Shown: one piece after another, positions 1 through 44,534 of the stretch | Layout of the letters: the number at the start of each line of letters is the position of its first letter | Numbering within the stretch: position 1 is the first letter of the stretch | NCBI GenBank assembly: GCA_019119265.1 | Contig: DWXI01000096.1 | Location: 1-44,534 of the forward strand | Length of the DNA: 44,534 nucleotides | Direction of reading: 5' to 3' | Source of the DNA: Candidatus Mediterraneibacter intestinigallinarum | Lineage (GTDB): Bacteria > Bacillota > Clostridia > Lachnospirales > Lachnospiraceae | The notes under the pieces: generated by a model | What the model saw: the letters and a program-made list of their open reading frames with translations, nothing else | What the model was told of the DNA's origin: nothing | The model's database searches: none | Made by a program: the position numbers and the translations under genes

Positions 1-404
1 ATAACTTCCTTCTTCGGCAGAACGTCAAAGGTTCCGTCCTCTTCCATAGCCTCGATCTCTTTCAGTCTCTCGATTCTGCTGCGGATCGTCTTGAAGTTTG
101 TCAGCATACCGCCCAGCCATCTCTCGTTTACATAGAACATACCGCAACGCTCAGCCTCAGTTCTGATTGCATCCTGAGCCTGTTTCTTTGTTCCTACGAA
201 AAGAATCGTGCCGCCCTCTGCTGCGATGTCAGAAACGGCTTTATATGCATCGTCAACCATTCCTACAGATTTCTGCAGGTCAATGATGTAAATACCATTT
301 CTCTCTGTATAGATGTACGGAGCCATTTTCGGGTTCCATCTTCTTGTCTGGTGTCCGAAGTGTACACCTGCTTCTAAAAGCTGTTTCATTGAAATAACAC
401 TCAT
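1..404 (-). CDS. rpsB: 30S ribosomal protein S2, N-terminal part (gene runs off the window)
   Basis: The minus strand from 404 reads [20 protein letters not shown] and continues in frame to the window edge (134 codons). The [19 protein letters not shown] and VGTKKQAQD segments are typical of ribosomal protein S2, a 30S subunit component. The start is the ATG at 404, preceded by GGAGG with a 7-base gap. The C-terminal half lies outside the window. tsf usually follows rpsB but cannot be seen here. A separate promoter lies at 524-552, giving a leader of about 110 nt in which I recognise no known element. Confidence 0.97.
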
Positions 405-523
405 GTTTCTTTCCTCCATTTGGTTTTTAATCTTCCGTATGTTTTGTTCCCTGAAACCGTCCGGTGTTTCCGGCTTCGGCACCGTCAGAGAAATCCGCAT
501 ACGTGTTTTTTTGCAACATTCGT

Positions 524-552
524 AGTATATCATAGATAATCGGGCATTGCAA
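524..552 (-). promoter_or_regulatory. sigma-A type promoter for rpsB
   Basis: On the minus strand TTGCAA (547-552) and TATACT (524-529) are 17 bp apart, so transcription should begin near 517. This separates rpsB from the upstream cobK-fn3k-thpR group. Confidence 0.6.
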
Positions 553-631
553 GAAGTTTTTCCCTTGAATTTTTCCCGCTGAATGCGGCCTTATGGCGGC
601 TTCGCGAATGTCGCTCTGACAGTCCGCTTTG

Positions 632-1117
632 TCAGAGCTCCTGATATACCACTTTTCCATTCTTCTGCTCCGACTTCATAAGGGAGGCTCTCTTTACTGT
701 CATGACCGCTTTGCCCAGACGCACCTGATACGGTTTCTTCGCAGATGCTTTCCGGATTAGCGTGATATGGGGAACGAAGCTGCTCCTGTCATATGGGATA
801 CCTTCTTCATCCAACGCAGATCTCAGCTCCTTTACATAAGCTTTCAGTTTCTGGTTTCCCTTCACTCCTGCCCAGAGGATATTGCCGAAGTTTCCTTTTT
901 CCGACAGGCTGAGCCTGAATTCCGGCATGGGCACCTTTTTGATCACTTTCTTTACTTTTTCCGGGTCATCGTATTCGCCGATAAAGGCAAGCGTCATATG
1001 CAGATTTTGCGCCGGAACATAGTTTCCCTCTACCCCCTGCTTCTTCAGGTCATGCATACAAGTAATCAGCGCTTTCTTCATTTCGTCCGATAACCGGATC
1101 GCAATAAACAGTCTCAT
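632..1117 (-). CDS. thpR: RNA 2',3'-cyclic phosphodiesterase (2H phosphoesterase, ThpR/LigT family)
   Basis: This 161-residue protein begins MRLFIAIRLSDEMKKAL and has the two HxTL signatures of the 2H phosphoesterase superfamily: HMTLAFIG near residue 40 and HITLIRKA near residue 122. Each supplies a catalytic histidine. The family hydrolyses 2',3'-cyclic phosphate RNA ends, and was historically called 2'-5' RNA ligase from in vitro activity. The length is normal. The ATG at 1117 follows AGGAGAG. It lies 36 nt downstream of the fructosamine kinase gene in the same direction and is probably co-transcribed with it. A hairpin (GCTCTGACA / TGTCAGAGC) overlaps the stop codon but has no T-run after it. 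The cellular substrate is unknown. Confidence 0.9.
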   Translation of the reverse strand: MRLFIAIRLSDEMKKALITCMHDLKKQGVEGNYVPAQNLHMTLAFIGEYDDPEKVKKVIKKVPMPEFRLSLSEKGNFGNILWAGVKGNQKLKAYVKELRSALDEEGIPYDRSSFVPHITLIRKASAKKPYQVRLGKAVMTVKRASLMKSEQKNGKVVYQEL

Positions 1118-1153
1118 ATTTCTCTCTCCTCAGTCATCCGGAGCTGTCCTCTG

Positions 1154-2086
1154 TCAAGCTCCGGTATACATATTTATAATATCCACAACGCTTCCAAGAT
1201 ACGTACTTCCGAATAAATTCAGATGATTCAGGAGCTGATACAGATCATACAGCTTTCTCCGCTGTGCATATCCCGTCTTGTCGATCGAATTCACCTCGTT
1301 ATATGCCGCGTAAAATCTCTCCGGCAGACTTCCGAACATCTGCGTCATAGCAAGATCCGCTTCAAAATCCCCTACATAGGCTGCCGGGTCTATGATCCAG
1401 ACCTTTCCGCCTTTTCCGCACATCATATTACCACTCCACAAGTCTCCGTGAAGCAGAGATGGGAATTCAGGCTCCCGTAAATATAAATCAAGATGCTCCA
1501 ACAACCAGTCTGCTTTTTTTCTTACAGCAGGATCAAAGTATTTCTCTGCCATGGTGATCTGCGGCAGGAGCCGGCATTCACGGTAGAAATCCACCCATGA
1601 CTTTTCCGGATAATTCTTCTGAGGTGAAGTTCCGATATAATTATCCTCATAAAAACCGAATCTTGCTCCTCTTTTCCCTAAATCCACATAAGACAGACAC
1701 TCTGACCTGTGAAGTCCGGCGAGCTGATGTCCGAAATTCTCCCAGTAGGAAGGCGTCCGGGAAGAACTTTCTATATATTCAAGCGCAAGGAATGAAATCC
1801 CCCTCTGCTCATCGGTTCCTGCCCCCAGAACTTCCGGCACTCCGATTTTCTTCAGGGAGCGAAGGGCACGCAGTCCTCCGGATTCTGTCAGGAAGAAGTT
1901 CAGGTTATTGACGGAATTCGTCTTCACAAAGAGAGAATCTTCGTTGGAAAGGCTCAGCCTGTATGCATTATTGATATCCCCTCCCGGAACGCTGTCCATT
2001 CTTATAATAGAAATATCCTGTCCGAAAACATCATTTATCAACTCTTCAAGTGAATAAAATAACTTCTGTGATCTGTTTTGTTCCAT
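1154..2086 (-). CDS. fructosamine kinase family protein
   Basis: This 310-residue protein belongs to the fructosamine/ketosamine-3-kinase family (FN3K, YniA-like), which has an aminoglycoside-phosphotransferase fold. Visible motifs are the N-terminal VPGGDINNAYRL nucleotide-loop region, the VKT lysine, LALEYIE, the catalytic-loop LLHGDLWSGNM near residue 215 and the metal-binding IIDPAAYVGDFEADLAM. The family phosphorylates sugar amines attached to proteins or amino acids so that they decompose (deglycation). The exact substrate cannot be read from sequence. The ATG at 2086 follows GGAGAATC. It sits between cobK (51 nt upstream) and thpR (36 nt downstream), a probable operon with no obvious shared pathway. 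Confidence 0.9.
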   Translation of the reverse strand: MEQNRSQKLFYSLEELINDVFGQDISIIRMDSVPGGDINNAYRLSLSNEDSLFVKTNSVNNLNFFLTESGGLRALRSLKKIGVPEVLGAGTDEQRGISFLALEYIESSSRTPSYWENFGHQLAGLHRSECLSYVDLGKRGARFGFYEDNYIGTSPQKNYPEKSWVDFYRECRLLPQITMAEKYFDPAVRKKADWLLEHLDLYLREPEFPSLLHGDLWSGNMMCGKGGKVWIIDPAAYVGDFEADLAMTQMFGSLPERFYAAYNEVNSIDKTGYAQRRKLYDLYQLLNHLNLFGSTYLGSVVDIINMYTGA

Positions 2087-2137
2087 GATTCTCCGTTCCT
2101 TCTTTTATATATGTGTACAGCCTTGTCCCGCATCTTT

Positions 2138-2947
2138 CTACTCTCTGGTATTCTGTTTCCCGCCGGACTCCCGCATCATCTCTTCTGCCATCTCCACGCT
2201 CTCGCCATTTTCCTCCGGTCTCCCGATCACAATAAGAACCGCGCCGGCCATTTCCGCCGCCTCGGCCTTTGCCTCAAACCCGCCGGCTTTCCCGGTTTCT
2301 TTCGTGACAAAGTAGGCTGCCTTTGTCTGACGAAGCAGGGCAAGATTCAGATCCGCTGCAAACGGCCCCTGCATGGCAAATAAATGGTTCCCTTCAAATC
2401 CGAGCCGCACGCTCTCTTTTACGGCCGGTTCTGTAGACAGCACTCTGGCAAAGCAACGCTCCCTGTAGTTCTCGATTTCTGTGTATAAATGCAGTTCTTT
2501 ACTGCCTGTCGCGATCAGGATATTTCCTGTCGTTCTTTTCAGATACTCCACTGCATGCTGTACAGAATCCATATATAAGATCTGACCAGGTATATACCAG
2601 TCTTCATACTGTCTAATGCAGCGCACATAGCGGACTTCTTTTGAGTGTGTACGGGCTTTTTCACAGGCTGATCTGATATTCTCCGTCACCTCTCTGGCAA
2701 AAGGATGGGTGGCGTCTATGACCAGATGAATATCATTTTCTTCTATAAAATGCTCCATCTCTTTTTCATCCATACGCCCTGTAAGGATCGTGATATTATC
2801 GAGATGCTCGATCAGACTTCTTCCATAATCAGTTGCCACACTCACAAAACATCTTATGGAATGTGCGGATGCATGTTCCGCCAGTATCCGCCCCTCGGTC
2901 GTGCCCCCAAAGATCAGGATTGCGGGATTCTTTCTCTCTGTCTTCAT
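2138..2947 (-). CDS. cobK: precorrin-6A / cobalt-precorrin-6A reductase
   Basis: CobK/CbiJ reduces (cobalt-)precorrin-6A in corrin-ring synthesis using NAD(P)H. The protein opens with PAILIFGGTTEGRILAEHA, the family's Rossmann-like GGTTEGR motif, followed by VIDATHPFA and FARVLSTEP-type segments and a C-terminal TKETGKAGG. I place the start at the ATG at 2947 (269 residues), because a good GGAGA site precedes it and the frame upstream is leader RNA. An in-frame ATG at 3049 would add 34 unrelated residues and lies upstream of the predicted transcript start. cbiG, from the same pathway, is about 4 kb away at 7047-8219. No other cob genes are in the window. Confidence 0.88.
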   Translation of the reverse strand: MKTERKNPAILIFGGTTEGRILAEHASAHSIRCFVSVATDYGRSLIEHLDNITILTGRMDEKEMEHFIEENDIHLVIDATHPFAREVTENIRSACEKARTHSKEVRYVRCIRQYEDWYIPGQILYMDSVQHAVEYLKRTTGNILIATGSKELHLYTEIENYRERCFARVLSTEPAVKESVRLGFEGNHLFAMQGPFAADLNLALLRQTKAAYFVTKETGKAGGFEAKAEAAEMAGAVLIVIGRPEENGESVEMAEEMMRESGGKQNTRE

Positions 2948-2969
2948 ATTCTGTCTCCATATATCTATC

Positions 2970-3068
2970 TGTATGATGTTGGAACCCCAACTATGATGCC
3001 TACGGATCGTTCCGTACTTTGGACCCTGGCATCTTCTGTATTCTATCATGATGGAGGGATTTTGTAAA
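2970..3068 (-). promoter_or_regulatory. cobK promoter and compact structured 5' leader
   Basis: On the minus strand TTTACA (3063-3068) and TAGAAT (3040-3045) are exactly 17 bp apart, giving a start near 3033. The transcript would begin with GATGCC (3028-3033), which pairs with GGCATC (2995-3000). This stem encloses a one-sided 11-nt loop (AGGGTCCAAAG) and a perfect TACGGA-ACGA-TCCGTA hairpin. A second hairpin, GTTGG-GGTT-CCAAC, occupies 2978-2991. It matches no riboswitch class I can recall. Confidence 0.5.
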
Positions 3069-3144
3069 ATTAGCCGATAATCAAATTGTTTTTTTAGATT
3101 TTTCTTAAAAATTTTACAAAATATTTATTTTTTTGTTTTTTCAC

Positions 3145-3173
3145 TTGATTTTTGCGTTTGACTCTGATAGACT
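3145..3173 (+). promoter_or_regulatory. promoter for amtB-glnK
   Basis: TTGATT (3145-3150) and TAGACT (3168-3173) lie 17 bp apart downstream of an A/T-rich stretch. Initiation near 3180 would place the leader hairpins at the extreme 5' end of the transcript. Confidence 0.55.
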
Positions 3174-3179
3174 ATGCCC

Positions 3180-3249
3180 CATAAAGACAAAGACGTCTGA
3201 TGTTGAGGCGAATGGAACGCCCTCACCGATCAGGCGTCTTTTCTTTTTT
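3180..3249 (+). promoter_or_regulatory. amtB leader: ANTAR-type dual hairpin overlapping an intrinsic terminator
   Basis: Two alternative folds can be read. Fold A has hairpin AGAC-[AAAGAC]-GTCT (3185-3198), a six-base loop with A at position 1 and G at position 4, then GAGGCG-[AATGGAA]-CGC-C-CTC (3205-3224), whose loop also has A1 and G4. Fold B is a long terminator: AAGACG and CTGAT (3190-3201) pair with ATCAG and CGTCTT (3229-3240), followed by TTTTCTTTTTT. The loop and 3' strand of the first hairpin are the 5' arm of the terminator, so the folds exclude each other. Tandem A1/G4 hexaloops are the known binding signature of ANTAR-domain antiterminators. The second loop is seven bases here, which weakens the match. 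No ANTAR protein is encoded in the window. Confidence 0.6.
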
Positions 3250-3335
3250 AAAAAGCAGTTTAACTCTTTTTTGTGACAAAGTACCCGGGGAATCATGAAA
3301 ATCTGTTAGCTCTACAGGAAACGGGAGGTATTTCT

Positions 3336-4574
3336 ATGGACACAGGAAACACAGGATTTATAATGATCTGCGCGGCGCTCGTATTTATCATGACGCCGGG
3401 ACTTGCTTTCTTTTACGGAGGACTTGTCAGAAGAAAAAATGTAGTTAACACAATGATGGCCTGCGTGGCTATCATGGGATTGTCTGTATTTATGTGGACA
3501 CTTTTCGGATATTCGCTTTCATTCGGCAGTGACCACGGCGGAGTGATCGGAAGCTTTGAATGGCTGGGATTAAACGGTGTAGGCTGGGATGCCGGTCCTT
3601 ACTCCGACAGCATACCGCATCTTGTGTATGCCGCATTCCAGATGATGTTTGCTATGATCACACCGGCGCTTATTACCGGCGCTGTTGTCGGACGAATGAA
3701 ATTCAAAGCACTTTTTGCTTTTATCGCCCTCTGGTCCGTCATCGTATATTATCCGATGGCACATATGGTATGGGGTCAGGGCGGATTCCTTGCTTCCATC
3801 GGTTCTGTTGATTTTGCCGGCGGAAACGTCGTACATATCAGCTCCGGTGTGAGCGCACTTGTACTTGCCATTTATCTTGGCAGAAGACGCGGCTATGAGA
3901 AGACTTCTTACCGCATTCACAATATTCCTTTCGTTGTTCTCGGAGCCGCTCTTCTGTGGTTTGGCTGGTACGGGTTCAACGCCGGAAGCGCACTTGCAGC
4001 AGACGGACTTGCAGCACATGCCTTTATGACAACATCTGTTTCCGCTGCTACAGCACTTCTCTCATGGATGCTGATCGATACGGTCAAAGACGGTAAACCG
4101 ACACTGGTAGGTGCCTCTACAGGTCTGGTAGTCGGGCTGGTCGCGATCACACCCGGCGCAGGTTTCGTTCCAATCTGGGCATCTTTCATCATCGGTGCAC
4201 TGGTAAGTCCGATCTGCTACTTTATGATGAATATCATCAAACATAAACTGAAAATCGATGACGCCCTTGATGCGTTCGGATGCCACGGCATCGGCGGTAT
4301 CTGGGGAGGTATTGCAACCGGACTGTTCGGACAGAGTTCTATCAACTCCGTTGCTCAGTGGAACGGTCTTGTATTCGGTGAAACAAGGCTCTTCACTGCT
4401 CAGATCATCAGTATCCTTGTGACGATTGCAATCGCAGTTGTCGGTTCACTGATCTGCATCGGCATTATCCGTATCTTTACGAAGCTTCGCGTTGACGAAA
4501 AAGATGAAATCCGCGGTCTTGACATTACACAGCACGGCGAGCAGGCCTATCCGTCCTTCAACGGTTTTGACTAA
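3336..4574 (+). CDS. amtB: ammonium transporter
   Basis: This 412-residue Amt/Mep/Rh-family channel begins MDTGNTGFIMICAALVFIMT. It has about eleven hydrophobic helices, the early GLAFFYGGLVRRKN signature, and the twin pore histidines in GGNVVHISSG and DAFGCHGIGG. It conducts ammonium or ammonia across the inner membrane and is normally gated by P-II, whose gene follows 49 nt downstream. The ATG at 3336 follows GGGAGG with a 7-base gap. A GTG at 3273 in the same frame would add 21 residues but has no ribosome site. The C-terminal tail ends in YPSFNGFD. Expression is probably set by the leader at 3180-3249. Confidence 0.96.
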   Translation: MDTGNTGFIMICAALVFIMTPGLAFFYGGLVRRKNVVNTMMACVAIMGLSVFMWTLFGYSLSFGSDHGGVIGSFEWLGLNGVGWDAGPYSDSIPHLVYAAFQMMFAMITPALITGAVVGRMKFKALFAFIALWSVIVYYPMAHMVWGQGGFLASIGSVDFAGGNVVHISSGVSALVLAIYLGRRRGYEKTSYRIHNIPFVVLGAALLWFGWYGFNAGSALAADGLAAHAFMTTSVSAATALLSWMLIDTVKDGKPTLVGASTGLVVGLVAITPGAGFVPIWASFIIGALVSPICYFMMNIIKHKLKIDDALDAFGCHGIGGIWGGIATGLFGQSSINSVAQWNGLVFGETRLFTAQIISILVTIAIAVVGSLICIGIIRIFTKLRVDEKDEIRGLDITQHGEQAYPSFNGFD

Positions 4575-4623
4575 ACCATATCGTGCTATATATATAATAA
4601 TGAAAGGATAGGAGGAGCATATT

Positions 4624-4983
4624 ATGTTAATCAAAGTAGAAGCAATCGTAAGAGAAGAAGTGTTCGAGGATGTCAAAGACGCCCTCAACCAGATAGAAGT
4701 CAACGGTATCACGGTATCCCAGGTAATGGGATGCGGTGTCCAGAGAGGATATAAAGAAGTCGTCCGGGGTTCTGAAGTCGATATTGTACTTCAGCCGAAA
4801 GTCAAATTTGAGATCGTCGTATCTTCTGAGGAATGGGAGAAAAAAGTTATTGAAGCCATTCAGGAGGCCGCTTTTACCGGCGATGTAGGAGACGGTAAGA
4901 TTTTCAGTTATGAAATCAGAAGCGCTATGAAGATCCGGACCAAAGAAACCGGATACGATGCACTGCAATCGCAGCTCGACTAG
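4624..4983 (+). CDS. glnK: P-II nitrogen regulatory protein lacking the uridylylation tyrosine
   Basis: This 119-residue P-II trimer subunit has the core KVEAIVREEVFEDVKDAL, a T-loop around residues 38-56 and the nucleotide-binding GDGKIFSYEI. P-II proteins bind ATP/ADP and 2-oxoglutarate, and GlnK plugs AmtB. Aligned to E. coli GlnB, the modified Tyr51 falls on Val52 and Tyr46 on Val47, so GlnD-type uridylylation is not possible at the usual place. Control is probably by effector binding alone, as in many Clostridia. The T-loop also differs from the usual GRQKGHTE (CGVQRGYKE). The start follows AGGAGGAGCATATT. It is the last gene of the amtB operon. Confidence 0.94.
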   Translation: MLIKVEAIVREEVFEDVKDALNQIEVNGITVSQVMGCGVQRGYKEVVRGSEVDIVLQPKVKFEIVVSSEEWEKKVIEAIQEAAFTGDVGDGKIFSYEIRSAMKIRTKETGYDALQSQLD

Positions 4984-5041
4984 ATACCACAGCTGTGGAA
5001 AATAAATATTGCTAATACCTATACATTCTTGACAACCTTCA

Positions 5042-5075
5042 TAAAAACGGCCGGCGGATATAATCATCCGCCGGC
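5042..5075 (-). terminator. terminator of the gntR/membrane-protein operon
   Basis: A perfect 10-bp stem, GCCGGCGGAT / ATCCGCCGGC (5050-5059 and 5066-5075), has a six-base loop and is followed on the minus strand by CGTTTTTAT. There is no T-run on the plus side, so it serves the minus-strand operon better than glnK. Confidence 0.8.
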
Positions 5076-5081
5076 TGAAAT

Positions 5082-6521
5082 TCACCCTATATTCGCTGCC
5101 ATTTCATACCATTCTTCTGTTTCCTTTTCTTCCCGGCTGTTTATATAAACAGTCATTCCGTCCTCCAGCCGGATTTCTAATATCGGTGAATACCCCTTAT
5201 ACAGAAACATCATGCATTTCCCTGTTTCTTTCCCGCGGAAATGCCCAATATCGACTTTATCCGTGCTCCCGCCGTTTGTCCTTGTGTAATCGTCATCCGG
5301 AAGCGCGCCGATCAGCTCCGCTGACAAAATCTCATCTTCTCTGAACTCACACCCATATCCCGCCGCTTCTACTGAGCAGACGCCGTCCGATTCAGTGAAA
5401 ACAACTTCTGCGTTATCAAAGGAAGCGATAAAGCTGAATGTCCATATAAGAATGGCAGGCACAAAAATAATTGTCGCCGCATATAAGATCACGCCGGCTT
5501 TTTTCACTCCCGGTCGTCCCCAGTTAAATGAGTAATTCATGCTGTTGAACCGGTCCTGAACAAGGATATGCCTGTCATCCGGATTATTGTACCACCCGTT
5601 TTTCCAGTACTCGTCATCATCCGTATAATAGGCTTCCTGATCTGACTCCAGAACTGCTTTTCGTTTCCTGACAGAGGACGCAATTGGTATCAGAAGCACC
5701 GCCGCTCCGACAGTGAGCAGGATGGAATAGACAACATAGATCCATACAGGCAAATCCGGTCCTGCAATATAATACCCTGCCGCCATAAATATCCACGCCG
5801 CTCCGTTTGTCCACGACGCGTATACAAGCCCCGACGTCCATGCGCGCTTTGTCAGGCGGTTCACAGACAGATTGATATCGGAGTTCTCGCTGTATACTCT
5901 GTTGGCCTGCGACATGATCCCGATATGGAGGGCCATAAACAAGACACATATGCCCACTCCGCTTCCATACATGATCCAGACCACCTCAAGCTCAGCAGGA
6001 TCCATCCTGTATCTTTGATCCATTCCAAGAACAAAAAACACAGTCGCCGCAGTCAGAATAATCACAGGCAGATGCCACTTCCAGCCAACGGCAAGCCTGT
6101 CTGAAGCGGCAGACACAGATGTATCAATCCGGACCATCCTCCGGCTGCTTTCCTTCACCCACCCGCGCCTGATCTTCAATCTGTACATCTTCCGGTGCGG
6201 GATAATAATCAGATAATAAAGTCCTCCGATATATTCTGCAAGCCATATAGTCCATACGACAATAAATATAAAGAAATCCCACAGGCTCAGGAAACACACC
6301 AGAATACTGATCACCAGGTTAATTCTCTGAAACCTTTTCCAGTCTTTTTCTTGCCCGGTACAGATTGCCGACACCTCCGGATCGCCAATGCAGTCCGAAG
6401 GGATATGTACTCCGAGCAGCATTCCCTCCCGGTATTCGCTCTGCTTTCCGAAAGAAAACCAGCAGATGGGTACCATCATAAGGTCACACAGGAGAAAGAT
6501 AAAAAATAAGATCAGATTCAT
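5082..6521 (-). CDS. multi-pass membrane protein with DUF1648/DUF5808-like regions
   Basis: This 479-residue protein has several hydrophobic helices: an N-terminal pair (LILFFIFLLCDLMMVPICWF and a second near residue 75-110), further pairs in the middle, and one near residue 345-365. A soluble C-terminal domain resembles PH-like membrane-protein domains. The segment DEYWKNGWYNNPDD with a following NWGRPG matches what I recall of the DUF5808 family. Function is unknown. Such proteins are often encoded directly behind YtrA-type GntR repressors, as here. I chose the ATG at 6521 because it overlaps the gntR stop (ATGA) and follows GGGGGAG. An in-frame ATG at 6548 would add nine residues inside gntR. 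A strong terminator follows the gene. Confidence 0.75.
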   Translation of the reverse strand: MNLILFFIFLLCDLMMVPICWFSFGKQSEYREGMLLGVHIPSDCIGDPEVSAICTGQEKDWKRFQRINLVISILVCFLSLWDFFIFIVVWTIWLAEYIGGLYYLIIIPHRKMYRLKIRRGWVKESSRRMVRIDTSVSAASDRLAVGWKWHLPVIILTAATVFFVLGMDQRYRMDPAELEVVWIMYGSGVGICVLFMALHIGIMSQANRVYSENSDINLSVNRLTKRAWTSGLVYASWTNGAAWIFMAAGYYIAGPDLPVWIYVVYSILLTVGAAVLLIPIASSVRKRKAVLESDQEAYYTDDDEYWKNGWYNNPDDRHILVQDRFNSMNYSFNWGRPGVKKAGVILYAATIIFVPAILIWTFSFIASFDNAEVVFTESDGVCSVEAAGYGCEFREDEILSAELIGALPDDDYTRTNGGSTDKVDIGHFRGKETGKCMMFLYKGYSPILEIRLEDGMTVYINSREEKETEEWYEMAANIG

Positions 6522-6928
6522 AACGCTCCCCCGCTTTCCACCGGACAATAATTCTCCGGACTCATACTCTCGAACATCGATTCACAGATTCTCAAGAATT
6601 CGTCTTTCCCCATCCCCTTAAGGCATGCTTCCGCTGACAGGAGTTCCAGTTCAGCTGCCAGCTTTTCCCTGAATATCCCGGCCTCCTGCCGCACCGGACA
6701 TATCGTAGCACCTTTTCTTCTGTCAATTTCAATAAAACCTTCTGCTTTCAGAATCTGATACGTCTTATTCACTGTCATACTGTTAATTCCTGCATCCTGG
6801 GCCATCTGCCTGACAGACGGCAGGGTCTCTCCGGCTTTCAGCTCCCCTTTCCCAATTCCTGTAACGATCTGGTTGCGCAGCTGCACATAGATTGGAACAT
6901 TGCTGCTCATATCAAGAGATATAATCAT
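6518..6928 (-). CDS. GntR-family transcriptional regulator, YtrA subfamily
   Basis: This 136-residue protein has an N-terminal winged helix-turn-helix: VPIYVQLRNQIVTGIGKGEL, then LPSVRQMAQDAGINSMTVNKTY and LKAEGFIEIDRRKGATI. A short C-terminal helical tail with no large effector domain is the YtrA-type layout. It most likely represses its own operon through the 20-bp palindrome at 6987-7031. The ATG at 6928 follows AGAGGTGA. An upstream in-frame ATG at 6955 lacks a ribosome site. The stop overlaps the next gene's start, so the two are probably translationally coupled. The inducing signal is unknown, though YtrA regulators usually respond to cell-envelope stress. Confidence 0.9.
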   Translation of the reverse strand: MIISLDMSSNVPIYVQLRNQIVTGIGKGELKAGETLPSVRQMAQDAGINSMTVNKTYQILKAEGFIEIDRRKGATICPVRQEAGIFREKLAAELELLSAEACLKGMGKDEFLRICESMFESMSPENYCPVESGGAL

Positions 6929-6986
6929 ACGGCTCACCTCTTTCTCTGAACACACATCATGCTGGTTTCAAAACTCTTTATACATA

Positions 6987-7036
6987 AAAAGTATTATCTG
7001 TATTATTTATTATAATACAGATAATACTTTTGTCAA
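6987..7036 (-). promoter_or_regulatory. gntR promoter with a 20-bp perfect palindromic operator
   Basis: On the minus strand TTGACA (7031-7036) and TATAAT (7009-7014) are 16 bp apart. The inverted repeat has identical 20-base arms at 6987-7006 and 7012-7031 around a 5-base centre, and covers the spacer and the -10. The half contains AGTATTATCTGTATTAT. The position implies autorepression. Because five T's follow the palindrome on the minus strand, it may also end transcripts arriving from cbiG. Confidence 0.85.
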
Positions 7037-7046
7037 CACATTGTAG

Positions 7047-8219
7047 TCAGAATATAATCTCCACCGGGCACCTCACAAGCGCCGCTGTCATTCCTTCCCG
7101 TATACATTTGCCCTGTATCATGTTCCCGTCACCGCAGCTCAGCCGCGCCGCCCGTTCGCATACGTTGTCTACTCCGGTCACTTTCTTCACAAAGTCCGAA
7201 CCAGTCGAAACATCCTGTACCTGCCCGAGTTCCCCGGCAGTGTATGTCACAAAAGGAATATGATACTTTTCACAAAGCTGAAGGATAGCAGACTCATCTT
7301 TCTTCAAATCTATGCTTGCCACACTCTTTACCTGACTGATATCAAGTCCGTTTGCTCTGAGAATGTCCAGAAATCCTTCTTCCAGAACAGAATCATCTAT
7401 TTGTTTTCTGCATCCGATCCCCGCGGCAATATTTCCGAGCAGAAGGATCAGCGTACGCTTTTCACTCTCCATTTTACAGATTTCCTGGTGCGTTCCAGTC
7501 TGTATGCTCTGATTATTTGTCTCAGATGCGGCTCTCACAATAATACGATAATCATAGCTCTCCGTCTCTCTTTCTGACTCGCAGAGGATAATCTCTTTCG
7601 GCAGCCGGCCTCCGACTCTGACAGTCCGCGCTTCATTATCCAAATCTTCCGATTCTGTCCTTTCTATATAGAATGCAATCTTTTCTCCGTTCAGAACTGC
7701 CGCCGATATATTTTTTGCAGCCTCCCGGTCTGTAATCACCAGACCGTTCTTTTTGGCAAATACATCTACCGCAAACTTTCCCTGCACATCCGTAGCAGTC
7801 GTGTGGACCGACACGGCCCCGAGCAGCTCTGCGATCTTATCTGCCAGAGAAACCGCGCCTCCGACATGACCGGAGAGCAGCGGGATCACATACTGCCCCT
7901 TTTCGTCGATCACCAGTACGGGAGAATCCGTGTATTTATCTTTCACCCACGGGGCAATATAGCGCACGGCAATTCCCGCCGCTCCGATAAAAATATACGC
8001 TGCCTTTCCCCAGCTGCCGCCGATCAGCGCCCTTTTGTCGGCCGGAAGAGGAGAAATCCCTCTCCCTGCATATTTTTCCGGCGCATATCCGCCGCATCTC
8101 CCGGGATCCTCTTCCGGTCCGAAAGCTCCTCGTATTATTTCACACAACCGCCTGTTTAATTCCGTTCCCGCAGCCGTAAAGCTGAGGATGATCACATCCA
8201 TGCCTTTCAAAATGTTCAT
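7047..8219 (-). CDS. cbiG: cobalt-precorrin-5A hydrolase
   Basis: CbiG opens the delta-lactone of cobalt-precorrin-5A and releases acetaldehyde in anaerobic cobalamin synthesis. The 390-residue protein has the family's three parts: an N-terminal domain with FIGAAGIAVRYIAPWVKDK and LLSGHVGGAVSLADKIA, the linker TDVQGKFAVDVFAKK, and a C-terminal domain beginning LGNIAAGIGCRKQ and containing ASIDLKKDE. The ATG at 8219 follows AGAGGA with an 8-base gap, and the adjacent GTG at 8222 is an alternative. It lies 59 nt downstream of the Lrp-type regulator in the same direction. The pathway partner cobK is nearby but in another transcription unit. Confidence 0.92.
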   Translation of the reverse strand: MNILKGMDVIILSFTAAGTELNRRLCEIIRGAFGPEEDPGRCGGYAPEKYAGRGISPLPADKRALIGGSWGKAAYIFIGAAGIAVRYIAPWVKDKYTDSPVLVIDEKGQYVIPLLSGHVGGAVSLADKIAELLGAVSVHTTATDVQGKFAVDVFAKKNGLVITDREAAKNISAAVLNGEKIAFYIERTESEDLDNEARTVRVGGRLPKEIILCESERETESYDYRIIVRAASETNNQSIQTGTHQEICKMESEKRTLILLLGNIAAGIGCRKQIDDSVLEEGFLDILRANGLDISQVKSVASIDLKKDESAILQLCEKYHIPFVTYTAGELGQVQDVSTGSDFVKKVTGVDNVCERAARLSCGDGNMIQGKCIREGMTAALVRCPVEIIF

Positions 8220-8278
8220 CACATCCGTCCTCTATCCTGAATCTTCCGCTATGCTGTACCGTCTTGATACTCCCCGGC

Positions 8279-8737
8279 TTACAGCCGCAGTCCTTTGATG
8301 TCTTTGATTCTGGACAATATCGTATTACAGGTACACACGGCCACACCCGTCAGACTGTCCATTGTATTACAGATCAACTCTTCCATCTCCTCATTGGAGG
8401 ATGCCACTGCATGGACATGAAGTCTGCTTTTTCCTGTCACACGGTAAATCTGTGTGATCGTATCGTTCTTTTTCAAAATCTCCGCCACTTCCGCCAGCAT
8501 ATCCGGCTTTGTCTCAATCTCAAAATAGCAGGAAACCGCGCCGCTGATCTTCTGCGGATTAATGATCGTCGTATATTCTTCAATGATGCCTTTCTGCTCG
8601 AGCGCCTGCACACGCATTTTCACAGCTACCCGTGAAATCCCGACCTGCTGCCCGATCTCCGAGTATGACATTCTCGCGTTCCGGATCAGCAGGCTGACGA
8701 TCTTCTGATCCAGCTCGTCCAGTCCGTCCATAAACAT
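8279..8737 (-). CDS. Lrp/AsnC-family transcriptional regulator
   Basis: This 152-residue regulator has the typical N-terminal helix-turn-helix (LDELDQKIVSLL, then YSEIGQQVGISRVAVKMRVQAL) and the C-terminal RAM/effector domain (CYFEIETKPDMLAEVAEIL, TGKSRLHVHAVASS). Family members sense amino acids or related small molecules as dimers or octamers. The ATG at 8737 follows a near-perfect AAGGAGGTG, whereas a GTG at 8746 overlaps that site. cbiG follows in the same direction. The divergent MATE exporter shares the promoter region, so it is a likely target. No ligand can be inferred. Confidence 0.92.
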   Translation of the reverse strand: MFMDGLDELDQKIVSLLIRNARMSYSEIGQQVGISRVAVKMRVQALEQKGIIEEYTTIINPQKISGAVSCYFEIETKPDMLAEVAEILKKNDTITQIYRVTGKSRLHVHAVASSNEEMEELICNTMDSLTGVAVCTCNTILSRIKDIKGLRL

Positions 8738-8762
8738 ACGCAGCACCTCCTTTGCAGTTCAT

Positions 8763-8822
8763 ATTATAAATATACAAAAAATAATAGTCAACGTTGACAT
8801 TCTATCTTCCGGGAATTATTAT
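8763..8822. promoter_or_regulatory. divergent lrp / MATE promoters overlapping at a 12-bp palindrome
   Basis: The minus promoter has TTGACT (8786-8791), a 17-bp spacer and TATAAT (8763-8768). The plus promoter has TTGACA (8794-8799), a 17-bp spacer and TATTAT (8817-8822). Both -35 boxes lie within or overlap the perfect palindrome GTCAACGTTGAC (8787-8798), a natural site for one regulator dimer to control both directions. Confidence 0.8.
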
Positions 8823-8860
8823 ATATTACGAATGTTAATTATAAACTTACGAAAAGAAAG

Positions 8861-10207
8861 ATGTGGATTGAAATGGAAAATGAACTGACACATGGTCCTG
8901 TCATGAAAACGATGCTGAAGTTCGCCATCCCGATGATACTCGGAGATCTGCTGCAGCAGTGTTACAATATTGCAGATACGCTGATCGTGGGACGTTTTCT
9001 CGGAGCAGACGCCCTCGCCGCGGTCGGTTCGGCGTTTTCTCTGATGACATTTTTAACCTCGATACTTCTCGGACTTGCCATGGGGAGCGGAACTGTATTC
9101 TCCATCCGGTTCGGCCAGAAAGACGAGACAGCGCTGAAGGAGGGGGTGCTGGCGTCTTTCGTTCTCCTCGGAGTCGTGACAGTCATCCTGAATATTCTCG
9201 TCTTCGCCGGTGTCGACTGGATCATCTGGTTTCTGCGCACACCGGATGAACTGACCGTGTTAATGAAAGATTACCTGATCGTGATATTTGCGGGACTGGC
9301 CGGAATCTTCCTGTATAACTTCTTTGCTTCTCTTCTGCGCTCCCTGGGGAATTCCGTCGTTCCTCTTGCCTTTCTGGCAATATCCGCAGGATTGAACATC
9401 ATACTTGATCTGTTGTTCGTCGCTGTACTGAACCGCGGCGTGGCAGGCGCTGCAGAGGCGACTGTCATCGCCCAGTATGTATCAGGAATCGGAATCGCGG
9501 TTTATACAAAGATCAGATTTCCTCATCTGCTCTGCCTGGACGGAAGAATACGCCTGCGCAGATCGCGCATAAAAGAGATTACCAATTTTTCCGCCCTCAC
9601 ATGTTTACAGCAGTCGATCATGAACCTCGGGATCCTTGCCGTACAGGGGCTTGTCAACAGCTTTGGCACGACGATCATGGCCTCATTTGCCGCAGCGGTA
9701 AAGATCGATGCTTTTGCCTATCTCCCGGTACAGGATTTCGGAAATGCATTTTCAATCTTCATCGCGCAGAATTACGGCGCAGGACAGACCGGGCGTATCA
9801 AAAGAGGAATCCGGGCGGCAGTTGCGACATCTGTCGGTTTCAGTCTGGTCATTTCACTGCTTGTCTGCATATTCGCCGGGCCTCTTATGTCACTGTTTAT
9901 TGACTCAGGTGAAACCGCTGTTATATCCGAGGGCGTCCGCTATCTGCGCATCGAAGGCGCTTTCTACGCACTGATCGGTATCCTCTTCCTGCTCTACGGA
10001 CTGTACCGTGCATTGGGAAAACCGGGGATGTCTGTGGTCCTGACAGTCATGTCTCTCGGAACCCGTGTAGCCCTTGCTTACGCACTGTCCGCTCTCCCTG
10101 TTTTCGGGGTGGCGGGAATCTGGTGGTCTGTTCCCGTCGGCTGGTTCCTTGCGGATGCTCTGGGAATCGGATATTATCTTATAAGACACAAAAAGCTGGT
10201 CCCGTAG
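8861..10207 (+). CDS. MATE-family efflux transporter
   Basis: This 448-residue protein has about twelve membrane helices in two similar halves. It has the family features ENELTHGPVMKTMLKFAIP, LLQQCYNIADTLIVGRFLG and GLAMGSGTVFSIRFGQKD, and in the second half VQDFGNAFSIFIAQNYGAGQ. The family exports cationic drugs or metabolites using Na+ or H+ gradients. The start is uncertain: the ATG at 8861 has only a weak AAAAGAAAG upstream, and the ATG at 8873 is an alternative. It is transcribed from the promoter shared with lrp and ends at a strong terminator whose stem contains the stop codon. The substrate is unknown. Confidence 0.93.
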   Translation: MWIEMENELTHGPVMKTMLKFAIPMILGDLLQQCYNIADTLIVGRFLGADALAAVGSAFSLMTFLTSILLGLAMGSGTVFSIRFGQKDETALKEGVLASFVLLGVVTVILNILVFAGVDWIIWFLRTPDELTVLMKDYLIVIFAGLAGIFLYNFFASLLRSLGNSVVPLAFLAISAGLNIILDLLFVAVLNRGVAGAAEATVIAQYVSGIGIAVYTKIRFPHLLCLDGRIRLRRSRIKEITNFSALTCLQQSIMNLGILAVQGLVNSFGTTIMASFAAAVKIDAFAYLPVQDFGNAFSIFIAQNYGAGQTGRIKRGIRAAVATSVGFSLVISLLVCIFAGPLMSLFIDSGETAVISEGVRYLRIEGAFYALIGILFLLYGLYRALGKPGMSVVLTVMSLGTRVALAYALSALPVFGVAGIWWSVPVGWFLADALGIGYYLIRHKKLVP

Positions 10208-10218
10208 GCCGGCTTTTT
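10192..10218. terminator. bidirectional terminator between MATE and LysM-GH18 genes
   Basis: AAAGCTGGTC and GGCCGGCTTT (10192-10201 and 10207-10216) form a 10-bp stem with two G-T pairs and the loop CCGTA. T-runs follow on both strands (CTTTTTGC and CTTTTTGTG). The MATE stop codon lies in the hairpin. Confidence 0.85.
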
Positions 10219-10260
10219 GCGTAAAAGTCAGGAATAATTGTATGCACTTTTTCTGAAAGT

Positions 10261-11376
10261 TCATCCTACCAGCAGCCAGTTGGCGCGAAACGGACGCATC
10301 AGGTTCCAGTACCTTGCTCCGGACAGCCCGAACTCTCTGATCAGTTCCCACTTCGCAGTAATACTCCGTACGTCCTCAAACCATACAATATGTTCCATCC
10401 CGTTCTTCCGGTATGTGAACCACGGGCTCTGCGATATCCGCGCATATTCAATGGAGGCTCCGTTTTCTGATGCTGTCTCCACAGCCTCTGCATTCCCGAT
10501 CGATCTTGCCCTGGTAATTCCTCTCTCATAAGGCAGTGTCCAGTCATATCCGTAATTCGGGATACCCAGTATAAGCTGCCCCGGCTGTATCTGTGTAACA
10601 GCATACTCCACCACTTCACGTACTTTATCGAGCGGGGCTACTGCCATAGGCGGCCCGTAAGTATAGCCCCACTCATAAGTCATGAGAAATACGGCATCTG
10701 CATTCTGACCCAGCAGGGCATAGTCCACTCCCTCTACAAGGATCCCTCTCTGCCTGTTGGAACTCTTGGGCGCAACAGCTACCGTTACCCGGCAGCCGTA
10801 CTCGTTCATCTTCTCACGTACCCGTCCGGCAAACAGGGCGTACTGTTCACGGTTTTCAGGGAGGATATACTCAAAGTCTATATCCACACCTTCGTATCCC
10901 TTTTCCTGTACTGTATCCACCATCTGCCCGATCAGCTTATCCTGGAGCTCCCGGTTCTCCACAAGGACTTTGATCAACTGATTGTTAAACGCCCCTTCTG
11001 AAGAAAAGGGCGTCAGAACCATCCACGGCGCTGCTCCCGCGCTGATCGTCCGGTCAAGCATCCACTGCTCATCCTGAGGCGGCGGAACAAGATCTCCTTC
11101 GAATGTGAAGCCGTAGGAGAATACAAGCATCTCGCTCAGCGCCGTCAGCGCCTCTTCCAGCACAGGAGGATCGACAAACGGATAGGCATATCCTCCTATG
11201 ATCAGTCCGTCGCCAAGCCCTCCCGTCTCTCCTTCTCCCAAGAGGAGCAGTGCCTGACCGGGCACGAGTCTGTCACTGTATATCAACTGATTGTCAGATA
11301 TGATCTTCGCAACAGGGATCTGTGTCTCATTTGAGATTTTTTCCAGTGTGTCACCATTTTTTACTACATAAATCAT
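10261..11376 (-). CDS. LysM-GH18 spore peptidoglycan hydrolase (SleL/YaaH-like)
   Basis: This 371-residue protein has one N-terminal LysM (residues 1-46, YVVKNGDTLEKISNETQIP) and a glycoside hydrolase family 18 domain with the catalytic GVDIDFEY motif, in which E169 is the acid. It has no signal peptide. This is the layout of SleL/YaaH cortical-fragment-lytic N-acetylglucosaminidases, which act on muramic-lactam peptidoglycan during germination. It usually has two LysM repeats; only one is seen here. The ATG at 11376 follows GGGGGTGATTTT, whose G-run is in a hairpin stem (11384-11418). An in-frame ATG at 11409 would add 11 residues but lies inside that hairpin. Its presence supports a spore-forming host. 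Confidence 0.88.
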   Translation of the reverse strand: MIYVVKNGDTLEKISNETQIPVAKIISDNQLIYSDRLVPGQALLLLGEGETGGLGDGLIIGGYAYPFVDPPVLEEALTALSEMLVFSYGFTFEGDLVPPPQDEQWMLDRTISAGAAPWMVLTPFSSEGAFNNQLIKVLVENRELQDKLIGQMVDTVQEKGYEGVDIDFEYILPENREQYALFAGRVREKMNEYGCRVTVAVAPKSSNRQRGILVEGVDYALLGQNADAVFLMTYEWGYTYGPPMAVAPLDKVREVVEYAVTQIQPGQLILGIPNYGYDWTLPYERGITRARSIGNAEAVETASENGASIEYARISQSPWFTYRKNGMEHIVWFEDVRSITAKWELIREFGLSGARYWNLMRPFRANWLLVG

Positions 11377-11383
11377 AAAATCA

Positions 11384-11418
11384 CCCCCGCAAGGAAAGCA
11401 TATGCTCACCTGCGGGGG
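11384..11418 (-). promoter_or_regulatory. hairpin covering the ribosome site of the LysM-GH18 gene
   Basis: CCCCCGCA (11384-11391) pairs with TGCGGGGG (11411-11418), and the stem continues through GG/CC and AGC/GCT to an ATAT loop. The G-run that serves as Shine-Dalgarno is the 3' strand of the stem on the minus strand. Only TGATTTT follows, so it is a weak terminator at best. It could end the ABC operon transcript or block translation of read-through RNA. Confidence 0.55.
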
Positions 11419-11430
11419 ATTATGACTTTT

Positions 11431-13287
11431 TCATGCGTACTGACTATTATACAGTTCTGCATAAGCGCCTCCTGCTCTCAGCAGTCCTTTATGATCCCCT
11501 TTCTCGATAATATCTCCGTTCTGCATAACGAGGATCAGATCCGCATCGACGATCGTAGAGAGCCGGTGCGCGATAACAAAGCTTGTCCTTCCTTTCATGA
11601 GTTCATTCATCGCTTTTCCTATCTCCATCTCTGTCCTGGTATCCACACTGGATGTGGCCTCGTCAAGGATCAGGACGGCCGGGTCGCAGAGCATCACCCG
11701 GGCGATCGTCAGAAGCTGTCGCTGTCCGGCTGATATATTCTCCGCATCGCTGTTCAGCCTTGTATCATACCCCTGAGGCAGTGTACGGATAAAGAAATCC
11801 GCCCTTGCCGCTTTCGCCGCCTCAATAATCTCACTGCGGGATGCCCCGGGCTTTCCGTATGCGATATTCTCCGCTATTGTACCGTCAAAAAGCCATGTAT
11901 CCTGGAGCACCATGCCGAAATTCCTCCGCAGCTCACCGTAAGTCATATCCGCAGTATTTCTGCCGTCCAGCAGAATCCGTCCGCTGTTTATCTCATAGAA
12001 TCTCATCAGAAGATTGATAAGCGTGGTCTTCCCTGCACCCGTAGCTCCGACAATAGCAATCTTCTGTCCGGGATGGGCGGTAAAACAGATATCTTTCATC
12101 AGCGGCTTATCCGCCGAATACCCGAAGCGTACATGACTAAACTCGACTCTTCCTTCCGCGGCATCACCTTTGGATCTAACCTTTGCGATCGGGATCTCTC
12201 CGTGAGCCTCTGCCGTTTGCCGGGGATCGGAACGTATTTCTTCTTCATCAAGCAGTTGAAAGATCCTCTCCACAGACGCAATGGATGACTGCAGGGAATT
12301 GATCATATAAGCCGCCTCTGTCAGGGGCTCCGACGCCTGGTACACATACTGGAAAAATGCCTGGAACACACCCACGCTCAGCACTCCGTCGATCAGGAGC
12401 TTCCCGGCAAATACAGCAATCGCCGCCTGCCCAAGCCGGTTCACCAGACGAATAAACGGATTGACCGCGTTCATCATAAAATCTGCTTTTCTCGATGTCT
12501 CCGCAAGTTCTTCCACCGCCTCTCTCATATCCCTGGCACTTCTGTCTTCCCTGTTAAACGCCCGGATAACGGTACGTCCGCTGTATGATTCTTCCACCTG
12601 TCCGGTCACCCTGCTGACCGCCTGCTGCCTTCTGGCCGCATAGCGGAACGTCCTGCCGGCAAAAAATCTGGTAGATACCATAGACAGCACGGTAAATACA
12701 AGAAAAACCAGCGTAAGTCCGATGTGAAAACGGAACATCATGATCACAGAACCTGCTACCATCCCCACCGCCGTAAATAATTTCAAAAGCCCTGTCTGCA
12801 TAACTTCGGACATTTTATCCAGATCGTTTGTCGCACGGCTCAGCACCTCACCGGGCTTATGGCTGTCGAAAAACGACAACGGGAGCCGGTCAAGTTTACG
12901 GCTTATCTTTGTCCGCAGCTCAAGGCTCAGCTTCTCGGCAAAACTTGCCATAAGAAAGCTCTGGAATGTATAAAGGATACCTGTCACTGTGTAGATCAAA
13001 AGCAGGAGCATGATCTCCCGCCCCACAGGATCCCATGTTACCCGGAAGACGCTTTCGCCTGATACGGCCGCCCTTATCTCTTGAAAGAGCATATCTACGA
13101 TCTTTGCACTGTACACAGGAGCCGCCACAGAAAGTATGGTATAAAAAACAACGGAAACCGACACTACAATAAGCCGGATACGCTGTCTGCCCATGGACTT
13201 CCAGAGACGTTTCACCGTCGAACCTGCATCAGACGGTACTTCGATCTCCATGTCGTCCGAATATGGCATTGTTTCGTTTTCTGCCAT
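11431..13287 (-). CDS. heterodimeric ABC exporter, subunit with the canonical ATPase site
   Basis: This 618-residue half-transporter has six N-terminal helices (membrane domain roughly 35-330) and a nucleotide-binding domain. That domain has Walker A GATGAGKTT, a signature variant ISAGQRQ, Walker B LILDEATSSVD with the catalytic Glu, and switch IAHRLST. It pairs with the gene directly upstream, which has degenerate residues, as in BmrCD- or TM287/288-type multidrug exporters. An extra N-terminal cytoplasmic stretch (about 35 residues, acidic) precedes the first helix. The ATG at 13287 follows GGAGGCGTATAAA, overlapping the end of the partner gene. It is the last gene of the marR operon. Confidence 0.94.
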   Translation of the reverse strand: MAENETMPYSDDMEIEVPSDAGSTVKRLWKSMGRQRIRLIVVSVSVVFYTILSVAAPVYSAKIVDMLFQEIRAAVSGESVFRVTWDPVGREIMLLLLIYTVTGILYTFQSFLMASFAEKLSLELRTKISRKLDRLPLSFFDSHKPGEVLSRATNDLDKMSEVMQTGLLKLFTAVGMVAGSVIMMFRFHIGLTLVFLVFTVLSMVSTRFFAGRTFRYAARRQQAVSRVTGQVEESYSGRTVIRAFNREDRSARDMREAVEELAETSRKADFMMNAVNPFIRLVNRLGQAAIAVFAGKLLIDGVLSVGVFQAFFQYVYQASEPLTEAAYMINSLQSSIASVERIFQLLDEEEIRSDPRQTAEAHGEIPIAKVRSKGDAAEGRVEFSHVRFGYSADKPLMKDICFTAHPGQKIAIVGATGAGKTTLINLLMRFYEINSGRILLDGRNTADMTYGELRRNFGMVLQDTWLFDGTIAENIAYGKPGASRSEIIEAAKAARADFFIRTLPQGYDTRLNSDAENISAGQRQLLTIARVMLCDPAVLILDEATSSVDTRTEMEIGKAMNELMKGRTSFVIAHRLSTIVDADLILVMQNGDIIEKGDHKGLLRAGGAYAELYNSQYA

Positions 13288-13288
13288 T

Positions 13289-15022
13289 TTATACGCCTCC
13301 CTTCATCTGTGATTTCGCAATTTCCCGGTAGATACTGCATTTCTCCATCAGTTCTTCATGCTTTCCGATTCCGGCGATCCTGCCCTCGTCCAGGACAATG
13401 ATCTGATCCGCGTTCAGGATCGTATTGATCCTCTGTGCAATAATGAGCACGGCCGCATCAGATATTTCCTGTTTCAGTGCTTTTCTGAGCGCCGCATCTG
13501 TCTTAAAGTCCAGTGCGGAAAAGCTGTCGTCAAAAATATACAGATCTGCCTTTTTCATCAGCGCACGGGCAATAGAGAGCCTCTGTTTCTGTCCGCCGGA
13601 ATAGTTTGTTCCGCCCTGGGCGACATGAGCGTCAAGCCCGTTGGCAAGCCCGCTGACAAAATCCGCCTGGGCGACAGAAAGTATGCGGCGCATCTCTTCT
13701 TCCTGCGCCTCTTCATTTCCATAACGCAGATTGTCTGCAATAGTTCCCGAAAACAGCCATGCTTTCTGCGGCACATAGGAAATCTGACTTCGCAGTTCAT
13801 TCTGAGTCATATCCCGGACATCCATACCGTTGACCGCAACCTCACCGTCCGTCACATCATAAAAGCGCAGGATCAGCCTGGCAAGGGTCGACTTCCCGCA
13901 TCCGGTCCCCCCGATCACTGCTGTAGTCTCCCCCCGCCTGCATATAAAGTCAAGATCAGACAACGCATATTCATCCGCATCCGGGAATCGGAATGAAACA
14001 TGATCAAACTTCACCACGATATCTTCCGCATATGCAGACGGACTTATTTCACCTGCGCTCTTCATTCTGTCACATATCTCCGGCTCTGTCTCAAGGACTT
14101 CCTGAATACGACGGATGCAGACCCGCGCTCTCGGCAGGAGTATGATCACCATCTGGGCCATAATGATGTAAAACAGGATCAGGATCGAATATTCCGTAAG
14201 CGCCGTAATATCACCAATTTCCATATATCCCGCTCCGATCCGGTCGCCGCCCAGCCACAGAATGGCAACAATACAGATATTGATCACGAAAAATGCCGTG
14301 CTTTCCAGTCCGGCAAACAGAAGATTCGCACTGATAGAAGTCTCTGCGTAATCCTCAAAGGATTTCCTCATCCGCTTCTCTTCATCCTTTTCCTTGCGGA
14401 AGGCACGGATCACCCGCACACCTGTCAGGTTCTCCCTGAGCACAACATTCATCCTGTCAAGAAGCTGCTGGAGCCTCCCGAAAATCTGAGATGCCCTGCG
14501 TGTTACAATAAGTGCGAGAACAATGATCAGCACAGTCACGCCGATCAGCAGGAACCCCATCATCGTATCCACAGCAAACGCCATAGCAACACCCATCACA
14601 CATACTGCCGGAACCGGGAGCACCATCTGTATACACCAGACGACGGACTGCTGGATGATATTGATGTCATTGAGGGTGCGTGTGATCATAGAGCCGGTTC
14701 CGAACCGGCTGAAGTCATGTTCCGAAAATGTAAGCGATTTCTCATAAACGGCATTGCGCATATCACGCCCCAGTTTTGCGGACAGATCAGCACACAGCCA
14801 GCTTCCGATCAGGGCACCTGCTCCGGCGAGGATCGTGACCGCCAGCATGGCAATTCCCTTTTCGATAATATATTCCATGTTGCCCGTCTTCACGCCGATA
14901 TTGATCATATCCGCCGTAAGCCTGGGGACGAGCAGGCCGCCCGCCACATCCAGCAGCATGGCAAGGATCGTAAAAACACATAGTCTCCTGTATGGTTTTA
15001 AAAATCGTAATACTGTCTTCAT
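13289..15022 (-). CDS. heterodimeric ABC exporter, subunit with degenerate ATPase site
   Basis: This 577-residue half-transporter has six helices in the first ~310 residues followed by a nucleotide-binding domain. Walker A is GGTGCGKST and the signature YSGGQKQR is canonical. Walker B ends IFDDSFSALD, so the catalytic Glu is Asp, and the switch histidine is Gln (IIAQRINT). These two losses mark the non-catalytic site of asymmetric ABC exporters. The partner at 11431-13287 has the complementary canonical residues. The start overlaps the marR stop (ATGA), so translation is coupled. Substrates are probably drugs or other amphipathic compounds, inferred only from the family and the MarR neighbour. 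Confidence 0.94.
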   Translation of the reverse strand: MKTVLRFLKPYRRLCVFTILAMLLDVAGGLLVPRLTADMINIGVKTGNMEYIIEKGIAMLAVTILAGAGALIGSWLCADLSAKLGRDMRNAVYEKSLTFSEHDFSRFGTGSMITRTLNDINIIQQSVVWCIQMVLPVPAVCVMGVAMAFAVDTMMGFLLIGVTVLIIVLALIVTRRASQIFGRLQQLLDRMNVVLRENLTGVRVIRAFRKEKDEEKRMRKSFEDYAETSISANLLFAGLESTAFFVINICIVAILWLGGDRIGAGYMEIGDITALTEYSILILFYIIMAQMVIILLPRARVCIRRIQEVLETEPEICDRMKSAGEISPSAYAEDIVVKFDHVSFRFPDADEYALSDLDFICRRGETTAVIGGTGCGKSTLARLILRFYDVTDGEVAVNGMDVRDMTQNELRSQISYVPQKAWLFSGTIADNLRYGNEEAQEEEMRRILSVAQADFVSGLANGLDAHVAQGGTNYSGGQKQRLSIARALMKKADLYIFDDSFSALDFKTDAALRKALKQEISDAAVLIIAQRINTILNADQIIVLDEGRIAGIGKHEELMEKCSIYREIAKSQMKGGV

Positions 15023-15474
15023 CCTTTCTGCTCCCCGACCATTTTTTTCACTCCTCTGCGGAAATTTACCACATACTTCTCATACAGACGGATAAACATC
15101 TCCCTCTCATCCGGCTCCATGCCAAGTAAAGCGTCATTCTCCAGCTGTATGACCGGGCGTACCTTCTCTTCAACTAACTGTCTGCCCTTCTCTGTCAGAA
15201 AAATCTTCTTATCTCTGCCTGTTCCTTTTTCCAGATACAGGATTCCCTTTTTCTCAAGATTGCGCACAGATGAATTGATCGTCTGCTTGCTCGTAAACGC
15301 TTCCCGGCAGATATCTCTCTGGAGACATCCGTCGCCCAGCACACAGATTGCGTACAGGATAGAACATGCGCTGTCTGACAATCCCGCATACAGCGCGATA
15401 TCATGATAGAGGTCATCCTGTTCCTTGTATAACCTGTTAAATTTCTGAATTTCTGTTTCCTGATGTAACTGCAT
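15019..15474 (-). CDS. MarR-family transcriptional regulator
   Basis: This 151-residue winged-helix protein has LSDSACSILYAICVLGDGCL, QRDICREAFTSKQTINSSVRNLEKKGIL and the wing GTGRDKKIFLTEKGRQL. MarR proteins repress drug-export genes and release DNA when they bind small phenolic or drug ligands. The ATG at 15474 follows AAGGAGATGGAAAG. It is the first gene of a three-gene operon with two ABC half-transporters. The 18-bp palindrome between -35 and -10 upstream is the likely autoregulatory operator. Confidence 0.93.
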   Translation of the reverse strand: MQLHQETEIQKFNRLYKEQDDLYHDIALYAGLSDSACSILYAICVLGDGCLQRDICREAFTSKQTINSSVRNLEKKGILYLEKGTGRDKKIFLTEKGRQLVEEKVRPVIQLENDALLGMEPDEREMFIRLYEKYVVNFRRGVKKMVGEQKG

Positions 15475-15487
15475 CTTTCCATCTCCT

Positions 15488-15537
15488 TAGTCCGATTTCG
15501 TACCAAAAATTATAGTCCGAAATCGGACTATTGTCAA
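15488..15537 (-). promoter_or_regulatory. marR operon promoter with palindromic operator in the spacer
   Basis: The minus strand has consensus TTGACA (15532-15537) and consensus TATAAT (15509-15514) exactly 17 bp apart. The spacer is filled by the palindrome TAGTCCGA-AA-TCGGACTA (15513-15530). A partial second copy, TAGTCCGATTTCG, lies at 15488-15500, just downstream of the expected start. Such a strong promoter would be almost constitutive without a repressor. Confidence 0.88.
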
Positions 15538-15541
15538 GTGC

Positions 15542-15577
15542 AAAAAGAACGCCATGATCTGTACATTTCATGACGCC
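15542..15577 (-). terminator. terminator of the M26 protease gene
   Basis: On the minus strand GGCGTCATGA (15568-15577) pairs over ten positions, with G-T pairs, with TCATGGCGTT (15548-15557), followed by CTTTTTG. It starts nine bases after the stop codon. Confidence 0.75.
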
Positions 15578-15585
15578 CTTTTCAT

Positions 15586-18500
15586 TTACAGCTTTTTCAG
15601 CGCTGGTATCCCATCCGCCGCAATGCTGTCAAAGTTCCACACATCCTCGCTCCAGCCAAGAGTCTCCGTATAGAACACTTTTTCTTTCACCTGCTCCTCT
15701 GTAACCGCAAATATCAGATCCGCATTTGTATCGTTCATACTGCTGTGGCTGTCCGACGTTTCCAGTTCATATGCGCTGCTCGACATGCCGAGCACATCCC
15801 AGCCGGAAATCCTGTTTGCATTTGCGCCGGTGCTCAGGCTGACTGCGCTCTCTACCGCCGCGCTTCCGCTCTGCGGTCCGCCGATGATGCCTCCGTTGCC
15901 AACCGGAGCCGGAGCTGTAATATTCACTTTTGTGACCACTCTTCGGATCGTTCCGCCACCCTGCCATCCGGTGATCCCGCCGGCACGGACGCCCATCGGA
16001 TGCACGCTTGTTCCTTCGATCGAGCCGCTCACAACGCAGTCCTCCATAATCTTTCCGTCGAACTGCCCTGCTATGCCTCCCATAGTATTATTGGATCGTA
16101 TGGAAATGTTCTCCACGGAAATCCTCCTGATCTCACTGTCGGCTATCGTTCCTGCAAGTCCGCCTGTCTGATTCGTATCATTGTTAATGGCCAGATCTTT
16201 CACACGGATATCCGTTACCACAGAATGTCTGATATCATTGGAAAGAGCTCCTTTCTGGGTATTCTGCGTAAGAGTCGTCCCTTCGATCGTCAGATTCGAG
16301 ACAGACGCCCCGTCTGTTTTCTCAAAGAGTACCGCATCCAGCCCGGATATGGTATGGCCGTTTCCGTCCAGCTCACCGGAGAAAGTCCCCGGAACTGCGA
16401 AATCTACACCTGACAGGCTGCTAAAATCAAGATCTTCTTCAAGCACATACTGCTTTTTCAGTGATCCCGCGGAATCCCCGATGGCAAGAAATTCCTCCAC
16501 CGTGGTAATCTTCCTGTCATTTACCGTCACACTCATATCGCCATATTCATAATACCCTTCCGTCTTCGTCTTCACGAGCGGGAGCGCCATATCCGTATCT
16601 TCCACGCGGATATTTCCAAGCGACACTTTCTTTGTCTTCACTGCGAAGAGCGCCTGCGCATCTCCCGCATAAAAAGGCGCGGAAATAGTCAGATCAGTCA
16701 CCTGCGCATACTGCAGATCCCCGAACAGAGGATACTTCATCCCGGTCATGCTGTACCCGTTTCCGTCCAGCATCCCGATAAATCTTCCCGGAATATAGCT
16801 GTCGCCGGATGCTGTTACATCTGTGAAATCAATATCCTGTTCCAGCCTGTAATATCCATATGGATTCTGCGCGGCGTATTGGATCAGTTCTTCTGCAGAT
16901 GTGACCGGTATCACCGCCGGGCTCTCATAAATACCGCCGTTGCTGAAGTCCCCCGTCACACGCTTGACCATGCCGTAGATCATCCGTTTTGTCTCGAAGC
17001 TCTGGTTCGTATTCCCGTTCACTGTATCCGCCTCAAATGCCGCTTTAAACTGCGCAATGACTGTATCTTTATCAAAATACGGAATCTGGTCCAGCTTCTG
17101 CTCCACTTCCCGGTAACGGTTCAGCTTATAGTCTCTCCATGTGATATCCGGGTTCCCGGTGATCTTGCGCAGTGCGTCCAGATCATTTTCACTGAGCGCG
17201 GACATAAATACCTGGTAGCCCTTTTCATAGCCTGCGAGCCCCAGCATCTCCTGCCCCAGCCGCTTGAAGGAATGGGTATCCGGCGAGCCGTTATCATTGT
17301 GAGACTGATACCAGTTCATCGTGTAAAACGACTCAAATCCATAGCTTCCGTCTGTAGCCGTGCCTATCTTTTCCGGATAAGACGCCGCATTGCGGACGGA
17401 AATCCTGTTATCCCACAAATCTTCCATGCTGTCGAGATCCATTGCGTCAATCTCTTCTGCTGTAAGTTTCTTGTAGGTAGTAGTCATAGAAGCATTGCCG
17501 CCCGCGGTATGTTCCGCCTGTACGGCCACCGCCGCCTGCTGCTGTGGAGTCAGTTCAAAAAATGCCTGAGCCGCCAGATAATCCAGTACATACCCGGTAT
17601 CAAACATCTCTTTATAGTAGCTGTGGACCTTCTGTGACGAACTAATTCGCTCATAACTGAAATTGTTCGGCATTTCCGTCCCGATATCCATGTTCTTTGC
17701 GATATTGAATACCATGACGCCATCTCTTGTCTCCTGGGCTATGTTTCCGTCTGCATGGGCCTCTGCGCCGGTTCCGTTTCTTCTTCCGGCTCCCCCGTAG
17801 AAATATTTTCCATCCTGGTTATGGGCTGTTTCATGGCTGAATGTAAAAAATGTATAATTGTCTGTTCCAAGTGCAGGACTCCACATCCAGATTACGATCG
17901 TTCCGTCTGCGACCGCCGCGCTTCCATTCAGGGCACTCAGCATATCCACAGATTCATATACCCATTTCATGACCGGATCCCGTGTTTTTCCCTTTTCCTG
18001 TGCTCCTGCCGCAGCCGCCTCACTCTCCGGAAAAGCAAGCCTCGTATCGAACTGGAGATTAACAAAGCTGTTGAGCCGCTCCACGGAATTACTCATCCAC
18101 TGCGAAGATACTCCGTAAAAGATCCCCATCTTCCCGGCATATTCTTCCGCAATAGCCCGGATCCGTTCACGTTCCTGCCCGTCTTTCTTAAGATACGTCT
18201 CATAGCGATTCATGCTTCCGATCACAATCTGTGACGGCACGGAAATCAGGTACATATCCTCCTGCGGTGCGGTCAGGATCGGAAGAACAATGTTTTTCCT
18301 GCTATCAGGCAGTCCCCTCAGATTATCCCAGATACGATAACGGATCCGGCCTTCATCGCCCGCTGCTTCCTGTTCCACTAAAATACCGCCGAAGGTATCT
18401 GCAAACCATGTGTTTCCATCTTCATATCCGCCTATGCTTTTCGCAAATCCGCCAAGGAAATCCATAAAGTCTTTCCCTGTAATATTCTTGAGCACATTGT

Positions 18501-21500
18501 TATAAAATGTCACTGTCTGTTTCGTGGCCCTCCAGTCTGCCGACGCACTCAGAAGACTTTCTGTCAGTACGTACGCATCGATATCTTCCGGCAATACTTC
18601 TTTTCCAAAAAACATCAAGTCACTTAAAATCACTCCCCCGTAGTCAATATGATACCATTTGTCGTAGTAATTGTAGGAATACAGATAACGCTTCAACGTC
18701 TCCTCGTTCCGTATACGCTCTTCTGCAAGAGCCTTCACTGCGGGATGCGCGCAGTAAGTCGGATACCACTCCTGAGAAGCGAACAGATCAGTCAGAATGC
18801 GTTCTGCTTTTCCCTGCACGCTCCCGCTGTAATAGTCCGCATACAGCCGGCTCTCCTCCTCCGGCGTGATTCCTGCGATATCTGTCTGATAATCATATGC
18901 AGATACAGCCGCCGTCAGGTCAGAGATCACGCTTTCATCGAAAGCTGCCGCATAATTGCGGAACTGATATCGGAACTCCTGCCCTTCAATCCCGTAAGAC
19001 GCCACGAGATCTCCCGCTAATCCCGCATCATTCAGAATATAATCCCGCCTTGTATCATCTTCAAATATCACACGTACTTTAGCCGCTTTGCCCGGGTCTT
19101 CCCTGTGGATCCCCGGGATGTATGTTCCCTCTCCGTCAAGCGGGAGTACATATTTGATCTTCTTTGCCGCAAGGTCATCTGACCCGGAGAGTCCGTTGCC
19201 ATATTCCACCCAGAGGGCTGTGTCCGCAAAAGGCATGAGATCCGCCATATTGGCATAAGCCGTCTCCCGTTCCGCCTGATAGTCTTCCTGGCGTTTCACC
19301 TCACTGTAAGAAGGAATCCCGTAATTGTTATCTTCGACAGGGGATCCGGCAAGCCGGGGAAGTTTCTTCAGGGACAGCCCGTCCAGGTTCCAGATCTTTT
19401 TGTCGAATCCAAGCGTATCCTCATAGAAAGTCCGCTCATAGACCGCCTCCGTCTCTTTTACATTGTTCCTGTTATCCTCTGTTATATTTGTCTCACTGCC
19501 GGAAGCGGAATACTCATACACCTTCCTCGCACTGTCCAGGACATCAAATCCCGCGATCCGGTATCCTGCTCCCGTACTCATGCTCAGACTGTACTCGATC
19601 ACCGGACTTCCCGTATTCGGTCCTCCGATAATCCCCCCGTTTCCTTTCCTTGCGGGAGCAAGGATCTCAGCCTTCGTATAACATCTGCTGATCTTTCCTC
19701 CGCCGTGCCAGCCGGTGATGCCCCCTGTTCTGGCCCCAAGGCTGGGATGATCATACGTCCCCTGCACCTTTCCGGTTACATAACAGTCCTCGATCAGAGC
19801 GCCTGTCTGTGTCTTGCCGACAATGCCTCCGACCGCCACAAGACCCTTTAGTGACACATTGACGGAAGCGCTCCTGCGAATCACAGAATCAGAAAGTCTT
19901 CCTGCAAATGCTCCCATCTCATCCACGCCGTTTGACACTGCGGAATCCACGATAAAGACATTTTCGATCAGCGACTGTCTCTGGATAGAATTGGCAAGGA
20001 TCCCGCTTCTCTGCACGGTAATGGACGCATCTTCGATCACAAGATCATGGATATGTGCTCCGCTCAGTGTGTCAAACATCGAAGTCGGCAGATTCCGTAT
20101 CCGGAAACCGTTTCCGTCCAGCTCTCCTGTGAATGTGCCTGCAATCGCAGGAGCATCCGCAGGAATCCCCGAAGCGTCCAGATCCTCCGTAAGCTCAAAT
20201 GTTCCCTTCGGCTCGTCAGCCATCTTGTCAAACAGCTCCTGCACGCTCTTGATCAGCGGATGCTCTCCGTCCTTATCTCTGTAAGCAACCGGGAAAGCAT
20301 ATCCTTCTATACGGTTTCCGTCGGCATCATACCGGATAATATCCTCCTGATCGATCACCGCCGAAACTGCTCCGCTTTTCTCTTGTCTGAACTCTGAGAT
20401 CCCCGTATAGAGGGCCGGCAGGCTTTCCATCCTGATCACTGCGTAATAATTCTCCGGATCTTCCGGAAGGCCGCCGGTAATATCAAGAATCTCTATTTCC
20501 TCTGTCTTCCCGTCTGTACTGTAATACAGTGTCGTCTCCGTAATGTCCTTCAGTTCGATGATTTCCTGTATCTCCTCATCAGGTTCTTCTGGTTCTGATG
20601 GCTCCTCTGGTTCTGACGGTTCTCCGGGTTTCGCTGGCTCTTCCGGCTCAGACGGTGCCTCCGGGTCTGTCGGATTCTCAGATTCCGGCGGATTTTCTAT
20701 CCCACGGACGAGAAGCGCCAGATCAGTCACTGTAAGCTGCCCGTCATCATTGAGATCCGCCGGTTCCTGTGCGTCCTGATCGAGAAGCTCCAGACCGATC
20801 AGATGTCTCTGGACCAGTTCCACATCTGTATAATCTGCATTCCCGTTTCCGTCTATATCGCCCTTTTCGCCTTTTGCCTCTGTCCGGATGCCCGCTGACA
20901 GGGCAAGCATACTGCAGAGGATCAGCCCGGCAAGTAACTTAGGACCATTCTTATTCTGTTTTCTCCTTCTTGTTCCGGTAATCAGAATTCCTCCTAATAC
21001 CGAAAGGGATACCAGAAGCAGCATGAGAAAAATGAAAATTCCAGCATCAGTATCACCTGTCTGTACACTCTGCTTTTCCTCGGACTGCTGTTCCGAAGAC
21101 AGCTCCGCTGAATCCTCACGATCTGCATCAGGCATCTCTTCTGCTCCTTCCGGTGTCTCCTCTGGATTTTCTTCTGAATTCACTGTCATCCGGAATTCAG
21201 TATCCTTCAGAAAAATATCTTCTTTTCCTTCAGATACAGAGATATCCTTTAATGTAATCGTTGTTTCTTTTACTTCAGCCTGCTCCTTCGCAGTTAGTGT
21301 CAGCTGGAACACATCTTCGTCCTCCACACTCCCACTCTTATTGATCACTGCAAACTGCCCATTTTCAGCATTGTACCGGAGCTGTTCCCAGCCGGACAAA
21401 GTCTCAAAATCCGTCTCTTCCGGTGCCTCAAAGATATCAGTATCATATGCAAGTGTCGCATTCAGTGCATAGATTCCCTCCTGAATATTATCATAGCCGG

Positions 21501-21660
21501 CAAGCGAAAATGTAAGTATAATCTCCTCTCCGGGCGCCGCTTCTGTCGTTCCGGACGACACCTGCATTTCCGGATTGCCTGCCCCTAATACATCTGCTCC
21601 AATCCATAAGAGTCCGCATATCAGTACCACTGCTGCCAGCAGGGCTCTTACTTTCCTCAT
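15586..21660 (-). CDS. M26-family (IgA1-protease-like) zinc metalloprotease with cohesin, sortase-like motif and dockerin
   Basis: This is a 2024-residue surface protein, numbered from the ATG at 21660 (a TTG at 21672 would add four residues; the AAAGGA site suits neither perfectly). Order: signal peptide 1-26; cohesin-like domain about 30-161; acidic linker; sortase-like VQTGD 199-203; membrane helix 207-227; RRRK; second hydrophobic segment 240-258; type I dockerin 266-323 with two calcium loops (DIDGNGNADYTD, DLNDDGQLTVTD); Pro/Glu linker; GLUG-type beta-helix about 508-700; protease domain with HETAH at 1276-1280 and E1300; second beta-helix about 1758-1950. HExxH followed 20 residues later by Glu is the M26 zinc site. 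An N-terminal sorting motif followed by two hydrophobic segments is the known layout of streptococcal IgA1 proteases and ZmpB. The substrate is not provable from sequence; IgA1 or mucin-type glycoproteins are candidates. It has its own promoter and terminator. Confidence 0.88.
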   Translation of the reverse strand: MRKVRALLAAVVLICGLLWIGADVLGAGNPEMQVSSGTTEAAPGEEIILTFSLAGYDNIQEGIYALNATLAYDTDIFEAPEETDFETLSGWEQLRYNAENGQFAVINKSGSVEDEDVFQLTLTAKEQAEVKETTITLKDISVSEGKEDIFLKDTEFRMTVNSEENPEETPEGAEEMPDADREDSAELSSEQQSEEKQSVQTGDTDAGIFIFLMLLLVSLSVLGGILITGTRRRKQNKNGPKLLAGLILCSMLALSAGIRTEAKGEKGDIDGNGNADYTDVELVQRHLIGLELLDQDAQEPADLNDDGQLTVTDLALLVRGIENPPESENPTDPEAPSEPEEPAKPGEPSEPEEPSEPEEPDEEIQEIIELKDITETTLYYSTDGKTEEIEILDITGGLPEDPENYYAVIRMESLPALYTGISEFRQEKSGAVSAVIDQEDIIRYDADGNRIEGYAFPVAYRDKDGEHPLIKSVQELFDKMADEPKGTFELTEDLDASGIPADAPAIAGTFTGELDGNGFRIRNLPTSMFDTLSGAHIHDLVIEDASITVQRSGILANSIQRQSLIENVFIVDSAVSNGVDEMGAFAGRLSDSVIRRSASVNVSLKGLVAVGGIVGKTQTGALIEDCYVTGKVQGTYDHPSLGARTGGITGWHGGGKISRCYTKAEILAPARKGNGGIIGGPNTGSPVIEYSLSMSTGAGYRIAGFDVLDSARKVYEYSASGSETNITEDNRNNVKETEAVYERTFYEDTLGFDKKIWNLDGLSLKKLPRLAGSPVEDNNYGIPSYSEVKRQEDYQAERETAYANMADLMPFADTALWVEYGNGLSGSDDLAAKKIKYVLPLDGEGTYIPGIHREDPGKAAKVRVIFEDDTRRDYILNDAGLAGDLVASYGIEGQEFRYQFRNYAAAFDESVISDLTAAVSAYDYQTDIAGITPEEESRLYADYYSGSVQGKAERILTDLFASQEWYPTYCAHPAVKALAEERIRNEETLKRYLYSYNYYDKWYHIDYGGVILSDLMFFGKEVLPEDIDAYVLTESLLSASADWRATKQTVTFYNNVLKNITGKDFMDFLGGFAKSIGGYEDGNTWFADTFGGILVEQEAAGDEGRIRYRIWDNLRGLPDSRKNIVLPILTAPQEDMYLISVPSQIVIGSMNRYETYLKKDGQERERIRAIAEEYAGKMGIFYGVSSQWMSNSVERLNSFVNLQFDTRLAFPESEAAAAGAQEKGKTRDPVMKWVYESVDMLSALNGSAAVADGTIVIWMWSPALGTDNYTFFTFSHETAHNQDGKYFYGGAGRRNGTGAEAHADGNIAQETRDGVMVFNIAKNMDIGTEMPNNFSYERISSSQKVHSYYKEMFDTGYVLDYLAAQAFFELTPQQQAAVAVQAEHTAGGNASMTTTYKKLTAEEIDAMDLDSMEDLWDNRISVRNAASYPEKIGTATDGSYGFESFYTMNWYQSHNDNGSPDTHSFKRLGQEMLGLAGYEKGYQVFMSALSENDLDALRKITGNPDITWRDYKLNRYREVEQKLDQIPYFDKDTVIAQFKAAFEADTVNGNTNQSFETKRMIYGMVKRVTGDFSNGGIYESPAVIPVTSAEELIQYAAQNPYGYYRLEQDIDFTDVTASGDSYIPGRFIGMLDGNGYSMTGMKYPLFGDLQYAQVTDLTISAPFYAGDAQALFAVKTKKVSLGNIRVEDTDMALPLVKTKTEGYYEYGDMSVTVNDRKITTVEEFLAIGDSAGSLKKQYVLEEDLDFSSLSGVDFAVPGTFSGELDGNGHTISGLDAVLFEKTDGASVSNLTIEGTTLTQNTQKGALSNDIRHSVVTDIRVKDLAINNDTNQTGGLAGTIADSEIRRISVENISIRSNNTMGGIAGQFDGKIMEDCVVSGSIEGTSVHPMGVRAGGITGWQGGGTIRRVVTKVNITAPAPVGNGGIIGGPQSGSAAVESAVSLSTGANANRISGWDVLGMSSSAYELETSDSHSSMNDTNADLIFAVTEEQVKEKVFYTETLGWSEDVWNFDSIAADGIPALKKL

Positions 21661-21700
21661 CTTCTGACTCAATCCTTTCCGCTTATTTTATTACGGACTG

Positions 21701-21729
21701 ATTGTATCTGTTTTCATTTTTGTATACAA
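21701..21729 (-). promoter_or_regulatory. candidate promoter of the M26 protease gene
   Basis: On the minus strand TTGTAT (21724-21729) and TACAAT (21701-21706) are 17 bp apart, about 45 bases upstream of the start codon. The -35 lies in the palindrome TTGTATACAA (21720-21729). Confidence 0.5.
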
Positions 21730-21787
21730 TAGGTTATTATTGGAAATAAATCCGCAATCAACCAGTTCAACTTAATGGAGGAATACT

Positions 21788-22266
21788 ATGTTTCGCGAAA
21801 TGCGCAGAAAAAAACAGAAATTATCAAAAGAAGAATGTGACCGCATCTTATACAATGGAACATCGGGAGTTCTGGCACTCCACGGAGATGACGGTTACCC
21901 CTATGCAGTGCCTGTAAGCTATGTCTACAATGGGGAAAACTTCTGTTCCACAGTGCCAAAAACGGGCATAAGATAGACGCCATATTAAAAAATGCAGCGG
22001 CTTCCTTCTGCGTCATCGATCAGGATCAGATCGTGCCGGAAGAATATACCACCTACTTCCGCAGCATCATTGCCTTCGGCAGAATCCGTATTCTGGAAGA
22101 CGACACTGAAAAACGCTCCGCTATCGAAAAACTTGCAGTAAAATATGCGCCTGATGACACTGCCGAAAACCGGGATAAAGCCATCGAACGGGAGTGGAAA
22201 CCGCTGTGTATGATGGAGATGGAGATAGAACATCTGACGGGGAAACAGGCGATAGAGATGATTTAA
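21788..22266 (+). pseudogene. pyridoxamine 5'-phosphate oxidase-family (NimA-like) gene, frameshifted
   Basis: Frame 1 begins MFREMRRKKQKLSKEECDRI and runs through GVLALHGDDGYPYAVPVSYVYNGEN, then fails with a stop at about 21974. A different frame continues FHSAKNGHKIDAILKNAAAS, then CVIDQDQIVPEEYTTYFRS to a normal end at 22264. Together they give the full length (about 159 residues) of a small FMN-binding split-barrel protein. One base appears missing near 21940-21946, because the total length is one short of a multiple of three. The family includes nitroimidazole-resistance-like proteins and general flavin oxidoreductases. A good GGAGG site precedes the start. It may be a genuine recent inactivation or a sequencing error. 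Confidence 0.85.
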
Positions 22267-22274
22267 GAAAATTC

Positions 22275-22622
22275 TGGATTTATCGTACTGGCTGATAGCA
22301 CAGAAAACGTCCGAAATACAGCAATATACAGCGACCTGACTTGCGTGTACGCAGGCGGAGAAAAAGGTTGATCCCGGCTCCGGTTACAGGAAATAACTCA
22401 AAGCAGAAAAATGGTTAAAAGCAAGTGAAAAAATGACGAACTCGCAAGCTCAGACAGCATCATTTTTTCACTTAACACCATTTCCCTGCTTTTAACTTTT
22501 CGTAATTTCCTTCCACAGTCGCCGTTCTCAATCTTTTTCTTCCTCTGCGTAAGATGCATCAGAGCAGCTGTAACCGTCCATTTTGACGTTTTACCGACTA
22601 ACAGACCAACCTAAAAATCCTC
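22275..22622. repeat. long imperfect palindrome, about 350 bp
   Basis: The two halves are imperfect reverse complements around a 23-base loop (22437-22459). The core arms AAGTGAAAAAATGA (22423-22436) and TCATTTTTTCACTT (22460-22473) are perfect. Pairing continues outward with mismatches through AATGGT/ACCATT, AAAGCAG/CTGCTTT, GGAAAT/ATTTCC, AGAAAAAG/CTTTTTCT, TACGCAG/CTGCGTA and AAAACGTC/GACGTTTT to GGATTT/AAATCC at the ends. I see no credible coding sequence. It could be a decayed MITE-like element, a large structured RNA or an old inverted duplication. Confidence 0.75.
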
Positions 22623-22663
22623 ATACAAACAGAAAGAAGTAGGAGCTTTGTTCCTTCCGTCAG

Positions 22664-22858
22664 AAATTCGATTTTCGGGATGGGAAAGAAAGCAGTCGAG
22701 AGGTATGTATTGTGTACGCACCGTTGGAGCGGCGTCGGCACTTAGAGCGCGTCTTTTGCGCTCTTATGTACCGTTACGACGCGACCGAGTGAAAACGTGT
22801 GCGATAACAATACATACCTCCCGGCGGATACTTTATCAGTCCGATAAATCCGAATTTT
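22664..22858. repeat. second long imperfect palindrome, about 195 bp
   Basis: A hairpin is centred on AGAGCGC-GTCTTTT-GCGCTCT near 22744-22764. The stem continues through GCGTCG/CGACGC, GCAC/GTGC and the perfect 14-base GAGGTATGTATTGT / ACAATACATACCTC (22700-22713 and 22807-22820), to AAATTCG/CGAATTT at the outer ends. It abuts the 3' end of queA and may double as its transcription stop. The loop and sequence differ from those of the neighbouring 350-bp element. Confidence 0.75.
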
Positions 22859-22861
22859 CAC

Positions 22862-23887
22862 TTATTTTATAAACATCGCATCCCCAAAACTGAAGAACCG
22901 ATACTTCTCCCGCACCGCTTCCTTATACGCGGCAAGTACATGCTCTTTTCCCGCCAGCGCGGATACGAGCATGATGAGCGTAGACTCCGGCAGATGGAAG
23001 TTGGTGATCAGGCAGTCCAGAGTCTTAAACCGGTATCCCGGATAGATAAAGATCTCTGTCCATCCGCTGCAGGCTCTTAAGTGACCGTTTTCATCCGCCG
23101 CAGATTCGATGGTGCGGCAGCTTGTCGTTCCCACGCAGATCACACGACCGCCCCCGTCTTTAGCACGGTTGATCTTTTCCGCCGCCTCTTCGTTTATCAT
23201 ATAAAACTCAGAATGCATATGGTGATTCTCCACATCGTCCACTTTTACAGGGCGGAATGTTCCCAGACCTACATGGAGCGTCACGCGGGCAATATCAACG
23301 CCTTTTTCTTCGATTTCTTTGAGCAGCTCCGGCGTAAAGTGAAGCCCCGCAGTCGGTGCCGCGGCAGATCCGGAATGCTCCGCGTAAACTGTGTTATATC
23401 TGTCTTTATCCTGGAGCTGATGTGTGATATATGGAGGCAGCGGCATCTGTCCGAGTTGGTCTAATATCTCTTCAAAGATCCCTTCATACTCAAAATGGAT
23501 CAGACGGTTCCCTTCATCTACAATGTCTACTACTTCACCTGTAAGCAGCCCGTCACCGAAACTTATCCTTGTTCCCGCCTTTGCCTTACGTCCCGGTTTA
23601 ACAAGAGTCTCCCACACATCGTCCGCGCCTCTCTTTAAGAGCAGGACTTCAATCTTCGCCCCCGTCTCTTCTTTTGCTCCTATCAGCCTTGCCGGGATGA
23701 CTTTTGTGTCATTGATGACCAGACAGTCTCCCGGATTTAAATAATTGATAATATCACGGAACACGTGATGCTGTATCTCCCCGGTCTCCTTGTCCAGTAC
23801 CATAAGTCTTGAGGCGGAACGGTCTTCCAGAGGATCCTGGGCGATCAGTTCCTGCGGCAGGTCATAATAAAAATCACTTGTTTTCAT
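22862..23887 (-). CDS. queA: S-adenosylmethionine:tRNA ribosyltransferase-isomerase
   Basis: QueA transfers and isomerises the ribosyl part of S-adenosylmethionine onto preQ1 in tRNA, forming epoxyqueuosine at position 34. The 341-residue protein is full length: [19 protein letters not shown] at the N-terminus, then [34 protein letters not shown], the central [14 protein letters not shown] and [13 protein letters not shown], and the C-terminal [20 protein letters not shown]. It follows pheT by 75 nt in the same direction, so it may be transcribed from the pheS T-box promoter, although a weak GC-rich hairpin lies in the gap. The ribosome site is weak (ATAGG). No other queuosine genes are in view. 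Confidence 0.96.
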
Positions 23888-23962
23888 ACTGTAAACCTAT
23901 TCCCTTCGACAAACGAGCCCTGTATGCATTCCACACAAGGCCCGCCTGAATATTACTTTGTT

Positions 23963-26407
23963 TTACTGTGTCCTAAGCTCTGCATTCATTTTTTTGCCGA
24001 GCTTTTTCATCACCTGATTTGCAGCATTTTCTATCTCCTGAGACGTCAGAGTCTTCTCATCCGATCCGATCGTCAGTCTGATGGTCACGGATTTCTTTCC
24101 GGATGGTATCTGTTTTCCTCTGTATTCGTCTACAAAGGAGGCATCCTTAAGAAGCGCGCTGGCCTTCTTCTTGCCCATGACCGCGTCATAGATATCATGC
24201 CATGACGCATCCGCGTCAAAGAGCATGGAGATGTCATAATCTGTCTCCGGATACTCTGCCAGATGGGTAAATTTATTCGTTCTGGATTTCAGCGGCTTCA
24301 GCTTCGTTGCATCCAGTTCGAACAGCATAACGGACAGGTTCTTAATGCCGCACTCCATGGAAACCTTCTTTGCCACCAAACCCATATCTCCGATCTTCTC
24401 ATCTCCAAGATAGATATTGAGCCAAACAACATTATCAGCCCACACCGGTTTCTCTTCTTTTCTGAACTCGTACGCTTCCATATGCGTATAACGCGGCATA
24501 TACTCAAGAACACCCTTTGCCTCTCTGAAGAGCGCGTTGATGTCTTTCACGCTGCTCGCGAAAGCCGCCCCGATATGCCTGCGCTGCTCCGGAAGAGATT
24601 CTGTCTCATCATATACAGATGTGTAATTTTTATCGAAAAATACCTGAGCCTCCTCAAAAATGGAAAAATCATTATAATAACGCTCATTTTTCGCAACCGC
24701 CTCGCACAGGTTCGGGAGCAGGGAAGAACGGATATATCCCAGTTCCGGCGCCGGCGGAGTGGAAAGCCTCAGTATTCCGTCCGTGTTCTGAAGGACCGCA
24801 TTTACGAACACATCGTTCATCCACGGATAGGTGTACACTTCCTGCATACCGCAGCGGATCGCGAGATACTCCTTGATATTTCTGACAAGGCTCTTATCCT
24901 TCTGGTTGATTGCTCCGGTAAAGGAAGTCGTGAACGCTGTGGCGTCGAAGTTGTCATATCCGTACATTCTGGCAACTTCCTCCATCACATCATCCTTGAT
25001 GGAGATATCGCCTGTAGAACGCCATGTGGGTGCAGTCACATGCATGTTGTCGCCGTCAATCTGAACCTCAAACCCAAGTTTCTCAAGCTTGCCCCTGATT
25101 TCATTGTCTGTCAGATGTTTTCCGAGTCTCTTTTCAAGCCATGTCAGGCTTACGTCGATCTGCGCTCTCTTAAGTTTCTTCACATAGTTATCGCAGAATC
25201 CGGTCACTTTCAGTTCCGGATAAAGTTCCTTGAAATAATGCATGGAAAGGGCAAGGGCCTGATCACATCTCTCCGGATCAATAGCTTTCTCATATCTGGA
25301 GGACGCCTCTGTACGTGTATCATAGCGCAATGCCGTGCGCCGGATTCCGGCAGCCTCAAAGTTGGCAACCTCCAGGATCACCCTCTCTGTCTTGGGAAGG
25401 ATAGAATCCTTCGCTCCGCCCATGACTCCTGCAAGTGCAACCGGTCCCTCGGAGTCCGTGATCACAAGGTCGTCATCGCAGAGTGTGAGTTCGTTATCGT
25501 TTAAGAGAAGCAGCTTCTCTCCTTCGGACGCATGTCTTACCACGATGTGGTCTGTAATGTTGTCCGCGTCAAATGCATGCGTCGGATTTCCGACTGCAAG
25601 CATGACATAGTTTGTGATATCAACCAGCGCGTTGATCGGACGCATTCCCGCTTTCCAGATCCGGTTCTGCATTTTGTACGGTGACGGTTTCACGCTCACG
25701 CCGGACATCTCAACGCCGATGTATCTTGTACATCTGTCCGGCGCTTCGATCTCAACCCGGAAATCAGACTGGACGTCTGTCTCAAAAGGTTTGATCTCTT
25801 TGAGAGGCAGGTCATAGAGTGCTGCGATCTCACGCGCGATCCCGTAATGCCCCCAGAGATCCGGTCTGTTCGTCATTGATTTATTGTCAATCTCGAGAAG
25901 GATATCATTCATATCCAGCGCATCGGCAAGAGAAGTACCTGCCGGCACGTCAAAAGCAGACAGATCCAGGATCTCTGCCTCCTGCTCTGCCGGGAACAGC
26001 TCGCCCAGTCCAATCTCATCGGAAGCACAGATCATACCGTATGACTCAACTCCACGAAGTTTGGAGTTTTTGATCACTACCGGCTCGCCTTCCCCATGCC
26101 AGCGGACAACCGCGCCCGGACAGGATACGGCAACACGCATTCCTTCCTCCAGATTGATACCGCCGCAGACGATATCCTTGATCTCTCCGCCGCCGATATC
26201 TGTTTTACATACTCTTAATTTATCTGCATTGGGATGGGGTTCGATCTTTTCGATGACTCCCACCAGCATATTGTCAAATCGGCGTGCAAGATCTTCCACG
26301 TCCTCCACTTCCACTGTAGACATAGTCAAATCGTACGCCAGTTTTTTCAGATCCGCATCTTCCGGAATATTCACATAATCCTTGATCCATGATAATGATA
26401 ACTTCAT
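23963..26407 (-). CDS. pheT: phenylalanyl-tRNA synthetase beta subunit
   Basis: This 814-residue protein has the bacterial PheT domain order. The N-terminal part opens MKLSLSWIKDYVNIPEDADL. A tRNA-binding OB-fold follows (VGVIEKIEPHPNADKLRVCK). Then come the B3/B4 editing region (YIGVEMSGV, VDITNYVMLAVGNPTHAFD), the B5 domain, the core catalytic-like domain (VYTYPWMNDVFVNAV) and a C-terminal anticodon-binding FDX-ACB domain (YPETDYDISMLFD, TIRLTIGSDEKTLTSQEIENA). It forms the alpha2-beta2 enzyme with PheS, proofreads mischarged Tyr, and lies 11 nt behind pheS. The ATG follows AAGGAGAGGAAAA. Control is by the T-box upstream of pheS. Confidence 0.97.
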   Translation of the reverse strand: MKLSLSWIKDYVNIPEDADLKKLAYDLTMSTVEVEDVEDLARRFDNMLVGVIEKIEPHPNADKLRVCKTDIGGGEIKDIVCGGINLEEGMRVAVSCPGAVVRWHGEGEPVVIKNSKLRGVESYGMICASDEIGLGELFPAEQEAEILDLSAFDVPAGTSLADALDMNDILLEIDNKSMTNRPDLWGHYGIAREIAALYDLPLKEIKPFETDVQSDFRVEIEAPDRCTRYIGVEMSGVSVKPSPYKMQNRIWKAGMRPINALVDITNYVMLAVGNPTHAFDADNITDHIVVRHASEGEKLLLLNDNELTLCDDDLVITDSEGPVALAGVMGGAKDSILPKTERVILEVANFEAAGIRRTALRYDTRTEASSRYEKAIDPERCDQALALSMHYFKELYPELKVTGFCDNYVKKLKRAQIDVSLTWLEKRLGKHLTDNEIRGKLEKLGFEVQIDGDNMHVTAPTWRSTGDISIKDDVMEEVARMYGYDNFDATAFTTSFTGAINQKDKSLVRNIKEYLAIRCGMQEVYTYPWMNDVFVNAVLQNTDGILRLSTPPAPELGYIRSSLLPNLCEAVAKNERYYNDFSIFEEAQVFFDKNYTSVYDETESLPEQRRHIGAAFASSVKDINALFREAKGVLEYMPRYTHMEAYEFRKEEKPVWADNVVWLNIYLGDEKIGDMGLVAKKVSMECGIKNLSVMLFELDATKLKPLKSRTNKFTHLAEYPETDYDISMLFDADASWHDIYDAVMGKKKASALLKDASFVDEYRGKQIPSGKKSVTIRLTIGSDEKTLTSQEIENAANQVMKKLGKKMNAELRTQ

Positions 26408-26418
26408 TTTTCCTCTCC

Positions 26419-27456
26419 TTATCTAAACTGTTTCAGGAATCTTAAGTCAGCGCTATGGAACAGTCTCACATCATCCACACCGTAACGCATCATAACAAGT
26501 CTGTCCAGACCGATGTTTACATAGAATCCTGTGTACTCATCCGGATCCAGTCCTGCTGCTCTGAGCACGTTCGGATGCGGAGAACCTCCCGGCATTACCT
26601 CGATCCAGCCCACATGCTTGCAGACACTGCAGCCTTTTCCGCCGCATACCTGGCACTCCATGTCAATCTCAAATCCCGGCTCCACAAATGGGAAGAAACC
26701 GGAGCGCATCCTGACCGGTACATCTCTTCCGAACACTTTGCTCAGTATACTCTGGATCATTACCTTTCCCGATGTAAATGTAATATCTTTATCCACGATG
26801 AGAGCTTCATACTGGAAAAATGCCCTCTCATGATGCGAATCCGTTGTCTCATTCCTGTACACACGTCCCGGATATACGAAACGATACGGAGGTTTGTGTG
26901 TCTGCATGTAGCGGACGCTTCCTCCGGTCAGATGCGGACGCAGACAGAGTTTTTCGTTCGTGCTTCCGCTGTCGTGTCCCTCCAGCCAGTAAGTGTCCAT
27001 GCTCTCGCGGGCGGGATGGTTCGGTGGGAAGTTCAGTTTGTCAAAAGCATACATCTCGCTTGTGATCTCATCTTCCTCAAAAATCTCAAATCCCATGGAG
27101 CGGAATGCATCGTTCAGGTCATAGCACATCTGTGTGATAGGATGAAGTCCGCCCGCGGACGGCATGATTCCCGGAACAGAGCAGTCAAAATCAGGGGATA
27201 CTTCCGAAGCCTTCAGCTTCAGTTCTACCCTCTTTTCATCGATCAGTTCCTTGACCTCATTTTTTGCCTGATTCAGAAGTTTTCCCATCTCAGGGCGAAG
27301 AGACACATCCAGCGTCGGGATCTCTTTCATCAGAAGGCTCAGAGAGCCCTGCTTTCCGATATATGCGCTCTTCACATTCTGTAATTCGCCTTCACTCACC
27401 GATTCAGCAATCTTGTTTTTTGCTTCTGATAAAATGCCGTTGATTTTATCTTTCAT
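26419..27456 (-). CDS. pheS: phenylalanyl-tRNA synthetase alpha subunit
   Basis: This 345-residue class II synthetase subunit carries the catalytic site for charging tRNA-Phe. An N-terminal coiled coil (residues 1-80) is followed by the catalytic core with HPITQMCYDLNDAFRSMGFE (motif 1 region), DTYWLEG and LRPHLTGGSVRYMQ, RVYRNETTDSHHERAFFQYE (motif 2) and GLDRLVMMRYGVDDVR (motif 3). CQVCGGKGCSVCKHVGWIE holds two CxxC pairs. The usual bacterial PheS has no such clear metal-ribbon, although similar cysteines occur in some Firmicutes. The ATG follows AAAGGAGAAGCGTA. It is the first gene of the T-box-controlled pheS-pheT(-queA) unit. Confidence 0.97.
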   Translation of the reverse strand: MKDKINGILSEAKNKIAESVSEGELQNVKSAYIGKQGSLSLLMKEIPTLDVSLRPEMGKLLNQAKNEVKELIDEKRVELKLKASEVSPDFDCSVPGIMPSAGGLHPITQMCYDLNDAFRSMGFEIFEEDEITSEMYAFDKLNFPPNHPARESMDTYWLEGHDSGSTNEKLCLRPHLTGGSVRYMQTHKPPYRFVYPGRVYRNETTDSHHERAFFQYEALIVDKDITFTSGKVMIQSILSKVFGRDVPVRMRSGFFPFVEPGFEIDMECQVCGGKGCSVCKHVGWIEVMPGGSPHPNVLRAAGLDPDEYTGFYVNIGLDRLVMMRYGVDDVRLFHSADLRFLKQFR

Positions 27457-27516
27457 TACGCTTCTCCTTTCTCATTTAAGGCAGCCCCCCGCCGAAGCCG
27501 TTAATTTTCCGTAAAA

Positions 27517-27790
27517 CAAAAAATCGTCTCCTGTCATTTTGACAAGGGACGATGTTGATCGCGGTACCACCCTATTTCAGAGCACTTCTTTTTCGCTCTG
27601 CACTCTCATTGTGTAAAATTATTGCTACACGAACATCCGGCTTAACGCAAACTGTCCAAATCAGCTGCTTTTCGCCGGAAGACTCCCATACTGAAACTTC
27701 AAAAAGGGCCGCGCGGAATGCTTCCAGCCGATGACACTCCGTCTCTGGGGTCGCCGCATCTTCTTTACTCACGTATGTTCACAGTCTAAA
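27517..27790 (-). promoter_or_regulatory. T-box riboswitch (tRNA-Phe) for pheST
   Basis: The minus-strand leader contains the T-box core GGTGGTACCGCG (complement of 27560-27571) and a terminator. The terminator stem is at 27540-27553 and 27523-27536, followed by TTTTTT (27518-27523). Upstream lies a long Stem I region with a GTTTCAG segment, where UUC (complement of 27693-27695) is the likely Phe specifier. Uncharged tRNA-Phe would stabilise the antiterminator. Confidence 0.93.
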
Positions 27791-27797
27791 TCCATGT

Positions 27798-27826
27798 AAT
27801 TATTGCATAGAATATTTTTTTTGTCA
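27798..27826 (-). promoter_or_regulatory. promoter of the pheST T-box leader
   Basis: On the minus strand TTGACA (27821-27826) and AATAAT (27798-27803) are separated by 17 bp, with a start expected near 27790. Confidence 0.8.
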
Positions 27827-27870
27827 ATAAATCACTCCCGTGAGTTTCCGCAAAATTATTCTCCAATAAT

Positions 27871-27920
27871 ATTGACACATCAGGCATCGCCACATATAAT
27901 AATACATACCAAACGAATGT
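27871..27920 (+). promoter_or_regulatory. consensus promoter and operator-like motif of tetR
   Basis: TTGACA (27871-27876) and TATAAT (27894-27899) are perfect consensus boxes 17 bp apart. Just downstream ATACCAAACGAATGT (27906-27920) covers the start region. A related motif in inverted orientation precedes the MFS gene at 28622-28642. The layout fits autorepression. Confidence 0.8.
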
Positions 27921-27936
27921 TAAAGGAGTGTTACAG

Positions 27937-28590
27937 ATGGCGCGCAACAAATATCCGGAGGAAACTGTTGAAAAGATCCTGGACACTGCACAGCGGCTCT
28001 TTTTGGAAAAGGGCTACGACCACACGACGATCCAGGATATCGTCGACAATCTGGGCGGTCTTACAAAAGGAGCCGTATACCACCATTTCAAATCAAAAGA
28101 AGAAATCATGGACGCCGTGGGCGACCGGATGTTTTTCGCAGACAATCCCTTTGACGCTGTCCGGAACAGACACGATTTAAATGGTCTTGAAAAGCTGCGG
28201 GAAGCCGTACGTCTCAACCAGCAGGATACGGAGCGCACCGCCATGACGATTCAATCGATCCCCATCACCAAAAATCCCAGGATCCTTGTGGAAATGATCG
28301 ACTCGAACCGACGGCTCCTGACTCCCCGCTTTCTGGAACTGATCGAAGAGGGGAATCGTGACGGATCGATCCACACAGATTATGCAAAAGAGATCGCTGA
28401 ACTGATCCCGCTGCTCACAAGTCTGTGGATCGTTCCTACCATCTTTCCGGCGACAAGGGAAGAGATGAAACACAAATTTCTCTTTATCGGTGAAATGCTT
28501 GAGAAAATGGGGGTTCCCCTCTTTGATCAGGGTATCTCCCGTCTGGTCAACGAATTTTTCGATCAGTTTCCAGAAACACAGAAGGAATAG
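27937..28590 (+). CDS. TetR/AcrR-family transcriptional regulator
   Basis: This 217-residue protein has a classical TetR DNA-binding domain (ILDTAQRLFLEKGYDHTTIQDI, then LGGLTKGAVYHHFKSKEEIMDAV) and a divergent all-helical ligand domain. The ATG at 27937 follows AAAGGAGTGTTACAG; an upstream GTG at 27928 lies within the ribosome site. It is divergent from the pheST T-box and followed by its own terminator and then the MFS exporter. The similar motif at both promoters makes it the likely local repressor of that exporter. The ligand is unknown. Confidence 0.92.
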   Translation: MARNKYPEETVEKILDTAQRLFLEKGYDHTTIQDIVDNLGGLTKGAVYHHFKSKEEIMDAVGDRMFFADNPFDAVRNRHDLNGLEKLREAVRLNQQDTERTAMTIQSIPITKNPRILVEMIDSNRRLLTPRFLELIEEGNRDGSIHTDYAKEIAELIPLLTSLWIVPTIFPATREEMKHKFLFIGEMLEKMGVPLFDQGISRLVNEFFDQFPETQKE

Positions 28591-28616
28591 AATTGCCGAA
28601 AGGCAATTTTATTTTA
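28591..28616 (+). terminator. terminator after tetR
   Basis: AATTGCC-GAAA-GGCAATT (28591-28608) is a 7-bp stem with a GNRA-type loop, followed by TTATTTTAAT. It begins right after the stop codon. Confidence 0.7.
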
Positions 28617-28621
28617 ATCAT

Positions 28622-28662
28622 ATACATTCGTTCGGTTGGTATCTAAGTTGACGGAATATACT
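28622..28662 (+). promoter_or_regulatory. operator-like motif and weak promoter before the MFS gene
   Basis: ATACATTCGTTCGGTTGGTAT (28622-28642 region) resembles the reverse complement of the motif at the tetR start, with a four-base insertion in the middle. TATACT (28657-28662) is a candidate -10; the -35 is poor. Confidence 0.5.
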
Positions 28663-28686
28663 CATTTTATTTAACAGGAGGGAGAA

Positions 28687-29922
28687 ATGAAAGAAAAATT
28701 ATTTACACGGAACTTTACTCTGCTGATTCTCGGACAGGTCAGCTCACTGATCGGAAATTATTCTTTAAAGTTTGCCCTGTCCATGTACATTCTGGAACAG
28801 ACCGGATCTGCATCTGTATTTGCCGGAATAACAGCAGTCTCAATGCTTCCCATGATCCTGTTCTCTCCTTTCGGCGGCATTCTTGCAGACCGGGCAGACC
28901 GCAGGAATATCATGGTCGCACTGGATATGCTTTCCGGTCTCTGCGTACTGTCCGCAAGTTTCCTGCTGCCATCCGGGAAATCACTCACAGTCATCGGATT
29001 GCTTCTGGTCATATTGTCCGTCCTCGGAGCATTTGAATCTCCTACAGTACAGGCATGCGTTCCTCAGATGCTCGCCGGTAACAATATCCTGAAAGGAAAT
29101 GCCATCGTCAGCCAGGTTCAGGCAGTCGCCTCACTGATCGCGCCGTTTTCCGGCAGTATTTTCTACACAGCTTTCGGAATCCGCCCGGTTCTGTACGCAT
29201 CAGCTGTATGCTTCTTCCTGACGGCTTTACTGGAATGCTTTATACGACTGGAATACATCAAGTCCGGACATAAATCGGGGATTGCTTCTGTTATAAAAAC
29301 TGATTTTTCTGCAAGTATGCAGTTTTTATTCCGGGAACAGACCAGTGTTTTGAAACTGCTTCTCCTGGCAGCTCTGATCAGCATGTTCCTGTCCGGGATC
29401 CTGATGGTCGGATTTCCCTATCTGGTCCGTACTGTCCTTGGCCTTTCCGCCGAGCATTACGGAGCTGCGGAGAGTGCAATGGGAATTGCTGCCATTGCCG
29501 GAAGCATTGCAATCGGTGTGGCAGCCGGTAAACTGCAAACGCGGTATATGACTGTTCTCATATCCGTATCCGGAATCTGCCTCTTTCCCGCAGGCCTTAT
29601 TTTCATTACATCCGCCTCGCCTTTTGTAAAATACCTCGTACTGCTCCTTGCATTTTGCTGCTGCCAGTTTATCTGTTCCATGTTCTCCGTCTACGCCCTT
29701 TCTCTTATCCAGCAGCGAACGCCGGAACACCTGACAGGGAAAGTCATGTCTTATGTGTACACGATTTCTCTGTGCGCCCAGCCTGTCGGACAGATGATAT
29801 ACGGCGTACTCTTCGACGTGTTTTCCGACAGCATATGTCTCGTCCTGATCCCCAGCGGTATACTGATCTGCACGGCAGGCATCATGTCGTCAGGCTTCTT
29901 CAGACGATTGGAAACCTTTTAA
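28687..29922 (+). CDS. MFS transporter (macrolide-efflux-like branch)
   Basis: This 411-residue major facilitator has twelve predicted helices. It begins MKEKLFTRNFTLLILGQVSS and has the loop 2-3 signature FGGILADRADRRN. The SPTVQACVPQMLAGNNILKGNA segment is typical of the DHA3/Mef-like branch. The function is probably export of a drug or metabolite. The start follows GGAGGGAGAA. It lies behind a TetR gene and shares an operator-like motif with it. Its last four bases overlap the end of the convergent YihY-family gene, and no terminator separates them. Confidence 0.92.
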   Translation: MKEKLFTRNFTLLILGQVSSLIGNYSLKFALSMYILEQTGSASVFAGITAVSMLPMILFSPFGGILADRADRRNIMVALDMLSGLCVLSASFLLPSGKSLTVIGLLLVILSVLGAFESPTVQACVPQMLAGNNILKGNAIVSQVQAVASLIAPFSGSIFYTAFGIRPVLYASAVCFFLTALLECFIRLEYIKSGHKSGIASVIKTDFSASMQFLFREQTSVLKLLLLAALISMFLSGILMVGFPYLVRTVLGLSAEHYGAAESAMGIAAIAGSIAIGVAAGKLQTRYMTVLISVSGICLFPAGLIFITSASPFVKYLVLLLAFCCCQFICSMFSVYALSLIQQRTPEHLTGKVMSYVYTISLCAQPVGQMIYGVLFDVFSDSICLVLIPSGILICTAGIMSSGFFRRLETF

Positions 29923-30761
29923 GTCCTCTTGTAAAAAAATCTCTCCAGCAGTGCGTTCAGCTCTCCGCCCAGCAGGATAATATACATACACCCATAGAGC
30001 CAGAGCATGATAAGCACGATCGTTGTCAGACTCCCGTACATACTGGAAAATCCTGTAAATATATCCAGGTATACTGAAAACACAAACGAGATCATCTGCC
30101 ATCCCAGCGCCGTGAAAGCCGCGCCCGGAAGCTGTTTCCGCAGAGTCGTCTTCGCCTGATGCTTCCGGTTCGGCAGGAATTTATAGACCAGATCCCAGAA
30201 TACCGTCAGAACAATAAATGTCACGACGGTCCGGATCTGCATTATAAAATCCACCACCTTGCTTAAGAACGGAACATACCGGTACACCATAGCACTGATA
30301 CTGTTTCCGAATACAGAAATTACCAGAGAAAGCATGATTGCAAGTAAAAAAAGCACCGTATACAAAGATGCGCGGAGCCTCAGGTAAAAATAATTTCTAG
30401 TCTCTGTATTGGAATAGATACAATTCAGACCGGACGTGACTGAAAGCACGCCTTTTCCGGCCGACCACAGCGCAACGATGATTGTGACAGGGATTATGCT
30501 GCCTGACTGGCTATATGTCTGAACCACGATACTTCTGATCAGAGGCGCCACAGAATCCGGGAACACCTGCAGCATTGTCTGAAGCACCTCAGGCGTGGTA
30601 ACCGGGGTGAACTGCACCATGGTCAGAAGAAGCAGAAAGATCGGAATCAGAGAAAGCACGAAAAAATACGCCGCCTGAGCTGCATAGGCGCCGGTGTGAT
30701 GAGAATTTACAGTCGCTGCAATCCTGACTATCTGATCCTTGATCCTTTTTTTCTTTTCCAT
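29919..30761 (-). CDS. YihY/BrkB-family inner membrane protein
   Basis: This 280-residue membrane protein has about six helices and the YihY family features: HHTGAYAAQAAYFFVLSLIP near the N-terminus, VALWSAGKGVLSVTSGLNCIY, and the C-terminal GSLTTIVLIMLWLYGCMYIILLGGELNALLE region. The family was once called ribonuclease BN by mistake. Its true role is unknown, with transport or envelope roles proposed. The start is the ATG at 30761, preceded by a weak site. The gene converges on the MFS gene with a 4-bp overlap, so transcripts of the two must be antisense at the ends. Confidence 0.9.
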   Translation of the reverse strand: MEKKKRIKDQIVRIAATVNSHHTGAYAAQAAYFFVLSLIPIFLLLLTMVQFTPVTTPEVLQTMLQVFPDSVAPLIRSIVVQTYSQSGSIIPVTIIVALWSAGKGVLSVTSGLNCIYSNTETRNYFYLRLRASLYTVLFLLAIMLSLVISVFGNSISAMVYRYVPFLSKVVDFIMQIRTVVTFIVLTVFWDLVYKFLPNRKHQAKTTLRKQLPGAAFTALGWQMISFVFSVYLDIFTGFSSMYGSLTTIVLIMLWLYGCMYIILLGGELNALLERFFYKRT

Positions 30762-30813
30762 AATCTGACTCTCGATATTTTTGTTTGTATATGCAGTATA
30801 TCTGCACAGATTG

Positions 30814-31046
30814 AAAAGCGGCCGTACAAGACGACCGCCTTTATCTTTAGTAGTTCACCCAAAATGCCGGTCCTGTATTTTGAGTCCTAGCCGCAGCCAG
30901 GTGGGCAACCGCATCTGCTTTTCTGTCGTCCACTGCATATCGGAGGCCTGACATATTACAGAAATATAGGAATCCCGTTTAAACAAATGTAGGTTCAAAA
31001 TTACAGGGTTGTCGCACATCCCAGGTTAACTTCTCTGTTAACTCTA
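30814..31046 (-). ncRNA. ssrS: rod-like structured RNA, probably 6S RNA
   Basis: The gene-free interval carries its own promoter (31052-31080) and a terminator (GCGGTCGT / ACGGCCGC, 30818-30838, then TTTTC), giving an RNA of about 220-230 nt. The ends pair: AGTTAACC near 31028 with GGGTGAACT near 30856. The next segment CCTGTAATTTTGA..CCTA (about 30989-31007) pairs with TAGG..TCAAAATACAGG (30872-30889). An inner stem GCAGTGG / CCACCTGGCTGC caps the rod. A long rod with an interrupted middle and this length fits 6S RNA, which binds the housekeeping RNA polymerase. The internal wording also resembles 6S of related genera as I remember it, but I could not run a covariance search. Confidence 0.6.
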
Positions 31047-31051
31047 CAAAT

Positions 31052-31080
31052 ATTATACTCCAGTTGTATTGTTTTTACAA
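31052..31080 (-). promoter_or_regulatory. promoter of the 6S-like RNA
   Basis: On the minus strand TTGTAA (31075-31080) and TATAAT (31052-31057) are 17 bp apart, with a start near 31045. Confidence 0.75.
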
Positions 31081-31103
31081 CTGAATATTTTTCCAGCGCA
31101 GGA

Positions 31104-31135
31104 ATACCATATCTTTGCAAAGTATGATATGGTAT
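31104..31135 (+). promoter_or_regulatory. palindromic operator before the second tetR
   Basis: ATACCATATC (31104-31113) and GATATGGTAT (31126-31135) are perfect 10-base arms around a 12-base centre that contains CTTTGCAAAG, itself a palindrome. It is 40 bp upstream of the tetR start and likely its autoregulatory site. Confidence 0.75.
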
Positions 31136-31175
31136 AAAAAAACAGAGCCATTCCGCTTCAAGGAGGAAGAGATCC

Positions 31176-31733
31176 ATGCCTAATTTCACCTATCTTGCAA
31201 TCAAGGCATCTTTTATAAAACTATTAAGCGAACGCCCGCTGTCCCAGATCAAAGTGAAAGACATTGTAGCTGACTGCGGAGTCAACCGGAATACATTCTA
31301 CTATTATTTTCATGATATTCCGTCTCTCATTGAAGATATGGTAACAGAAGAAGCCGAACATATTATTCAGAAATATCCGACCGCTGATACCATCGAAGAT
31401 TTTTTTGAAACTACCATCGACTATATGCTCGAGAAAAAATCCTTGTTTCTTCACATCTACAACTCCGTAAACCGTGAACTTTTCGAGCAGTATCTCTGGC
31501 AGGTATGTGAGCGTGTCGTAGTCCTGTATGTGGACTCCATACTGGACGGCCGTCAGATCAGCACCGGGGACCGGCGCATTATCGTCCAGTATCTGAAAGC
31601 GCTGAGTTTCGGAGTTGTATCTGCATGGCTGCAGGCCGGCCTTACAGATGATATCCGCCTTACTTTTGAACGCATCTATCATCTGAAAAAGGGAACCGTA
31701 GAAGAAATGATCCGCAGATTCGAGGAGAAATAG
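31176..31733 (+). CDS. TetR-family transcriptional regulator (YhgE-associated)
   Basis: This 185-residue protein has a short TetR DNA-binding domain (AIKASFIKLLSERPLSQIKVKDI, then CGVNRNTFYYYFHDIPSLIEDMV) and a C-terminal domain of the DhaS-like type. It starts at the ATG at 31176 after AAGGAGGAAGAG. The next gene encodes a YhgE/Pip-family protein, and TetR-yhgE pairs are common in Firmicutes, so that gene is its likely target. The 32-bp palindrome upstream suggests autoregulation. Confidence 0.9.
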   Translation: MPNFTYLAIKASFIKLLSERPLSQIKVKDIVADCGVNRNTFYYYFHDIPSLIEDMVTEEAEHIIQKYPTADTIEDFFETTIDYMLEKKSLFLHIYNSVNRELFEQYLWQVCERVVVLYVDSILDGRQISTGDRRIIVQYLKALSFGVVSAWLQAGLTDDIRLTFERIYHLKKGTVEEMIRRFEEK

Positions 31734-31754
31734 TTCCCGCTTCCCCTGATCTTA

Positions 31755-31863
31755 CATACAGACATTTCAGGCTCTGTGTCTGGTTTTCAGGCACAGGACC
31801 CGGATTGTCTGTATGAAAATACCATTCTCCATGCTATCTTTCTATAGGTAAAAAAATAGAAAG
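31755..31863 (+). promoter_or_regulatory. hairpin and A/T-rich inverted repeat between tetR and the YhgE-family gene
   Basis: CATACAGACA (31755-31764) and TGTCTGTATG (31806-31815) enclose an inner CTGTG/CACAG stem, making a hairpin of about 60 nt without a T-run. Further on, CTTTCTAT and ATAGAAAG (31838-31845, 31856-31863) form an 8-bp inverted repeat just before the ribosome site. Either could be an operator or an attenuation element. I see no clear promoter. Confidence 0.45.
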
Positions 31864-31873
31864 AAGGAATATT

Positions 31874-34800
31874 ATGATCAAAAGAGAATGGAAAAGCCTG
31901 CTTAAGAATAAAATACTGATTGTTGTCCTGATCGCAATAATTGCGATCCCTTTTATTTATGCAGGCCTGTTTCTGAAATCCATGTGGGACCCGTACGGAA
32001 ACCTGGATAAGCTTCCGGTTGCGGTCGTAAATGAAGACCGTTCCGTGGAGTACGAGGGAAACACCTTAAGTATAGGAGACGATCTGACAGACGCACTGAA
32101 AGAGAACGATTCCCTGGATTTTCACTTTGTTGATAGATCAGAAGCACAGGAAGGACTGAAAGACGGTACGTGGTATATGGTGATCACAATTCCGGAAGAT
32201 TTTTCCGGGAACGCCGCTACCCTGCTGGATGACAGTCCCCGGAAAATGCAGCTGGACTATGAAACTAACCCGGGAACCAATTACATCGCCTCGAAGATGA
32301 GCGAAACAGCACTTACACAGATCCGGGATGAAATCAGTACACAGGTTACGGAAACTTATACCGGTATTGTCTTTGACAGGATCGCACAGGCAGGCAGCAA
32401 AGTCGCAGAAGCTGCGGACGGATCGCTGGAATTAGAGTCCGGTATTCTGGAAGCATCCGACGGCAGCCGTACGATCACTGAAAACTTAAAAAAACTCTCC
32501 GACAGCACTCTGACATTCTCAGGCGGTGCCGGTACATTTACAAAAGGGCTCCGTGAGTATACTGACGGCGTCAGCCGTGCCGGCACCGGCGCTGCACAGC
32601 TGAAGGAAGGAACGGACTCTCTTGCGTCATCCCTCCCGGAGCTGACATCCGGCGTCAGTGCATTAAACAACGGCATAGAGAAATATACCGGAAGTGTAGA
32701 TACCCTCAACGCAGGCTCATCAGGACTATTGAACGGCGCACTGGATCTTGAAACAGGATCAAAGAGTCTTACCATCGGGCTGGATACGCTTCAGAGCGGT
32801 ACAAAACAGTATGTCAATTCCGTCAATACATTCGCAGACAGTACTGCAAAATATGCCGAAGGTACACAGCAGCTTGCCGCCGGAGCCGGACAGTTGAAAA
32901 CACTGGAAAATCTGGATCAGATTTCTTCCGGGATCTCACAGCTTAATGCTTCTGTGTCTGACGGCGATCTTTCTCTAAAAAGCGGAACTGCCGGTTTAAG
33001 CAGCAGTCTTGGCGATCTGTATGACCGCATAGAAAAACTTGCAGAAAATGCCTCGGTTATCGGTAATGCCTCACATAAACTGGATGGATCCGCAGATTCC
33101 CTGCGTTCTGCATCCGGCATACTTTCCGGCACAATTTCCGAAATCTCATCTGCCGGGGAGTCTGTAATGGCCGCCTCAGAAAACAGTACATCCCTGATCA
33201 GTTCCTGCACAGAAGACGGAAATGAGAAGATCAGCTCCGCCAACGAACAGCTCAGGAATTCAAAGGAGACCATGGAATCTTCCGCTTCATCTCTGGAAGC
33301 AGCGTGTCTTCTTCTGGAAGAAAATGGTTCTGCTTCAGAAGATACACTTGACTCCATCCGCCAGATCATCGGTTCTCTGGAGTCTTCCGCCGGAGGTATC
33401 CGGGAAGTTCCTGCTCTGGATTCCGGCAGCTATACAGAGGAAGCCCGGCAGATATACACCACCGCTTCTTCCGGTCTTGACACTCTTAATAATACACTGG
33501 AAGATGCTGCCGTAAAGCTTGAGGAGACTGCTTCCACTCTTGAAAACGATGCAGACTCTCTCCCGTCCATATCCGCCGATGATATCCGTGAGCTGGCGGA
33601 TACTACCGGAGGATTGTACGAAAACGCCAGACAGCTTGCCGAAAGTACCGGATCGGTTTCAGATGCACTGACGACCCTGGAGTCACAGACTGAGAATTTT
33701 CCTGACGCAGCTGACGGCATCAGGAGTCTCAATACGGTACTTGATACACTGGTTTCCTCCGGCGATACACTTATATCGGCCTCCGGCAGCCTTCAGACCG
33801 CCGGAACTGAAGTAACAGAGGGAATCAGCACCGTCTGCTCCGGAGGAGTTTCTCTCTCCGACGGCATCATGAAACTGGACGGCGGGCTCCGGACTTATAC
33901 CGGCGGTATATCATCTCTCGCAGATAAGGGTCCTGAACTGAGAGACGGCGCGGCAAAACTTTCAGGCGGCACAGATACTCTTGCTGCAGGCGCCGGAAAA
34001 CTTTCTAATGCAGCAGGCACGCTGGCAGAAGGCACACACGCACTTTCAGAAAATAATGACAGTCTGAATAACGCTGCTGCACTTCTCTCGGAAGGTGCCG
34101 GACAGATCTGTGACGGTGCATTGCAGCTTTACAACGGTTCAAATGATCTGGACAGAGGAATGGCCCTGTTAAAAGACGGTGTCGGATCACTTGCCGGCGG
34201 ACTTGTACAGGGCGCAGATGAACTAAGCGGCACAACACCCGGTGAAGAAACGATCGATATGTTCGCCTCACCCGTAAACACAAAGGAAACCATGATCACA
34301 ACAGTAGAAAATAACGGTCACGCCATGGCGCCGTATATGATGTCAGTAGGACTCTGGGTCGGCTGTCTTGCCTTTTGTCTCATGTATCCGCTTACCGGAT
34401 ATAAAGGAAAACTAAAATCCGGTCTCGCCTGGTGGGGCAGCAAAGCATCCGTACTGTATCCGGTTGCTGTGCTCCAGGGACTGCTTCTGATCTGCCTGCT
34501 CCACGCAGTTGACGGATTTAATCCCGCAGAAATGACAAAGACAATACTTTTTGCCTGCCTTACTTCTGTCGCATTTACATCGATCATGTACTTTTTTAAC
34601 ATTACGCTTGGCAAAATCGGAAGTTTTCTTATGCTGATCTTCATGGTCGTCCAGCTTTCAGGTTCTGCGGGCACATACCCTGTGGAGATTTCCCCGGCAT
34701 TTGTCGCTGATATCCATGCTTATCTGCCTTTTACCTACACGGTAGATGCTTTCCGCAGTACGATCAGCGGCGGCGGGAGTATCCTGACTTCTGTCATCCT

Positions 34801-34924
34801 GCTGCTTTTACTGACAATGATCTTTACCGTACTTACGATCCTGCAGTTCCACCGCATGGCCCGCAGACGCAAAAACAGCCAGCCGCTCCTGATCGACTGG
34901 CTGGAAGAAAAAGGTCTCGCATAA
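31874..34924 (+). CDS. YhgE/Pip domain membrane protein (EsaA-like superfamily)
   Basis: This 1016-residue protein has one N-terminal helix (about 14-36), then LPVAVVNEDRSVEYEG and a DGTWYMVITIPEDFS segment typical of YhgE/Pip. A very long extracellular region (about 200-800) is rich in Ser/Gly/Leu repeats of the 'L..G...L..G' type, probably helical. Five or six C-terminal helices begin near 815 (ABC-2-like membrane domain). The family includes Pip, a phage receptor of Lactococcus, and is related to EsaA of type VII secretion. The function here is unknown. I see no other type VII genes in the window. The ATG follows GAAGGAATATT. It lies behind its probable TetR repressor and converges on trpA, five bases away. 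Confidence 0.9.
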   Translation: MIKREWKSLLKNKILIVVLIAIIAIPFIYAGLFLKSMWDPYGNLDKLPVAVVNEDRSVEYEGNTLSIGDDLTDALKENDSLDFHFVDRSEAQEGLKDGTWYMVITIPEDFSGNAATLLDDSPRKMQLDYETNPGTNYIASKMSETALTQIRDEISTQVTETYTGIVFDRIAQAGSKVAEAADGSLELESGILEASDGSRTITENLKKLSDSTLTFSGGAGTFTKGLREYTDGVSRAGTGAAQLKEGTDSLASSLPELTSGVSALNNGIEKYTGSVDTLNAGSSGLLNGALDLETGSKSLTIGLDTLQSGTKQYVNSVNTFADSTAKYAEGTQQLAAGAGQLKTLENLDQISSGISQLNASVSDGDLSLKSGTAGLSSSLGDLYDRIEKLAENASVIGNASHKLDGSADSLRSASGILSGTISEISSAGESVMAASENSTSLISSCTEDGNEKISSANEQLRNSKETMESSASSLEAACLLLEENGSASEDTLDSIRQIIGSLESSAGGIREVPALDSGSYTEEARQIYTTASSGLDTLNNTLEDAAVKLEETASTLENDADSLPSISADDIRELADTTGGLYENARQLAESTGSVSDALTTLESQTENFPDAADGIRSLNTVLDTLVSSGDTLISASGSLQTAGTEVTEGISTVCSGGVSLSDGIMKLDGGLRTYTGGISSLADKGPELRDGAAKLSGGTDTLAAGAGKLSNAAGTLAEGTHALSENNDSLNNAAALLSEGAGQICDGALQLYNGSNDLDRGMALLKDGVGSLAGGLVQGADELSGTTPGEETIDMFASPVNTKETMITTVENNGHAMAPYMMSVGLWVGCLAFCLMYPLTGYKGKLKSGLAWWGSKASVLYPVAVLQGLLLICLLHAVDGFNPAEMTKTILFACLTSVAFTSIMYFFNITLGKIGSFLMLIFMVVQLSGSAGTYPVEISPAFVADIHAYLPFTYTVDAFRSTISGGGSILTSVILLLLLTMIFTVLTILQFHRMARRRKNSQPLLIDWLEEKGLA

Positions 34925-34929
34925 TTGAG

Positions 34930-35700
34930 TTATTTCACTGCCTCTGACATTTTTCTTACATAATCTCTTACGAAAGGAACACATGCCCTGCCATTCGCAC
35001 CGCACAGTTTTACAATAGCGCTTCCTACAATGACGCCGTCAGCATCCTGACACATTTCTGCCGCCTGCTGCGGCGTCGATATCCCGAAGCCCACCGCGCA
35101 CGGGATATCTTTCGTCTCTTTTACGAGACGCACCATCCCGCCGATGTCCGTGGTGATCTCGCTCCTCATTCCCGTAACCCCAAGAGAAGATACACAGTAC
35201 ACGAATCCTTCCGCTTTCTCTGCGATCATACGGATCCGCTCATGGGATGTGGGAGCGATCAGGGATATCAGGTCAATGCCGTACTCCCGGCATACAGAAT
35301 CGAACTCTTCTTTCTCTTCAAAAGGCACGTCCGGAAGGATCAGCCCGTCCATCCCCGTCTCTTTCATCCGCTTTACAAAACGCCCGGTTCCATAAGAAAA
35401 TACGACATTCGCATACGTCATAAACACAAGAGGAATCTGTGAATTTTTCCGGATCTTCTCTACTGTCTCGAACACTTTTTCCGTGGTCACGCCGCCGCTT
35501 AACGCCCGCAGGTTTGCCTCCTGTATCACCGGTCCTTCCGCCGTAGGATCCGAGAACGGGATTCCAAGCTCGATAATTGAAGCTCCTTCCTGCTCCATTG
35601 CATAGACAAGCTGCTCCGTAGTCTCAAGATCCGGATCACCGCACGTGATAAACGGAATGAATGCTTTCTTTCCCTGAAATGCTTCCTGTACCCTACTCAT
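34930..35700 (-). CDS. trpA: tryptophan synthase alpha subunit
   Basis: TrpA splits indole-3-glycerol phosphate and channels indole to TrpB. The 256-residue TIM barrel has [16 protein letters not shown], the catalytic Glu in [12 protein letters not shown] (E44, equal to Salmonella Glu49) and a C-terminal GFGIST phosphate loop with [10 protein letters not shown]. The second catalytic position (Salmonella Asp60) is Glu55 here (DPTAEGP). I chose the ATG at 35700 after GGGGAGGATATTT; it overlaps the trpB stop by eight bases. A farther ATG at 35736 is inside trpB. It is the last gene of the trp operon. Confidence 0.96.
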
Positions 35701-36877
35701 AAATATCCTCCCCTCTGTATCTTGCGATGGCGGCACAGTCTTTGTCGCCTCTTCCTGAAATATTGATCACCATGATCTGTTCCTTCGACATCCGGGGTGC
35801 CAGCCTTCTCGCGTACGCCACTGCATGGGCACTCTCAATAGCCGGAATGATGCCCTCTGTCCGTGCCAGATATTCAAATGCATCCACCGCTTCGTCATCT
35901 GTCACGGCCACATATTCTGCCCTTCCGCTGTCATAGAGAGCCGCGTGTTCCGGTCCGATGCCCGGATAATCCAGACCTGCGGAAATCGAGTAGACCGGTG
36001 CGATCTGTCCGAATTCATCCTGACAGAAATAAGATTTCATGCCATGGAAGATTCCCGGCTTCCCTGTGGCAATGGTAGCTGCCGTCTCTGCCGTGTTGAC
36101 GCCTCTTCCGGCCGCCTCGCATCCGATCAGCCGCACGCTCTTATCATTGATAAAATGATAGAATGCCCCGATAGCATTTGAGCCGCCGCCTACACAGGCA
36201 AGCACTGCATCCGGGAGTTTCCCTTCTTTCTCCATCAGCTGCTCTTTGATTTCTTTTGAAATGACCGCCTGGAAGTCTCTCACGATCTCGGGGAACGGAT
36301 GAGGTCCCATGCAGGAGCCCAGCACATAGTGGGTATCCCCGATCCTTCTCGTCCACTCTCTCATCGTCTCGGACACTGCGTCTTTGAGCGTGGCTGTTCC
36401 CGTTGTCACCGCGTGTACCTGCGCTCCGAGGAGACGCATCCGGTAGACATTGAGCGCCTGTCTCTTCGTATCTTCTTCCCCCATGAACACTTCACACTCC
36501 ATACCCATGAGAGCCGCTGCCGTGGCGGTTGCGACCCCGTGCTGCCCTGCTCCTGTCTCTGCGATCACTCTTGTCTTCCCCATCTTCTTCGCAAGGAGTA
36601 CCTGTCCGAGCACATTATTGATCTTATGTGCACCCGTGTGGTTCAGGTCTTCACGCTTCAGGTAGATTTTAGCTCCGCCCAGATCTTCACTCATCCGTTC
36701 TGCATAGTATAGCCGTGACGGCCTGCCTGCATATTCATTGAGAAGCCGTGTCAGCTCTTCGTTGAACTGCTCATCATTTTTATAATAGTTATATGCTTCC
36801 TCTAATTCATTCACTGCATTCATCAGCGTCTCCGGTATATACTGTCCGCCATGAACGCCGTATCTTCCTTTCTTCAT
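35693..36877 (-). CDS. trpB: tryptophan synthase beta subunit
   Basis: This 394-residue PLP enzyme condenses indole with serine. It has [17 protein letters not shown] at the start, the PLP lysine K85 in [27 protein letters not shown], the phosphate-binding [12 protein letters not shown], and [11 protein letters not shown]. It is of the standard TrpB1 type with a TrpA partner next to it. Its start overlaps the trpF stop (ATGA) and its end overlaps trpA. Confidence 0.97.
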
Positions 36878-37500
36878 ATCGTAATACTCCTTACCGCAGC
36901 CACTGCTGCCAATATCTTTTCTCTGTCTTTCTTTCCGCCTGTTTCCACTGAACTGCTGAGATCCACAGCATAAGGATGGTACTCGCTTACCGCTTCAGGG
37001 ATATTCCCGGCATCCAGCCCGCCTGCCAGAATGTACGGTCTTTTTTTCCAATGCCTGAGAAGTTCCCATTCAAAAGATACCCCGGTGCCGCCTTTCCCGT
37101 GATCCAGGAGCACCAGATCCGCACTGCTCTTTTCCGCCGTCTCAAGGTCAGAAAGATTTTGTACCGAAAATGCCTTGATCAGCGGTTTGTCCGTAAGATC
37201 CCTCAGCCGCCTGATATAGATTTCATCCTCGCGTCCGTGGAGCTGCGCTATATCAATGACACCGCCATTCAGCAGTTCCGCCACAAGCTCCTGCTCTGCG
37301 TTTACAAAGACGCCCACCGGACAGATCCGGTCTGACAACCGTTCCTTAAGGCTGACAAGCTGTTCAACAGTAACATTCCTCCTGCTCGACGGCACACCGA
37401 TGACAAATCCGCAGTAATCAGGCAGCGCTTCGTTGGCATAGCCGATATCTTCCATGCGGCTTAATCCGCAGATCTTGATCCTGGTCCTTCCTGCTTTCAT
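36874..37500 (-). CDS. trpF: phosphoribosylanthranilate isomerase
   Basis: TrpF converts phosphoribosylanthranilate to the carboxyphenylamino-deoxyribulose phosphate used by TrpC. The 208-residue TIM barrel shows [13 protein letters not shown] with the catalytic Cys, [20 protein letters not shown], the [12 protein letters not shown] aspartate and LAGGLDAGN. It is a separate protein, not fused to TrpC. It overlaps both neighbours by four bases (ATGA), so translation of the block is coupled. Confidence 0.96.
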
Positions 37501-38342
37501 CTTCCCTGGACCTCCTGCATAAGTGTTTTCAGCGCTGCCTGCCGGTCGGGCGAACGCATGAGCATCTCTCCGATCAGCACCGCGTCCGTTCCGTTTTTAC
37601 AGAGTGCTTTCATATCTTCCGGACCGCGGATGCCGCTCTCAGAGACAAACACCGTATCCTCTCCCGCCAGCTGTCTCAGCCGGGCGCTGTGGCCGATGTC
37701 TACAGAGAAGTCTTTCAAATTCCTGTTATTAACTCCGATGATCCGGGCGCCCGCCTGTTTTGCCCGTTCGATTTCACCGGCGTCATGGGCTTCCACGAGA
37801 GCCGACATATGAAGTTCCTCCGTCAGCCGGTGATACTCCCTCAGTTCAACATCATCCAGCACTGAACAGATCAGCAGCACCGCGGATGCCCCCAGCGCCT
37901 TTGCCTGCCAGATCATATATTCACTGCAGGTAAAATCCTTCCGGAGCACGGGAACAGATACTGTCTCTGCGATTTCCTCAAGATACACGTCACTGCCCAG
38001 AAACCAGTACGGCTCTGTCAGACAGGAGATCGCCGAAGCGCCCGCAGCCTCATAATCCTTTGCGATATCCACATAAGGGAAATCCTCTGCAATGATCCCC
38101 TTGGACGGGGATGCCTTTTTTACTTCGCATATGAAGGACATCCCCGGCTGACGGAGCGCCCGCTCAAAAGCCGGCATATAATCCTTTTCAAGTCTGTCTC
38201 CGCTGCTGTTTGCCGCTACGCCTGCCTGTTCTTCCCTGAGCACAGCCTCCGCCATCCGTCTCATCTCAGCCGGCGGGATCAGTTTTTCCTGCTCCCGGAT
38301 CCGCTCTCTCGTTCTCTCTGTTATCGTCTTTAATATATTCAT
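37497..38342 (-). CDS. trpC: indole-3-glycerol phosphate synthase
   Basis: This 281-residue TIM barrel closes the indole ring. Motifs are [13 protein letters not shown] with the catalytic lysine, [45 protein letters not shown] and [12 protein letters not shown]. It is slightly longer than average because of an N-terminal extension containing [13 protein letters not shown]. It overlaps trpD and trpF by four bases each. Confidence 0.96.
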
Positions 38343-39349
38343 TTTCCGCTCTCCTCAATAAACGTATCCAGCTTCTTCAATGCAAGTCCGTCATCGATGA
38401 TCTGCTCTGCCTTTCTCACTCCCTCTTCAATTGACGCGGCTTTGCCTGCAATGTAGATCGCGGCTCCCGCATTCAGGCACACGGCACATCTCTTTGCCCC
38501 GCGCTCTTTTCCCGAAAGGATATCTTTCGTGATCTGCGCGTTTTCCTCCGGTGTGCCTCCCATGAGCTCTGACTTCTCGCACTGTGTATATCCGAACTGC
38601 TCCGGCGTGATCTCATAGGACTGGAACCATCCGTTCCGGATCTCACATATGGAAGTCGGAGCGCTCATGGAAATCTCATCCAGCTTATCCTGTCCGTAGA
38701 CGACCATGCCCCTGACAACACCCAGCTTTGCCATAACCTGTGCCAGCGGCTCTACCAGCTCCTGCTCATAGACACCCATCAGCTCCATATTGGCTCCCGC
38801 CGGATTGGACAGAGGTCCTAAAATATTGAATACCGTCCGTATCCCCAGCTCTTTCCGGATCGGCGCAACATATTTCATGGCGATGTGATAGTTCTGCGCA
38901 AACAGGAAGCAGATGTTGATCTTCTTCAGAAGGGCGGCGCTCTTCTCCGGCGGCAGGTCGATCTTCACCCCCAGCGCCTCCAGAACATCTGCTGCCCCCG
39001 ACTTGGAGGACGCCGCCCGGTTGCCGTGCTTTGCCACCGGAACGCCCGCCGCTGCGATGACCATGGAAGCCGTAGTAGAGATATTAAAAGAATTCGCCCC
39101 GTCCCCTCCTGTTCCAACGATCTCCAGCACATCCATATTGTGGAGCAGTTTGACGCAGTGGGAACGCATCCCCGCCGCGGATGCCGTGATCTCGTCGATC
39201 GTCTCTCCCTTCATGGACAGTGCGGTAAGGTAAGCGGATTTCTGCACATCCGTTGCCTTTCCCTCCATGATCTCATTCATGACCTGTTCTGCCTCTTCGT
39301 ATGTCAGGTCCTGTTTCTGTGAAAGTTTGATGATTGCTTCTTTGATCAT
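38339..39349 (-). CDS. trpD: anthranilate phosphoribosyltransferase
   Basis: This 336-residue enzyme joins PRPP and anthranilate. It shows [16 protein letters not shown], the PRPP loop [36 protein letters not shown] and the [11 protein letters not shown] motif. It is not fused to trpG, which is the adjacent gene. The ATG at 39349 follows AAAGGAGG and is 16 nt downstream of trpG. Confidence 0.97.
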
Positions 39350-39365
39350 TTCTATAGTCCTCCTT

Positions 39366-39977
39366 TTATCTGTCTGGTTTCTGATCTATGCTTCCGTTTA
39401 CAGCAGTTCCGGCCGCCTCCAGAAAATTCCGTATCATCGCAGATCCTTCCGGCGTCATCACTGACTCGGGATGAAACTGCAGTCCGTATATTGGATATTC
39501 CCTGTGCCGCATGGCCATGATCTCCCCGTCGTCGCTGCGCGCCGTAACTTCCAGTTCTTCCGGAAGTGTACTCTCCTGCACTGAGAGAGAATGATATCTG
39601 GCCACCTGTGCCGGCTTCTTTATACCTTTGAATATAATGTCATCCGCCACATCCGTCAGCAGGGAAGTCTTGCCGTGCATCAGCCGTGACGCGTAAGTAA
39701 CTGTCGCTCCGAACGCCTCCCCGATCGCCTGGTGCCCGAGACACACTCCAAGGATCGGTATCCTGCCCTTCAGCTGCCGGATCAGTTCAATGCAAACGCC
39801 TGCATCTGAAGGTTTTCCCGGTCCGGGGGAAATGACGATGGCATCCGGCTCCATCGAAAGTGCCTCCTCCGGTGTGATCCTGTCATTTCTCACCAGCCTT
39901 ACATCCGGATCTTCAACTGCGAGAAACTGATACAGGTTGTAAACAAAACTGTCATAATTATCGATCAAAAGTATCAT
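39366..39977 (-). CDS. trpG: anthranilate synthase component II (glutamine amidotransferase)
   Basis: This 203-residue class I amidotransferase supplies ammonia to TrpE. It shows [27 protein letters not shown], the nucleophile C79 in [15 protein letters not shown], and the His-Glu pair in [14 protein letters not shown] use the ATG at 39977, which overlaps the trpE stop (ATGA) and follows AAAGGAGG; longer starts lie within trpE. It could also serve p-aminobenzoate synthesis, as in Bacillus, but no pab genes are present here. Confidence 0.96.
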
Positions 39978-41494
39978 GCCAGTCCTCCTTTCGCCATGTG
40001 CAGCGCTCCTGTCACTGCGCCCGCCTTGTTCCTGCACTCGGTAAACTCATTCTCCGGAACGCTGTCCGCCACGATCCCTGCTCCTGACTGAACACAGATG
40101 CGTCCGTCTTTCTTATAAGCCAGCCTGATTGAAATACAGGTGTCGATATTCCCCGTAAAGTCCAGATATCCGACAGCCCCGCCGTAAATTCCTCTCTTAC
40201 TCTGTTCCAGCTCCGCAATGATCTCACAGGCACGGATCTTCGGAGCCCCGGAGAGAGTGCCCGCCGGCAGGATCGCGTCGATAACATCCACACCGTCCTT
40301 ATCCGGTCTGATCTCTCCCGAGACAGTGGAGCCGATGTGCATCACATGAGAAAACCTCTGGATCTCCATGTTTTTTTCTACGTGGACAGTTCCCGGCCTG
40401 CTGATCTTGCCGATATCATTTCTTCCAAGGTCCACCAGCATGTTGTGCTCTGCCAGCTCTTTCTCATCGCTTAAAAGTTCCTTTTCCATCCTACGGTCTT
40501 CCTCCCCGGTCTTCCCCCTCGGTCTTGTACCCGCAAGAGGAAATGTATAAAGCCGCCCGTTCTCCAGCCTTGCCAGCGTCTCAGGGGAGGCCCCCGCCAC
40601 CTCAATATCGTCGCTGGAGAAGTAGAACATATAGGGCGACGGATTCGTTGTCCTTAAGACCCGGTACGTATCAAACAGGCTTCCTTTTGCCTTTGCTGTC
40701 ATAGGATTGGAGAGCACAACCTGAAAAATATCTCCGTCCCGGATATATTCCCTGGCTTTCTCCACCATCTGGCAGTATGTTTTCTGATCCGCCTCCGGCT
40801 TTGGCTCTTCAAGTTCCAGCGGACGAAAATCTGCTTTTGCTCCGCTCTTTATGAGCCGTTCCATGTCGTCCAGCTCTTTTAATGCATTTCCGTAATTTTC
40901 TTTTAGGTTCCCCTCAAGGCTGACGCCGGTTATGAGGAGCAGCTTCTGTCTGTAATTGTCAAACACGATCACTTTGTCAAAAAGCATCAGATCCATATCC
41001 CGGAATTCCCTGCCGCTGCCCGCCTCCTGTCTATCCCTGTACTTTTCCGGCTCCAGCACGCCTTTTAGTGACGGCTCCGCATATTTTATATATTCATAGG
41101 AAAAGTATCCCACAAGGCCTCCTGTAAAAGGCGGCATTTCCTCCACCACCGGGCTTTTATAATCCCTAAGTATCTCACGGAGTACTTCGCCCGGATGATC
41201 CGTATCAAACTCCTTCCGCTTTTTGTCTTCTTCCTCTGCGCCCTCCGCAATGGTCACATGACCGTCTGTACAGGTGATCTCCATTGTAGGCGCATATCCG
41301 AGGAAAGAATATCTTCCCCAGCGCTGCTTATCCTCCGCACTTTCCAGCAGATAACAGTGCCGGCTCGCTGCCCTGAGCGTCCGCATGACTTCCACGGGAG
41401 TAAATGCATCCGCATACAGTTCCCTGCTCACGGGCACCCTTCTGTACTTCCCGGCCTCTGCATAAGATCGTAATGTTTCAAGCATGTTTTTCAT
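39974..41494 (-). CDS. trpE: anthranilate synthase component I
   Basis: This 506-residue chorismate-utilising enzyme starts the tryptophan pathway. The N-terminal LLESAE (residues 49-54) is the usual site of feedback binding by tryptophan. The C-terminal domain has [68 protein letters not shown] and [12 protein letters not shown]. The ATG at 41494 follows AAAGGAGAAGACCAG. It is the first gene of trpEGDCFBA. The untranslated leader is unusually long, with a T-box and a repeated 97-bp element. Confidence 0.97.
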
Positions 41495-41538
41495 CTGGTC
41501 TTCTCCTTTTGACTGTGCTGCTTTTTATTACTGGATTA

Positions 41539-41635
41539 CCGCTGTTTTGCTCATTGACAGGCGCTCTGCTCATCTGACCGACAGTCGCCGGATTCTTATG
41601 CAAGCATAAATCCGTCTCCCGTCATCAGATGGCTG
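41539..41635. repeat. 97-bp direct repeat, copy 1 (trp leader)
   Basis: This is identical to 41709-41805 except for one base (41579 versus 41749), at an offset of 170 bp. Each copy contains a nested hairpin: CATCTGAC pairs with GTCATCAGATG, and GGATT-TTATGC pairs with GCATAA-ATCC around AA. It lies in the transcribed leader between the T-box terminator and trpE. Confidence 0.9.
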
Positions 41636-41708
41636 TCCGTTGCCCGACAAATATCCGTTCAGCCCGCGCCATTCGCAAAACCGCACTGATGTGCTTACTG
41701 CGGCTACG

Positions 41709-41805
41709 CCGCTGTTTTGCTCATTGACAGGCGCTCTGCTCATCTGACTGACAGTCGCCGGATTCTTATGCAAGCATAAATCCGTCTCCCGTCATCAGAT
41801 GGCTG
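41709..41805. repeat. 97-bp direct repeat, copy 2 (trp leader)
   Basis: This is the second copy, ending six bases from the T-box terminator run. The 73 bp between the copies are different and GC-rich, containing short inverted pieces such as GCGGCTACGCCGC. The pair looks like a duplicated dispersed hairpin element, not a coding repeat. Confidence 0.9.
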
Positions 41806-41811
41806 AACTAG

Positions 41812-42117
41812 AATACAAAAAAAGTCCCTGACAGAATATAACTATTCTGTCAAGGACGGTAAATTCATAAAATATAATTTCCGCGGTGCCACCTTGATTC
41901 ACGGTTTCCCCGTGCGCTCTGCGAGATACCAGCATATCCCCGGCAACTGACGTATGCCCACACGTCGCAGAATACTCAGGAACATCTCCCTTTGACTGCG
42001 CCCTCCGCGGTCCATTTGGTAAACTGCATCTCGGCCCGGCTCTCACCCACCCGGACTCTCTGTGCGCGCATGAATACTTTGATCTCCGCATCATCGGTTT
42101 CGATGTATTTTGTTTTG
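41812..42117 (-). promoter_or_regulatory. T-box riboswitch (tRNA-Trp) for the trp operon
   Basis: The minus-strand leader carries the T-box core AAGGTGGCACCGCGG (41881-41895) and a terminator. The terminator stem pairs 41843-41857 with 41824-41838 around a four-base loop and is followed by seven T's (41817-41823). In the Stem I region ACCAAATGGACC holds a UGG codon (complement of 42012-42014), the Trp specifier. Uncharged tRNA-Trp would favour transcription of trpEGDCFBA. Confidence 0.94.
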
Positions 42118-42122
42118 TGCAT

Positions 42123-42150
42123 CTTATCACCGGATGGCCCGTGCTGTCAA
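42123..42150 (-). promoter_or_regulatory. promoter of the trp T-box leader
   Basis: On the minus strand consensus TTGACA (42145-42150) is followed after 16 bp by GATAAG (42123-42128), with a start near 42116. It lies between the surface-protein stop codon and the T-box. I see no terminator for the upstream gene here. Confidence 0.65.
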
Positions 42151-42175
42151 GACTTTTTTTCAAAACACCTGCGGA

Positions 42176-44446
42176 TCACACTCTTTTTCTGACTGCTACA
42201 AAGGCAACTCCCGCTGCCGCCGCCATTACAAAAACGCAAAGGACGATCGGTGTTGAATCTCCTGTCTGAGGAGTCTGGATATTATCGTCTCCGGCATCTG
42301 CCTCTGCCGATCCGTTATTATCTGTTCCTGTGCCGCTGTCTCCATTGCCGGGTACTACAGGCTGCAATTCGGACAGTTTCGGTATGATCTCACTCTTTAC
42401 TTCTCCACATACAGAGCAGACAGCCTGACGTTCTCCCTCCTCTGTAAGGGTCGCTTCTTTTACGATCTTCCAGTCACCGAAAGCATGTCCTGCGGCTTCG
42501 ATCACTCTGACGCTTATTTCTCCGCAGCGCGTACATGTTGATGTTTCTTCCCCGTTTTCTGTGCAGGTTGCCTCTTTTGTCACATTCCACTCTGCGAAAT
42601 CATGTCCAAGAGGATTGATCCCTCTTACCGTTGTCTCGCCGCACACCGTACATACCACTGTCTCAACACCGGCCTCCGTACATGTAGCCTCTTTCGTCAC
42701 GCTCCACTCGCTGTATGTATGTTCCAGCTTGTCTGTCACATGGGTCTCAACCACGGCGCCACATACCGTACATGTCTTTTCTTCCAGACCGTTTTCCGAG
42801 CATGTTGCTTCTTTTACAACATTCCATTCGCCCGGTGTATGGTCTGTCATCGGGATAGACTCTACAATATATTCCCCACATTCCGGCTCTGTGCAGTATA
42901 CTTTCTTGCTTCCTTCTTTCGTACAGGTCGCAGACTCTATGATTTCTTCTTTTCCACTGAAATCATGTTCATGTGTCTCGCTCAGATTAGGGATCGGTTT
43001 TGTAATAACGTTGCCGCAATTCGCACAGGTTCCTTTTTTCACTCCGTCCTCATGGAACGTAGGCTCTTTTTCAACCGTCCATTCATAGTCATGTCCTAAT
43101 GCAGGGATTACTTCATCCTCAATCACCAAGTCACATCTTGAGCATGTTTTCTGCTGCAGTCCTGTTTTTGTACAGGTCGGTTCTTTTACAACTTCTGTGA
43201 CAAAGTCATGTCCCAGCGCGGCGATTGGCTGTGTTTCCGTCTCATTGCAGCGGCTGCATGTCCTGATCTTTGCACCTTCCTCTGTACATGTAGCTGCTTT
43301 TATCTCATTCCACTCGTTCCAGTCATGCCCCAACGCGGCGATTTCTTCCGTTTTCGTCTCGCCGCATACCGTACAGGTATAGCTCATCTCACCTTTATCC
43401 TCGCAGGTCGGGTCTTTTGTCACCACGCCGTCATTCCACTGATGGTCGCAGTATTCCGGAAGCACTTTTGAAGAAATGACCGTATAATTATAATTTGTAT
43501 CATAACGGCCTCTCATATATTTATCCAGTTCAAAAGTATCTTCAAAGCTCTTCTCGGTATATACCCCGTCTTTTCCGGCATAAAAATGTAACTGATCCTG
43601 ATTCGGCATCTCATAGAAATACATATTGTGATTGTAGTCTTCTCCCATATCCGTATCTGTCGCGCATGTGACCTCAGATCCGTCTACCGTCAGCCTGCCG
43701 CCATAAATATCACCATATTTCAGTCCTACGCCAATTCCGAAGATGTTTCCATTCGTCAATGCAATATCTACATCCGAATTTATGATCTGAAGATCTCCCT
43801 GCTGTGCGTCAATCCCGCTGTTGGCAGCTTCCGACTTCGCCGGAAGCGTACTTGTAATATTAAGAGCGGAATCCTTGATGATGATCTCACCGTCCACTTC
43901 CCGGTACGACGCCTCTCTGGTAATGCCATAGAAATATCCACTGCCTGTGGTGCTGCTTGTGATATTCAGATCCGCACCAGCAATCGTAAACGTATCATCC
44001 GCCCCTATCATGATGCCGTTTTTCGGATCTCTTTCTCTCTGCGACGGCGCTATTTCCATTGTAAGGCTTCCCGGTCCTTTCAATGTTGTGTCCCCGTACC
44101 GTGCAATAATTGCGCCATAATCCAGAGTGCCGCTTATCGAATTGCTGCCTATGAGCTGGATGGTGAAGTCATCTCCCATGAAGCTTGCAAATATTCCATT
44201 TTCATCATTAATTTCCAGATCACATCCATCCAATGTCAGCACATTTGTCTGCAGATCATAACTGACGTTTTCCGGCATATCACCTGTCAGTTCTCCATCG
44301 CTTATGATCACTGTATCTCCTACACGAAGACTTGCATAGGGGTCTAAAGTACGCCCTGTTCCACTATTGTCTGCGGCATATACAGGCATTCCCATGACCA
44401 GTAACAGGACCGCTGCTGCCGCAACTATCTTTCTCCCTTTCTTCAT
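42176..44446 (-). CDS. sortase-type surface protein with nine cysteine-pair repeats
   Basis: This 756-residue protein starts at the ATG at 44446 after AAAGGAAAAGAAGAT. A signal peptide (KKGRKIVAAAAVLLLVMGMP..YAA) is followed by a beta-helix-like region, about 35-320, with short repeated strands (TLDGCDLEINDENGIF, IAGADLNITSS). Then come nine repeats of about 40 residues of the form 'W.V.KEATC...G....TC..CGE......I..LGHDF'. Most repeats hold three cysteines (one plus a CxxC pair) and a histidine, resembling small zinc-ribbon units. A Gly/Asp-rich spacer, TPQTGD, a hydrophobic helix and RKRV form a sortase-type anchor. The function is unknown; adhesion or metal binding is possible. The promoter looks phase-variable. 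Confidence 0.87.
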   Translation of the reverse strand: MKKGRKIVAAAAVLLLVMGMPVYAADNSGTGRTLDPYASLRVGDTVIISDGELTGDMPENVSYDLQTNVLTLDGCDLEINDENGIFASFMGDDFTIQLIGSNSISGTLDYGAIIARYGDTTLKGPGSLTMEIAPSQRERDPKNGIMIGADDTFTIAGADLNITSSTTGSGYFYGITREASYREVDGEIIIKDSALNITSTLPAKSEAANSGIDAQQGDLQIINSDVDIALTNGNIFGIGVGLKYGDIYGGRLTVDGSEVTCATDTDMGEDYNHNMYFYEMPNQDQLHFYAGKDGVYTEKSFEDTFELDKYMRGRYDTNYNYTVISSKVLPEYCDHQWNDGVVTKDPTCEDKGEMSYTCTVCGETKTEEIAALGHDWNEWNEIKAATCTEEGAKIRTCSRCNETETQPIAALGHDFVTEVVKEPTCTKTGLQQKTCSRCDLVIEDEVIPALGHDYEWTVEKEPTFHEDGVKKGTCANCGNVITKPIPNLSETHEHDFSGKEEIIESATCTKEGSKKVYCTEPECGEYIVESIPMTDHTPGEWNVVKEATCSENGLEEKTCTVCGAVVETHVTDKLEHTYSEWSVTKEATCTEAGVETVVCTVCGETTVRGINPLGHDFAEWNVTKEATCTENGEETSTCTRCGEISVRVIEAAGHAFGDWKIVKEATLTEEGERQAVCSVCGEVKSEIIPKLSELQPVVPGNGDSGTGTDNNGSAEADAGDDNIQTPQTGDSTPIVLCVFVMAAAAGVAFVAVRKRV

Positions 44447-44495
44447 ATCTTCTTTTCCTTTCATGAATAAATGATAGTAAAATTATCCAAAATTG

Positions 44496-44528
44496 ATTAT
44501 ACCCCCCCCCCCGGAATATTTTTGTCAA
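44496..44528 (-). promoter_or_regulatory. candidate phase-variable promoter with a C11 tract in the spacer
   Basis: On the minus strand perfect TTGACA (44523-44528) and perfect TATAAT (44496-44501) are 21 bp apart. The spacer is ten ordinary bases plus eleven G's (C's on the plus strand, 44502-44512). A tract of seven or eight would restore 17-18 bp. The -10 is about 50 bases from the start codon of the surface-protein gene. Confidence 0.8.
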
Positions 44529-44534
44529 CCATTT

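Follow-up and report, generated by a model that had tools for sequence, protein, structure and literature searches.

How might a secreted protease of family M26 stay on the cell if its precursor is cut between the sorting signal and the enzyme, and why would a single gene supply both a cohesin and a dockerin? The familiar role of a cohesin-dockerin pair is to join one protein to another. In the gene described here, both sides of the plug and socket lie in one precursor, where they flank two predicted cutting sites. The gene lies in a window (the whole stretch of DNA analysed, 44,534 nucleotides from Candidatus Mediterraneibacter intestinigallinarum) in which the minus-strand frame 15586-21672 is open and an ATG at 21660 gives a protein of 2024 amino acids. 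An earlier note on this DNA had described a signal peptide, a cohesin, VQTGD, two helices, a dockerin and an M26 domain with HETAH and E1300; all of these are present, within a few residues of the positions it gave. The features are as follows:

15586..21660, minus strand: whole gene, encoding in order cohesin, sorting signal, second signal-peptide-like segment, dockerin and M26 peptidase (2024 aa)
21580..21660, minus strand: first signal peptide, residues 1-27 (from sequence)
21178..21573, minus strand: cohesin, residues 30-161 (Pfam 32-148; Pfam and predicted fold)
21067..21177, minus strand: acidic flexible linker, residues 162-198 (low pLDDT, mostly 44-56)
21052..21066, minus strand: sortase-like motif VQTGD, residues 199-203
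20968..21045, minus strand: first transmembrane helix, residues 206-231, followed by basic RRRK
20890..20943, minus strand: second, shorter hydrophobic segment, signal-peptide-like, residues 240-257
20875..20883, minus strand: predicted signal peptidase I site, cut as TEA/K, residues 260-262
20704..20865, minus strand: type-I dockerin with two calcium-loop repeats, residues 266-319
19954..20598, minus strand: Peptidase_M26_N domain, residues 355-569 (Pfam)
17182..18933, minus strand: Peptidase_M26_C domain, residues 910-1493 (Pfam)
17821..17835, minus strand: zinc motif HETAH, residues 1276-1280
17761..17763, minus strand: third zinc ligand E1300 (alignment to pneumococcal IgA1 protease)
15598..16905, minus strand: C-terminal second copy of the M26_N/GLUG-like region, about residues 1586-2021 (Pfam)

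Cohesin, type-I dockerin, M26_N, GLUG motif and M26_C all scored above the curated Pfam cut-offs. The reading in the earlier note depended on a cohesin fold in residues 30-161, and that fold was found, both as a PF00963 match above the cut-off and by fold comparison of the predicted structure, in which the closest folds were the non-cellulosomal cohesins of Clostridium perfringens (GH84C, GH33; 2vo8, 2jh2, 2w1n). A profile search with the cohesin alignment against solved structures was weak and returned one match (3ul4_A, E 0.005), hence the recourse to fold comparison. The dockerin (PF00404) reached 32.2 bits against a cut-off of 22.9 and has two tandem calcium-loop/helix repeats, and its profile also matches solved dockerins. 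By Pfam, the gene holds one cohesin and one dockerin and is not a cellulosome-type scaffoldin with several shared cohesins. Assignment to peptidase family M26 follows from the M26_N and M26_C profiles and an HExxH motif with a downstream Glu; the motif at H1276 (HETAH) and E1300 line up with the zinc site of the pneumococcal IgA1 protease. M26_N was matched in three stretches of the protein, and its C-terminal part also aligns to the M26_N region of homologues. The nearest named proteins are ZmpA, B, C and D (NCBIfam), all far below their cut-offs (191.5 bits against 3000 for ZmpA). Residue A27 of the first signal peptide is invariant in an alignment of 23 sequences, which used 22 of 23 homologues (L073, by eye close to another row, was omitted). 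Comparable open frames occur in records of strains, and we therefore think an assembly artefact unlikely.

The arrangement is no one-off and recurs in many relatives. One scan of genome contigs with an alignment of the module, which finds only loci holding one of three short patterns and may omit the window's own genome, returned 48 loci, which by their record titles are mostly from Mediterraneibacter and other Lachnospiraceae (several from chicken) and also from Sellimonas, Oscillospiraceae, other Clostridia and MAGs labelled Bacilli. Cohesin is followed by dockerin in one open frame at 42 of the 48; the other six, read in frame, showed a cohesin match only (L122, L134, L135) or a dockerin only (L126, L129, L133) and were kept out of the alignments. 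All but one of these 42 frames run on into M26 sequence, the exception (L114) ending early. The HExxH region is reached in 33 of the 41, the remaining 8 being cut short by a stop or a contig end, and reads HETAH or HESAH at 31 of the 33 loci (HEMEH in L124, HEFEH in L132). Many homologues carry about 200-800 further residues between dockerin and M26. Among 43 modules including that of the window, Dockerin_1 matched all 43 and Cohesin 35 at E up to 0.01; two module alignments used 41 of the 42 homologues (L100, by eye close to another row, was omitted).

Within the genus, M26_C is present in 22 of 58 genomes. Leaving out four fragment rows, there are 26 substantial M26_C matches. A contig end truncates 2 of them, both modules are present in 22 and absent from the other 2, so that genes with a readable start carry both modules (22/24) or neither (2/24; L051, L056). 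In one of the 22 (G067:C113) the module and the protease lie in separate, interrupted frames. One genome (G016, L054) has a 242-aa cohesin frame with no sorting signal or dockerin, which we do not take as evidence for a stand-alone ancestor.

Purifying selection acts on cohesin and dockerin alike: over 12 chosen pairs, some with saturated dS, dN/dS ranged from 0.08 to 0.36 in the former and from 0.07 to 0.41 in the latter. Across 34 sequences the dockerin was the slowest-evolving of five blocks (mean distance 0.56, compared with 0.71 for M26 and 1.06 for the cohesin), and the two hydrophobic segments, TM1 and TM2, were the most variable. Cohesin strands 3, 5, 6 and 8, numbered by order, are more conserved than the others (39 versus 35 residues with core and surface pooled, one-sided P 2e-4); we take this more conserved sheet to be the face with which type-I cohesins bind dockerins. 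A mirror-tree comparison of the 34 of 43 sequences with near-full M26 gave a cohesin-dockerin partial correlation, given M26, of 0.39, a value reached in 0 of 2000 permutations. Because the correlation was about as high for cohesin and TM1 (0.38) and higher for cohesin and TM2 (0.58), we do not use it as support for co-evolution of the pair.

The region that separates the two modules has the features of a sortase substrate (VQTGD, a 26-residue helix and the tail RRRK) and, judged from its sequence, is a textbook sorting signal apart from its internal, rather than C-terminal, position. The DNA pattern for VQTGD occurs seven times in the genome, against none for a control; four of the sites are C-terminal sorting signals, one is the present protein and two are not sorting signals. 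The genome also holds five sortase matches. A TG stands at the sorting site in 30 of 43 modules, 27 found by pattern and three by eye (IPNTG in L118, LPQTG in L119, LPKTG in L124), and an AG or SG in 7 (by pattern); no recognisable sorting motif was seen in the remaining 6 (L112, L117, L123, L127, L128, L132). In four distant members the place of VQTGD is taken by IPNTG, LPQTG (in two of them) or LPKTG. The residues ahead of the dockerin vary less, with Ala (38) or Gly (3) at position -1 in 41 of the 43 aligned modules and V, T, A, I, M or S at position -3 in all 43. By these counts the sortase motif is less constant than the predicted hairpin, the putative cutting site and the dockerin. The earlier note had proposed a cut between the helices; the conserved signal-peptidase-like site directly before the dockerin supports this proposal, in which the cut itself stays a prediction.

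Work on the known enzymes of the family bears on such a cut. The available part of PMC9637739 places the cut in M26 IgA1 proteases 56 residues beyond an N-terminal LPXTG, and the signal peptidase cut predicted here falls 61 residues after T201. The account excerpted from PMC7695701 has sortase A join the mature enzymes of streptococci covalently to the cell surface, which does not fit a simple split; because of that report, set beside PMC9637739, the processing of the known M26 family is not settled as far as these partial sources go.

Which cohesin would the dockerin meet? An M26 dockerin is present in 24 of the 58 genus genomes, and 20 of these 24 have no other dockerin match (E 0.001), the exceptions being G000, G067, G077 and G081. 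The M26 cohesin is the sole cohesin match in 8 of the 24 (G002, G020, G027, G033, G036, G071, G074, G076), a count limited by sensitivity because the Pfam model misses the M26 cohesins of G034, G069, G079, G081, G010:C46 and G067:C8; 3 of the 24 have no cohesin match at all, their M26 cohesin included. Further cohesin matches occur in 13 of the 24, many in frames of about 450-550 aa that are also present in genomes without dockerins. The window's genome has four cohesins, the other three being on contigs C35 (two) and C53 (one), and nine dockerins. By eye, the eight that are not part of the M26 gene belong together in a single class, which differs from the M26 dockerin at the positions that carry recognition in type-I dockerins, and one other dockerin in each of G067, G077, G081 and G073 likewise differs from the M26 dockerin. 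Since the other dockerins belong to a different class and are few in relatives, the cohesin of the same gene appears to be the likeliest partner of the dockerin.

A structural model points the same way. AlphaFold2 gave a pTM of 0.67 for residues 28-326 (299 residues, with the dockerin) and 0.60 for residues 28-258 (231 residues, without it). Expressed as residue-equivalents these are about 200 and 139, so that adding 68 residues raises the figure by about 60, and by our own estimate a free-floating dockerin would give a pTM near 0.5. Given this difference, the AlphaFold2 confidence implies, from pTM values alone and for the uncut chain, that the dockerin is placed confidently relative to the cohesin. 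In the part of PMC12997984 available, the precision of AlphaFold3 for cohesin-dockerin pairs is 0.58-0.82, and prediction methods may be too ready to match a cohesin with a dockerin.

From the observed modules, their order, conservation and co-occurrence, and the absence of another matched dockerin in most relatives that have an M26 dockerin, we propose that sortase and signal peptidase probably split the precursor and that the enzyme is thereafter retained by its dockerin, bound to the cohesin from the same gene; the cuts, the binding and its self-specificity are the parts that we infer. One gene would thus encode a pair of secreted proteins joined end to end. The N-terminal one comprises signal peptide, cohesin and sorting signal (VQTGD, helix and basic tail), and the C-terminal one a further signal-peptide-like segment followed directly by the dockerin and the M26 protease. 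The chain would be exported as a membrane hairpin, and the dockerin would fold beside the membrane, where its own chain's cohesin would seize it. Sortase would cut VQT/GD and attach the cohesin-bearing part to the wall, signal peptidase would cut TEA/K and make the dockerin the new N-terminus of the protease, and a calcium-dependent cohesin-dockerin bond would keep the enzyme on the surface. The anchor would be made 1:1 with the enzyme, which could be released or exchanged. Such self-docking had been suggested in the earlier note, and it is indirectly supported by the both-or-neither distribution of the modules, the scarcity of other dockerins, purifying selection, the conserved cohesin sheet (the dockerin-binding face in type-I cohesins) and the AlphaFold2 confidence.

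Other fates of the chain have to be weighed against this split and self-docking. If signal peptidase made no cut, the second hydrophobic segment would serve as a membrane anchor and the cohesin would grip a membrane-proximal dockerin in cis, bracing the enzyme or joining wall and membrane. The AlphaFold2 confidence, which implies docking in the uncut chain, would suit this arrangement, as would the modules that lack a sorting motif (6/43) or in which TG is replaced by AG or SG (7/43). However, the -3/-1 signature ahead of the dockerin is conserved, the second helix of the model is shorter than the first (18 versus 26 residues) and related M26 enzymes are reported, in the available part of PMC9637739, to be cut at about the same distance, and we regard an uncut chain as unlikely.

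The wall-bound cohesin might instead serve other dockerin proteins and the M26 dockerin fit scaffolds from other genes, as happens in a cellulosome or mucinolysome; the earlier note had allowed for joining other cohesins. Partners would be available, since the window's genome has three further cohesin matches and eight further dockerin proteins, and 13 of 24 related genomes have other cohesin matches. But those eight dockerins are of a different class, 20 of the 24 genomes lack any other matched dockerin and the M26 cohesin has little similarity to the two on C35 (27/95 and 6/15 identities in local alignments), which makes shared docking quite improbable. It is more doubtful still that the modules are an inherited, non-binding vestige, with any anchoring left to the sorting signal or the helices: the Pfam cohesin profile does miss 8 of 43 modules at E 0.01, but both domains are under purifying selection, the dockerin is more conserved than the protease and M26 genes of the genus have both modules or neither.

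The proposed self-docking protease shares parts with several known systems. Like the streptococcal and Gemella M26 metallo-IgA1 proteases (ZmpA/IgA1P), it combines M26 domains and the HExxH-plus-Glu zinc site with an LPXTG-like signal near the N-terminus and a cut predicted at a distance similar to the 56 residues reported. The available part of PMC9637739 gives those enzymes a G5 domain but neither of the docking modules; the window protein has no G5 among its Pfam matches at E up to 1, and its hairpin is flanked by a cohesin and a dockerin. In Clostridium perfringens, GH31-Coh and GH31-Doc make an AlphaFold3-predicted contact and the GH31 cohesin showed no binding in an earlier assay, and the portion of PMC12997984 available describes no sortase signal or second signal peptide between those modules, unlike here. 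Cohesin and dockerin also share a polypeptide in the ScaC-type adaptors of Ruminococcus flavefaciens (PMC4081043) and in scaffoldin-like proteins of ANME (PMC9012536), but in the extracts of these sources they are adaptors or scaffolds for other proteins, with no protease or split anchor described. The Limousia mucinolysome likewise belongs to animal-gut bacteria and combines dockerin-bearing peptidases with a sortase-anchored cohesin, and its scaffoldins have cohesins predicted to bind their own dockerins; as far as the available part of PMC12997984 goes, it uses separate scaffoldins and many dockerin enzymes, whereas the window gene encodes anchor and enzyme together. Among the matches listed from open-access PMC (titles and abstract starts), none described an M26 protease with cohesin and dockerin.

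On its sequence features, the product is a conserved, self-contained anchor-and-enzyme precursor. We lean towards viewing it as a new mode of surface fixing, in which enzyme, plug and socket come in one precursor and a cis lock formed before the two cuts would yield a pre-loaded, 1:1, calcium-dependent and releasable wall complex. If true, this would explain how gut M26 proteases stay on the cell despite a cut between sorting signal and enzyme, provide a calcium-switchable surface display unit and make the puzzle of the M26 N-terminal sorting signal testable with two small purified domains. The same predicted build is kept in gut Clostridia whose sorting motifs differ (VQTGD-like or LPxTG-like), and in some without any.

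Beyond the gene under study, the genome carries dockerin proteins at two further loci, one of which also encodes cohesin proteins:

contig C35, 1-18324: dockerin and cohesin proteins (locus L013)
contig C249, 2723-16488: dockerin proteins (locus L014)

Eight proteins of these loci share a single class of dockerin, placed C-terminally. The two cohesin proteins on C35 differ in architecture, the first (270 aa) joining a cohesin to a TM segment and the second (854 aa) continuing from its cohesin through Big_2 repeats to a VQTGD motif. Together, the dockerin proteins of both loci and the C35 cohesin proteins look like a cellulosome-like surface system. Among the four of the eight dockerin proteins covered by our Pfam scan, one was transglutaminase-like with Big_2, one was RCC1-like, and two had no match besides the dockerin; no glycosidase was recognised among these four.

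Many genomes of the genus have cohesin matches in frames of ~450-550 aa, and such frames are present even in genomes without any dockerin match. Locus L015 (2-1285) encodes a cohesin-like membrane protein adjoining a gene that, by eye, is LytR-like.

In the distant M26 homologues L124 and L132, the HETAH zinc motif is replaced by HEMEH and HEFEH, respectively, and the sequence following HExxH also differs. In the window protein, the C-terminal region (window 15598-16905) shows a repeat of the M26_N/GLUG-like region that precedes the catalytic part.

Upstream of the M26 gene, the opposite (plus) strand carries a pair of small, seemingly interrupted frames at window positions 21788-22266, one of 62 aa and the other of 77 aa.

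The first, 62-aa frame resembles, by eye, a pyridoxamine-phosphate-oxidase-like protein.
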